A program made the translations under genes and the position numbers. From Alphaproteobacteria bacterium (GTDB taxonomy: Bacteria; Pseudomonadota; Alphaproteobacteria; RS24): a stretch of DNA of 41,981 nucleotides. Location of the stretch: contig JAKMDW010000093.1 of the NCBI GenBank assembly GCA_022426245.1, forward strand, positions 1-41,981, written 5' to 3'. The notes below the pieces were generated by a model, which was given only the letters and a program-made list of their open reading frames with translations, was not told the origin of the DNA and searched no databases. Every line of letters begins with the position of its first letter. Within the stretch, counting starts at the first letter, position 1. This document shows, in pieces, positions 1 through 41,981 of this stretch.

Positions 1-2
1 AT

Positions 3-584
3 ATTGAGCGTTTGGCCAGCGGCATTGGGTTGCCGTTGAATTTGGAAATGGCCGCGACCGAAGAAATGCTGGCCATTGCGCTGCGCCATAAGCCCAATGC
101 TTGCTGCATCGTGCCGGAGAAACGCCAAGAAGTGACAACCGAAGGCGGCCTTGATGTGGTGGCGAATGGCAATCATCTGCCCGGCATTATTGACCCGCTA
201 AAAAAAGCCGGTATTCGCGTGTCATTATTCATTGATGCCGATGCCGCCCAAATTGAAGCCTCGGCGAAGCTGGGGGCTGATATTATTGAATTGCATACCG
301 GCACATATTGCCATGCCCATCATGATGGCGATGACGCGGCTTTTGCTGCCGAGTTGGAGAAGCTGAAAGCCGGTGCGGTGCTGGCCGGTGGCTTGGGGCT
401 GGAAGTTCATGCCGGTCATGGCCTGTGCTTTGAAACCGTCGCGCCGATTGCCGCCATTCCGCAAGTGGTGGAATTAAATATCGGACATTTTCTGATTGGC
501 GAAGCGATTTTCATCGGCCTTGAGGAAGCGATTGCCAAGATGCGCGGCCTGATGATTGATGCGCGCGCCGGAGAGAACTCATGA
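3..584 (+). CDS. pdxJ: Pyridoxine 5'-phosphate synthase, 5'-truncated
   Basis: PdxJ condenses 1-deoxy-D-xylulose 5-phosphate with 3-amino-1-hydroxyacetone 1-phosphate to give pyridoxine 5'-phosphate, the last ring-forming step of DXP-dependent vitamin B6 synthesis in the cytoplasm. The reading frame is open from base 3, so the start and roughly the first 50 residues of a usual ~240-residue protein lie outside the window. Visible family blocks are [23 protein letters not shown] (carrying the conserved active-site Glu), [13 protein letters not shown], and [16 protein letters not shown] with the conserved late His. The stop TGA (582-584) overlaps the acpS ATG (581) as ATGA, suggesting translational coupling. 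The pdxJ-acpS-lepB order is widespread in alphaproteobacteria. Identification is firm; only the N-terminus is missing. Confidence 0.97.
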
Positions 585-991
585 TACTCGGCATCGGCAA
601 TGACATTATTGACATTCGCCGCATTGAGAAAACGCTTGAGCGGTTTGGCGATCGGTTTGTGCGACGTCTGTTTACCGACACCGAACAGAAACGCTCCGAG
701 CGCCGCAAATTACGTGCTGCGTCTTATGCCAAGCGCTTTGCGGCCAAAGAAGCCTGCTCTAAAGCATTGGGCACGGGGCTGCGGCAGGGCGTGTTCTGGC
801 GTGATATGGGGGTCACCAACTTGCCATCGGGCAAGCCGACCATGACGCTGACCAATGGTGCTTTGGCGCGGCTTAATAAAATGACACCGGCCGGTATGAG
901 CCCGCAAATTGACCTGACCATCACCGATGATTTTCCGACCGCGCAAGCGATTGTCATTATCTCGGCCGTGCCGCTACAGGAGCAGAGCTGA
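581..991 (+). CDS. acpS: Holo-[acyl-carrier-protein] synthase
   Basis: AcpS transfers 4'-phosphopantetheine from CoA to the serine of apo-ACP, activating the carrier for fatty acid synthesis. The 136-residue protein has the family's usual length. It starts with the typical [13 protein letters not shown] block, whose Asp binds Mg2+, and has [15 protein letters not shown] around residues 50-65 with the second metal-binding Glu. The start at 581 overlaps the pdxJ stop, and its own TGA (989-991) shares a base with the lepB ATG (991), so it is embedded in a tightly coupled operon. Nothing is missing or unusual. Confidence 0.97.
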
Positions 992-1764
992 TGGCTGAAG
1001 ACGGAAAAGCGACCCCACTTAATGACGCCGCTAAGCACGGCGATACATGGCAGGATAATTTGCGGATTTTTGCTATTGCGGCCATCATCGCGGTGATAAT
1101 TCGCTCGCTGTTTTTCCAGCCGTTTAACATTCCCTCCAGTTCGATGAAGCCGACCCTTTTGATTGGCGATTTTCTATTCGTCAGCAAGTTCAGCTATGGC
1201 TATTCCAAGCACAGCTTTCCGTTCAGTCCGCCATTGTTTAACGGGCGCACCTCGGAGGACGGCCCCGAGCGCGGCGAAGTGGTGGTGTTTAAATTGCCCT
1301 CTGATGGGCGCACTGATTTCATTAAGCGCGTGATTGGCCTGCCGGGCGATAAAATTCAAATCAAAAAAGGTGTGGTTTGGCTGAATGGTGAACCGCTAAA
1401 GCGCGAACGCTTGTCCGACTTTGAAGACCTCCGCCGCAATGCGCCGCCGCTGGAAATCAGGCGTTATCGCGAAACGCTGCCAAGCGGCCGCTCTTATGTC
1501 ACGCTCGACCAGATGGATGATAGCCCGGCAGATAATACCGGCATTTATGAAGTGCCGGACGGGCATTATTTTATGATGGGCGACAATCGCGATAATTCGA
1601 CCGATAGCCGCTTCGTGCGCTATGTCGGTTTTGTGCCGCATGAAAACCTTGTCGGGCCGGCGCAAATTCTTTTCTTCTCATTCGATGACCGCACGCGGTT
1701 TTGGGAGATCTGGCGTTGGCCGATTTCCATTCGCTTGTCGCGTCTATTTAATTTGGTGGATTAA
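991..1764 (+). CDS. lepB: Signal peptidase I
   Basis: LepB removes signal peptides from exported proteins at the periplasmic face of the inner membrane. The 257-residue protein has one N-terminal membrane segment (about residues 24-40), then the box NIPSSSMKPTLLIGD with nucleophile Ser51, the general-base Lys112 in DFIKRVIGLPGD, and the signature MGDNRDNSTDSRF. A single N-terminal anchor followed directly by the catalytic fold is the usual alphaproteobacterial form. Its TAA stop (1762-1764) overlaps the rnc ATG (1764). The lepB-rnc-era order is conserved across proteobacteria. Confidence 0.97.
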   Translation: MAEDGKATPLNDAAKHGDTWQDNLRIFAIAAIIAVIIRSLFFQPFNIPSSSMKPTLLIGDFLFVSKFSYGYSKHSFPFSPPLFNGRTSEDGPERGEVVVFKLPSDGRTDFIKRVIGLPGDKIQIKKGVVWLNGEPLKRERLSDFEDLRRNAPPLEIRRYRETLPSGRSYVTLDQMDDSPADNTGIYEVPDGHYFMMGDNRDNSTDSRFVRYVGFVPHENLVGPAQILFFSFDDRTRFWEIWRWPISIRLSRLFNLVD

Positions 1765-2435
1765 TGGCCTCTTTGGACAGGTTTCAAGAGACTATCGGGC
1801 ATCGCTTTACGGACATTAACTTGCTGCATCGCGCGCTGCGCCATGCCAGCTTGAATGTTGATGACGACAATGAGGCGCTGGAATTCTTGGGTGACCGCGT
1901 ATTGGGCCTCGCCATTTCTCAAACTTTGGTGGCGCGCTACCCAACGGAGGCTGAGGGCGCCTTATCGCGTCGCCTGAGCCAGCTTGTTAGCGGCAAAACT
2001 TGCGTTAAAGTTGCTAAGGGCTGGGATATTGCCGCTGTGTTGAAAACCGATAGCGGCATTCAAAATCGCAATAAGCTGCCCGACGCCATTCTGGCTGATG
2101 CCTGTGAGGCGATATTGGGCGCGGTGTTTCTTGATGCGGGTTTTGATAAAGCCCACGCCATCATCTCAACACATTGGGCCGACTTGCTGGACGACCAAGC
2201 TGATGTGCCGATTGATAATAAAACGGCATTGCAGGAATATCTGGCCAAGCGTGGACATGATTTTCCAACTTATGAGATAATTGCTCAAAGCGGCGCGGCG
2301 CATGCGCCGCATTTTACTGTCGCCACCAATAGTGCGCTCGGCACGGCGCAGGGCGAGGGGCAGTCGCGCAAAAAAGCAGAGCAAAAAGCAGCTTCCGACC
2401 TGCTGATGCAGCTTAAAAAGGAACATGGGGAATGA
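1764..2435 (+). CDS. rnc: Ribonuclease III
   Basis: RNase III cleaves double-stranded RNA in rRNA precursors and some mRNAs. The 223-residue protein has the RNase III signature NEALEFLGDRVL near residues 38-49. A second acidic block, DACEAILGAVFLDAGF (about residues 112-127), carries the Mg2+-binding Asp/Glu pair. A C-terminal dsRNA-binding domain from about residue 150 includes KTALQEYLAKRG and ends SRKKAEQKAASDLL. Length and domain order are normal. The stop overlaps the era start as ATGA (2432-2435). Confidence 0.97.
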   Translation: MASLDRFQETIGHRFTDINLLHRALRHASLNVDDDNEALEFLGDRVLGLAISQTLVARYPTEAEGALSRRLSQLVSGKTCVKVAKGWDIAAVLKTDSGIQNRNKLPDAILADACEAILGAVFLDAGFDKAHAIISTHWADLLDDQADVPIDNKTALQEYLAKRGHDFPTYEIIAQSGAAHAPHFTVATNSALGTAQGEGQSRKKAEQKAASDLLMQLKKEHGE

Positions 2436-3325
2436 ACAAAAAATGCGGATTTGTGGCCGTTATCGGCCCGCCAAATGCCGGTAAATCGACGCTCTCCAAT
2501 GCGCTGGTCGGTCAGAAAGTGGCCATTGTCACGCAAAAAGCCCAGACCACGCGCATGCGATTGCGCGCTGTTGTGATGCACGAGCAAGCGCAGATTATTT
2601 TGGTTGATACACCGGGTATTTTCGCGGCCAAGCAACGCTTTGACCGGGCGATGGTAAATGAGGCTTGGCTGGGCGTTAATGATGCCGATGAGATTCTTGT
2701 TGTGCTTGACGCGGCGCGGGCTGACACCAAGGAAATTGACATCATGCTGGACGGCTTATCGGGCAGCAAAAAGCAGGCCTCGCTGGTCATAAATAAAATT
2801 GATGCGGTGCGCAATGACAGCCTGTTGGCGTTGGTGCAAAAGCTCAATGAGCGCGTTGCCTTTAAAGACACTTTTTTGATTTCTGCGCTTACCGGTGACG
2901 GGCTTGAACGGTTGAAAGACACATTGGCCGAAGCAATGCCGGAAGGGCCGTGGCTTTACCCCGAGGACCAAGCGGCGGATATTCCCTCCCTGCTTTTGGC
3001 ATCTGAGGTGATGCGCGAAAAATTATTTTTGCGGCTGCACCAAGAATTGCCTTATGCGCTGACCGTCGAAACCGAAAAATGGGAAAACAAAAAAGACGGT
3101 TCGGTGCGCATTGAGCAAACTGTTTTCGTGCAGCGTGACTCCCAAAAAGCCATTGTGCTGGGTAAGGGCGGGCAGACGATTAAAGAGATTGGCGCGCAGG
3201 CTCGCGAAGAGTTGCAAGAAATGTTTGAACGCCGAGTGCATTTATTTACCTTCGTAAAAGTGCGTAAAAACTGGCAGGAAGACCCTGAGCGATATCGCAT
3301 GCTGGGTCTTGATTACAAGGTTTAG
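2432..3325 (+). CDS. era: GTPase Era
   Basis: Era is an essential GTPase that binds the 3' end of 16S rRNA and helps 30S subunit maturation. The 297-residue protein shows G1 GPPNAGKS (residues 12-19), G3 DTPG, G4 NKID and an SAL-type G5, then a C-terminal KH RNA-binding domain with the loop VLGKGGQTIKEIG. The start overlaps rnc by four bases. It ends two bases before recO, so rnc-era-recO is probably one transcript. Confidence 0.97.
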   Translation: MNKKCGFVAVIGPPNAGKSTLSNALVGQKVAIVTQKAQTTRMRLRAVVMHEQAQIILVDTPGIFAAKQRFDRAMVNEAWLGVNDADEILVVLDAARADTKEIDIMLDGLSGSKKQASLVINKIDAVRNDSLLALVQKLNERVAFKDTFLISALTGDGLERLKDTLAEAMPEGPWLYPEDQAADIPSLLLASEVMREKLFLRLHQELPYALTVETEKWENKKDGSVRIEQTVFVQRDSQKAIVLGKGGQTIKEIGAQAREELQEMFERRVHLFTFVKVRKNWQEDPERYRMLGLDYKV

Positions 3326-3327
3326 CC

Positions 3328-4044
3328 ATGCAGTGGGAGGCCGAAGGTCTTGTTCTTGCAGCGCGCGCTCACGGCGAAAGCAGCGCAATTATTGATGTCT
3401 TCTCGCGCACGCATGGCCGCTTTGGCGGCTTGGTGCGGGGCGGCAATAGCCGTCGGCTGCGTCCGGTTTTGCAGCCCGGTAATATGGTGGTCGCGACATG
3501 GCGCGCGCGACTGTCTGAGCATTTGGGCACCATGACGGTTGACGCCGGTCGCGCCCATGCGGCGGAAGCCATGAGCGATGCCAAAACACTGGCCGGCTTG
3601 ACCACATTGTGCGCCCTTATGCAAATAACGCCGGAGCGGCAAGCCTATCCGCGTCTTTACGACACGCTGATGTTGGTTGTCGCAGCGATGGACGATGCGG
3701 ACACTTGGCCTGCCTTATTGGCGCGTTTTGAAATGGCGCTGCTGGAGGAAATCGGCTTTGGCTTGGATTTGTCATGCTGTGCCGCAACCGGTGTGATTGA
3801 ACAGTTGGAATATGTCTCACCGCGTTCGGGACGGGCTGTCAGCCGTGACGCTGCCCAACCTTATCTGGATAAAATGTTCGTGTTGCCGCAATTCCTGCTC
3901 GACCCATCAGCCGATGCCTCAGATGATGATGTGCAAAAGGCGATGGAATTGACCGGTCATTTTCTGGAACGGCGGGTTTATTTGCCCAATGGCTTAAAAA
4001 TGCCACCGGCGCGCCAAAGATTAATGGATATGCTGGCGCGCTAA
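3328..4044 (+). CDS. recO: DNA repair protein RecO
   Basis: RecO works with RecR to load RecA onto SSB-coated single-stranded DNA in recombinational gap repair. The 238-residue protein begins with the family's OB-fold N-terminus ([20 protein letters not shown], then a run ending GLVRGG) and continues into the helical C-terminal domain ([19 protein letters not shown]). Only this one Cys pair is seen, so a complete four-Cys zinc site is not apparent. It starts two bases after the era stop, in the usual alphaproteobacterial position. Confidence 0.95.
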
Positions 4045-4070
4045 CCTTGCGAATCTGGCATAACTCAGCG

Positions 4071-6317
4071 ATGAGCGATGTCGATGAACTGCCCCAAGAA
4101 GAAGCCGTAAGCCTGAAGGCGGCGTTGGAAAGCCGCTATCTCGCTTATGCGCTGTCGACCATTACCAACCGTGCCCTGCCTGATGTGCGCGACGGGCTGA
4201 AGCCCGTGCACCGCCGCTTGCTGTTCGCCATGCGCCAGTTGCGCCTTGACCCCGAGCAAGGTTTTAAAAAATCCGCCCGGGTGGTCGGTGATGTTATCGG
4301 CCGTTATCACCCGCATGGTGACCAAGCGGTTTACGATGCGTTGGTGCGTTTGGCGCAAGATTTTGCGGTGCGCTATCCGCTGGTTGATGGGCAGGGTAAT
4401 TTCGGCAATGTCGATGGCGATAATGCGGCTGCCATGCGGTATACCGAGGCGCGCATGACCGAGATTGCAGGTCTGCTCTTGCAAGACCTTGATAGCGACA
4501 CGGTTGATTTTCGCGACACTTATGATGGGGAAGATGAAGAGCCGATTGTGCTGCCGGCCGCCTTCCCCAATCTGCTGGCCAATGGTGCATCCGGCATTGC
4601 GGTCGGCATGGCGACCAGCATTCCCTCGCATAATGTTGATGAGCTTTGCGCTGCCGCGCTGCATCTTTTGAAAACACCGAATGCGCGCATTGATACATTG
4701 ATGGAATATGTCAAAGGGCCGGATTTCCCGACCGGTGGCATTTGTGTTGAAAGCCCCGAGTCGCTGCGCGAAGCCTATGCAACGGGTCGCGGTTCGATGC
4801 GAGTGCGCGCGCGCTATGAGGTTGAGCAGCTTGGTCGCGGCACATGGCAGATTGTTATTACCGAAATTCCCTATCAGATTCAGAAGTCGCGGCTGATTGA
4901 GAAAATTGCTGAGCTGATGAATGCTCGCCAACTGCCGATGCTGGACGATATTCGCGATGAGAGCGCCGAGGACATCCGCGTTGTCATTGAGCCAAAGAGT
5001 AAGAATTTTGACCCCGCGCAGGTTATGGCCGTGCTGTATCGGCAAACCGATTTAGAGAGCCGTTTCTCGCTGAATATGAATGTGCTCGATAGCGAGGGTG
5101 TGCCGCGAGTGATGGGTCTGCGCGAAGTGCTGACGCAATGGCTTGCGCATCGCAATGTTGTGTTGGTGCGTAAATCGCAATATCGCCTTGATAAAATTAC
5201 CGCCCGCCTTGAGGTGTTGGACGGTTACCTCATCGCTTATCTCAACCTCGATGAGGTTATTCGCATTATCCGCGAAGAAGACGAGCCGCGAGATGAATTG
5301 ATGAAAGTCTTCAAGCTGACACAAGTGCAAGCAGATGCAATTTTGAATATGCGGTTGCGGGCTTTGCGTAAACTTGAAGAAGACGGCATTCGCACCGAGC
5401 ACGCGGCGTTATCGGCTGAGATGAAAGATTTGAAAGCACTGTTGAAATCAGACGACCAACAGCAAGCGATTATCGCTGGCGAAATTAAGGATATCCGCAA
5501 GCAGTTTGGGCCCAAGACGGAACTTGGCAGGCGTCGCACCTCGTTTGAGGCGATTGCCGACGATGAAGCCGTGCCGTTGGAAATCATGGTTGAGAAAGAG
5601 CCGGTGACGGTTGTCTGCTCTGAAAAGGGCTGGATACGCGCTATGAAGGGCCATGCTGAGAACAGCAGCAAGCTGACCTATAAGGATGGTGATAAGGGTG
5701 CTTTTGCGCTGCATGCGATGACCACGGATAAGCTGGTGCTGTTTGTCTCAAACGGGCGCGCCTACACGCTTGATGTGGCCAAATTGCCCGGCGGTCGAGG
5801 CAATGGTGATCCGGTGCGGATGATGCTGGACATTGAGCCATCTGACGAAATTATTGAGATATTTGTTCATCAGCCGGATCGTAAGCTGCTGGTTGCCTCG
5901 CGTATCGGCAATGGGTTTGTCGTGGCTGAGAATGAACTGATTGCCAATCGAAAAGCGGGCAAGCAAATCCTTAACGTCAAATCGCCTGATGAAGCCGCTA
6001 TTTGTGTGCCGGTGACCGGCGACAAAGTGGCGGTGCTGGGCGAGAACCGCAAACTGTTATGTTTTGCGCTGGCCGATGTGCCGGAAATGCCGCGCGGCAA
6101 AGGTGTGCGCCTGCAACGTCATGGTGACGGGCATTTGGCCGATGCGCGGTGTTATGATGACAAGGACGGGCTTAAGATTTCCGATAAAGCCGGTCGCGAA
6201 CGCATTTTCACGGATTTGGAAGAGTGGCAGGGTTTGCGCGCGCAGGCCGGTCGTATTCGTCCGAAAGGCTTTCCAACCGACGGCCTTATGGGGCCGGCAT
6301 TTCCTAACCGGCTTTAG
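4071..6317 (+). CDS. parC: DNA topoisomerase IV subunit A
   Basis: ParC is the DNA-cleaving subunit of topoisomerase IV, which decatenates daughter chromosomes together with ParE. I start it at ATG 4071; a TTG at 4047 would add eight residues but has no advantage. This gives 748 residues. The N-terminal breakage-reunion domain contains [19 protein letters not shown], the quinolone-region block [18 protein letters not shown] (residues 79-96), and catalytic Tyr124 in [10 protein letters not shown]. The C-terminal part is a beta-pinwheel with several repeats of the [20 protein letters not shown] type. A GyrA assignment is less likely because the protein is short and the tail looks ParC-like. Residue 85 of the quinolone region is Gln rather than the Ser of enterobacterial ParC. 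Confidence 0.93.
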
Positions 6318-6336
6318 TCAATCAGCCAGCCGGTTA
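6305..6336. repeat. Inverted repeat between convergent gene ends
   Basis: TAACCGGCT (6305-6313) is matched by its exact complement AGCCGGTTA (6328-6336) with a 14-nt spacer holding the parC stop. It lies where parC and the minus-strand gene at 6334-6795 converge. It could form a 9-bp hairpin in either transcript and limit read-through. There is no U-tract on either side, so it is not a standard intrinsic terminator. Confidence 0.5.
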
Positions 6337-6795
6337 ATCGGTAAGGGTGAAGGGCGCTTCGCCCTCGTAATTCCAAAACTTGACCCGCACCACATAATTT
6401 CCCGCCGCATAGCGTTTGCTGTCTAGCGGCACTTGGCGGACTTCCTCAATTACATCTTGTTCGGCCAAAGCGGCGCGGGTCTGCGTCTGATTGCAAACCT
6501 CCGGCGTGCGCATGGCCTGAATAAAGCCACCCTCAGACGTGGTGATGAAATAGCGAAACACCTTGCAGGGGTCATCGGCGGTCAGCGGCATAATCTCATT
6601 GGTGTTATTGACCAGCCGCAGCACCACCGGCAGCGGCGTTGTTTTGTAATCGGTCAGCCTATGCTCAATCGGCACGCCGACCTCAAGGCCAATTTCATTA
6701 TTGCCGACGCGACCATCATCGCGCGCCCAAAAACCAAGCGTGGTAATGATGGCGATAGCGGCCAGTGTGGTGATAACCATATTGGGCATTTTCAT
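6334..6795 (-). CDS. Membrane-anchored beta-rich protein, possible BsuPI-like fold
   Basis: No firm family. The 153-residue protein begins with a hydrophobic segment (about residues 6-23, MVITTLAAIAIITTLGFWA) that could be a signal anchor, followed by a region of alternating short beta-strand patterns. Blocks such as PVVLRLVNNTNEIMPLT and a closing YAAGNYVVRVKFWNYEG resemble immunoglobulin-like or BsuPI-type domains (an N-x-T strand, then a G-x-Y closing strand). Two cysteines (DDPCKVF and PEVCNQT) could form a periplasmic disulfide. It starts three bases after the dctM stop and is the last gene of the TRAP operon, so a periplasmic role linked to that operon is possible but unproven. Function unknown. 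Confidence 0.75.
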   Translation of the reverse strand: MKMPNMVITTLAAIAIITTLGFWARDDGRVGNNEIGLEVGVPIEHRLTDYKTTPLPVVLRLVNNTNEIMPLTADDPCKVFRYFITTSEGGFIQAMRTPEVCNQTQTRAALAEQDVIEEVRQVPLDSKRYAAGNYVVRVKFWNYEGEAPFTLTD

Positions 6796-6798
6796 GGG

Positions 6799-8352
6799 TC
6801 AGTCTCCAAACACCACTTCCGGCAGCCATGTTGCCAGTTGTGGGAAAAATGCCAGCAGTGCCAGCATGAAAAGTTGAATGGCGACAAACGGAATGGCGCC
6901 GCGATAAATTTGTCCGGTGCTGACACTGTCGGGCGCAACACCACGCAGATAGAACAGCGCAAAGCCGAAAGGAGGGGTTAAGAAGCTGGTTTGCAGATTG
7001 ATTGCCATCATCACGCCCAGCCATACCGGATCGACCCCCATCGCCAGCAATATCGGCCCGACAATCGGCACGACGACAAAAATAATTTCAATGAAGTCGA
7101 GGAAGAATCCAAGCAGGAACATAATCAACATGACAACGGCAATGGCGGCCCATTTGCCGCCCGGCAGGTCTTCCAACAGTGCTTGTATGGTCTCGTCGCC
7201 GCCCAGCCCACGGAACACCAGAGAGAACAATGCTGCGCCGATGAGAATGACGAACACCATGGAGGTGGTGTGGGTTGTCGCGCGCACAACATTGCGCAGC
7301 ACATTATGGGCGCGCGCCATGTTCAAGCTCACCATAAGCGCCGCCGCGAGGATACCGCTCAGCCCCAATGCGATTGCAATGCCGAGATAATCAAAGGGCG
7401 CAATCTCATCGCGATTAATGCGCAAATCCATGAAGCCTGTCAGCCCAACAAGCGCGATAAGCGATAGCGCGCCGAGCCGCATCAGCAAGCGGCCATTGCT
7501 CAACTTTTCACCGGCCAACAAAATTGTGCCGATTGCGCCGACGGAAGCGGCTTCGGTTGGCGTGGCAATGCCGCCCAAAATAGAACCAAGCACGGCGAAA
7601 ATCAGTAAGATAGGCGGCAACAAGGCGCGCAATAGAGCGGCTAGGGAGACGCCCTCGGTCAATTCGGCAGGTGGCGATTTTTCGGGTTGCGTATAGGCGA
7701 TAAAAACCTGATAGGCGATGTAAAGGCCGACCAACACCAAACCGGGCAGTAAGGAACCGGCGAACAGCTCGCCCACCGATACCGTGTCAGGCGAGAAAAT
7801 GCCCTGTTCGAGCTGCGCTTTTTGATAGGCATTGGCGATAACATCACCCAGCAGCACCAGCACGATGGAGGGCGGAATAATTTGCCCCAGCGTTCCCGCC
7901 GCCGCGATAGAACCCGCCGCCAGTGAGGGGTCGTAACCGCGCTTCAACATGGTGGGTAATGATAGCAGCCCCATAGTGACGACTGTTGCGCCGACAATAC
8001 CGGTGGAAGCCGCCAGCAAGGCGCCAACAATCGAGACGGAAATGCCCAGCCCGCCGCGCAGGCGACCGAAGAGCAAGCTCATATTTTCCAGCAAATCTTC
8101 GGCAATGCGGGCGCGCTCCAGCATGGTGCCCATAAAGACAAAAAGCGGCACGGCAATCAGCACCTCATTGGTCATGGTGCCGAAAATGCGCTGTGGCAGA
8201 GCATAGAAAAAGCTGGTGTCAAATACGTCCAACCAATGCCCAAGCAGGCCGAATATCAATGCCGCACCGGCCAGTGTAAAGGCCACCGGAAAACCTGCCA
8301 TGAGAAACAGGCAGGCGACGCCAAACATGATGAGGTCAAGGGATTCAGCCAT
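6799..8352 (-). CDS. dctM: TRAP transporter large permease subunit (DctM type)
   Basis: DctM is the ion-coupled transport subunit of a tripartite TRAP system, importing an organic acid with Na+ or H+ in partnership with DctQ and the periplasmic binding protein. I use ATG 8352 (517 residues), preceded by a GGGGG tract; an ATG at 8379 lacks a ribosome site. More than a dozen hydrophobic helices are visible. Family blocks include EVLIAVPLFVFMGTMLERA, GGLGISVSIVGALLAASTG, GTLGQIIPPSIVLVLLGD and MAINLQTSFLTPPFGFALFY. The N-terminal 8 bp overlap the dctQ end. A long insert of extra helices in the middle (about residues 215-340) matches the larger FcbT/TakT-like DctM proteins. Confidence 0.93.
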   Translation of the reverse strand: MAESLDLIMFGVACLFLMAGFPVAFTLAGAALIFGLLGHWLDVFDTSFFYALPQRIFGTMTNEVLIAVPLFVFMGTMLERARIAEDLLENMSLLFGRLRGGLGISVSIVGALLAASTGIVGATVVTMGLLSLPTMLKRGYDPSLAAGSIAAAGTLGQIIPPSIVLVLLGDVIANAYQKAQLEQGIFSPDTVSVGELFAGSLLPGLVLVGLYIAYQVFIAYTQPEKSPPAELTEGVSLAALLRALLPPILLIFAVLGSILGGIATPTEAASVGAIGTILLAGEKLSNGRLLMRLGALSLIALVGLTGFMDLRINRDEIAPFDYLGIAIALGLSGILAAALMVSLNMARAHNVLRNVVRATTHTTSMVFVILIGAALFSLVFRGLGGDETIQALLEDLPGGKWAAIAVVMLIMFLLGFFLDFIEIIFVVVPIVGPILLAMGVDPVWLGVMMAINLQTSFLTPPFGFALFYLRGVAPDSVSTGQIYRGAIPFVAIQLFMLALLAFFPQLATWLPEVVFGD

Positions 8353-8884
8353 GCTTTGCCCCCACAAGCTTGGCGGCATTCGTCAAAATGCCGGATATGG
8401 CTTGCAATGATAATTGCGCGGCGAAAAGCAGTATCACCGATTTCAGCAAATAGACGCCCTGAATGCCACTGGTCTCGCGCGAGCCTTCGCGCACGGACCA
8501 AGACATCGAAACATAATCATAAGAAACATGCGCAATGAGAATACAAAAGGGCAGCACGAAAAAAGTGCAGCCCAAAAGATTGATAAGTGCCTTGCGCCGC
8601 TCCGAGGCGCGGGCATAGAAAATATCAACGCGCACATGTTCGTCTTGTAGCAAGGTATCGGCAGCGGCCATCATAAACAGCACGCCGTGCATATAAACAA
8701 TGGCTTCCTGCATCATAATGGAGCCAATGCCGAAGACATAGCGTAGCACCACGACAGCAAATTGCACCAGCACCATCGCCAGCGCCAGCCAGGCCGCACT
8801 GCGGCCGATGGCGTGATTGAGCCGATTTATCTGCCCGGCAATCGACGCGGCAATCTGCACTGCAAAATCTTGCGCTTTGTCCAT
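8345..8884 (-). CDS. dctQ: TRAP transporter small permease subunit (DctQ type)
   Basis: DctQ is the four-helix small membrane subunit that pairs with DctM. I choose ATG 8884 (179 residues), which follows an AGGAC sequence and begins 11 bases after the dctP stop; an upstream in-frame ATG at 8947 would run back into dctP. Four hydrophobic segments are visible: AAWLALAMVLVQFAVVVLRY, MHGVLFMMAAADTLL, LLGCTFFVLPFCILIAHVSY and LKSVILLFAAQLSLQAIS. A conserved motif of the type DEHVRVDIFY lies between helices 2 and 3. The P-Q-M gene order is canonical. Confidence 0.92.
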   Translation of the reverse strand: MDKAQDFAVQIAASIAGQINRLNHAIGRSAAWLALAMVLVQFAVVVLRYVFGIGSIMMQEAIVYMHGVLFMMAAADTLLQDEHVRVDIFYARASERRKALINLLGCTFFVLPFCILIAHVSYDYVSMSWSVREGSRETSGIQGVYLLKSVILLFAAQLSLQAISGILTNAAKLVGAKHG

Positions 8885-8895
8885 TTTTGTCCTGA

Positions 8896-9990
8896 TTAAA
8901 CTTTGCGACGCGCCAATGTATAGGGCTCTTCGCTCAGCGCCCCCCATTCCATTGAATTGGCCAGCGAGGCTTTGAAGCTCTCAAACACTTTGGCGGTAAA
9001 CGGGTCTTTGGCGGCTGCCTCAACCAATACTTTGTCAGAGGTTTGTTTTAGAGCCTGCATGATTTCAGGCGCGAAGCTACGGACTTGCACTTTGTGTTTC
9101 TTCACCAGCGTGTTGAGTGCCGTGGCGTTTTTGTAATTATACTCGCTCATGGTCGAGGCGTTTTCTGCCGCGCAGGCATTACGAATAATCTCACGCTGAC
9201 TTTCGCTCAGCGACTGCCAGACCTCGAGGTTAACGCCGGTCGAGAGACCCGCGCCCGGCTCGTGAAAGCCCGGGCAATAATAATATTTGGCGACTTGATG
9301 AAAACCAAAGGCGAGGTCATTCCACGGGCCAACCCATTCGCTGGCATCGATCGCGCCGCTTTTCATCGATGGGAAAATCTCTCCGCCGGGCAGTGAGACA
9401 GCCGCTGCGCCGAGGCGACGCATCACTTCGCCGCCGAGGCCGGGCATGCGGATTTTCAAGCCCTTAAAATCGTCCAGCGAGGTGATTTCCTTGTTGAACC
9501 AACCGCCCATCTGCACGCCCGTATTGGCCGATTGAAAGGCGATGACATTAAACTTGGCCGACAGGCTCTCCCAAAGCTGGCGGCCACCGCCGAAATCAAT
9601 CCATGCATTAAGCTCTTGCGCGGTCATGCCAAACGGGACCGCCGTAAAGAAATTAAAAGCGGCTGATTTGCCCTGCCAATAATATTCCGCGCCATTATAC
9701 ATGTCGGCCGTGCCGGTGGAGACGGCGTCAAAACTTTCAAACGCGCCAACTAATTCTCCGGCAGCGTAGATTTTAATCTCCAATTGACCATCTGTCATGG
9801 CGCTGACGCGTTTGGCGATATTTTCCGGTGCCGTGCCGAGGCCGGGGAAGTTTTTTGGCCAAGTGGTGACCATTTTCAATCGCCGTTTGCCTTGCGCATA
9901 GGCCGGTGCTGAAACCGTGCCGACCGCAGCCGCAGCCGTGCCGGTGGCCAAGCCGCCGATTAATCTCCGACGATTTATCTTCTTACTCAT
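8896..9990 (-). CDS. dctP: TRAP transporter periplasmic binding protein (TakP/FcbT type)
   Basis: This 364-residue protein is the substrate-binding subunit of the TRAP system. The N-terminus is a Tat-like signal peptide with an arginine cluster (INRRRLIGG), a small hydrophobic stretch and a likely cleavage after AYA (about residue 32). Family blocks are NTGVQMGGWFNKEI, GLKIRMPGLGGEVMRRLGA (with the carboxylate-binding Arg) and SGAIDASEWVGPWND. These resemble TakP (2-oxo acids) and FcbT proteins, so a 2-oxo or hydroxy acid is the likeliest ligand; this is inference. A strong GGGAGGG ribosome site lies just upstream, 24 bases after bpt, so it probably belongs to the same transcript. Confidence 0.92.
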   Translation of the reverse strand: MSKKINRRRLIGGLATGTAAAAVGTVSAPAYAQGKRRLKMVTTWPKNFPGLGTAPENIAKRVSAMTDGQLEIKIYAAGELVGAFESFDAVSTGTADMYNGAEYYWQGKSAAFNFFTAVPFGMTAQELNAWIDFGGGRQLWESLSAKFNVIAFQSANTGVQMGGWFNKEITSLDDFKGLKIRMPGLGGEVMRRLGAAAVSLPGGEIFPSMKSGAIDASEWVGPWNDLAFGFHQVAKYYYCPGFHEPGAGLSTGVNLEVWQSLSESQREIIRNACAAENASTMSEYNYKNATALNTLVKKHKVQVRSFAPEIMQALKQTSDKVLVEAAAKDPFTAKVFESFKASLANSMEWGALSEEPYTLARRKV

Positions 9991-10014
9991 CAGTCCCTCC
10001 CGACCAATATGCGG

Positions 10015-10737
10015 TTATGCGCTATATGGTTGCCAGCCCTCTTCGTCCAATATCTGTAATGGCTTGAAGCGCTTTTTGTAATTCATTTTGCCGCAATCTT
10101 CGATCAAATAGCCCAGATAAACATGCGGCAATTTCATCGCTTGAGCGCGGGCAATCTGGTCAAGAATAATATAACTGCCGAGGCTATTGGCGGGCATATC
10201 CGGGTCGAAGAAAGAATAAACAAGCGACAGGCCATCGCGCATCTCATCGACCAGCAAGCAAGCGATAAGGCGTTCGTCGGCGTCGCGATATTCCACCAGA
10301 TTGGTTTTCACCGATGTTTCTTCCACCATCGCCATATAATCAAGCACCGTCATTTGTGCCATGCCGCCATCTTCGTGCCGACTGTCGAGATAACGGCGCA
10401 GCAAATCATATTGTTCGCGGCTGGTATTGGGCGGTATGGCCTCTGAGGTGAGGCCGGCATTGCGATTTGCAATTTTGCGCATATTGCGCGACGCGCTAAA
10501 GCCCGCAACCTGAACCCGCACCGAGCGGCATGCTGTGCATTTATCGCAAGCCGGACGATAGGCAATCGTCTGGCTTCGGCGGAAACCGGCATGGGTCAGA
10601 TTATTGTTAATCTCGTCGGCGCGTTCCCCCGCAATATGGGTAAACAGCTTGCGTTCCATCATGCCTTCAATATACGGACACGGCATTGGGTCCGTTATGA
10701 AGAAGGAAGGCAGTCTATGTCCGCTCGATTGATTCAT
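10015..10737 (-). CDS. bpt: Aspartate/glutamate leucyltransferase
   Basis: Bpt transfers leucine from Leu-tRNA to N-terminal Asp or Glu, marking the protein for ClpS-ClpAP degradation through the bacterial N-degron pathway. The 240-residue length is typical. Family blocks are PCPYIEGMMERKLFT, the RRSQTIAYRPACDKCTACRSVRV segment (abbreviated: YRPACDKCTACRSVRV) and, at the C-terminus, HVYLGYLIEDCGKMNYKKRF. The ATG at 10737 has a GAGAT ribosome site. In alphaproteobacteria this gene is often close to parC and hemB, as here. It lies 12 bases after the SLC13-type gene and 24 bases before dctP. Confidence 0.95.
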   Translation of the reverse strand: MNQSSGHRLPSFFITDPMPCPYIEGMMERKLFTHIAGERADEINNNLTHAGFRRSQTIAYRPACDKCTACRSVRVQVAGFSASRNMRKIANRNAGLTSEAIPPNTSREQYDLLRRYLDSRHEDGGMAQMTVLDYMAMVEETSVKTNLVEYRDADERLIACLLVDEMRDGLSLVYSFFDPDMPANSLGSYIILDQIARAQAMKLPHVYLGYLIEDCGKMNYKKRFKPLQILDEEGWQPYSA

Positions 10738-10749
10738 AATATCTCAAAT

Positions 10750-12576
10750 CTACAGGCCGAAATACCACGGCGCAAAGGCTGAGTAAGTTAACCATAATAT
10801 GATAACCAACGGAATGCCGGCGCGCATGAAATCGCTGAAGCGGAAATTGCCCGGTGTCATCACCAGTAAATTGGTTTGATAGGCTATCGGCGTTGCAAAG
10901 CTACAGCTTGCCGCAAATATGACCGCCAGCACAAAAGCCATTGGGTCAACATCTAAGGCGGCGGCCAAATTTATTGCCAGGGGCGTAAATAAAACAGCGG
11001 TGGCATTATTTGACAAAAGATTGGTCACAACCGCGCATAATAGAAAGAAAGCCGACAACACAATGGCCGGATTGCCATTATCGAACAGGCTCAAGAAATT
11101 ACTGCTGACATAGGCCGCGCCGCCGGTCACTTCCATCGATTGCGCCATTGCCAAAGCGGCAGCGACAACAAGAAATATCCGCAAATCAAAACCACGACTG
11201 GCTTGGCGCACATTCAACACGCCGCTGGTCACCATGGCGATAGCACCGGCGAGGGCAGCGATTAAAATTGGCACAAAACCGCTGGCAGCGGCAAGAACCG
11301 TGGCGGCAAAAATCAACCGTGCCGGCCCGGCTTTTTCAAACCGTGGCAATTCACGCGCTGACCATTCCATCAGCAGCGTGTCTCGATTATGGCGCAAGCC
11401 CTCAACCGCGCTTTGCTGGCCGATAACCAAAAGCACATCACCGGCTTTCAGGCGAATATCGCTCATCTCATGGCGCAACATGCGGCTGCGCCTTTGCACG
11501 CCGATAATCAGGCAATCGGTTGTATGGGTGAAGCCGGTTTGCCCGATAGCGCGCTGTGCCATTCGCGAGCCGGGGGCGACAACCAGCTCGGCCAACATCA
11601 GATCTTCGCTATTATTGTCGCGGGTCGGGATTTGCCGCATCAAATGATTGCGCAACGGGTGGTCTTTTTGTGCCAGCGCATCGGCAATCTCGCGACGGGT
11701 TGCGGCGATATACAGCTTGTCACCGGTTTGCAGCCGATGGTCGTCAAAAGGCGGCAGCATGGTTTGTCCGCCGCTATCAATCATTTGTAATGTCATGCCC
11801 GACAAGGCAGGCAGAAACCCGGCCGCGGTCTCTGAGCCGATAAGGCTGTCACCATAGCGCAGCCGAAGTTCAATAATATATTGGCGTCCGCTATCCGTAT
11901 CGCTGTCGTCTTGTCCGGCCACGCGGGTTTTCAAAATGCGCGGCATAACAAACAGCACATAGACACTACCGACTGCCATCAGCACCAAGCCGGGCAGGGT
12001 CTGGTCAAAAAAGCCGAGCTCGGTCATGCCAAGCCGTGCCGCCGTGTCAGCAACCAGCAGATTGGTGGAGGAACCGATAAGCGTCAGCATGCCGCCTAAA
12101 ATAGTGATGAAGCTGAGTGCCATCATATAGGGCGAGGCATTGGACGAAGCCCGGTTGGCCATCGCCGCCAGCACCGGAATGACCATGAGCACGACGGGCG
12201 TATTATTCAAAAACGCCGAGGCAATCATCGCGCCGATAAGCACCGTAAAAATCGCCAATTCGGGGCTGCGCGCGGCGCGGCGCGAGGCTTGGTCAATCAG
12301 CTTTTCAAGCGCCCCCGATTGAAACAGCCCCTGTGCCATCACCAGCAGCGCCATGATGGTAATCAGCGCCGGATTGGCAAACCCCGTCAACATATCACTG
12401 CTGGAGACAAGTAGCTCGCCATTGGCATCGTTCAACGGCGCAAAGGTGAACAGCAGCATGAAAATCAAAATGACCAGAAGCGATGTCAGTTCCATTGAGA
12501 GCCGCTCACTGCCATAAGCCAGCATGGCGAAGCCGATAACGGCAAAGCCGATCCACATGTGCATATTCATTTCCAT
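10750..12576 (-). CDS. SLC13-family permease with two RCK_C-like domains
   Basis: An inner-membrane anion/carboxylate permease of the SLC13/ArsB superfamily, about 608 residues. The N-terminal helices include LLVMAQGLFQSGALEKLID and the loop FLNNTPVVLMVIPVL. The central soluble part (about residues 185-390) carries two TrkA_C-like domains, with AGFLPALSGMTLQMID and later RAIGQTGFTHTTDCLIIGV followed by DIRLKAGDVLLVIGQ. The C-terminal half repeats the permease motif with NLLSNNATAVLFTPLAINLA. Such hybrids are widespread; sulfate or dicarboxylate is a common guess and the substrate cannot be read here. I prefer a start near ATG 12576-12579 because the upstream ATG at 12645 leaves almost no room for the divergent promoter. 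Confidence 0.88.
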   Translation of the reverse strand: MEMNMHMWIGFAVIGFAMLAYGSERLSMELTSLLVILIFMLLFTFAPLNDANGELLVSSSDMLTGFANPALITIMALLVMAQGLFQSGALEKLIDQASRRAARSPELAIFTVLIGAMIASAFLNNTPVVLMVIPVLAAMANRASSNASPYMMALSFITILGGMLTLIGSSTNLLVADTAARLGMTELGFFDQTLPGLVLMAVGSVYVLFVMPRILKTRVAGQDDSDTDSGRQYIIELRLRYGDSLIGSETAAGFLPALSGMTLQMIDSGGQTMLPPFDDHRLQTGDKLYIAATRREIADALAQKDHPLRNHLMRQIPTRDNNSEDLMLAELVVAPGSRMAQRAIGQTGFTHTTDCLIIGVQRRSRMLRHEMSDIRLKAGDVLLVIGQQSAVEGLRHNRDTLLMEWSARELPRFEKAGPARLIFAATVLAAASGFVPILIAALAGAIAMVTSGVLNVRQASRGFDLRIFLVVAAALAMAQSMEVTGGAAYVSSNFLSLFDNGNPAIVLSAFFLLCAVVTNLLSNNATAVLFTPLAINLAAALDVDPMAFVLAVIFAASCSFATPIAYQTNLLVMTPGNFRFSDFMRAGIPLVIILWLTYSAFAPWYFGL

Positions 12577-12672
12577 CATGCTCTTATACAGACTATTCGC
12601 GCTATTCCCTAGATTTACCGCAGTGTTTAGGGCATAAAGCAGCAAGTATTTGCCGGTTCAGTGGAGGTTTTC

Positions 12673-13158
12673 ATGACCAACCCCTTAGATTTGCGTCAGG
12701 CTTTCGGTCATTTTGGTACCGGTGTGGCCATTATAGGCTTTTATAACCGCGAAAACCGCCCCGTTGGCTTGACCATTAACAGCTTTGCGTCGGTTTCGCT
12801 GGAACCGGCTTTGCTGTCATGGTGTCTGGCCAATGAATCCCAGCTTTATGATGATGTTGAGGCAGTCAGCAGATTTAGCGTCAATATTTTGGCCGCCGAT
12901 CAAATTGATTTGTCGAACCGCATGGCGGGGTCGGGCAGTCATGTATTTGAGGCTGGCGAAATTGAAGCCACAAATGACAGCGCACCGGCCATAAAAGGCG
13001 CATTGGCGCATTTCGATTGCCATGTTCACAATAAAGTCGAAGCCGGTGACCATTTAATGCTCATCGGGGGCATTGATGGCGTGCGCCATTGCACCGAGCA
13101 ACGCGCGCCGTTGATTTACTTCCGCGGCGCTTATACGGCATTGGCCGAAAACGCTTGA
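12673..13158 (+). CDS. Flavin reductase-like domain protein
   Basis: A 161-residue single-domain flavin reductase-like protein (FMN-binding split barrel). Family blocks are FGHFGTGVAIIGF at the N-terminus, PVGLTINSFASVSLEPALLSWCL (abbreviated: GLTINSFASVSLEPALLSW) and SRFSVNILAADQ, with GDHLMLIGGIDGV near the end. Such proteins reduce FMN or FAD with NAD(P)H for a partner monooxygenase, or act as reductases on their own; no oxygenase is next to it. The start is ATG 12673, with TGGAGG at 12662-12667; an in-frame GTG at 12661 would swallow that ribosome site. The next gene begins two bases after its stop, so they are co-transcribed. Confidence 0.9.
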   Translation: MTNPLDLRQAFGHFGTGVAIIGFYNRENRPVGLTINSFASVSLEPALLSWCLANESQLYDDVEAVSRFSVNILAADQIDLSNRMAGSGSHVFEAGEIEATNDSAPAIKGALAHFDCHVHNKVEAGDHLMLIGGIDGVRHCTEQRAPLIYFRGAYTALAENA

Positions 13159-13160
13159 TT

Positions 13161-14033
13161 ATGAGTAGGGTGGCTTTCATCGGTCTTGGCGTGATGGGCT
13201 ATCCGATGGCCGGTCATCTGGCTGCTGCCGGTTATCAGGTCACGGTCTATAATCGCACCCCCGAAAAAGCGAAAAATTGGGTTGCCGAATATGGCGGCCA
13301 AAAAGCCGACACGCCCCGCGAAGCAGCCGAAAACGCGGCTTTTGTCCTCACCTGCGTCGGCAATGATGATGATTTGCGCTCGGTTGTATTGGGCGCTAAT
13401 GGCGCGCTGACAGGCATGTCTCAGGGTGCGGTTCTGATTGACCACACCACGACCTCAGCCGAAGTTGCCCGCGAATTGGCGGCAGCTTGCACGGATAAGG
13501 GCTGCGCCATGCTGGATGCGCCGGTGTCGGGCGGTGAGGCAGGCGCGGTCAATGGCGCATTGACGGTGATGGTCGGTGGCGACAAAACGATATTCGAGGA
13601 AGCCGCCCCGCTGATTGACTGTTTCGCCCATGCGCGGCGGCTCATGGGGCCTTCGGGCGCCGGTCAACTGACCAAAATGGTCAATCAAATTTGCATTGGC
13701 GGACTGGTGCAAGGGCTGTCAGAAGCATTGCATTTCGCCGATAAAGCCGGATTGGATGGCAAGGCCGTTATTGATGTGATTTCCAAAGGCGCGGCGCAAA
13801 GCTGGCAGATGGAAAATCGCTTTGAGTCGATGATTGACGATGAATTTGATTTCGGTTTCGCCGTTGATTGGATGGTCAAGGACCTCGGCATCTGTCTCGA
13901 CGAAGCAACACGCAACGAAGTTTCTTTGCCGGTCACAGAATTGGTAAAAACCTATTATGAAGAGGTTCAGGCGATGGGCGGCGGGCGCTGGGACACGTCC
14001 AGCCTCATTCGCCGCTTGCGCGCACTAAAGTAA
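13161..14033 (+). CDS. 3-hydroxyisobutyrate dehydrogenase-family oxidoreductase
   Basis: A 290-residue NAD(P)-dependent beta-hydroxyacid dehydrogenase. It has the Rossmann motif GLGVMGYPMAGHLAAAG (residues 8-24), the substrate-binding DAPVSGGEAGAVNG, and the catalytic-Lys helix GAGQLTKMVNQ. It is a distant paralogue of the mmsB gene at 19545-20423 in this window. The family also includes tartronate semialdehyde, glyoxylate/succinic semialdehyde and 2-(hydroxymethyl)glutarate dehydrogenases, so the substrate is open. It overlaps nothing and sits directly after the flavin reductase-like gene. ATG 13161 is used because upstream in-frame starts lie inside that gene. Confidence 0.88.
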   Translation: MSRVAFIGLGVMGYPMAGHLAAAGYQVTVYNRTPEKAKNWVAEYGGQKADTPREAAENAAFVLTCVGNDDDLRSVVLGANGALTGMSQGAVLIDHTTTSAEVARELAAACTDKGCAMLDAPVSGGEAGAVNGALTVMVGGDKTIFEEAAPLIDCFAHARRLMGPSGAGQLTKMVNQICIGGLVQGLSEALHFADKAGLDGKAVIDVISKGAAQSWQMENRFESMIDDEFDFGFAVDWMVKDLGICLDEATRNEVSLPVTELVKTYYEEVQAMGGGRWDTSSLIRRLRALK

Positions 14034-14161
14034 ATAACTTCTTTCGAAATAAATAAAATAAATAGAGAGAAATAAAAAATAATAAACGCATTCTTAACTC
14101 TGCCTGTCGATAGTACGCAGTATGAAGTTAATTATTTTGTACCTGAGTTAGTTGCGTATTT
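14034..14161 (+). promoter_or_regulatory. AT-rich spacer upstream of the subtilisin-like gene
   Basis: This 128-base spacer begins with a purine-rich, strongly A/T-biased run (about 14048-14094, repeated AAATAA-type units) that stands out from neighbouring DNA. It is the only place for the promoter of the downstream peptidase gene. I cannot assign a convincing -35/-10 pair. The run could be an UP-like element or a binding region for IHF or H-NS-type proteins, which is inference. Confidence 0.35.
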
Positions 14162-16112
14162 GTGTTTGTGCTTCGTCAATATGACGGGCTTTCTCGGCCC
14201 GCTTTTTTATCGGCACCCCCTGTCTGGGCCGTGTGCTTAGGCTTGGCTTTGGTCGGCTGCGGCGGTGGCGGTGGCGGCGAAGCTGACAGCTCATCACCAG
14301 CTGCGCCCGGGCTTGATTCCGCAACTGATAGTCAGCGTTTTGAACCCCCTGAAAACTGGGAAACAGACCCCGATGTTTGGGCGGCAAACGAAGAATATGC
14401 AGGCCAGTCCGGCCTCGACACGGTAAATGCAGGTGAAGCTTATGCGCGCGGCCTTACCGGAAGCGGGCAGATTATCGGCTTTATCGACACCGGTTTAGAT
14501 GAATCACACCCGGAGTTTGAGGGCAAAAACATTGCTTTAAATGACCGCTCAGCTGTCAACAACCCCGATAACGCTCAGCTTTCCCACGGCACCGGCGTCG
14601 CCTCTATCGCGCTGGGCGCGCGTGGCTCGGGCCGTGGCCTGCATGGTGTAGCTTTTGACGCTGACCCGGCGGCGTGGACCTTGCAGCTTAGCCGCAATAA
14701 TGCGCTCACGGTTAATGACCGGATTTTGAATAATGCCATACGGGCGATTGAGGGCACGGGCGCGCGGATTATCAATCAAAGTTGGGGCTATTCCTCCACA
14801 TTTGAATCGTCTATTGTCTCCGCACAGCAGCGCTTTCTTGAACAGAATTTCAGTGAAACCCTAAATTTAATCAGCCGCGGCGGCGCCATTCATGTCTGGG
14901 CGGCGGGCAATGCAGGTGAGGATAATCCGGCCATTTCAACTGTTTGGCCGTTATTTTTCCCTCAAACGCAGGGTTATTCAATCACAGTCGCGGCGCTGGG
15001 CGCAGATGGACGCATCGGTAGCGGCAGCAATCGCTGCGGTGCCGCTAGAGAATTTTGTCTTGCAGCCCCGGGCCGGGTCGCCGCCGGTGGAAGTGCTTAT
15101 ACACGATTGGCCCGCGCCGGCGGCGGATACCGCACATCGCAAGGCACCAGTTATGCCGCCCCTTATGTTTCCGGCGCATTAGCTTTGTTGATGCAGGCTT
15201 TCGGCGACCAATTAACATTGCCGGAATATACGGCGCGTTTATTGGCAAGTGCCAATAAGACCGGCATTTATGCCAGCGAGACAATTTACGGGCAGGGCTT
15301 GCTCGACATTGAGGCGGCATTGAAGCCGATTGGCGATTTGGAAGTTCCGCTGCCCAGTGGCGGCACTGCGCGCCCATCGGAAAGTCGCATTGATGGCGGC
15401 TTAATACCGCCCGATGTGTTGGACCGCTTGCGCAAGGAGGATATCATCCTGCTTGATAAGCTCAACACGCCGTTCATCACAGATTTGGCTTTGGCGCCGC
15501 AGCAATTTGCAGATTTTGACCTGATTGAATGGCTGACGCATGGCCAAGACAAAACCAGCCCCTCAACCCATCCGTTTCTGGCCGGTTTTAATCAAACCGG
15601 CAAAGGGCGCGAGATTGGTAATTTTTGGCAGATAGTGCCGATTGCCCTGCGCCGTTCCGGCGTCGGGCAAGATTTGCCACCGCTCGGGTCGATCGGATTT
15701 GCTGCCACTGTTCGGCGGCGGCGCGGTCGTTTTGAGTTTGGCTGGGTTGGCGAAATGGACGGCTTGATGAATTCGATCGGCGATGGTGCTTTGAAACTGG
15801 GGCCTTCGCAAAGCGCTCTGGTTTCTGTCGGCAAGGATTTCGCGTTTGGCGAAAAGCTGTTCATATCGACCGATGCGCATTTTACTTTCAGTCATTTATC
15901 GCCTCAAAGCGACAGCCTTATTCGCGGCACAAAACATGCATTGGCCTCGGCCTTTGATGTGAAGATTGGTTATCGCGATTTTAATCTTACGGTCAGTCAG
16001 CCGACTTATTTTGAATCCGGCAAGCTGAAGATATCACGTCCGCATAAACGCCAAGCAGGCGGGTCGGTAGTGTTTCGCGACGATGAGGTGTCCTTGCGTT
16101 CGACCTCGCCCC

Positions 16113-16135
<23 letters not shown>
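14162..16135 (+). CDS. Subtilisin-type (S8) lipoprotein/autotransporter, C-terminus out of frame
   Basis: A secreted serine peptidase, 657 residues as read. The N-terminus has a lipoprotein-type signal ending CLGLALVGC (Cys33), then a glycine run and a low-complexity linker. The S8 catalytic set is complete: Asp109 (GFIDTGLDESHPEFEG), His142 (LSHGTGVASIA), Asn250 (WAAGNAG) and Ser330 (GTSYAAPYVSGALALL). A Cys pair at 292/299 may be bridged. From about residue 430 the sequence turns into alternating amphipathic strands, consistent with an outer-membrane barrel that exposes the peptidase on the surface. The frame ends early at TGA 16133; the next frame continues to an -AWEQKF end at 16223. The start is uncertain (GTG 14162 or 14168, weak ribosome site). 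Confidence 0.85.
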
Positions 16136-17332
<1,197 letters not shown>

Positions 17333-18475
17333 ATGTTGAATGAAGAGCAAATTGCCATTCAGGATATGGCGCGCGATTTTGCAGCTGAGAAGCTCGCACC
17401 TTTCGCCATGCAATGGGATGAGGAAAAGCATTTTCCGGTCGAGACGCTGAAAGAAATGGCGGGGCTTGGTTTTGCAGGTATTTATTTGCAGGAAGAGCAT
17501 GGCGGTTCCGGCTTGTCGCGCTTCGACGCTGCGCTGATTTTTGAAGCCTTGTCGGGCGGCTGCACCTCGACTGCCGCCTTTATGACCATTCATAATATGG
17601 CCAGTTGGATGATTGACAGTTTCGGCAGTGATGCCCAGCGGTCCAAATATCTGCCCGGCTTGACCAGCATGGATTTAATCGCCAGCTATTGCCTGACTGA
17701 ACCCGGCTCCGGCTCAGATGCCGGTGCCATGCGCTCAAAAGCGGTGCGCGCCAATACCAAAAATGAAGGCGACCATTATGTGCTGAACGGGTCAAAAGCA
17801 TTCATCTCAGGCGCCGGCATATCCGATGTTTATGTCGCCATGATACGCACCGGTGATGGTGGGCCGAAAGGGGTGAGCTGCTTCATTATTGAAAAAGACA
17901 CGCCCGGGCTTTCATTTGGAGCTAATGAAAAGAAAATGGGTTGGAACAGTCAGCCGACGGCGCAGGTGATTTTTGAGGATTGCCGCGTGCCGGTTGAAAA
18001 CCGCATTGGCGAGGAAGGCGAGGGCTTTAAATTTGCCATGATGGGGCTGGATGGCGGCCGTTTGAATATCGCCGCTTGCTCGCTCGGCACGGCGCAACGC
18101 GCTTTTGACAAAGCGTTGGATTATGCCAAAGACCGCGAACAATTCGGTCAATCCATCACTGAATTTCAGGCGATACAATTCAAGCTGGCCGACATGGCTA
18201 CCGACTTGGAGGCGGCGCGGCTGATGCTGTATGACGCGGCCAAAAACCTTGATGAGGGCCGGCCCGAAAAGACCCGCAAATCGGCAATGGCCAAGCGCTT
18301 CGTCACCGATAGCTGTTTTAATGTCGCCAATGAGGCGCTGCAAATTCATGGTGGCTATGGCTATCTGCAAGACTATGAAGTGGAACGCATGGTGCGCGAT
18401 TTGCGCGTGCATCAAATCCTTGAAGGCACGAATGAAATTATGCGTGTGATTATTGCGCGCGAACTGTTGACATAA
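17333..18475 (+). CDS. Acyl-CoA dehydrogenase, isobutyryl-CoA dehydrogenase type
   Basis: A 380-residue FAD enzyme that most likely oxidises isobutyryl-CoA to methacrylyl-CoA in valine breakdown, passing electrons to ETF. It shows ACAD blocks YCLTEPGSGSDAG, KAFISGAGISDVYV, QIHGGYGYLQDYEVER and the catalytic Glu364 in ILEGTNEIMR. The block KKMGWNSQPTAQVIFEDCRV closely resembles mammalian ACAD8. The two genes behind it encode the following valine-pathway steps, which supports the substrate call. ATG 17333 has GGAGG seven bases upstream; a much longer in-frame extension back to 16928 runs antisense through hemB and is rejected. The stop overlaps the next start as TAATG. Confidence 0.92.
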   Translation: MLNEEQIAIQDMARDFAAEKLAPFAMQWDEEKHFPVETLKEMAGLGFAGIYLQEEHGGSGLSRFDAALIFEALSGGCTSTAAFMTIHNMASWMIDSFGSDAQRSKYLPGLTSMDLIASYCLTEPGSGSDAGAMRSKAVRANTKNEGDHYVLNGSKAFISGAGISDVYVAMIRTGDGGPKGVSCFIIEKDTPGLSFGANEKKMGWNSQPTAQVIFEDCRVPVENRIGEEGEGFKFAMMGLDGGRLNIAACSLGTAQRAFDKALDYAKDREQFGQSITEFQAIQFKLADMATDLEAARLMLYDAAKNLDEGRPEKTRKSAMAKRFVTDSCFNVANEALQIHGGYGYLQDYEVERMVRDLRVHQILEGTNEIMRVIIARELLT

Positions 18476-19548
18476 TGACCGACAGCTCAACCGAAGAAGT
18501 CCTGTTTGAGATTGTCGGGAAAAGCGGCATCATCACGCTGAACCGACCCGCCGGTCTGAACGCGCTGACCCTGAATATGGTGCGTTTGATGAAGCCCGTG
18601 CTGGCGGATTGGGCGGTCAATGATGCGGTCGAGAACATCATTATCGAAGGCGCCGGTGAGAAAGGCTTTTGCGCCGGTGGCGATATTCGCGCCCTGCATG
18701 ATTGGGGCAAAGCCGGAGCGCCCGAAGCGACCGACTTTTATCGCGAGGAATATCAGCTTAACCGCAGCATTAAAACCTATCCGAAACCTTATATCGCGCT
18801 GATTGATGGCATCACCATGGGCGGCGGTGTTGGGGTGTCTGTGCATGGAAGCCACCGCGTCGCGACCGAGCGCACGATGTTTGCCATGCCCGAAACCGGC
18901 ATTGGCCTGCTGCCCGATGTCGGCGGCACATATTTTTTGCCACGCTTGCCGGGCGAGACGGGTGCATGGCTGGTGCTGACCGGCGCGCGCTTGCGCGGGG
19001 CCGATAGTTTTGCCGTCGGTGTCGCAACGCATTACACCGCGTCTCACAACATCAACGCGCTGAAAGCCGACTTGGCGGCGGGCGGCGACGTTGATGCGAT
19101 ATTGGCGACGCATCATCAGCAGCCCGAAGGCGCGACATTGCCTGAGCAGCAAGGCGATATTGATCGGCTGTTCAAAGCTGATAGCGTGGCCGAGATTATT
19201 GCCGCATTGAAGGCCGATGGCAGCGATTGGGCGCACCGCCAAGCGGCGGCGATTGCCACCAAATCACCGACCAGCGTGGCGGTTGCGCTGCGGCAAATGC
19301 GTGAGGGTATCAAGGCGGATTTTGATGAGTGTATGCGGATCGAGATGCGCGCCGTGACCCGCATCATGGCGCAGCCCGATTTTTACGAGGGTGTGCGTGC
19401 CACAATTTTGGAAAAAGCTACAAGTTCTGAGCAAGTCAACGCACCGAACTGGACGCCGCAACAGGACATAGACGCCATTTTCGCGCCTCTTGGCAAAGTC
19501 GGGGGCGATGCCGAATTGCGGTTTGATGATGAGGGGATGAACCAATGA
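18475..19548 (+). CDS. 3-hydroxyisobutyryl-CoA hydrolase
   Basis: A 357-residue crotonase-fold enzyme. It has the oxyanion-hole block GAGEKGFCAGGDIRALHDWG and the DGITMGGGVGVSVHGSHRVA segment. The catalytic block MPETGIGLLPDVGGTYFLPR has the Glu and Asp that mark the hydrolase rather than an enoyl-CoA hydratase. Length and the C-terminal extension (LRQMREG onward, with YEGVRA) match the HIBCH family. It hydrolyses 3-hydroxyisobutyryl-CoA to the free acid. It overlaps its neighbours on both sides (TAATG upstream, ATGA downstream). A hydratase step between the ACAD and this enzyme is also needed and is not encoded here. Confidence 0.92.
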   Translation: MTDSSTEEVLFEIVGKSGIITLNRPAGLNALTLNMVRLMKPVLADWAVNDAVENIIIEGAGEKGFCAGGDIRALHDWGKAGAPEATDFYREEYQLNRSIKTYPKPYIALIDGITMGGGVGVSVHGSHRVATERTMFAMPETGIGLLPDVGGTYFLPRLPGETGAWLVLTGARLRGADSFAVGVATHYTASHNINALKADLAAGGDVDAILATHHQQPEGATLPEQQGDIDRLFKADSVAEIIAALKADGSDWAHRQAAAIATKSPTSVAVALRQMREGIKADFDECMRIEMRAVTRIMAQPDFYEGVRATILEKATSSEQVNAPNWTPQQDIDAIFAPLGKVGGDAELRFDDEGMNQ

Positions 19549-20423
19549 GCAAAATAGCATTTATCGGGCTTGGCAATATGGGCCTGCCGATGGCCAAGAA
19601 TCTGGTCGCGGCGGGGCATGATGTCGCCGGCTTTGACCTGTCGGCGGAGGCCAAATCGGCGTTGAAAGAAGCGGGCGGCGCGGCGGCTGACACCATTGCG
19701 GCAGCGGTAAGCGCGGCGGAGGTCATCGTCTCCATGTTACCGGCGGGCAAGCATGTGAGCGCGGTTTATACCGAGGCCGAGGGCGTGTTGGCGCAGGCCA
19801 AAGCGGGCGCGCTGCTGATTGACAGTTCGACGATTGATGTCGATACCGCGCGCGCGGTTTCGGCGCAGGCCGAGGTGGCGGGCTTTGCGATGGTCGATGC
19901 GCCGGTTTCCGGCGGTGTCGGCGGCGCGGCGGCGGGCACGCTGACTTTCATGGTCGGCGGCACGGCGACAAGTTTTGCTGCGGCCAAGCCTTACCTCGAT
20001 ATTATGGGGCAAAACATCTTCCACGCCGGCGCGGCGGGCAATGGGCAGGTCGCCAAGATTTGCAATAATATGCTGCTCGGCATTTCGATGATCGGCACAG
20101 CGGAGGCTTTCACGCTGGGCGAAAACCTGGGGCTGGACGCGCAGCCCTTGTTTGATATTTCCTCTACCGCTTCCGGCCAGTGCTGGCGCATGCCCAGCTA
20201 TTGCCCGGCACCGGGGCCGGTGCCCACCAGTCCGGCCAATAATGATTATCAGGCCGGTTTCACCGCCGCCATGATGCTGAAGGATTTGCTGTTGGCGCAA
20301 GAGGCCTCAGCCTCAGCCAGCGCCGCCACGCCAATGGGCCAGCGCGCCGCCGAACTCTACACGCAAATGGCCGACGCCGGCCACGCCGAACTGGATTTTT
20401 CGGGGATTATAAAAGAATTATAA
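19545..20423 (+). CDS. mmsB: 3-hydroxyisobutyrate dehydrogenase
   Basis: MmsB oxidises 3-hydroxyisobutyrate to methylmalonate semialdehyde with NAD+. The 292-residue protein has GLGNMGLPMAKNLVAAGHDV at residues 7-26, the substrate motif DAPVSGGVGGAAAGTLTFM, the catalytic-Lys block GNGQVAKICNNMLLGI and a late NDYQAGFTAAMMLKDL typical of true HIBADH. It is the third gene of the valine operon, starting inside the hydrolase stop. No methylmalonate semialdehyde dehydrogenase (mmsA) follows, so the final step must be encoded elsewhere. Confidence 0.95.
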   Translation: MSKIAFIGLGNMGLPMAKNLVAAGHDVAGFDLSAEAKSALKEAGGAAADTIAAAVSAAEVIVSMLPAGKHVSAVYTEAEGVLAQAKAGALLIDSSTIDVDTARAVSAQAEVAGFAMVDAPVSGGVGGAAAGTLTFMVGGTATSFAAAKPYLDIMGQNIFHAGAAGNGQVAKICNNMLLGISMIGTAEAFTLGENLGLDAQPLFDISSTASGQCWRMPSYCPAPGPVPTSPANNDYQAGFTAAMMLKDLLLAQEASASASAATPMGQRAAELYTQMADAGHAELDFSGIIKEL

Positions 20424-20622
20424 CGTCCAATCGGCGCAACGGGTCGCCAGCGGCTAATGCTCTTAAGCGTGGGCGCAAGGCGCACTAACAATCTTCCGCT
20501 TCGCGAGCCGCATTTTGGGAGGCTTTGCGGTGCTGCGCCGAGACACCCTCGAAGCTGTATCGCCTTCGCGGCAACTTTCTATTGTTGTCTCTTTCGGCGC
20601 AAATTTGACGTATGGCTCTAAC
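20424..20622. other. 199-base spacer between convergent genes
   Basis: No convincing gene on either strand. It holds a small possible hairpin (CCGCA 20508-20512 with TGCGG 20526-20530). A short CCTAA/TTAGG inverted repeat (20622-20626 and 20633-20637) spans the DUF1295 stop at its right edge. There is no U-tract-type terminator for mmsB. Composition is similar to the coding neighbours, so it may be a decayed gene or a repeat element, which a genome-wide search would show. Confidence 0.4.
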
Positions 20623-21411
20623 CTAAAATATCTTAGGCACAAATCTATTCGTGCGTTCCATATATTCCGTATAGCCCGGTTTCTTCTTCAGGCTGCGTTC
20701 CAGCATTTCGGCGCCCGACACATTGACCAGCAGATAATTCATGATGATGGGCGCGAAAATCGTCCAGATGGCCTCCGGCGTGGCGGCTACCACAGCGCCA
20801 TAAATACCCCACCAGAAAACCGCATCACCGAAATAATTCGGGTGACGGGTATATTTCCACCAGCCGCTGTCCAGCAGCGGCGGCTTGTCTTTTAGCGCGC
20901 GAAATTTGGTCAGTTGAATGTCGGCACTGGCTTCCATATAAAGCCCGCCCAATGCGACCAATAAAAACACAATGGTGAGGCCGGGCAGGGCCGCGTCGCC
21001 GCCAAAATAAAACGCCGTCATAAACGGCATAGAGACCAGCCACATCAGCACCCCTTGAAAGGTGAAGACGGTGAAGAAGCTGCGCCACCAAAACTTATTG
21101 CCGTGATATTCGCGCATTTTTTGATAACGATAATCTTCCTCGCCCTCGCGCCGCCAGCGCGTAAACAAATGCAGCCATAGGCGCAGACCCCACAAAATAA
21201 CGGCGAGGCCGGTGGCGATGCCGAGCGGGCTGAGATTGCCTGCTGTCAGCAATGTTGTGGTGGCAATGGCCGCATAGCCGCCGCCCCAAAACATATCAAT
21301 TATACTTGCGTCAGAAATAAGCAGGCTGACAATCCAGACACCCGTCAGCAAAACGGCGGCAGTTACGGCACCGGTCAGATAAGGGCTTGCAGTTAACGTT
21401 TCAATAATCAT
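20623..21411 (-). CDS. DUF1295 / steroid 5-alpha reductase-like membrane protein
   Basis: A 262-residue integral membrane protein with about six to seven hydrophobic helices. Family features are the N-terminal DASIIDMFWGGGYA, the central WRREGEEDYRYQKMREYHG, and the C-terminal signature DSGWWKYTRHPNYFGDAVFWWG followed by ALSL-type ending GYTEYMERTNRFVPKIF. The YTRHPNYFGD motif is shared with isoprenylcysteine methyltransferases and 5-alpha reductases, where it lies near the cofactor site. The bacterial substrate is unknown. It is transcribed divergently from the glycerophosphodiesterase gene across 52 bases. Confidence 0.88.
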   Translation of the reverse strand: MIIETLTASPYLTGAVTAAVLLTGVWIVSLLISDASIIDMFWGGGYAAIATTTLLTAGNLSPLGIATGLAVILWGLRLWLHLFTRWRREGEEDYRYQKMREYHGNKFWWRSFFTVFTFQGVLMWLVSMPFMTAFYFGGDAALPGLTIVFLLVALGGLYMEASADIQLTKFRALKDKPPLLDSGWWKYTRHPNYFGDAVFWWGIYGAVVAATPEAIWTIFAPIIMNYLLVNVSGAEMLERSLKKKPGYTEYMERTNRFVPKIF

Positions 21412-21463
21412 GGTAGAAGGCTAACTAGGATTATGCGCGCTGTCAGCAAGTTTGTGAGGGCTT

Positions 21464-22234
21464 ATGCGTCCACCGGCCAAATATAAATATCTAGCCCATG
21501 AGGGCGTGTTGGCTTTCGCCCATCGCGGCGGCGACCGCGTCGCGCCGGAAAACACCGTGGCCGCGTTTCAAGATGCGGTGGCACAGGGCTATCGCTATCT
21601 CGAAACCGATGTGCACGCCTCCAAAGACGGTGTGGTCTATGCGTTTCATGATGATGATTTGAACCGCATGGCCGCGGGTTTTGATGGTGAGGATGTCGCC
21701 ATCTCAACCCTCACGGCGGCCGAGATTGACCGCTTGCGCGTGCATGGCGGCCATCACATTCCGACCATGGCGGAATTATTCGAGAGCTTTCCCGAGGCGC
21801 GGTTTAACATTGATGCCAAAGCTTGGCCGGTGGTCGAGCCGCTGATTGCGCTGATCAATAAAACCGAGACCCATCAGCGGATTTGCATCGGTTCGTTCTC
21901 CGACAAACGCATTAAAACCGTGTTGCGCGGCGTCGGCGATATTTGCCATAGCCTTGGCCCGCTGGGCGCGGTGCGGTTTCGCCTCGCGGCTTGGGGGCGA
22001 TTGCCGATAGCGTATTCGGCGGGAGCTGTGCAATTTCCGGTCAGCGAATATGGCGTGCCGATGGTCACGCCTGCCAGTATCGCCTACGCCCATAAGCGGG
22101 GGTTGCAAGTGCATGTTTGGACGATTAACAACGAATCGACCATGCACGGATTGCTCGATATGGGCGTTGACGGGCTGATGACAGATGATTGCGCGCTGCT
22201 GAAAAAAGTGCTGGTTGCGCGCAATCTTTGGTAA
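21464..22234 (+). CDS. Glycerophosphodiester phosphodiesterase
   Basis: A 256-residue cytoplasmic GDPD-family TIM-barrel enzyme that hydrolyses glycerophosphodiesters, recycling phospholipid head groups to sn-glycerol 3-phosphate and an alcohol. Visible catalytic and metal residues are in FAHRGGDRVAPENT (His20, Arg21), YLETDVHASKDG (Glu and Asp) and the second His in YAFHDDDLNRMAAG. The C-terminal VHVWTINNESTMHGLLDMGVDG and LMTDD complete the family pattern. No signal peptide is seen. GTGAGGG precedes ATG 21464. Confidence 0.92.
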   Translation: MRPPAKYKYLAHEGVLAFAHRGGDRVAPENTVAAFQDAVAQGYRYLETDVHASKDGVVYAFHDDDLNRMAAGFDGEDVAISTLTAAEIDRLRVHGGHHIPTMAELFESFPEARFNIDAKAWPVVEPLIALINKTETHQRICIGSFSDKRIKTVLRGVGDICHSLGPLGAVRFRLAAWGRLPIAYSAGAVQFPVSEYGVPMVTPASIAYAHKRGLQVHVWTINNESTMHGLLDMGVDGLMTDDCALLKKVLVARNLW

Positions 22235-22390
22235 AATACTCTCTGGTAAACCACTGGCGCAGCAGCAATTTCTGTGGATGCGTTTGCCCTGCGGCGCTTT
22301 GGCGGATCGCAGTGCTTTTGTGACCCCGCGCTTTGTGCTACATGAAAGCAAATGACGAGTCGCTCGGCAATCGATTTGAAAGGAAACTCA

Positions 22391-23701
22391 ATGTCGGAAT
22401 CCAGCAAAATTGACGCTTTGGAAAACGAATTTTTCACGCAAACCGTTGCAGAACGCGACCCTGAAATTGCCGAGGTTCTTGGCCTAGAAATGGGTCGCCA
22501 GCGCAATCAGATTGAGTTGATTGCTTCTGAAAATATTGCCTCAAAGGCGGTGCTGGAAGTGCAGGGTTCGGTGCTGACCAATAAATATGCCGAGGGCTAT
22601 CCGGGGCGGCGTTATTATGGTGGTTGCGAGCATGTCGATATTGCCGAGAGCTTGGCCATTGAGCGCGTCAAAAAACTTTATGATTGCGCCTATGCCAATG
22701 TGCAGCCCAATTCAGGCTCGCAAGCCAACCAAGCTGTGATGACGGCGCTGATTAAGCCGGGCGACACGATTTTGGGCATGAGCTTGGCGGCAGGTGGTCA
22801 CCTGACACATGGCGCGAAGCCCAATCAGTCGGGAAAATGGTTCAACGCCGTGCAATATGGTGTGCGCGAAGACGACCATCTGATTGACTATGACGAAGTT
22901 GAAAGCCTTGCCAAAGAGCATAAGCCGCAACTGATTATCGCCGGTGGGTCGGCTTATCCGCGGGTTATTGATTTCAGACGCTTCCGTGAAATTGCCGATG
23001 CTGTTGGTGCATATTTGTTGGTTGATATGGCGCATATTTCGGGCCTCGTGGCCGGTGGTGCACACCCAAGCCCGCTGCCTTATGCCGATGCGGTGACCAC
23101 GACAACGCATAAAACGCTGCGCGGCCCGCGCGGTGGCCTTATCCTCACAAATAATGAAGAACTCGGCAAAAAGTTTAACTCCGCCATTTTCCCGGGCATT
23201 CAAGGTGGCCCGCTTATGCATGTGATTGCCGCCAAAGCTGTGGCTTTCGGTGAAGCGCTGGAGCCTGATTACAAATTATATATCCAGCAAGTTGTGCAAA
23301 ATGCCAAGGCGCTGGCCGACACGCTGGTCGGACACGGCTTTGATATTGTTTCCGGCGGCACGGATAATCACCTTGTCTTGGTTGATTTACGCCCCAAAGG
23401 CCTGACCGGTGACGTTGCCGAAGCGGCGATGGAGCGGGCATTCATTACCTGTAATAAGAACGGCGTGCCGTTTGATCCGGCTCCGCCCATGGTTACATCG
23501 GGAGTGCGACTTGGCACACCGGCCGGCACAACGCGGGGCTTCGGCGTTGCCGAGTTCCAAAAAGTCGGTGACTTGATTGCGCGTGTGCTGGATGCGGTAG
23601 CTGCCAGTGTCGCAAATGGAGACGGCGAAGCTGCGCCTAATGAAGAAGCCGCTGTGCGCGCTGAAGTTGAAGCGCTGTGCGCGCGCTTCCCGATTTACTA
23701 G
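22391..23701 (+). CDS. glyA: Serine hydroxymethyltransferase
   Basis: GlyA interconverts serine and glycine with tetrahydrofolate, the main source of one-carbon units. The 436-residue protein shows [17 protein letters not shown], the [14 protein letters not shown] block, the PLP-lysine region [13 protein letters not shown] and the C-terminal [17 protein letters not shown] use ATG 22391, ten bases after AAGGA, rather than the in-frame ATG at 22352. It heads the run glyA-nrdR-ribD typical of alphaproteobacteria. The 156-base region upstream holds no recognisable glycine riboswitch. Confidence 0.97.
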
Positions 23702-23710
23702 AGTTTATTT

Positions 23711-24172
23711 ATGCGTTGTCCCTACTGCATGAATGCCGATACGCAGGTTAAGGACAGCCGTCCGACCGAAGATAATTCGGTTATCCGCCGCCGCCGTGTG
23801 TGTGCCGATTGCGGTGGTCGTTTCACGACGTTTGAGCGTATTCAGTTGCGCGAGCTGACCATTGTCAAAAACACCGGTCGCAAAGTGCCGTTTGAGCGCG
23901 ACAAGCTCATGCGTTCTGTGCAAGTCGCTCTGCGAAAACGCCCCGTTGAGCCGGAACGAATTGAACGTATGGTATCCGGGATTGTGCGTCGTCTGGAGAA
24001 TTTGGGCGAGTCTGAAATTCCCGCCAAAATGGTTGGCGAATTGGTAATGGAAGGGCTTTACGCGCTCGATCAGGTGGCTTATGTGCGGTTCGCTTCGGTT
24101 TACCGAAACTTCCGCGAAGCCAAGGATTTTGAAGAATTCCTCGGGGAAATGAGCGGTCAGCCCGACCCATAG
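23711..24172 (+). CDS. nrdR: Transcriptional repressor NrdR
   Basis: NrdR senses ATP and dATP and represses ribonucleotide reductase genes by binding NrdR boxes. The 153-residue protein has an N-terminal zinc ribbon with Cys3/Cys6 ([17 protein letters not shown]) and a second Cys pair in [16 protein letters not shown], then an ATP-cone domain starting [19 protein letters not shown]. It begins nine bases after the glyA stop. The glyA-nrdR-ribD arrangement is conserved and does not by itself imply that NrdR regulates these genes. Confidence 0.97.
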
Positions 24173-24211
24173 CCGCCATCCCGAAAGGCTCTAGCTCGAT
24201 AGGGAGACGCG

Positions 24212-25270
24212 GTGACCCAACAGGTTCACAAAACCGATAAAGATTATATGCGTCAGGCTTTGCGGCTTGGGCGTTTCGGCTTGGGCAGCACGGCGCCCAA
24301 TCCGGCGGTCGGTTGTGTGCTGGTTAAAGATGCGCAGATTATCGGCAGCGGCTTCACCCAAAAATCGGGTCGACCGCATGCTGAGGCGATGGCATTGGAC
24401 GAGGCGGGCGATGAGGCGCGGGGCGCAACCGCCTATGTGACACTGGAGCCATGTGCCCATACCGGCGAGACGCCGCCTTGTGCTGCTTCATTGAACGATG
24501 CAGGCGTGGCGCGTGTGGTCTATGCGATTGATGACCCTGACCCGCGCGTGAATGGCGGCGGCGCGGCGATGTTGCAGGAAGCGGGGATGGATGTTGAACG
24601 CGGCGTGTTGGCCGATGAGGCACGGCGCGACCAGCTCGGATTCCTACTGAGCAAAACCGAGGGTCGGCCAATGGTAACGTTGAAACTTGCGGTCAGTGCC
24701 AATGGTTTTATGCGGACGCCGCAAGGCGAAAGCCCATGGATAACCGGCCCGCTTGCGCGTAAAAGCGGGCATTTATTGCGCGCGCAGCATGACGCAATCG
24801 TGACCGGCGCAGGCACAGTGAAGCAAGATAACCCATCGCTGGATTGCCGATTGCCCGGGCGGGCTGATGCGTCGCCCGTGCCGGTAGTGATGTCGCGCAG
24901 CGGCGCCTTACCGGACAATTGCAAACTGGCACAGCGCGACAATGTGATTATCAGCGATGGCACACCCGAGGCTGTGCTGGCTGATTTGGCATTGCGTGGC
25001 ATAACCCGCGCCCTGCTGGAATGCGGCCCAAAACTGGCGGCGGCTTTTTTGGCTGATGATTTGGTTGATGAGATTGCGCTGTTTACCGCACCGCATGAAG
25101 TGGCCATGACAGGCGAAAGTGATATATCCCAAATGCAGCTAGACCTGAGGCGTTTCTCGAAAACCCATCAGGCAATGCTGGGGCCTGACAGTTACGTGCA
25201 TTATTGTCGCGAAAGGAAAAATTCATGTTCACCGGAATTATCACCGATATCGGCACCATTGCGAAAGTGA
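24212..25270 (+). CDS. ribD: Bifunctional riboflavin deaminase/reductase
   Basis: RibD carries out the second and third steps of riboflavin synthesis. The N-terminal deaminase domain (to about residue 145) has the zinc motif with HAE (SGRPHAEAMAL) and PCAHTGETPPC. The C-terminal reductase domain starts near RPMVTLKLAVSANGFM and includes ITGPLARKSGHLLRAQHDAI. The start is GTG 24212 with GGGAG upstream. The frame runs 46 bases into ribE, giving an unusual tail (ERKNSCSPELSPISAPLRK) that is unlikely to be part of the fold. Confidence 0.95.
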   Translation: MTQQVHKTDKDYMRQALRLGRFGLGSTAPNPAVGCVLVKDAQIIGSGFTQKSGRPHAEAMALDEAGDEARGATAYVTLEPCAHTGETPPCAASLNDAGVARVVYAIDDPDPRVNGGGAAMLQEAGMDVERGVLADEARRDQLGFLLSKTEGRPMVTLKLAVSANGFMRTPQGESPWITGPLARKSGHLLRAQHDAIVTGAGTVKQDNPSLDCRLPGRADASPVPVVMSRSGALPDNCKLAQRDNVIISDGTPEAVLADLALRGITRALLECGPKLAAAFLADDLVDEIALFTAPHEVAMTGESDISQMQLDLRRFSKTHQAMLGPDSYVHYCRERKNSCSPELSPISAPLRK

Positions 25271-25845
25271 CCAAAAGCGGCGATACGCGCTTTGATGTGC
25301 TGACGGCCTATGACACAGACACGATTGATATGGGCGCGTCGATTGCCCATTCGGGCGTGTGCTTAACGGTTATTGAAAAAGGCAAGGGCGCCGATGGCGA
25401 TTGGTTCGCGGTCGAGGCGTCAAAAGAAACCCTCGATGTCACCTCGGCAGGTGCTTGGCAAGAAGGCACAAAGCTTAACCTTGAGCGCGCTTTGAAAATG
25501 GGCGACGAACTGGGCGGGCATATTGTCTCCGGCCATGTTGACGGGCTGGCTGAAATTATTGCCATCACGCCCGAAGGTGATAGCCAGCGTTATACTTTCA
25601 AAACATCAGCAGCGCTGATGCCGTTTATTGCGCCAAAAGGGTCGGTGACCCTCGACGGCACATCATTGACGGTGAATGAAGTTGAAGGCCTGACCTTTGG
25701 CGTCAATCTTATTCCGCACACACAAGACGTCACCACATGGGGATTGTCGAAAGTGGGCGATATCATCAATCTGGAGATTGATGTCCTGGCCCGCTATGTC
25801 GCGCGCCTGAAACAAGCAGAACAGGAACTCGGAGACGCAAAATGA
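25225..25845 (+). CDS. ribE: Riboflavin synthase, alpha subunit
   Basis: RibE (also called RibC) dismutates two 6,7-dimethyl-8-ribityllumazines to riboflavin and the pyrimidine substrate of RibH. The 206-residue protein has the two tandem lumazine-binding domains: MFTGIITDIGTI and then GDELGGHIVSGHVDGLAEI followed by GSVTLDGTSLTVNEVEG. I start at ATG 25225, behind AAAGGAAA. It overlaps the ribD end and its TGA overlaps the next start (ATGA at 25842), indicating coupled translation. Confidence 0.96.
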   Translation: MFTGIITDIGTIAKVTKSGDTRFDVLTAYDTDTIDMGASIAHSGVCLTVIEKGKGADGDWFAVEASKETLDVTSAGAWQEGTKLNLERALKMGDELGGHIVSGHVDGLAEIIAITPEGDSQRYTFKTSAALMPFIAPKGSVTLDGTSLTVNEVEGLTFGVNLIPHTQDVTTWGLSKVGDIINLEIDVLARYVARLKQAEQELGDAK

Positions 25846-26954
25846 GCGAATTCAGCCAATATATTTCCACAGCGGAAGAAATTATCGAGGATACGCGCAA
25901 TGGCAAAATGATTGTGCTGGTTGACGCCGAAGACCGTGAGAATGAGGGCGACCTGATTATTCCGGCGCAAATGGCGACGCCGGATGCCATCAACTTCATG
26001 GCTAAATTCGGGCGCGGCCTGATTTGCCTGACGCTGTTGCAGGAGCGCGCCGACCAGCTGGGGCTTGAGTTAATGTCGCAAAATAATCGCTCGCGTCATC
26101 AAACAGCTTTCACCGTATCGATTGAAGCGCGCGAGGGCATCTCGACCGGCATCTCGGCGCATGACCGCTCCAAAACCGTTTCAGTGGCCATTGACCCGAC
26201 CAAAAGCATGCAAGACATCGTGTCGCCCGGGCATATTTTTCCCCTTGTTGCCCGCGATGGTGGCGTGCTCATGCGGGCCGGTCATACCGAAGCCTCGGTT
26301 GATATTGCGCGCCTCGCCGGACTTTATCCGGCCGGTGTAATTTGCGAGATTATGAATGATGACGGCACGATGGCGCGCCTGCCTGACCTCGTGCAGTTCG
26401 CGCAAATTCATGGGTTGAAGCTTGGCACGATTGCCGACCTGATTGCCTATCGCCGCCGCAATGACACGCTGGTTGAGCGTATTCATGAAGACACTTTTAC
26501 GCTGGCTAATGGCAGTGAAATGAAAGCCTTTATTTACCTCAACACCATTGCCAATGAAGAACATATTGCGCTGGTGAAGGGCGACATCTCGGGGCCGGAG
26601 CCGGTATTGACCCGCTTCCACGCCGAAAATCTGGTGGCCGATATTGCCGGTAGCGGTATGCCGCGCGCCGGTGTGTTTCAGCAAGCGCTGGAGAAGATCG
26701 ACGCGGAAGGGCGCGGCGTAGTGGTGATTATTCGAAACACCTCGCCAACGCCGTTTACCGATAGCCTCAACCCGCAGCCGACCGGCGACCCGATGCCGAC
26801 ACGCTTGCTTGATTATGGTGTCGGCGCACAAATTGTTGCTGATTTGGGTTTGCACGAAATTGAATTGCTGTCTGACACCCCGCGCACGGTTGTCGCGCTT
26901 GAGGGCTATGACCTAAAAATTGTCGGGCAGCGTCCGATAAATGGCGACAAATAG
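25842..26954 (+). CDS. ribB: 3,4-dihydroxy-2-butanone 4-phosphate synthase with degenerate GTP cyclohydrolase II domain
   Basis: The N-terminal ~205 residues are a complete RibB that makes the four-carbon unit of the riboflavin ring from ribulose 5-phosphate. They contain the acidic [37 protein letters not shown] and [17 protein letters not shown]. The C-terminal ~165 residues align in shape with GTP cyclohydrolase II ([28 protein letters not shown]), but no cysteine is present there at all. The three zinc cysteines needed for GTP cyclohydrolase II are therefore absent and the domain should be inactive. This RibBX-type arrangement is known in proteobacteria; the organism needs a separate ribA. 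Confidence 0.93.
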
Positions 26955-26963
26955 GAGCCTGAG

Positions 26964-27389
26964 ATGAGTAAGAAAGTTTTGATTGTCGAGGCGCGCTTTT
27001 ACGATGATATGGCCGACGCTTTAGCCGAGGGTGCTGCCGCCGTTCTTGATGCGGCCAGTGTCGCCTATGAGCGTGTTTCTGTGCCGGGCGTTTTGGAAGT
27101 GCCAGTGGCAATAAAATACGCCGCCGATAGCCATGCCTATGATGGCTATGTCGCGCTGGGCGTGGTTATTCGCGGTGAGACGACGCATTACGAGATTGTT
27201 TGCAATGAAAGCGCGCGCGCATTGATGGAGCTTGGCGTTAAAGACAAGCTGTCCATTGGCAACGGTATTCAGACGGTTGAGAATGAAGACCAAGCCTGGG
27301 CGCGTTGCAAAATGTCAGAAAAAGACAAGGGCGGTGGCGCGGCAAAAGCAGCACTTGCATTGATGGGCTTGCGCGATAGCTGGTCTTAA
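26964..27389 (+). CDS. ribH: 6,7-dimethyl-8-ribityllumazine synthase
   Basis: RibH condenses the RibB product with the RibD-derived pyrimidine to form lumazine. The 141-residue protein has the family's short length and motifs: [16 protein letters not shown] near the N-terminus, [34 protein letters not shown] with the catalytic His, and [16 protein letters not shown]. It begins nine bases after ribB with GGAGCC upstream of ATG 26964. The order ribD-ribE-ribB-ribH-nusB is the standard alphaproteobacterial one. Confidence 0.96.
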
Positions 27390-27404
27390 GGGTAAACCCC
27401 TCTC

Positions 27405-27881
27405 ATGAGTGCTGATACTTACGACGCCCGATCATCGGCTCGCTTGCTGGCTGTGCAAGCGCTTTATCAAATGGATATTGCGCGCACACCGCTTGAGGTC
27501 ATCATTCGTGAGTTTGGTGAGCATCGTTTGGAAGCCAAGCTGGACGATATTGAATTGCCCGCCGCTGATGGCGACCATTTTGAATTGGTGCTGCGCGGCG
27601 TGGTGGATAATCAGACACATATTGACCGCATCATTGACGGCAAGCTAGCCGAGAATTGGCGCTTGGCGCGGCTCGACAGCACATTGCGTGCCATCCTGCG
27701 TTGCGGCGTTTTGGAATTGACCCAAGCCCCTCAAGTGCCGCCCAAGGTTGTGGTGTCGCAATATTCGGATATCGCACACGCGTTTTTTGATGGTGCGGAA
27801 GGCGGCATGGCCAATGCGCTTTTGGATAATGTTGCCCAGGCGCTCGCCAATAATTCAGATAATGAGAACGCGGCGGTATAA
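27405..27881 (+). CDS. nusB: Transcription antitermination factor NusB
   Basis: NusB binds boxA RNA with NusE (S10) to promote antitermination on rRNA operons. The 158-residue protein is all-helical, with SARLLAVQALYQMDI (residues 9-23), LRGVVDNQTHIDRIID, WRLARLDSTLRAILRCGVLEL and VVSQYSDIAHAFFDGAEGG, all matching the family. It starts 15 bases after ribH. Nothing is unusual. Confidence 0.95.
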   Translation: MSADTYDARSSARLLAVQALYQMDIARTPLEVIIREFGEHRLEAKLDDIELPAADGDHFELVLRGVVDNQTHIDRIIDGKLAENWRLARLDSTLRAILRCGVLELTQAPQVPPKVVVSQYSDIAHAFFDGAEGGMANALLDNVAQALANNSDNENAAV

Positions 27882-27884
27882 GCC

Positions 27885-28814
27885 ATGGCTGACAATAAGC
27901 AGCTTGATGAGTTTGGCTTAATCGCTGAACTACTTGCGCCATTGGCTGATAATAAAGCGGCGGCCCGCCTCAGCGATGATGCGGCAAGGGTCGCGGTTCC
28001 CGATGGGCTCGAACTGGTCATCAGCACGGATATGCTGGTCGCCAATGTTCATTTTCCGCCGGATGCCGATGCGGCACTGGTCGCCAATCGTATGCTGGCT
28101 TGCAATATCTCTGACCTCGCAGCCAAAGGCGCGCAACCTTATGGCTGTTTGTTGACGCTTGGTGTCGCGGGAAATTGGGACAGCGCATTTTTGCAGCGCT
28201 TCGTCGCGACGCTGGCTGACGGTCTTAAAACCTATGACATGCAGCTTTGGGGCGGCGACACGGTGCGCGCCAATGAAGGCTTTGCCGGATTGGCGGTGCA
28301 TGGGCTTGTGCCGTCCGGTGAAATGCTGACACGCAGCGGCGCACAAGATGGCGATGATGTTTATGTCACCGGCACAATCGGTGATGGCTTTCTTGATTTG
28401 GCAGATTTGGGCCCGGCTTATGCCGCGCCCGCGCCGCCTATCGGGTTTGGGCAGGCGGCGCGCGGTTTGGCCAATGCGGCCATTGATGTCTCAGATGGTC
28501 TGATGGCCGACCTCGACCATATATGCCGCGCCAGCAAGGGTCGTATTAACGTTGAGGCTGAAGCCATACCGCTTTCCGAGGCGGGCAGGGCTTATGGCGA
28601 TTTGGCAGCTCTGCTGTGTGGCGGTGATGATTTGCAAATGGCTTTCACCGCACCACCTGCACATGCCGATATTTTGGGAATCGAGGCCGAAAAACACCGC
28701 ATCGCCTTGACCCGTATCGGGCGCTTTAGCGCAAGTGACGCGCATGAGGCGGTTTTGCGGGCCGAAAACGGACAGGAAATCAATGTGCAGAAACGCGGTT
28801 TTCGGCACTTCTAA
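27885..28814 (+). CDS. thiL: Thiamine-monophosphate kinase
   Basis: ThiL phosphorylates thiamine monophosphate to thiamine pyrophosphate, the active cofactor. The 309-residue protein starts with DEFGLIAELLAPLA and has the metal-binding RLSDDAARV, ISTDMLVANVHFPPDADA, LWGGDTVRA and AAIDVSDGLMADLDHICRAS. The late block LCGGDDLQMAFTAPP corresponds to the usual GGDDYELLFT. It begins three bases after nusB; nusB-thiL linkage is common in proteobacteria. No TPP riboswitch is seen, consistent with expression from the nusB transcript. Confidence 0.94.
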   Translation: MADNKQLDEFGLIAELLAPLADNKAAARLSDDAARVAVPDGLELVISTDMLVANVHFPPDADAALVANRMLACNISDLAAKGAQPYGCLLTLGVAGNWDSAFLQRFVATLADGLKTYDMQLWGGDTVRANEGFAGLAVHGLVPSGEMLTRSGAQDGDDVYVTGTIGDGFLDLADLGPAYAAPAPPIGFGQAARGLANAAIDVSDGLMADLDHICRASKGRINVEAEAIPLSEAGRAYGDLAALLCGGDDLQMAFTAPPAHADILGIEAEKHRIALTRIGRFSASDAHEAVLRAENGQEINVQKRGFRHF

Positions 28815-28840
28815 GCGGTTTCTAGACAATTCAGTCTTTT

Positions 28841-28930
28841 ATGCGCTTTTTCATCGCCTTTTTCGTGCTTCTTCTTGCTTTTACAGGCGTTTTTTGGCAT
28901 ATCTCGCTCACTTTTACACGGGGAGGATAA
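28841..28930 (+). CDS. Candidate 29-codon hydrophobic small ORF
   Basis: An ATG at 28841 opens 29 codons ending TAA 28928-28930. The peptide begins [20 protein letters not shown], is basic at the start, hydrophobic through the middle and ends TRGG, like a small single-pass membrane peptide. No ribosome site precedes it, and the pyrimidine-rich DNA would give a hydrophobic peptide by chance. A possible hppA promoter (TTGCTT 28875-28880, N17, CATATC 28898-28903) lies inside it. I treat it as a weak candidate. Confidence 0.2.
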
Positions 28931-28973
28931 CGCGCCGCTTTTCGGCCGTTCCCATAACAAAGAGGATTTACTC

Positions 28974-31085
28974 ATGAGCACATTAATGTGGCTTATCATC
29001 GGGTCAGGTCTGCTCGCCATTGTCTATGGTGTTTGGACGGCTCGAACCATTATGGCGGCCGACGCCGGTAATGAGCGGATGCAGGAAATTGCATCGGCCA
29101 TTCAAGAGGGTGCTGCTGCCTATCTGAACCGCCAATACCGAGCGATTGGTATCGTTGGTGTGGTGATTGCCATTCTGGTTTTCTTCCTCCTCGGCGCGAA
29201 AGTGTCCGCAGGCTTTGTCGTTGGTGCAGCCCTTTCGGGCGCTGCCGGTTATGTCGGCATGCTGGTTTCAGTGCGCGCTAATGTGCGCACCACCCAAGCT
29301 GCGAGCGAAAGCCTCGGCGCCGGCCTGTCAATGGCGTTCCGCTCAGGTGCGGTTACCGGCATGTTGGTTGCTGGTCTGGCGCTGTTGGCGGTTGCCGTTT
29401 ACTTCGCCGTTCTGATTAACGGTTTCGGCCTGTCACCGGATAGTCGTGAAGTTGTTGACGCAATGGTCGCGCTTGGCTTTGGTGCTTCACTGATTTCAAT
29501 CTTCGCCCGTCTCGGCGGCGGTATCTTCACGAAAGGTGCTGACGTTGGCGGCGACCTTGTTGGTAAAGTTGAAGCCGGAATTCCGGAAGATGACCCCCGC
29601 AACCCGGCCACCATCGCTGACAATGTTGGCGATAATGTCGGTGACTGCGCCGGTATGGCGGCTGACTTGTTTGAAACCTATGCGGTGACGATTGTTGCCA
29701 CAATGGTTCTCAGCTCAATCTTCTTCACCGCTGATGCGCTGAGCATGATGATGTATCCGCTGGCCATTGGCGCCACCTGCATCATCACCTCAATCGCCGG
29801 CACATTTTTTGTCCGTTTGGGTGCCAGCCAGTCAATCATGGGCGCGCTGTATAAAGGCTTTATCGCCTCCGCCGTGCTGAGCTTGATTGCGCTTTACTTC
29901 GTCACCGACGCGGTTATCGGCCTGGACACACAGCGTGTTATTGAAGGCCAAGTGTTTAACGGTATGAGCCTGTATCTTTGTGGCGTTCTGGGTCTGGCCA
30001 TTACCGGTCTGATTATCTGGATTACCGAATACTACACAGGTGTAAATTTCCGTCCGGTTAAATCAGTGGCTGCGGCTTCTGAAACCGGTCACGGCACAAA
30101 CGTTATTCAGGGTCTGGCTGTTTCTATGGAAGCAACCGCTCTGCCGGCCATTGTCATTGTTGTCGGTATTCTGGCCACATACAGCCTTGCCGGTCTGTTC
30201 GGCATCGCCATTGCGGTGACCACCATGTTGGCACTGGCCGGTATGGTCGTCGCCCTTGATGCATTCGGTCCGGTAACGGATAATGCCGGTGGCATTGCTG
30301 AAATGGCTGAACTGCCGGAGAGCGTTCGTAACACAACCGACGCGCTCGACGCTGTCGGTAATACGACGAAAGCCGTTACCAAAGGCTACGCTATCGGTTC
30401 TGCCGGTCTGGGTGCGTTGGTATTGTTTGCGGCTTACACGCAAGACTTGCGTTACTTTACCGCCAATGCTGACCAGTATAGCTACTTCGCCGGTGTGACA
30501 CCGGACTTCTCATTGTCCAATCCATATGTTGTGACCGGTCTGTTTATCGGTGGCATGCTGCCATATCTGTTTGGCGCAATGGGCATGATGGCCGTTGGCC
30601 GTGCAGGTGGTGCGATTGTTGAAGAAGTGCGCCGCCAGTTCAAAGAGAAGCCGGGCATTATGAAAGGCACTGAGAAGCCTGATTATACGGCTGCTGTTGA
30701 CCTGCTGACCCGCGCTGCGATTAAGGAAATGATTGTGCCGTCCATGCTGCCGGTTTTGTCTCCGGTCGCTCTGTATCTGATTATTGAGCAAATTGCCGAC
30801 CGTTCAGCCGCTTTCTCTGCGCTGGGTGCGATGCTGCTCGGCGTCATTGTTACCGGCCTGTTTGTTGCGCTGTCTATGACAGCGGGCGGCGGTGCTTGGG
30901 ACAATGCCAAGAAATACATCGAAGATGGCAATCATGGTGGTAAAGGTTCGGAAGCACATAAAGCAGCCGTAACCGGCGACACCGTTGGTGACCCGTATAA
31001 AGATACGGCCGGTCCTGCGGTTAACCCGATGATTAAAATCACCAATATTGTTGCGCTGATGATGCTGGCCGTTCTGGCTCACTAA
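28974..31085 (+). CDS. hppA: Proton-translocating membrane pyrophosphatase
   Basis: HppA couples hydrolysis of pyrophosphate to proton pumping across the inner membrane. The 703-residue protein is almost entirely transmembrane (about 16 helices). It has the pyrophosphate/Mg2+ site [13 protein letters not shown] followed by [18 protein letters not shown], the [16 protein letters not shown] block and the C-terminal [19 protein letters not shown]. In [10 protein letters not shown] the residue after GNTT is Lys, which marks the K+-independent class rather than the K+-dependent Ala type. Start ATG 28974 has AGAGGA upstream. The operon ends at a clear terminator at 31109. Confidence 0.97.
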
Positions 31086-31108
31086 GCCCAATAAATTACG
31101 ATTTGCAG

Positions 31109-31141
31109 CCCCGGCATGGCGACATGTCGGGGTTTCTTTTT
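31109..31141 (+). terminator. Rho-independent terminator after hppA
   Basis: CCCCGGCATG (31109-31118), a four-base loop and CATGTCGGGG (31123-31132) form a ten-pair stem with one G-U, followed by TTTCTTTTT (31133-31141). This is a textbook intrinsic terminator 24 bases after the hppA stop. Confidence 0.9.
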
Positions 31142-31194
31142 GCCGCATCTATGGTTAGGCTGAGGGTCGCTAATAACAAAAACAGGAGCGCGTT

Positions 31195-31731
31195 ATGAAA
31201 ACCTATTTTGATGTCGTCGCGCAGACACGTGTTCTGGCGGCCAGTTTTGTCCTCACATTCCTCTTTGTTGGTTTTATATTTCCAATGCTTGCGGGTGATA
31301 TTGAAAGCTTGGACACAAGAACAAACGGGTATGATTTTGCCGAAGTCATGACTGCAATGGCGGGCTATGGCGAGGCGGGCCGGTTGCGCTATGCGCTGAT
31401 CAGCCCAACGCTGGATACATTGTTTCCAATTTGTTATGCGAGCTTTTACGCTGGCATTATTTATCGCTTTGCGCCGCATGAGCGGCTGAAATTACTGGCT
31501 TATGTGCCGTTGATTGGCGGGTTGATTGACCTTGGCGAAAACGCCCAAGTGACAACCATGCTGCTGCAATATCCTGATATATCGGAAGCGCAGGTCGCGG
31601 TGGCCAATCGGTTTACCCTGACCAAATTCGCTTTTACGAATACATCCATGTGGTTGGCTTTGGCCGCCGGTGGTTGGGAAGCTTTGGCTTCGAAAAATGG
31701 AAGTCGCGTTAAGCTAAAACTCGGTCGGTGA
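31195..31731 (+). CDS. Hypothetical four-helix membrane protein
   Basis: Unrecognised. The 178-residue protein has about four hydrophobic segments: residues 14-33 (LAASFVLTFLFVGFIFPML), a middle helix beginning LDTLFPICYASFYAGIIYRF, then LLAYVPLIGGLIDLGENAQ and a late MWLALAAGGWEAL. The motif LIDLGEN, with acidic residues at a helix end, recurs in small uncharacterised membrane protein families. An AGGAGCG ribosome site precedes ATG 31195. Its last 18 bases overlap the 3' end of the convergent bamE-like gene. It lies just after the hppA terminator, so it has its own promoter. Function unknown. Confidence 0.8.
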   Translation: MKTYFDVVAQTRVLAASFVLTFLFVGFIFPMLAGDIESLDTRTNGYDFAEVMTAMAGYGEAGRLRYALISPTLDTLFPICYASFYAGIIYRFAPHERLKLLAYVPLIGGLIDLGENAQVTTMLLQYPDISEAQVAVANRFTLTKFAFTNTSMWLALAAGGWEALASKNGSRVKLKLGR

Positions 31732-32211
31732 CCCGTCGCCAAACCGTCCGACATTGCCGAAGATTTGTTGCAGGGCACTTAGCTCAGAGCCTTGCGTTTG
31801 GGTGGTGCGGGCAACGATTGGAATGATAATGCCGTCTTCCAGCCCATAAATCGCAATATCACTGACGGTTTTGTTTTTGTCGAAATAGACAGCCAGCACT
31901 TTGCGCTCAACTTCTTCCGGCGCGCGATAACTCTCGGTTACAAAGCGGCTGTAGATATAATAATAAGACTCGGTTTTGATCTTGTTCACGGTTGTTGGTG
32001 AACCGAAAATATCACGCACCGCGGTTTGCGTGGTGGTGCCTTTCTTGATGTTCTCAACCGAGCGGTCATCGAAAAAATAACCGCGATTATCAATCACCGG
32101 CGCGCAGGCCATAATCGAGGCAGCAAGCAAACTCGCGCCGAAAATTTGCCCGCGACGTTTGACCGCCTGTTGAACAAGCTCATCTTTTGTTTTTTGAAGA
32201 AATCGCATCAT
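31714..32211 (-). CDS. bamE: BamE-like outer-membrane assembly lipoprotein
   Basis: BamE is a small lipoprotein of the BAM complex, which inserts beta-barrel proteins into the outer membrane. The 165-residue protein has a hydrophobic signal ending SLLAASIMAC with lipid-modified Cys36. The SmpA/OmlA domain follows: VENIKKGTTTQTAVRDIFGSP, then YYYIYSRFVTESYRAPEE and VLAVYFDKNKTVSDIAIYG. The C-terminal tail is an alphaproteobacteria-type extension. It is divergent from the bc1 chaperone gene, as in many alphaproteobacteria, and its 3' end overlaps the upstream plus-strand gene by 18 bases. Confidence 0.9.
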   Translation of the reverse strand: MMRFLQKTKDELVQQAVKRRGQIFGASLLAASIMACAPVIDNRGYFFDDRSVENIKKGTTTQTAVRDIFGSPTTVNKIKTESYYYIYSRFVTESYRAPEEVERKVLAVYFDKNKTVSDIAIYGLEDGIIIPIVARTTQTQGSELSALQQIFGNVGRFGDGSPTEF

Positions 32212-32298
32212 TGATTACCTAACGTGAATAGCCTAGATGGGTAAACAATCGCGCGCCGAGAGGCAACCAAAATTTCTGTCGGATATCGGAGAAAGCAA

Positions 32299-32847
32299 AT
32301 GGGACTACTCGATTTTTTGTCACTGAACAAATCAGCCCCTGATTTGACCCCCGCCTATACGGCGATTATGGCGCTGGCGCGCCAGCCCGACCATTATGGT
32401 GATGGCGGTGTGCCGGATAGTTTTGATGGGCGTTTTGATATGTTGGCGGCGCATGTGCATGTGGTGTTGCGCCGTCTGCGCAGTGAGGGTGTCGCGCGCG
32501 ATGATATCGGGCAGGCTTTGTTCGATATATTTTTCCGCGATATGGATCAAGCCATGCGCGAGGCCGGCGTCGGTGATTTAGGCGTCGGCAAGAAAATTCG
32601 CAAAATGGCACAAGCCTATTATGGCCGGGCTGCCGCTTATGATGAAGCCCTTGGTAAAGCGGCGCCCGTCAAAGCAGACGTCAAAACCAAAACCGCCTTG
32701 GCCGAGGTTTTACAGCGCAATCTTTATCCCGATGCGCCAGAGGCGGCTGATGATAAAAAACTGAAAGCGCTTGCGTCCTATTTGCTCACGCTTGAAAATG
32801 ACTTGGCGGGCGTCACGCTGGATAATATTCTGGCCGGAAAGTTTTGA
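32299..32847 (+). CDS. Ubiquinol-cytochrome c chaperone (CBP3/UQCC1 family)
   Basis: A 182-residue helical protein homologous to mitochondrial Cbp3/UQCC1, which assists cytochrome b assembly into the bc1 complex. Conserved pieces are HYGDGGVPDSFDGRFDMLAA, VVLRRLRSEG, ALFDIFFRDMDQAMREAGVG and VGKKIRKMAQAYYGRAAAYD. The pairing of this gene with a divergent bamE-like gene and a following DUF177 gene is a standard alphaproteobacterial layout. A GGAGAAAG ribosome site precedes ATG 32299. Confidence 0.92.
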   Translation: MGLLDFLSLNKSAPDLTPAYTAIMALARQPDHYGDGGVPDSFDGRFDMLAAHVHVVLRRLRSEGVARDDIGQALFDIFFRDMDQAMREAGVGDLGVGKKIRKMAQAYYGRAAAYDEALGKAAPVKADVKTKTALAEVLQRNLYPDAPEAADDKKLKALASYLLTLENDLAGVTLDNILAGKF

Positions 32848-32856
32848 GGCACGGTG

Positions 32857-33438
32857 ATGAGTGAAGATGAAGCAATCTCTGCGCCCTTTGGGGAAGCAGA
32901 AATGAGCCTTCTGGTGCTGCATGACGAAGTGCCGCCAAACGGGCGCGAAATTGAACATGTCGCTAATGACGATGTTTTGGCTGCATTGGCCAAGCGTTTT
33001 AAGGTGGAGGAAGTGGCCGATTTAATTTTTGAAGCGCTGCTGACGCCATTGGCCAGCGACTGCCTGCAAGTCAGCGGCAAGGTGCGTGGCAAGGTGCGCC
33101 AGCTTTGTGGCGTGACCCTGGACCCGCTATGGACGCAGATCAATATTGATTTCTCAACTGAGTTCCAGCCGCAGGAATTGGTCGCCAAATATGTCGTGCC
33201 GGAGGATGATTTCGATACCGAGCTGCCGGAAGCCATGCAAAACGGGCAAGCCGATATTGGTGAAATGGTGACGCAAGTATTTGCCATGGAAATTCCCGCA
33301 TACCCGCGCGCTGAGGATGCTGAATTTGTCGGCTACGGGCAAAGTGAAGCGGAAAGAGAAGCCGAAGATGCAAAGCAATCGCCTTTTGCCGCCTTATCCG
33401 CGCTCAAAGCCTCAAATGATACTTCTGACGAGACTTGA
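32857..33438 (+). CDS. DUF177 (YceD-family) protein
   Basis: A 193-residue acidic protein of the YceD/DUF177 family, which in plants and bacteria is linked to 23S rRNA accumulation or ribosome assembly. The core ASDCLQVSGKVRGKVRQLCG and LVAKYVVPEDDFDTELPE fit the family. The two-Cys motif in the core (SDC and LCG) is conserved in many members. ATG 32857 is preferred over the adjacent GTG. In gammaproteobacteria rpmF follows this gene; here no L32 gene is present before plsX. Confidence 0.88.
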   Translation: MSEDEAISAPFGEAEMSLLVLHDEVPPNGREIEHVANDDVLAALAKRFKVEEVADLIFEALLTPLASDCLQVSGKVRGKVRQLCGVTLDPLWTQINIDFSTEFQPQELVAKYVVPEDDFDTELPEAMQNGQADIGEMVTQVFAMEIPAYPRAEDAEFVGYGQSEAEREAEDAKQSPFAALSALKASNDTSDET

Positions 33439-33463
33439 TAAAAACCTCAAACTGGCGCATATA
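33435..33463 (+). promoter_or_regulatory. Candidate plsX promoter
   Basis: TTGATA (33435-33440), a 17-base spacer and CATATA (33458-33463) form a reasonable sigma-70-type promoter at the end of the DUF177 gene. A perfect TATAAT occurs downstream (33480-33485) but lacks a matching -35. The first start codon of plsX is at 33508. Confidence 0.4.
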
Positions 33464-33507
33464 GTGCGGCGTTTTGGGCTATAATGTAGCTGTAGTGAGG
33501 GGACGTT

Positions 33508-34551
33508 GTGAGCAATACAGTGATTGCGATTGATGCCATGGGCGGCGATTATGGCCCGGCTGTTACCATAGCCGGATTGGCGCGCACGCGAAGCGCGCGT
33601 CCGGAGGTCAGTTTTTTGCTCTTTGGCAATGAAGACCAGATAAACGCTGAACTGCAAAAGCACGCAGCGCTGGCTGCGGTTTCGACCGTCACGCATTGCG
33701 ATGTTGATGTGCCGATGGACGCAAAGCCCAGTGTTGCCTTACGCAAAGGGCGTAAGACCTCCGGCATGTGGCGCGCCATTCAGGCGGTTAAAGAGGGCGA
33801 CGCAAAGGCCTGTGTGTCGGCCGGCAATACCGGCGCATTAATGGCCATGTCAAAAATTATTCTGCGCACACCGCCGGGGATTGAACGCCCGGCCATTGCC
33901 GCTATCTGGCCGACCATTCGCGGCGAAAGCGTTGTGCTTGATGTGGGGGCCAATATTGGCGGCACGGCATCGCAATATGTTCAGTTCGCTGCTATGGGCG
34001 CTGCCTATGCGCGCACGGTTTTTGGCCTGAAGAAACCTCAAATCGGCATATTGAATATCGGCACCGAAGAAATGAAGGGTACCGACGCGGTTAAAGAGGC
34101 CGCCGAATTGCTTGAGCGTTCCGAGTTGAACTTTAAGGGTTTTGTCGAAGGCGATGGTATTGGCCGCGGCGATGTTGATGTCGTGGTGACCGATGGCTTT
34201 ACCGGCAATATCGCGCTAAAAACGGCTGAGGGTACAGCGCGGCAAATGGCCGAGTATTTACGCCAAGCCATGAGCAGTTCGCTGATGAGCAAAATTGGCT
34301 ATCTTTTTGCGCGCGGCGGCTTTGCGGCTTTGCGCGCACGCATGGATCCGAACAGCTCAAATGGCGGTATGTTTTTGGGGTTGAACGGCGTTGTTGTTAA
34401 AAGTCATGGTGGGGCGGACGTCGCCGGTTTTGCCACTGCCGTGGAAGTAGCGATTGAAGCGGCGGAAGCCGACATGTTGGGTGAGATTTCACGGCGCATT
34501 GAAAAGATACAGGCATTGCTTGATGACGCATGGGCGGAGTCGCTCGATTGA
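33508..34551 (+). CDS. plsX: Phosphate acyltransferase PlsX
   Basis: PlsX converts acyl-ACP to acyl-phosphate, the acyl donor for PlsY in phospholipid synthesis. The 347-residue protein begins [20 protein letters not shown] and has the family blocks [58 protein letters not shown] and [17 protein letters not shown]. The start is GTG 33508 behind GAGGGGACG. The plsX-fabH pair is conserved and links membrane lipid and fatty acid synthesis. Confidence 0.96.
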
Positions 34552-34554
34552 TAA

Positions 34555-34580
34555 ACATCACGCATTTGCGATGTAAGGAG
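34555..34580 (+). promoter_or_regulatory. Hairpin abutting the fabH Shine-Dalgarno
   Basis: ACAT (34555-34558) and CGC (34561-34563) can pair with GCG (34568-34570) and ATGT (34571-34574), leaving a two-base bulge. The stem ends directly at AAGGAG (34575-34580), the fabH ribosome site. It might tune fabH translation relative to plsX; this is inference from sequence only. Confidence 0.3.
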
Positions 34581-34590
34581 AATGGCATTG

Positions 34591-35565
34591 ATGTCCCGAA
34601 AAGCAAAAATAACAGGCATAGGCAGTTACCTTCCGGCTGAAATCATCAGCAATAATGAATTGTCAAAAACCCTCGACACCAGCGATGAGTGGATTACCAC
34701 GCGCTCGGGTATTAAACAGCGCCACCGTGCCGCAGAGGGGGAGGCGACCAGCGATATTGCCTTACAAGCGGCGCAGGCCGCGCTCAGCGATGCCGGCATC
34801 ACGGCGCAAGATATTGATCTGATTATCGTCTCGACCACGACGCCGGACTTGACCTTTCCCGCCACCGCCGCGCTGGTGCAGAAGAAGCTCGGCATTAATC
34901 ATGGCGCAGCTTTCGATGTTCAGGCCGTCTGCTCAGGCTTTGTCTATGGGCTGAGTGTCGCCTCGGCTATGGTTGAAACCGGACAGGCGCAGCGCGTCTT
35001 GCTCATCGGTGCGGAGACCATGACGCGCTTGCTCGATTGGGAAGATAGGACAACGGCGGTTTTGTTTGGCGATGGCGGTGGGGCCGTGGTGCTTGAGGCA
35101 ACAGAGATAACGACGCCCGACGCGCCGCATATTGTCGGCTCCTATTTACGCTCCGATGGCAATCTGACCGATTTGCTTTATGTCGATGGCGGCCCATCCA
35201 CGACCGGCACGACCGGTAAACTGCGTATGCAGGGGCGCGAAGTCTATCGCCATGCAGTCGGCAATATCGCTGAGGCGATAGAAAGCCTGCTGCAAAAGCA
35301 TAACTTGACCGTCGATGATATTGATTGGTTTGTGCCGCATCAGGCCAATAAGCGCATTATTGATGGCGTCGCTAAAAAGATTGGCTTACCGGTTGAGAAG
35401 ACGGTTGTTACCGTGCAAGAACACGCCAATACATCGGCGGCATCGATACCGTTGGCCTTGCATGATTTGGTGAAAAGCGGCCGCGTGGCGTCTGGGGATG
35501 TGTTGATGCTCGAAGCCATGGGCGGGGGCTTGACCTGGGGCGCCAATCTGGTCATTTGGGCATAA
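34591..35565 (+). CDS. fabH: Beta-ketoacyl-ACP synthase III
   Basis: FabH starts fatty acid chains by condensing acetyl-CoA with malonyl-ACP. The 324-residue protein has catalytic Cys114 in AFDVQAVCSGFVYGL, then His in DWFVPHQANKRIID and Asn in VQEHANTSAASIP. I choose ATG 34591 because AAGGAG (34575-34580) is ten bases upstream; the ATG at 34582 would be only one base from it. It is followed by ihfA after 77 bases. Confidence 0.96.
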   Translation: MSRKAKITGIGSYLPAEIISNNELSKTLDTSDEWITTRSGIKQRHRAAEGEATSDIALQAAQAALSDAGITAQDIDLIIVSTTTPDLTFPATAALVQKKLGINHGAAFDVQAVCSGFVYGLSVASAMVETGQAQRVLLIGAETMTRLLDWEDRTTAVLFGDGGGAVVLEATEITTPDAPHIVGSYLRSDGNLTDLLYVDGGPSTTGTTGKLRMQGREVYRHAVGNIAEAIESLLQKHNLTVDDIDWFVPHQANKRIIDGVAKKIGLPVEKTVVTVQEHANTSAASIPLALHDLVKSGRVASGDVLMLEAMGGGLTWGANLVIWA

Positions 35566-35574
35566 ATCACTCAT

Positions 35575-35589
35575 TTAATTAAGTTTTAA
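35575..35589. promoter_or_regulatory. TTAA-N7-TTAA motif, possible CtrA site
   Basis: TTAA (35575-35578), seven bases, TTAA (35586-35589), upstream of ihfA. This matches the Caulobacter CtrA full-site pattern. An 8-base match is expected about once per tens of kilobases by chance, so support is weak. Confidence 0.25.
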
Positions 35590-35642
35590 GGTTGCACCGC
35601 CATTTTGCCTTGTGCTTAACTTTCGCATGAGGAGATTGTGAG

Positions 35643-35948
35643 ATGGTGGGCAAGACAGTAACGCGTTCAGATTTGAGCGAAATTGTTTACAATGCGGTGG
35701 GTTTATCGCGAAACGAGTCGGCGCAAATCGTTGAAACCGTTTTAGACGAAATTTCCGATGCCCTCATTCGGGGTGAAGATGTCAAACTTTCTTCTTTCGG
35801 CTCCTTTTTGGTGCGCCATAAAAACGGTCGCATGGGGCGCAACCCTAAAACCGGCGAAGAGGTTCCAATTGATCCGCGCCGCGTTCTCAGTTTTCGGGCC
35901 AGCCATGTCCTCAAAGAAAAAATCAATAAAATGTCCGGACTCGGCTAA
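35643..35948 (+). CDS. ihfA: Integration host factor subunit alpha
   Basis: IhfA pairs with IhfB to bend DNA at specific sites in replication, recombination and transcription. The 101-residue protein has the HU/IHF fold: [41 protein letters not shown], then the arm [20 protein letters not shown], with the intercalating Pro. The alpha subunit is preferred over HU or IhfB because of the GEEVPI and the linked MerR gene. It ends nine bases before the MerR-family gene. Confidence 0.95.
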
Positions 35949-35957
35949 AATCATTAC

Positions 35958-36356
35958 ATGAGCTCGGGTAAATCAGACAGTGCCTTTCGCACCATAAGCG
36001 AGGTAGCAGAGGCGCTTGCGGTGAAGCCACATGTGCTGCGCTTTTGGGAAAGCAAGTTTGACGAGATCCAACCGGTCAAACGCGCAGCGGGGCGGCGCTA
36101 TTATCGTCCCGAGGATGTTGCGCTGATTGCCGGTATCAAACATTTGCTGCACGAGCAGGGCATGACGATTAAGGGCGTGCAGAAGCACCTGAAGGAAAAT
36201 AGTGTCAGCGACGTGCGCGGCTTGGCGGCGGGCGAAAAACCAAAAGGCGGTAATGGTGCGCTCAATGAGATCGGTCTCAATCGCCGCAGTAAGCTGGAAG
36301 CGGCGCGGCAAAACTTGCTGCAGGCCCGCATTTTGCTGACCGGCGAAGATAATTAG
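35958..36356 (+). CDS. MerR-family transcriptional regulator
   Basis: A 132-residue DNA-binding protein. The winged-helix part is at the N-terminus: [40 protein letters not shown] and [19 protein letters not shown]. This is followed by [13 protein letters not shown] and a dimerising helical tail. No metal-binding cysteines are seen, so it is not a metal sensor of the MerR or SoxR type. The ihfA-merR pair followed by tRNA-Pro is a conserved alphaproteobacterial neighbourhood; the regulon is not known. Confidence 0.92.
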
Positions 36357-36378
36357 AAGTCGTTTTGCCCGTCTGGCT

Positions 36379-36414
36379 TTTTTAGCGGAAACTTTCTAAG
36401 ACACGGGCAGTCGG
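36379..36414 (+). repeat. 36-bp direct repeat, copy 1
   Basis: The 36 bases here are identical to 36527-36562, 148 bases downstream, and include TTTTTAGCGGAAACTTTCTA, which carries the spacer and -10 of the tRNA-Pro promoter. The next bases (CGCTTAGCGC) resemble the start of the tRNA (AGCGTAGCGC in copy 2), but no tRNA follows here. The -35 position reads CTGGCT, poorer than copy 2. Confidence 0.9.
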
Positions 36415-36526
36415 CGCTTAGCGCGATAAAAGGGCTTGGCGCGCCGAGCGCGCCTTAACCCCGCCTTTCGCCAGCGAAATCCCCGCAAGGGCTGAAGTCG
36501 GCAGTTAGAACAACCCATCTCTTGCC
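36415..36526 (+). other. 112-base segment between the two repeat copies
   Basis: No gene is seen. It contains a near-palindrome around CTTGGCGCGCCGAG (about 36435-36448) with further GCGCGCC. The segment may be a remnant of a duplicated tRNA unit or a short transcript driven by copy 1; the sequence does not decide. Confidence 0.35.
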
Positions 36527-36549
36527 TTTTTAGCGGAAACTTTCTAAGA
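36521..36549 (+). promoter_or_regulatory. tRNA-Pro promoter
   Basis: CTTGCC (36521-36526), a 17-base spacer and CTAAGA (36544-36549) sit just before the tRNA. They match the alphaproteobacterial housekeeping pattern (CTTGAC, then a CTANA-type -10) at five of six positions in the -35. Transcription would start a few bases before the mature 5' end. Confidence 0.55.
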
Positions 36550-36562
36550 CACGGGCAGTCGG
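36527..36562 (+). repeat. 36-bp direct repeat, copy 2
   Basis: Second copy of the repeat at 36379-36414. It ends three bases inside the tRNA-Pro gene, so the duplicated unit covers promoter, leader and the first tRNA bases. Confidence 0.9.
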
Positions 36563-36636
36563 AGCGTAGCGCAGCCCGGTAGCGCACTTGTCTGGGGGAC
36601 AAGGGGTCGTGGGTTCGAATCCCGCCGCTCCGACCA
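36560..36636 (+). tRNA. tRNA-Pro (anticodon GGG)
   Basis: A 77-base tRNA with encoded CCA. The acceptor stem CGGAGCG (36560-36566) pairs perfectly with CGCTCCG (36626-36632), followed by ACCA. The anticodon arm CTTGT / ACAAG encloses CTGGGGG, giving anticodon GGG. The T arm contains GGGTTCGAATCCC. A GGG proline tRNA after ihfA-merR is a conserved alphaproteobacterial position and a known type of integration site, though no integrase or attachment repeat is seen here. Confidence 0.97.
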
Positions 36637-36656
36637 TTTATTGACTGGAGAAGAAC

Positions 36657-36737
36657 ATGTCTGCCATTTTGCCCATCGTTATTTTTATCGTCGTCATTAT
36701 CGCACTGAACATTTTTCAGTTCGGGCGTGCAGATTAA
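36657..36737 (+). CDS. 26-codon single-pass membrane smORF
   Basis: ATG 36657 opens a 26-residue frame ending TAA 36735-36737. It starts MSAILPIVIFIVVIIALNIF and ends QFGRAD. TGGAG (36646-36650) lies seven bases upstream. The peptide is a single membrane helix of about 18 residues with a short polar C-terminus. It begins 20 bases after tRNA-Pro. Similar tiny ILPI...GR-D type proteins occur behind tRNA-Pro in other alphaproteobacteria as far as I recall, which I cannot verify here. Function unknown. Confidence 0.6.
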   Translation: MSAILPIVIFIVVIIALNIFQFGRAD

Positions 36738-36816
36738 AGCCAAGCCATCAGCCGACCGTCTCGTCTCGACGGCTTTACGCCGAAAAACCGCCTCGTTTGT
36801 ACAAGGCAAAGCGTGC

Positions 36817-37098
36817 TCACCCGTCTGGTGAGCGAGTGTCTTTCGTGTCCGGTCGTTGCATCCAATAGATGATGGCGGCGGCGGGAACGACCCAAGCGAC
36901 ACCGGTAATCAAATAATAGAAGAACTCGATAATGCCGTTTTCCGGCACGCTGGAGGTCACGGCGACGGTCATCACAATCATCGCGTAAAACACGATCAGG
37001 GCGAGCATCAGCACCAGCCCGATGAGCTTGCGAATGCGTATCGGCAACCACGGTTTATTGAAGGGCTTCTCGGATTTCGGTTCTGATGCGTTTGACAT
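36817..37098 (-). CDS. DUF2842 membrane protein
   Basis: A 93-residue protein with two membrane helices. The first begins IGLVLMLALIVFYAMIVMTV; the second is FFYYLITGVAWVVPAAAIIY, followed by the characteristic WMQRPD near the end. Those features define the alphaproteobacterial DUF2842 family, of unknown function. I use ATG 37098, since the longer frame runs back into the opposite-strand ctaA region. A GCTCACC/GGTGAGC hairpin (36815-36833) overlaps its stop. It is divergent from ctaA. Confidence 0.85.
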   Translation of the reverse strand: MSNASEPKSEKPFNKPWLPIRIRKLIGLVLMLALIVFYAMIVMTVAVTSSVPENGIIEFFYYLITGVAWVVPAAAIIYWMQRPDTKDTRSPDG

Positions 37099-37184
37099 GA
37101 CGCTGATGTAACATGAAGCGGCCCGCTGCTCTAGCGATGTTTGGTCGCAAGGCGCTGTGCCGGTGAAACGCCTATATAGAAACC

Positions 37185-38252
37185 ATGAATAAAAACGCTT
37201 TATCTGCGCCCAGCGCATCCGCCGCGTCTGATCGTCAAATTGCCATTTGGCTGTTTACCGTTGCCGGTTTTGTGATGTTGATGGTGCTGGTCGGCGGCCT
37301 GACGCGGTTGACCGATAGCGGGCTTTCGATCACCGAATGGGCGCCGATACGCGGGGCGCTGCCGCCGTTCAGCCATGCCGATTGGCTGGTCGAGTTTGAG
37401 AAATACAAGCAAATACCCGAATACCAACTGGTCAATCTGGGCATGAGCATGGCCGAGTTCAAATTCATTTATTGGTGGGAGTGGGGGCATCGCTTTTTGG
37501 GACGCATTGTCGGCTTGGTGTTTTTCCTGCCGTTTGTCGTTTTCCTCGCGCAAAAGAAAATTAGCCGCGCGCAACTGCCGCCACTGCTTGGCCTGTTTGC
37601 ACTCGGTGGCCTGCAAGGGTTTATGGGGTGGTATATGGTCGCCAGCGGCCTGACTGAGCGGGTTGATGTCAGCCAATACCGCCTCGCCATGCATCTTGGG
37701 CTGGCACTGATTATTTTCGCTTGCAGCGTTTGGATGGCACTTACCTATTGGCGCGGCAATGCCGGTGAGGGTCGCGTCACCGCGCACTCAAAATGGGCGG
37801 CGTTTATTGTCGTGGCGGTGCTGGCGCAATCGCTGATGGGCGCACTGGTCGCGGGCATTAATGCCGGCAAAACCTATACAGATTGGCCGCTGATGGACGG
37901 TGATTTTATCCCCTCCGGCTTGTTTGATATGCAGCCTTTCTGGCTCAACTTTTTTGAGAACCATCTGACCGTTCAATTTGACCACCGCATGATTGCCTAC
38001 GCGCTCACGGCGCTGATTGGCTGGCATATTTACCGCGTGCTGAAATCGGGCAGTGATAAGCCTGATGGCGGCGCGGCGGCGCTGTCGGCCAAATGGCTGG
38101 GCGCAGCTTTGGGGCTGCAGGTCATTCTGGGCATAAGCGCGCTGATGCTTGCCGTGCCGATAGCATTGGGCGCGGCACACCAGCTTGGCGCGGTGCTGTT
38201 GCTGGCTATCGCGGTCACGCACTTGCATATTCTTTACAAACAAACGGTTTAG
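37185..38252 (+). CDS. ctaA: Haem A synthase (type 2, COX15-like)
   Basis: CtaA oxidises the methyl group of haem O to the formyl group of haem A for cytochrome c oxidase. The 355-residue inner-membrane protein has about eight helices and the family blocks VGGLTRLTDSGLSITEWAPI, YWWEWGHRFLGRIVGLVFF, LGGLQGFMGWYMVASGL and the second-half FENHLTVQFDHRMIAY, with haem-ligand histidines in helices. The repeat architecture and the EWGHR / QFDHR motifs are typical of the alphaproteobacterial and mitochondrial type. Confidence 0.96.
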   Translation: MNKNALSAPSASAASDRQIAIWLFTVAGFVMLMVLVGGLTRLTDSGLSITEWAPIRGALPPFSHADWLVEFEKYKQIPEYQLVNLGMSMAEFKFIYWWEWGHRFLGRIVGLVFFLPFVVFLAQKKISRAQLPPLLGLFALGGLQGFMGWYMVASGLTERVDVSQYRLAMHLGLALIIFACSVWMALTYWRGNAGEGRVTAHSKWAAFIVVAVLAQSLMGALVAGINAGKTYTDWPLMDGDFIPSGLFDMQPFWLNFFENHLTVQFDHRMIAYALTALIGWHIYRVLKSGSDKPDGGAAALSAKWLGAALGLQVILGISALMLAVPIALGAAHQLGAVLLLAIAVTHLHILYKQTV

Positions 38253-38275
38253 CATAGGGTAAATAATTACCAAAT

Positions 38276-38303
38276 TTGCAAGACGTTGTTTTTACTATAT
38301 AAT
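38276..38303 (+). promoter_or_regulatory. rplM-rpsI promoter
   Basis: TTGCAA (38276-38281), a 16-base spacer and a perfect TATAAT (38298-38303) lie 96 bases before rplM. The expected start near 38310 gives a leader of about 90 bases. Confidence 0.7.
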
Positions 38304-38313
38304 TTTATGCAAT

Positions 38314-38399
38314 TAGGCATTGCAAACGCCCTCTGTGCGGCGTAAAACACCGCCAATGCTTGGAAATCACCCATACTGGGTTTGTTTAGGACGAGACAG
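38314..38399 (+). promoter_or_regulatory. Structured rplM leader
   Basis: 38314-38322 can pair with 38354-38362 (nine pairs, including GCATTG with CAATGC). Inside, GGCG (38339-38342) can pair with CGCC (38327-38330), or the overlapping GCGG (38337-38340) can pair with CCGC (38350-38353); the two are mutually exclusive. A perfect five-pair hairpin (ACCCA 38369-38373, TGGGT 38377-38381) follows, then a U-rich run and AGGA ribosome site. This looks like an autoregulatory ribosomal-protein leader. Confidence 0.45.
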
Positions 38400-38861
38400 A
38401 TGAAAACATATTCTGCAAAACCGGCCGATATTGAGAAGAAGTGGATTCTCATTGATGCCGAAAACATGGTTGTCGGGCGGTTGGCGGCGGTTATCGCAAC
38501 GCGCCTGCGCGGCAAGCATTTGCCGACTTTCACCCCGCATATGGATTGCGGCGACAATGTCGTTGTTATCAATGCCGATAAGGTGAAGTTTACCGGCAAG
38601 AAAATGGGCGACAAAAAATACTATCGCCACACCGGTTATCCCGGCGGCATTAAGGAAACGACGCCTGAAAAAATCATGGAGGGCAAATTTCCTGAGCGCG
38701 TCGTGGAAATGGCCGTGAAGCGCATGTTGCCGCGTGGCCCGCTGGGTCGTCAGCAACTGACCAATTTGAAAGTTTATGCCGGTAGCGAGCATCCGCATGA
38801 GGCGCAATCGCCCGAGACGCTTGATGTCGCGGCCATGAACAGCAAGAATGTGAGGGCATAA
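38400..38861 (+). CDS. rplM: 50S ribosomal protein L13
   Basis: L13 is an early-assembling large-subunit protein. The 153-residue protein has the family sequence [53 protein letters not shown] and [23 protein letters not shown] 38400 has AGGACGAG upstream and is preferred over an upstream ATG at 38382. It is followed one base later by rpsI. The pair is an operon in most bacteria. Confidence 0.98.
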
Positions 38862-38862
38862 T

Positions 38863-39375
38863 ATGTCTGAGACAACAGAAACAACTTTGGAAAATCTCGA
38901 CACGGCAATCGCCGGAACGGGTGACGACGCTGTTGCCGCCGCTGCGGTTGACGCGCCGGTGACACCAGCCGAGCCTAAAATTGACCAGCAAGGCCGCTCT
39001 TATGCAACCGGCAAACGTAAAAACGCCATTGCGCGCGTTTGGATTAAGCCGGGCAGTGGCACAATTACGGTGAACGGCAAAGATGAGGAAACTTTCTTCG
39101 CCCGTCCGGTGCTGCGCATGATTTTGCGCCAGCCTTTGGTCGCTGCCGAGCGCAATGGCCAGTTCGATGTGGTCGCCACGGTAAGCGGTGGCGGTTTGTC
39201 GGGCCAAGCCGGTGCAGTGCGCCACGGCCTGTCTAAGGCGCTGACCTATTATGAGCCGGGCCTGCGCCCAGTGCTCAAAAAAGGCGGCTTCCTGACCCGT
39301 GACAGCCGTGTTGTCGAGCGTAAAAAATATGGTCGCGCGAAAGCCCGTCGTAGCTTCCAGTTCTCGAAACGTTAA
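38863..39375 (+). CDS. rpsI: 30S ribosomal protein S9
   Basis: S9 is a small-subunit protein whose C-terminal tail reaches the P-site tRNA. The 170-residue protein has an alphaproteobacteria-type N-terminal extension (about 40 residues rich in Ala, Thr and acidic residues) before [19 protein letters not shown]. The core then includes [19 protein letters not shown], and the C-terminus ends [15 protein letters not shown], the basic P-site tail. It starts one base after the rplM stop. Confidence 0.98.
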
Positions 39376-39408
39376 GCCTCATTGCTACGTTAAACGAGAA
39401 GACGAAAG

Positions 39409-39435
39409 AAAAAGGGGCTTTTTGGCCCCTTTTTT
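39409..39435 (+). terminator. Rho-independent terminator after rpsI
   Basis: AAAAAGGGGC (39409-39418) pairs with GCCCC and following T residues (39425-39435) around a six-base loop. The U-rich run ends the rplM-rpsI transcript 34 bases after rpsI. Confidence 0.85.
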
Positions 39436-39469
39436 GTTATGAAAAGATAGAATTTTAATGGGGGATTCG

Positions 39470-39943
39470 ATGTCTGAAACCGTTGAAGGCAGCAGTATCA
39501 CAATCACGGAAATCATGGATTTCCTGCCGCACCGTTATCCATTTTTATTGGTTGACCGTGTCGTTGAAATGGATGGCGAACAATCGGGGGTCGGTATTAA
39601 AAATGTCACCGCCTCCGAGCCGTGGTTTACCGGCCATTTTCCGAATAATCCGGTCTTTCCGGGGGTTTTGATTATCGAAGCCATCGCGCAAGTATCAGCG
39701 ATTTTGGTGATGCAGAACGCCAAAGATAGCGGCAATCCCATTGAGACCAAGCTGATTTACTTCATGACGGTCGATAAGGTGCGCTTCCGGCATCCGGTAA
39801 CGCCGGGCGATCAGATGCGGATTCAGGTGACGCAAATTCGTCGCCGTGGCATGGCCTATAAATTTAGAGGCGAGGTTTACGTCGATGGCAAGCTGGTGGC
39901 TGAAGGTGAAATTATGGCCATCAATCATGACCCCGACGCTTAA
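39470..39943 (+). CDS. fabZ: 3-hydroxyacyl-ACP dehydratase
   Basis: FabZ dehydrates 3-hydroxyacyl-ACP in each fatty acid elongation round. The 157-residue hot-dog-fold protein has DFLPHRYPFLLVDRVVEM, the catalytic His in EPWFTGHFPNNPVFPGVLII and the Glu in IEAIAQVSAIL, then VDKVRFRHPVTPGDQM. ATG 39470 has GGGGGA upstream; ATG 39458 would place that site inside the gene. In many proteobacteria fabZ sits among lpxD and lpxA, which are absent here. Confidence 0.93.
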   Translation: MSETVEGSSITITEIMDFLPHRYPFLLVDRVVEMDGEQSGVGIKNVTASEPWFTGHFPNNPVFPGVLIIEAIAQVSAILVMQNAKDSGNPIETKLIYFMTVDKVRFRHPVTPGDQMRIQVTQIRRRGMAYKFRGEVYVDGKLVAEGEIMAINHDPDA

Positions 39944-39969
39944 GGACGAGCAGGAAGGTTAGGGATAAA

Positions 39970-41007
39970 ATGAGCACGCGGAAAATCAATGTCGGCATTA
40001 TCGGCGCGTCGGGCTACACCGGCGCCGATGCCGTGCGCCTGCTCGCGGCTCATCCCAATGCCGAGATTAAACTGCTGACCGGCAATGCCCATGCGGGCAA
40101 AAAGCTGGCCGATATTTATCCGCAATTTGCCGGTCTCGATGTGCCGCCTTTGGTGAAAGCCGAGGACGCTGATTGGAACGGCATTGATGTTGCGATTTGC
40201 GGTCTGCCCCATTCAACGGCGCAAGATGTTATCGCGCAATTGTCCGACAGCGTGAAGGTCATTGATATGTCCGCCGACTTCCGGCTACGCAATGCCGATA
40301 CTTATGCCGAATGGTATGGTCGCAGCCATGACAATGCGGATTTGCTGGGTGAGGCGGTGTACGGCCTGAGCGAGCATTATACCGATGCGATTAAGCAGGC
40401 GCGGCTGGTTGCGTGCCCGGGGTGTTATCCGACGGCAGCTCTAACCGCGCTCCTGCCTTTGGTGCAAGCCGGTCTGCTGAGCAGCGAAGATTTGATTATT
40501 GATGCCAAATCGGGCGTCACCGGCGCAGGTCGCAGTTTGAAAGAACAAAATCTGTTTTCCGAAGTGGCGGAAGGCATGAATGCTTACAGCGTCGCCACTC
40601 ATCGGCACGCGCCGGAGATTGAGCAAGAAGTCGCCAAAGCGGCAGGGCTTGACGATGTGCGGGTCAATTTCACGCCGCATCTCGTGCCGATGAATCGCGG
40701 CGAATATGTCTCGATTTATGCGCGCGCCAATGGCTCGGCAAGCGATATGAAAGCGGCATGGCAAGATTTCTACGCCGATAAGCCCTTTGTGCGGGTGGTT
40801 GATGACGCACCTGCGACGCGGCATGTGCGCGGCTCTAATTATTGTCTGCTATCGGCGTTTGACGACCGGATTGACGGGCGGGTGATTTTATTTGCCGCGC
40901 TGGATAATTTGGTCAAAGGCTCAAGCGGGCAGGCCATACAGAATATGAATTTGATGTTTGGCTTTGATGAGGCCGCGGGTTTGCAGCAGCAACCGCTTTA
41001 TCCTTAG
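39970..41007 (+). CDS. argC: N-acetyl-gamma-glutamyl-phosphate reductase
   Basis: ArgC reduces N-acetylglutamyl phosphate with NADPH to the semialdehyde in arginine synthesis. The 345-residue type 1 protein has the nucleotide motif GIIGASGYTGADAVRLLAAH at residues 9-28, CGLPHSTAQDVI, DMSADFRLRN, the catalytic Cys in VACPGCYPTAALTALLPL, then DAKSGVTGAGRSLKEQ and the HRHAPEIEQE region. It begins 26 bases after fabZ. Proximity to rplM-rpsI is typical of alphaproteobacteria. Confidence 0.96.
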   Translation: MSTRKINVGIIGASGYTGADAVRLLAAHPNAEIKLLTGNAHAGKKLADIYPQFAGLDVPPLVKAEDADWNGIDVAICGLPHSTAQDVIAQLSDSVKVIDMSADFRLRNADTYAEWYGRSHDNADLLGEAVYGLSEHYTDAIKQARLVACPGCYPTAALTALLPLVQAGLLSSEDLIIDAKSGVTGAGRSLKEQNLFSEVAEGMNAYSVATHRHAPEIEQEVAKAAGLDDVRVNFTPHLVPMNRGEYVSIYARANGSASDMKAAWQDFYADKPFVRVVDDAPATRHVRGSNYCLLSAFDDRIDGRVILFAALDNLVKGSSGQAIQNMNLMFGFDEAAGLQQQPLYP

Positions 41008-41085
41008 GCGTTAACAGCCGGCCAAAGTCATGCTATTGCCTTATTTGAATTGCAAATTCGGCTTTTATGAGTGAATGGAAAGCAG
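41008..41085 (+). promoter_or_regulatory. Spacer upstream of the aminotransferase
   Basis: This 78-base spacer contains a GAATT/AATTC inverted repeat (41047-41051 and 41055-41059) and A/T-rich DNA that may hold a promoter. No clear -35/-10 pair or terminator for argC is seen. Confidence 0.3.
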
Positions 41086-41981
41086 ATGGACCACGAATTT
41101 CATCGTATTCAAAGATTGCCACCTTATGTGTTTGAGCGCGTCAATAAGCTGAAAGCGCAAGCGCGCGCAGATGGCAAAGATATTATTGATTTCGGCATGG
41201 GTAATCCGGACCTGCCGACACCGACGCATATTGTCGAGAAGCTGGTTGAAACCGTGCGTAACCCGCGCACGCATCGCTATTCGGCATCTAAGGGTATCCC
41301 CGGTCTGCGAAAGGCGCAAGCGCGTTACTATGAGCGCCGTTTTGGTGTGAAGCTAAACCCCGATACGGAAGTGATTGCGACGCTCGGCTCGAAAGAAGGC
41401 TTTGCCAATATGGCGCAGGCGATTACCGATCCGGGTGATGTTATTCTTGTTCCGAACCCGACTTATCCGATTCACGCTTTTGGCTTTATTATTTCCGGCG
41501 CGACCATTCGGCATTTGCCGGTGCAAGAGGGCGATGATTTTTTCGCCGTGCTTGACCAAGCGGTTGTGCATAGTCACCCCAAGCCGAAAGCGCTGGTGCT
41601 GAATTATCCGGGCAATCCGACGGCTGAAGTGGTCGGCCTTGATTTCTATAAAGAAGTCGTCGCCTATGCCAAAAAGCACGATATTATTTTGCTGTCGGAT
41701 TTGGCTTATGCCGAAATTTATTTCGACGAAGACAATCCGCCGCCCTCTATTTTGCAGATTGATGGCGCGAAAGATATTGCGGTCGAGTTCACCTCGTTGT
41801 CGAAAACCTTCTCCATGCCCGGTTGGCGTATGGGCTTTGCGGTTGGTAATGAGAAACTTATCGGCGCCTTGACCCGCATTAAATCCTATCTCGATTATGG
41901 CGCGTTTACGCCGATTCAAGTGGCGGCTGCGGCGGCTCTCGACAGTCCGGAAGAGATTATTCGCGACATTCGCGCGGTTTA
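41086..41981 (+). CDS. Class I PLP-dependent aminotransferase, 3'-truncated
   Basis: The frame opens at ATG 41086 and is open to the window edge (about 298 codons). It starts MDHEFHRIQRLPPYVFERVN and shows IDFGMGNPDLPTP, RYSASKGIPGLRKA, GSKEGFANMAQA and NPTYPIHAFGF. It continues with LNYPGNPTAEVVGLDFY and the PLP-lysine block SLSKTFSMPGWRMGF. This pattern fits the AlaC / LL-diaminopimelate aminotransferase-like group; alphaproteobacterial members often precede homoserine dehydrogenase, which would be outside the window. Substrate (alanine, methionine or diaminopimelate route) is not decided. Confidence 0.9.
   Translation, partial: MDHEFHRIQRLPPYVFERVNKLKAQARADGKDIIDFGMGNPDLPTPTHIVEKLVETVRNPRTHRYSASKGIPGLRKAQARYYERRFGVKLNPDTEVIATLGSKEGFANMAQAITDPGDVILVPNPTYPIHAFGFIISGATIRHLPVQEGDDFFAVLDQAVVHSHPKPKALVLNYPGNPTAEVVGLDFYKEVVAYAKKHDIILLSDLAYAEIYFDEDNPPPSILQIDGAKDIAVEFTSLSKTFSMPGWRMGFAVGNEKLIGALTRIKSYLDYGAFTPIQVAAAAALDSPEEIIRDIRAV

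Follow-up and report, generated by a model that had tools for sequence, protein, structure and literature searches.

How can a frame of 26 codons lying directly behind a tRNA gene be recognized as a gene, and what might so short a product do? The question arises at positions 36657–36737 (forward strand, stop codon included) of a stretch of 41,981 nucleotides (contig C74; hereinafter the window) from a 1.8 Mb alphaproteobacterial genome, whose named near relatives are PS1-clade/‘Rhodobiaceae’ MAGs. According to the list of open reading frames of the window, this small open reading frame (smORF) begins with the ATG at 36657, ends with a TAA at 36737 and specifies the 26-residue product MSAILPIVIFIVVIIALNIFQFGRAD. 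The preliminary description had reported a frame of this length with a TGGAG ribosome site, 20 bases behind a tRNA, and the coordinates match: the Shine-Dalgarno-like TGGAG read from the sequence occupies 36646–36650 (+), and the tRNA ends at 36636. Among the 298 ATG-started frames of 20–35 residues on both strands of the window the smORF ranks first in hydrophobicity, and it is the sole one of the eight most hydrophobic to carry an upstream GGAG, GAGG or AGGA core. A GGAG block directly precedes its ATG in all 11 members from the window's genus, and one of the three cores is present 5′ of the start in 23 of 35 diverse members. No stable RNA fold was found at the initiation region (z +1.26).

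The alternative that this is a chance open frame in the tRNA trailer, giving rise to no product, draws on its length, which by itself lies within chance, and on its being known here from sequence alone. The pattern of substitutions makes that alternative scarcely credible. The 11 same-genus copies have a dN/dS ratio of 0.100 and the 23 copies from the order one of 0.108, with group g6 (three genomes) showing a higher value of 0.277. Changes in the genus copies number 222, 91 and 557 at the first, second and third codon positions, respectively, the third position thus changing most, and a pN/pS as low as that of the smORF was reached by none of 300 column shuffles of the genus alignment and none of 100 of the order alignment. 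The length also stays constant over 12 family labels, even where the tRNA is not nearby, which again speaks against a chance frame. A lack of conservation, with indels breaking the frame, had earlier been named as the counter-evidence to look for; when we checked, the frame had survived. The proposal of an overlooked membrane smORF is thereby strongly borne out: the frame is conserved, evolves under codon-level selection, holds its length and, within the genus, retains its start site. Judged by its molecular evolution, the smORF is a real, unannotated and selectively maintained gene.

Within the window's order, for which the genome set is the same 28 genomes as for its family, a profile search finds the smORF in 23, which include 14 of the 15 genomes of good quality; four of the five genomes without a match (G011, G012, G015, G026 and G027) are less than 80% complete. 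A search of 61 genomes likewise recovers it in 23 of the 28 same-family genomes, G051 being left out since its match falls inside a 483-residue frame. An earlier class-wide search gave matches at E up to 1 in 128 of 385 genomes, mostly partial ones inside long frames; short frames of full length were retained, along with L046, which is nearly full-length. Using profiles built from confirmed members, a class draw of 385 gave 33 matches, of which 27 were accepted (G109, G181, G235, G246, G299 and G380 were removed), the weakest accepted match (4.5e-5) standing well clear of the next one (0.0045). A draw of 349 more complete class genomes, sharing members with the former, gave 28 matches and, after removal of G235, again 27 carriers. 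In a phylum-level draw 13 of 249 genomes matched, G705 was removed, and the named genomes are all Alphaproteobacteria. The distribution is patchy within Alphaproteobacteria, accepted members falling under 12 family labels (f1, f4, f10, f49, f54, f63, f91, f116, f121, f146, f167 and f193, with G513 as an accepted carrier of f10). Naming these families by 16S rRNA yielded a match in 4 of 15 genomes; for f146 the best match, at 90.1% to a Rhodovulum plasmid, is too distant for a name. The consensus peptide found no homolog in a plasmid collection.

A short and hydrophobic peptide might also be the hydrophobic toxin of a type I toxin–antitoxin system. We disfavour this reading as very improbable, since the gene is under strong purifying selection, is inherited with housekeeping genes, and occurs in one accepted copy per genome; furthermore, the tRNA is the sole Rfam match between 35900 and 37300. 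The one exception to the single copy, genome G019, has the smORF twice (L021 and L026), 3 bases from the end of one contig and 41 bases from the start of another, and these are probably one locus split by assembly.

The peptide is uniform in length, with 26 residues in 33 of 35 members chosen for diversity and 27 and 28 in the remaining two. Alignment columns 4–17 are hydrophobic, N18 is invariant in the 35 aligned rows, and M1, G23 and D26 are each at least 90% conserved; the polar GRAD end remarked upon in the preliminary description proves to be one instance of a conserved C-terminal G-R-x-D. Being 26 residues long with a single predicted membrane span, and showing protein-coding selection (dN/dS 0.10), the product would belong with the small single-span membrane proteins (fewer than about 50 residues, one hydrophobic span). 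Lysine or arginine occurs at positions 2–8 in none of 36 rows and at positions 18–26 in 34 of 36. The positive-inside rule is the established basis for topology calls, and by this rule the distribution of basic residues places the tail in the cytoplasm. Residues ~3–17 would accordingly span the membrane, with the N-terminus on the outer side and L-N-x(3)-[FY]-G-R-x-D as the cytoplasmic tail. The best reading of the product is that it represents a new family of inner-membrane proteins with a single span. The fixed length together with the LN...GRxD tail suggests a specific docking site, and therefore a peptide that binds a larger membrane protein at a set position; its probable role is that of an accessory helix in a membrane complex.

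Comparisons with Pfam, NCBIfam, PHROGs and PDB sequences gave nothing above chance. The best NCBIfam hit (E 0.039) involved 2 of 26 members, with no significant consistent family match; for PHROGs the best E was 0.014, and no family was hit by more than 2 of 35 members. In the PDB sequences the A3 profile gave two chance-level matches to the membrane segment of TLR3 (best E 0.34), and with the A5 profile there was no match at E 10 or below. The photosystem II subunit PsbI (PF02532), which shares a weak hydrophobic similarity with the peptide, was rejected as its identity: the window peptide scores 13.7 bits where the cut-off is 27 (E 0.062), and just 2 of 26 members match at E up to 1. Searches of a literature library found nothing on conserved 26-residue alphaproteobacterial small membrane proteins, on a small membrane protein with the heme A synthase CtaA, or on alphaproteobacterial small proteins with tRNA-Pro in ribosome profiling; ribosome profiling in Caulobacter is reported to have added 94 new small ORFs (PMC4117421).

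The tRNA-Pro gene (anticodon GGG; 36560–36636, +; ARAGORN and Rfam RF00005) is the probable first part of the smORF transcript. In all 11 genus members it ends 19–44 nt 5′ of the smORF ATG, the spacers differing by indels, and a pattern scan of the window found no terminator in the 20 bases between the two. On this ground it is very likely that the smORF is co-transcribed with tRNA-Pro(GGG) in the window's genus. Moreover, spacers of 19–33 nt in seven of the members leave hardly any room for a separate smORF promoter. A CTTGC-TTTT...GAAA...TA block is kept immediately 5′ of the tRNA in 11 of 11 genus members, and from it we propose a promoter for the shared transcript at 36521–36549 (+; CTTGCC, 17 nt, CTAAGA). 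As a scan with an E. coli-type consensus found no sigma-70-like promoter in the stretch scanned, this putative promoter is drawn from conservation alone. A terminator-like hairpin lies downstream of the smORF at 36814–36834 (+), being one of two such sites in the scanned stretch, where 0.7 are expected by chance. Transcription from the promoter would yield a single RNA with the smORF as the trailer of tRNA-Pro(GGG); 3′-end processing of the tRNA would then release a short message whose 20-nt leader bears the TGGAG, and ribosomes would start on it at 36657. Taken together, we hold with high confidence that the smORF is a gene, that its product is a membrane helix and that it is transcribed with the tRNA in the window's genus.

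The read-through expression envisaged in the preliminary description thus fits the geometry within the genus but does not extend to the whole family. Across 36 neighbourhoods (35 fetched and the window, picked for diversity rather than at random), tRNA-Pro(GGG) lies within 300 nt upstream of the smORF in 12, 0.7–1.5 kb upstream in three, 2.4–5.5 kb upstream in three and on the opposite strand in three, and is absent from the stretch examined in 15. Since the tRNA is near in just 12 of the 36, read-through is a local habit and not a family-defining trait.

The same region shows further features. A 53-nt direct repeat (36372–36424 and 36520–36572; 92% identical, 148 nt apart) contains the putative promoter together with roughly 13 bases from the 5′ end of the tRNA-Pro gene, its upstream copy resembling a disrupted duplication of that 5′ end. 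Long antisense frames run over the tRNA and the smORF (36396–36902 and 36530–36637, both on the minus strand), including ‘MVGAAGFEPTTPCPPDKCATGLRYAP...’ from the complement of the tRNA; in our judgement automatic annotation will probably take such frames for proteins. In genome G036 (L081) GGTCAGTT units are repeated in tandem just beyond the stop codon of the smORF.

The gene neighbourhood offers pointers to a potential partner. Upstream of the tRNA lie fabH (34582–35565, our reading of the sequence), ihfA (35643–35948, Pfam Bac_DNA_binding) and a gene for a MerR-type regulator (35958–36356, Pfam). Downstream, a DUF2842 gene (36817–37101, −, taken from an internal ATG; the longer frame 36817–37218 scores 63.4 bits against Pfam PF11003) converges on the smORF and is followed by ctaA/COX15, coding for heme A synthase (37185–38252, +; Pfam PF02628, 360.5 bits). 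Over the 36 loci, DUF2842 is within 300 nt of the smORF in 25, about 1.4 kb away in two and absent from the stretch in nine, while ctaA is within ~2 kb in 28. The smORF and DUF2842 are convergent at most loci and on the same strand in L091, L094 and L105. In f116 (L094, L091) a lysozyme-like frame (cluster c44; the name is our reading) comes after the smORF on the same strand, ~230 nt from the smORF start.

The likeliest docking partners would therefore be sought among the products of these neighbours, namely DUF2842 and CtaA, and the peptide might be an accessory helix of heme A or aa3-type oxidase assembly, aiding the synthase or passing on heme A. We regard this function as possible and put it forward tentatively. 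It is consistent with the smORF adjoining DUF2842 or ctaA in f1, f4 (G165), f10, f49, f54, f116, f121 and f167, with its remaining next to DUF2842 despite a group-dependent relative orientation, and with G080, which is devoid of DUF2842 and has the smORF directly upstream of ctaA. Against it, the smORF is located elsewhere in four families: in f63 it is upstream of folB, from which an SDR gene usually separates it; f146 and f91 have it ahead of a cation antiporter gene, with SDR or uvrC beyond; and in f193 SDR/folB are ~2 kb downstream. DUF2842 and ctaA are still paired in f63 and f146 though the smORF is not with them. The common location may also be an old gene order, given that rplM/rpsI are nearby too. 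Due to this, DUF2842/CtaA as the partner is a leading guess to which we give limited credence.

Co-occurrence across genomes is uninformative for ctaA, which 60 of the 62 tested genomes possess with or without the smORF. DUF2842 is present in 26 of 28 smORF-positive genomes versus 15 of 34 smORF-negative ones (Fisher P 4e-5, relatedness ignored) and, per family label, in 9 of 11 positive versus 9 of 28 negative (Fisher P 0.007, relatedness likewise ignored), the negative genomes being mainly the first-listed ones rather than a random set. G735 was scored negative in these tests and later turned out to be positive; the recount is 27 of 29 versus 14 of 33, and moving it would strengthen the association. 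The smORF-positive genomes without DUF2842 are G080 and G117. In 8 of the 15 DUF2842-bearing smORF-negative genomes DUF2842 and ctaA form a divergent pair without an adjoining smORF (gaps of 185–329 nt), and no diverged copies of the smORF were found beside DUF2842 at the 15 loci of this set by a model that detects it at 17 of 26 DUF2842 loci of positive genomes. DUF2842 itself has no match in the PDB, and a search of the literature library found no paper on it; from its setting it looks like a candidate heme A/oxidase gene.

The shifts of the smORF between unrelated genomic places are in keeping with a modulator of membrane properties that responds to stress or energy state and needs no single partner, much as E. 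coli YohP, which the peptide resembles in size and build (27 residues, one span in YohP). The tight length, the invariant N18 and the near-invariant GRxD tail point instead to a specific contact, and we consider such a modulator rather doubtful. Returning to the docking helix, its fullest version would be an ancient 26-residue helix, with an invariant asparagine and a G-R-x-D end, serving as a dedicated accessory of heme A synthase/DUF2842 while the alphaproteobacterial respiratory chain is assembled, and produced in certain lineages from the tail that processing leaves of a tRNA-Pro transcript; as a whole, this scenario is unlikely, and we offer it as a speculation.

Whatever its partner, the locus presents a gene of about 26 codons under strong selection, across at least 12 alphaproteobacterial family labels, for which the libraries searched hold no model. 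Gene callers usually reject frames this short, which accounts for the missing model. The smORF is hence a ready case for what a lone helix does, and it draws attention to DUF2842, which is divergent from the adjoining ctaA in many genomes.

Known systems offer precedents for several aspects of this locus. KdpF and CydX are very small proteins with one span, docked on a large membrane complex and encoded in the operon of their partner. The smORF product shares the single-span helix, and docking is so far a proposal for it; unlike KdpF and CydX, it has candidate partners only. A protein gene transcribed behind tRNA is seen in the thrU...tufB operon of E. coli; in the case of the smORF, the gene so placed comprises 26 codons, its start lying 20 nt beyond the tRNA, and the tRNA link is confined to a part of the family. 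Closest in build is YohP, which is likened to the smORF peptide by its single span and near-equal length rather than by sequence, and which differs in gene setting and host class. YohP is reported to insert after release from the ribosome, being too short for co-translational capture by SRP (PMC7549839), and membrane and metabolic effects have been reported for it (PMC12719787). Since the smORF chain would be similarly too short for SRP capture during translation, it may, purely by analogy with YohP, enter the membrane after its release.
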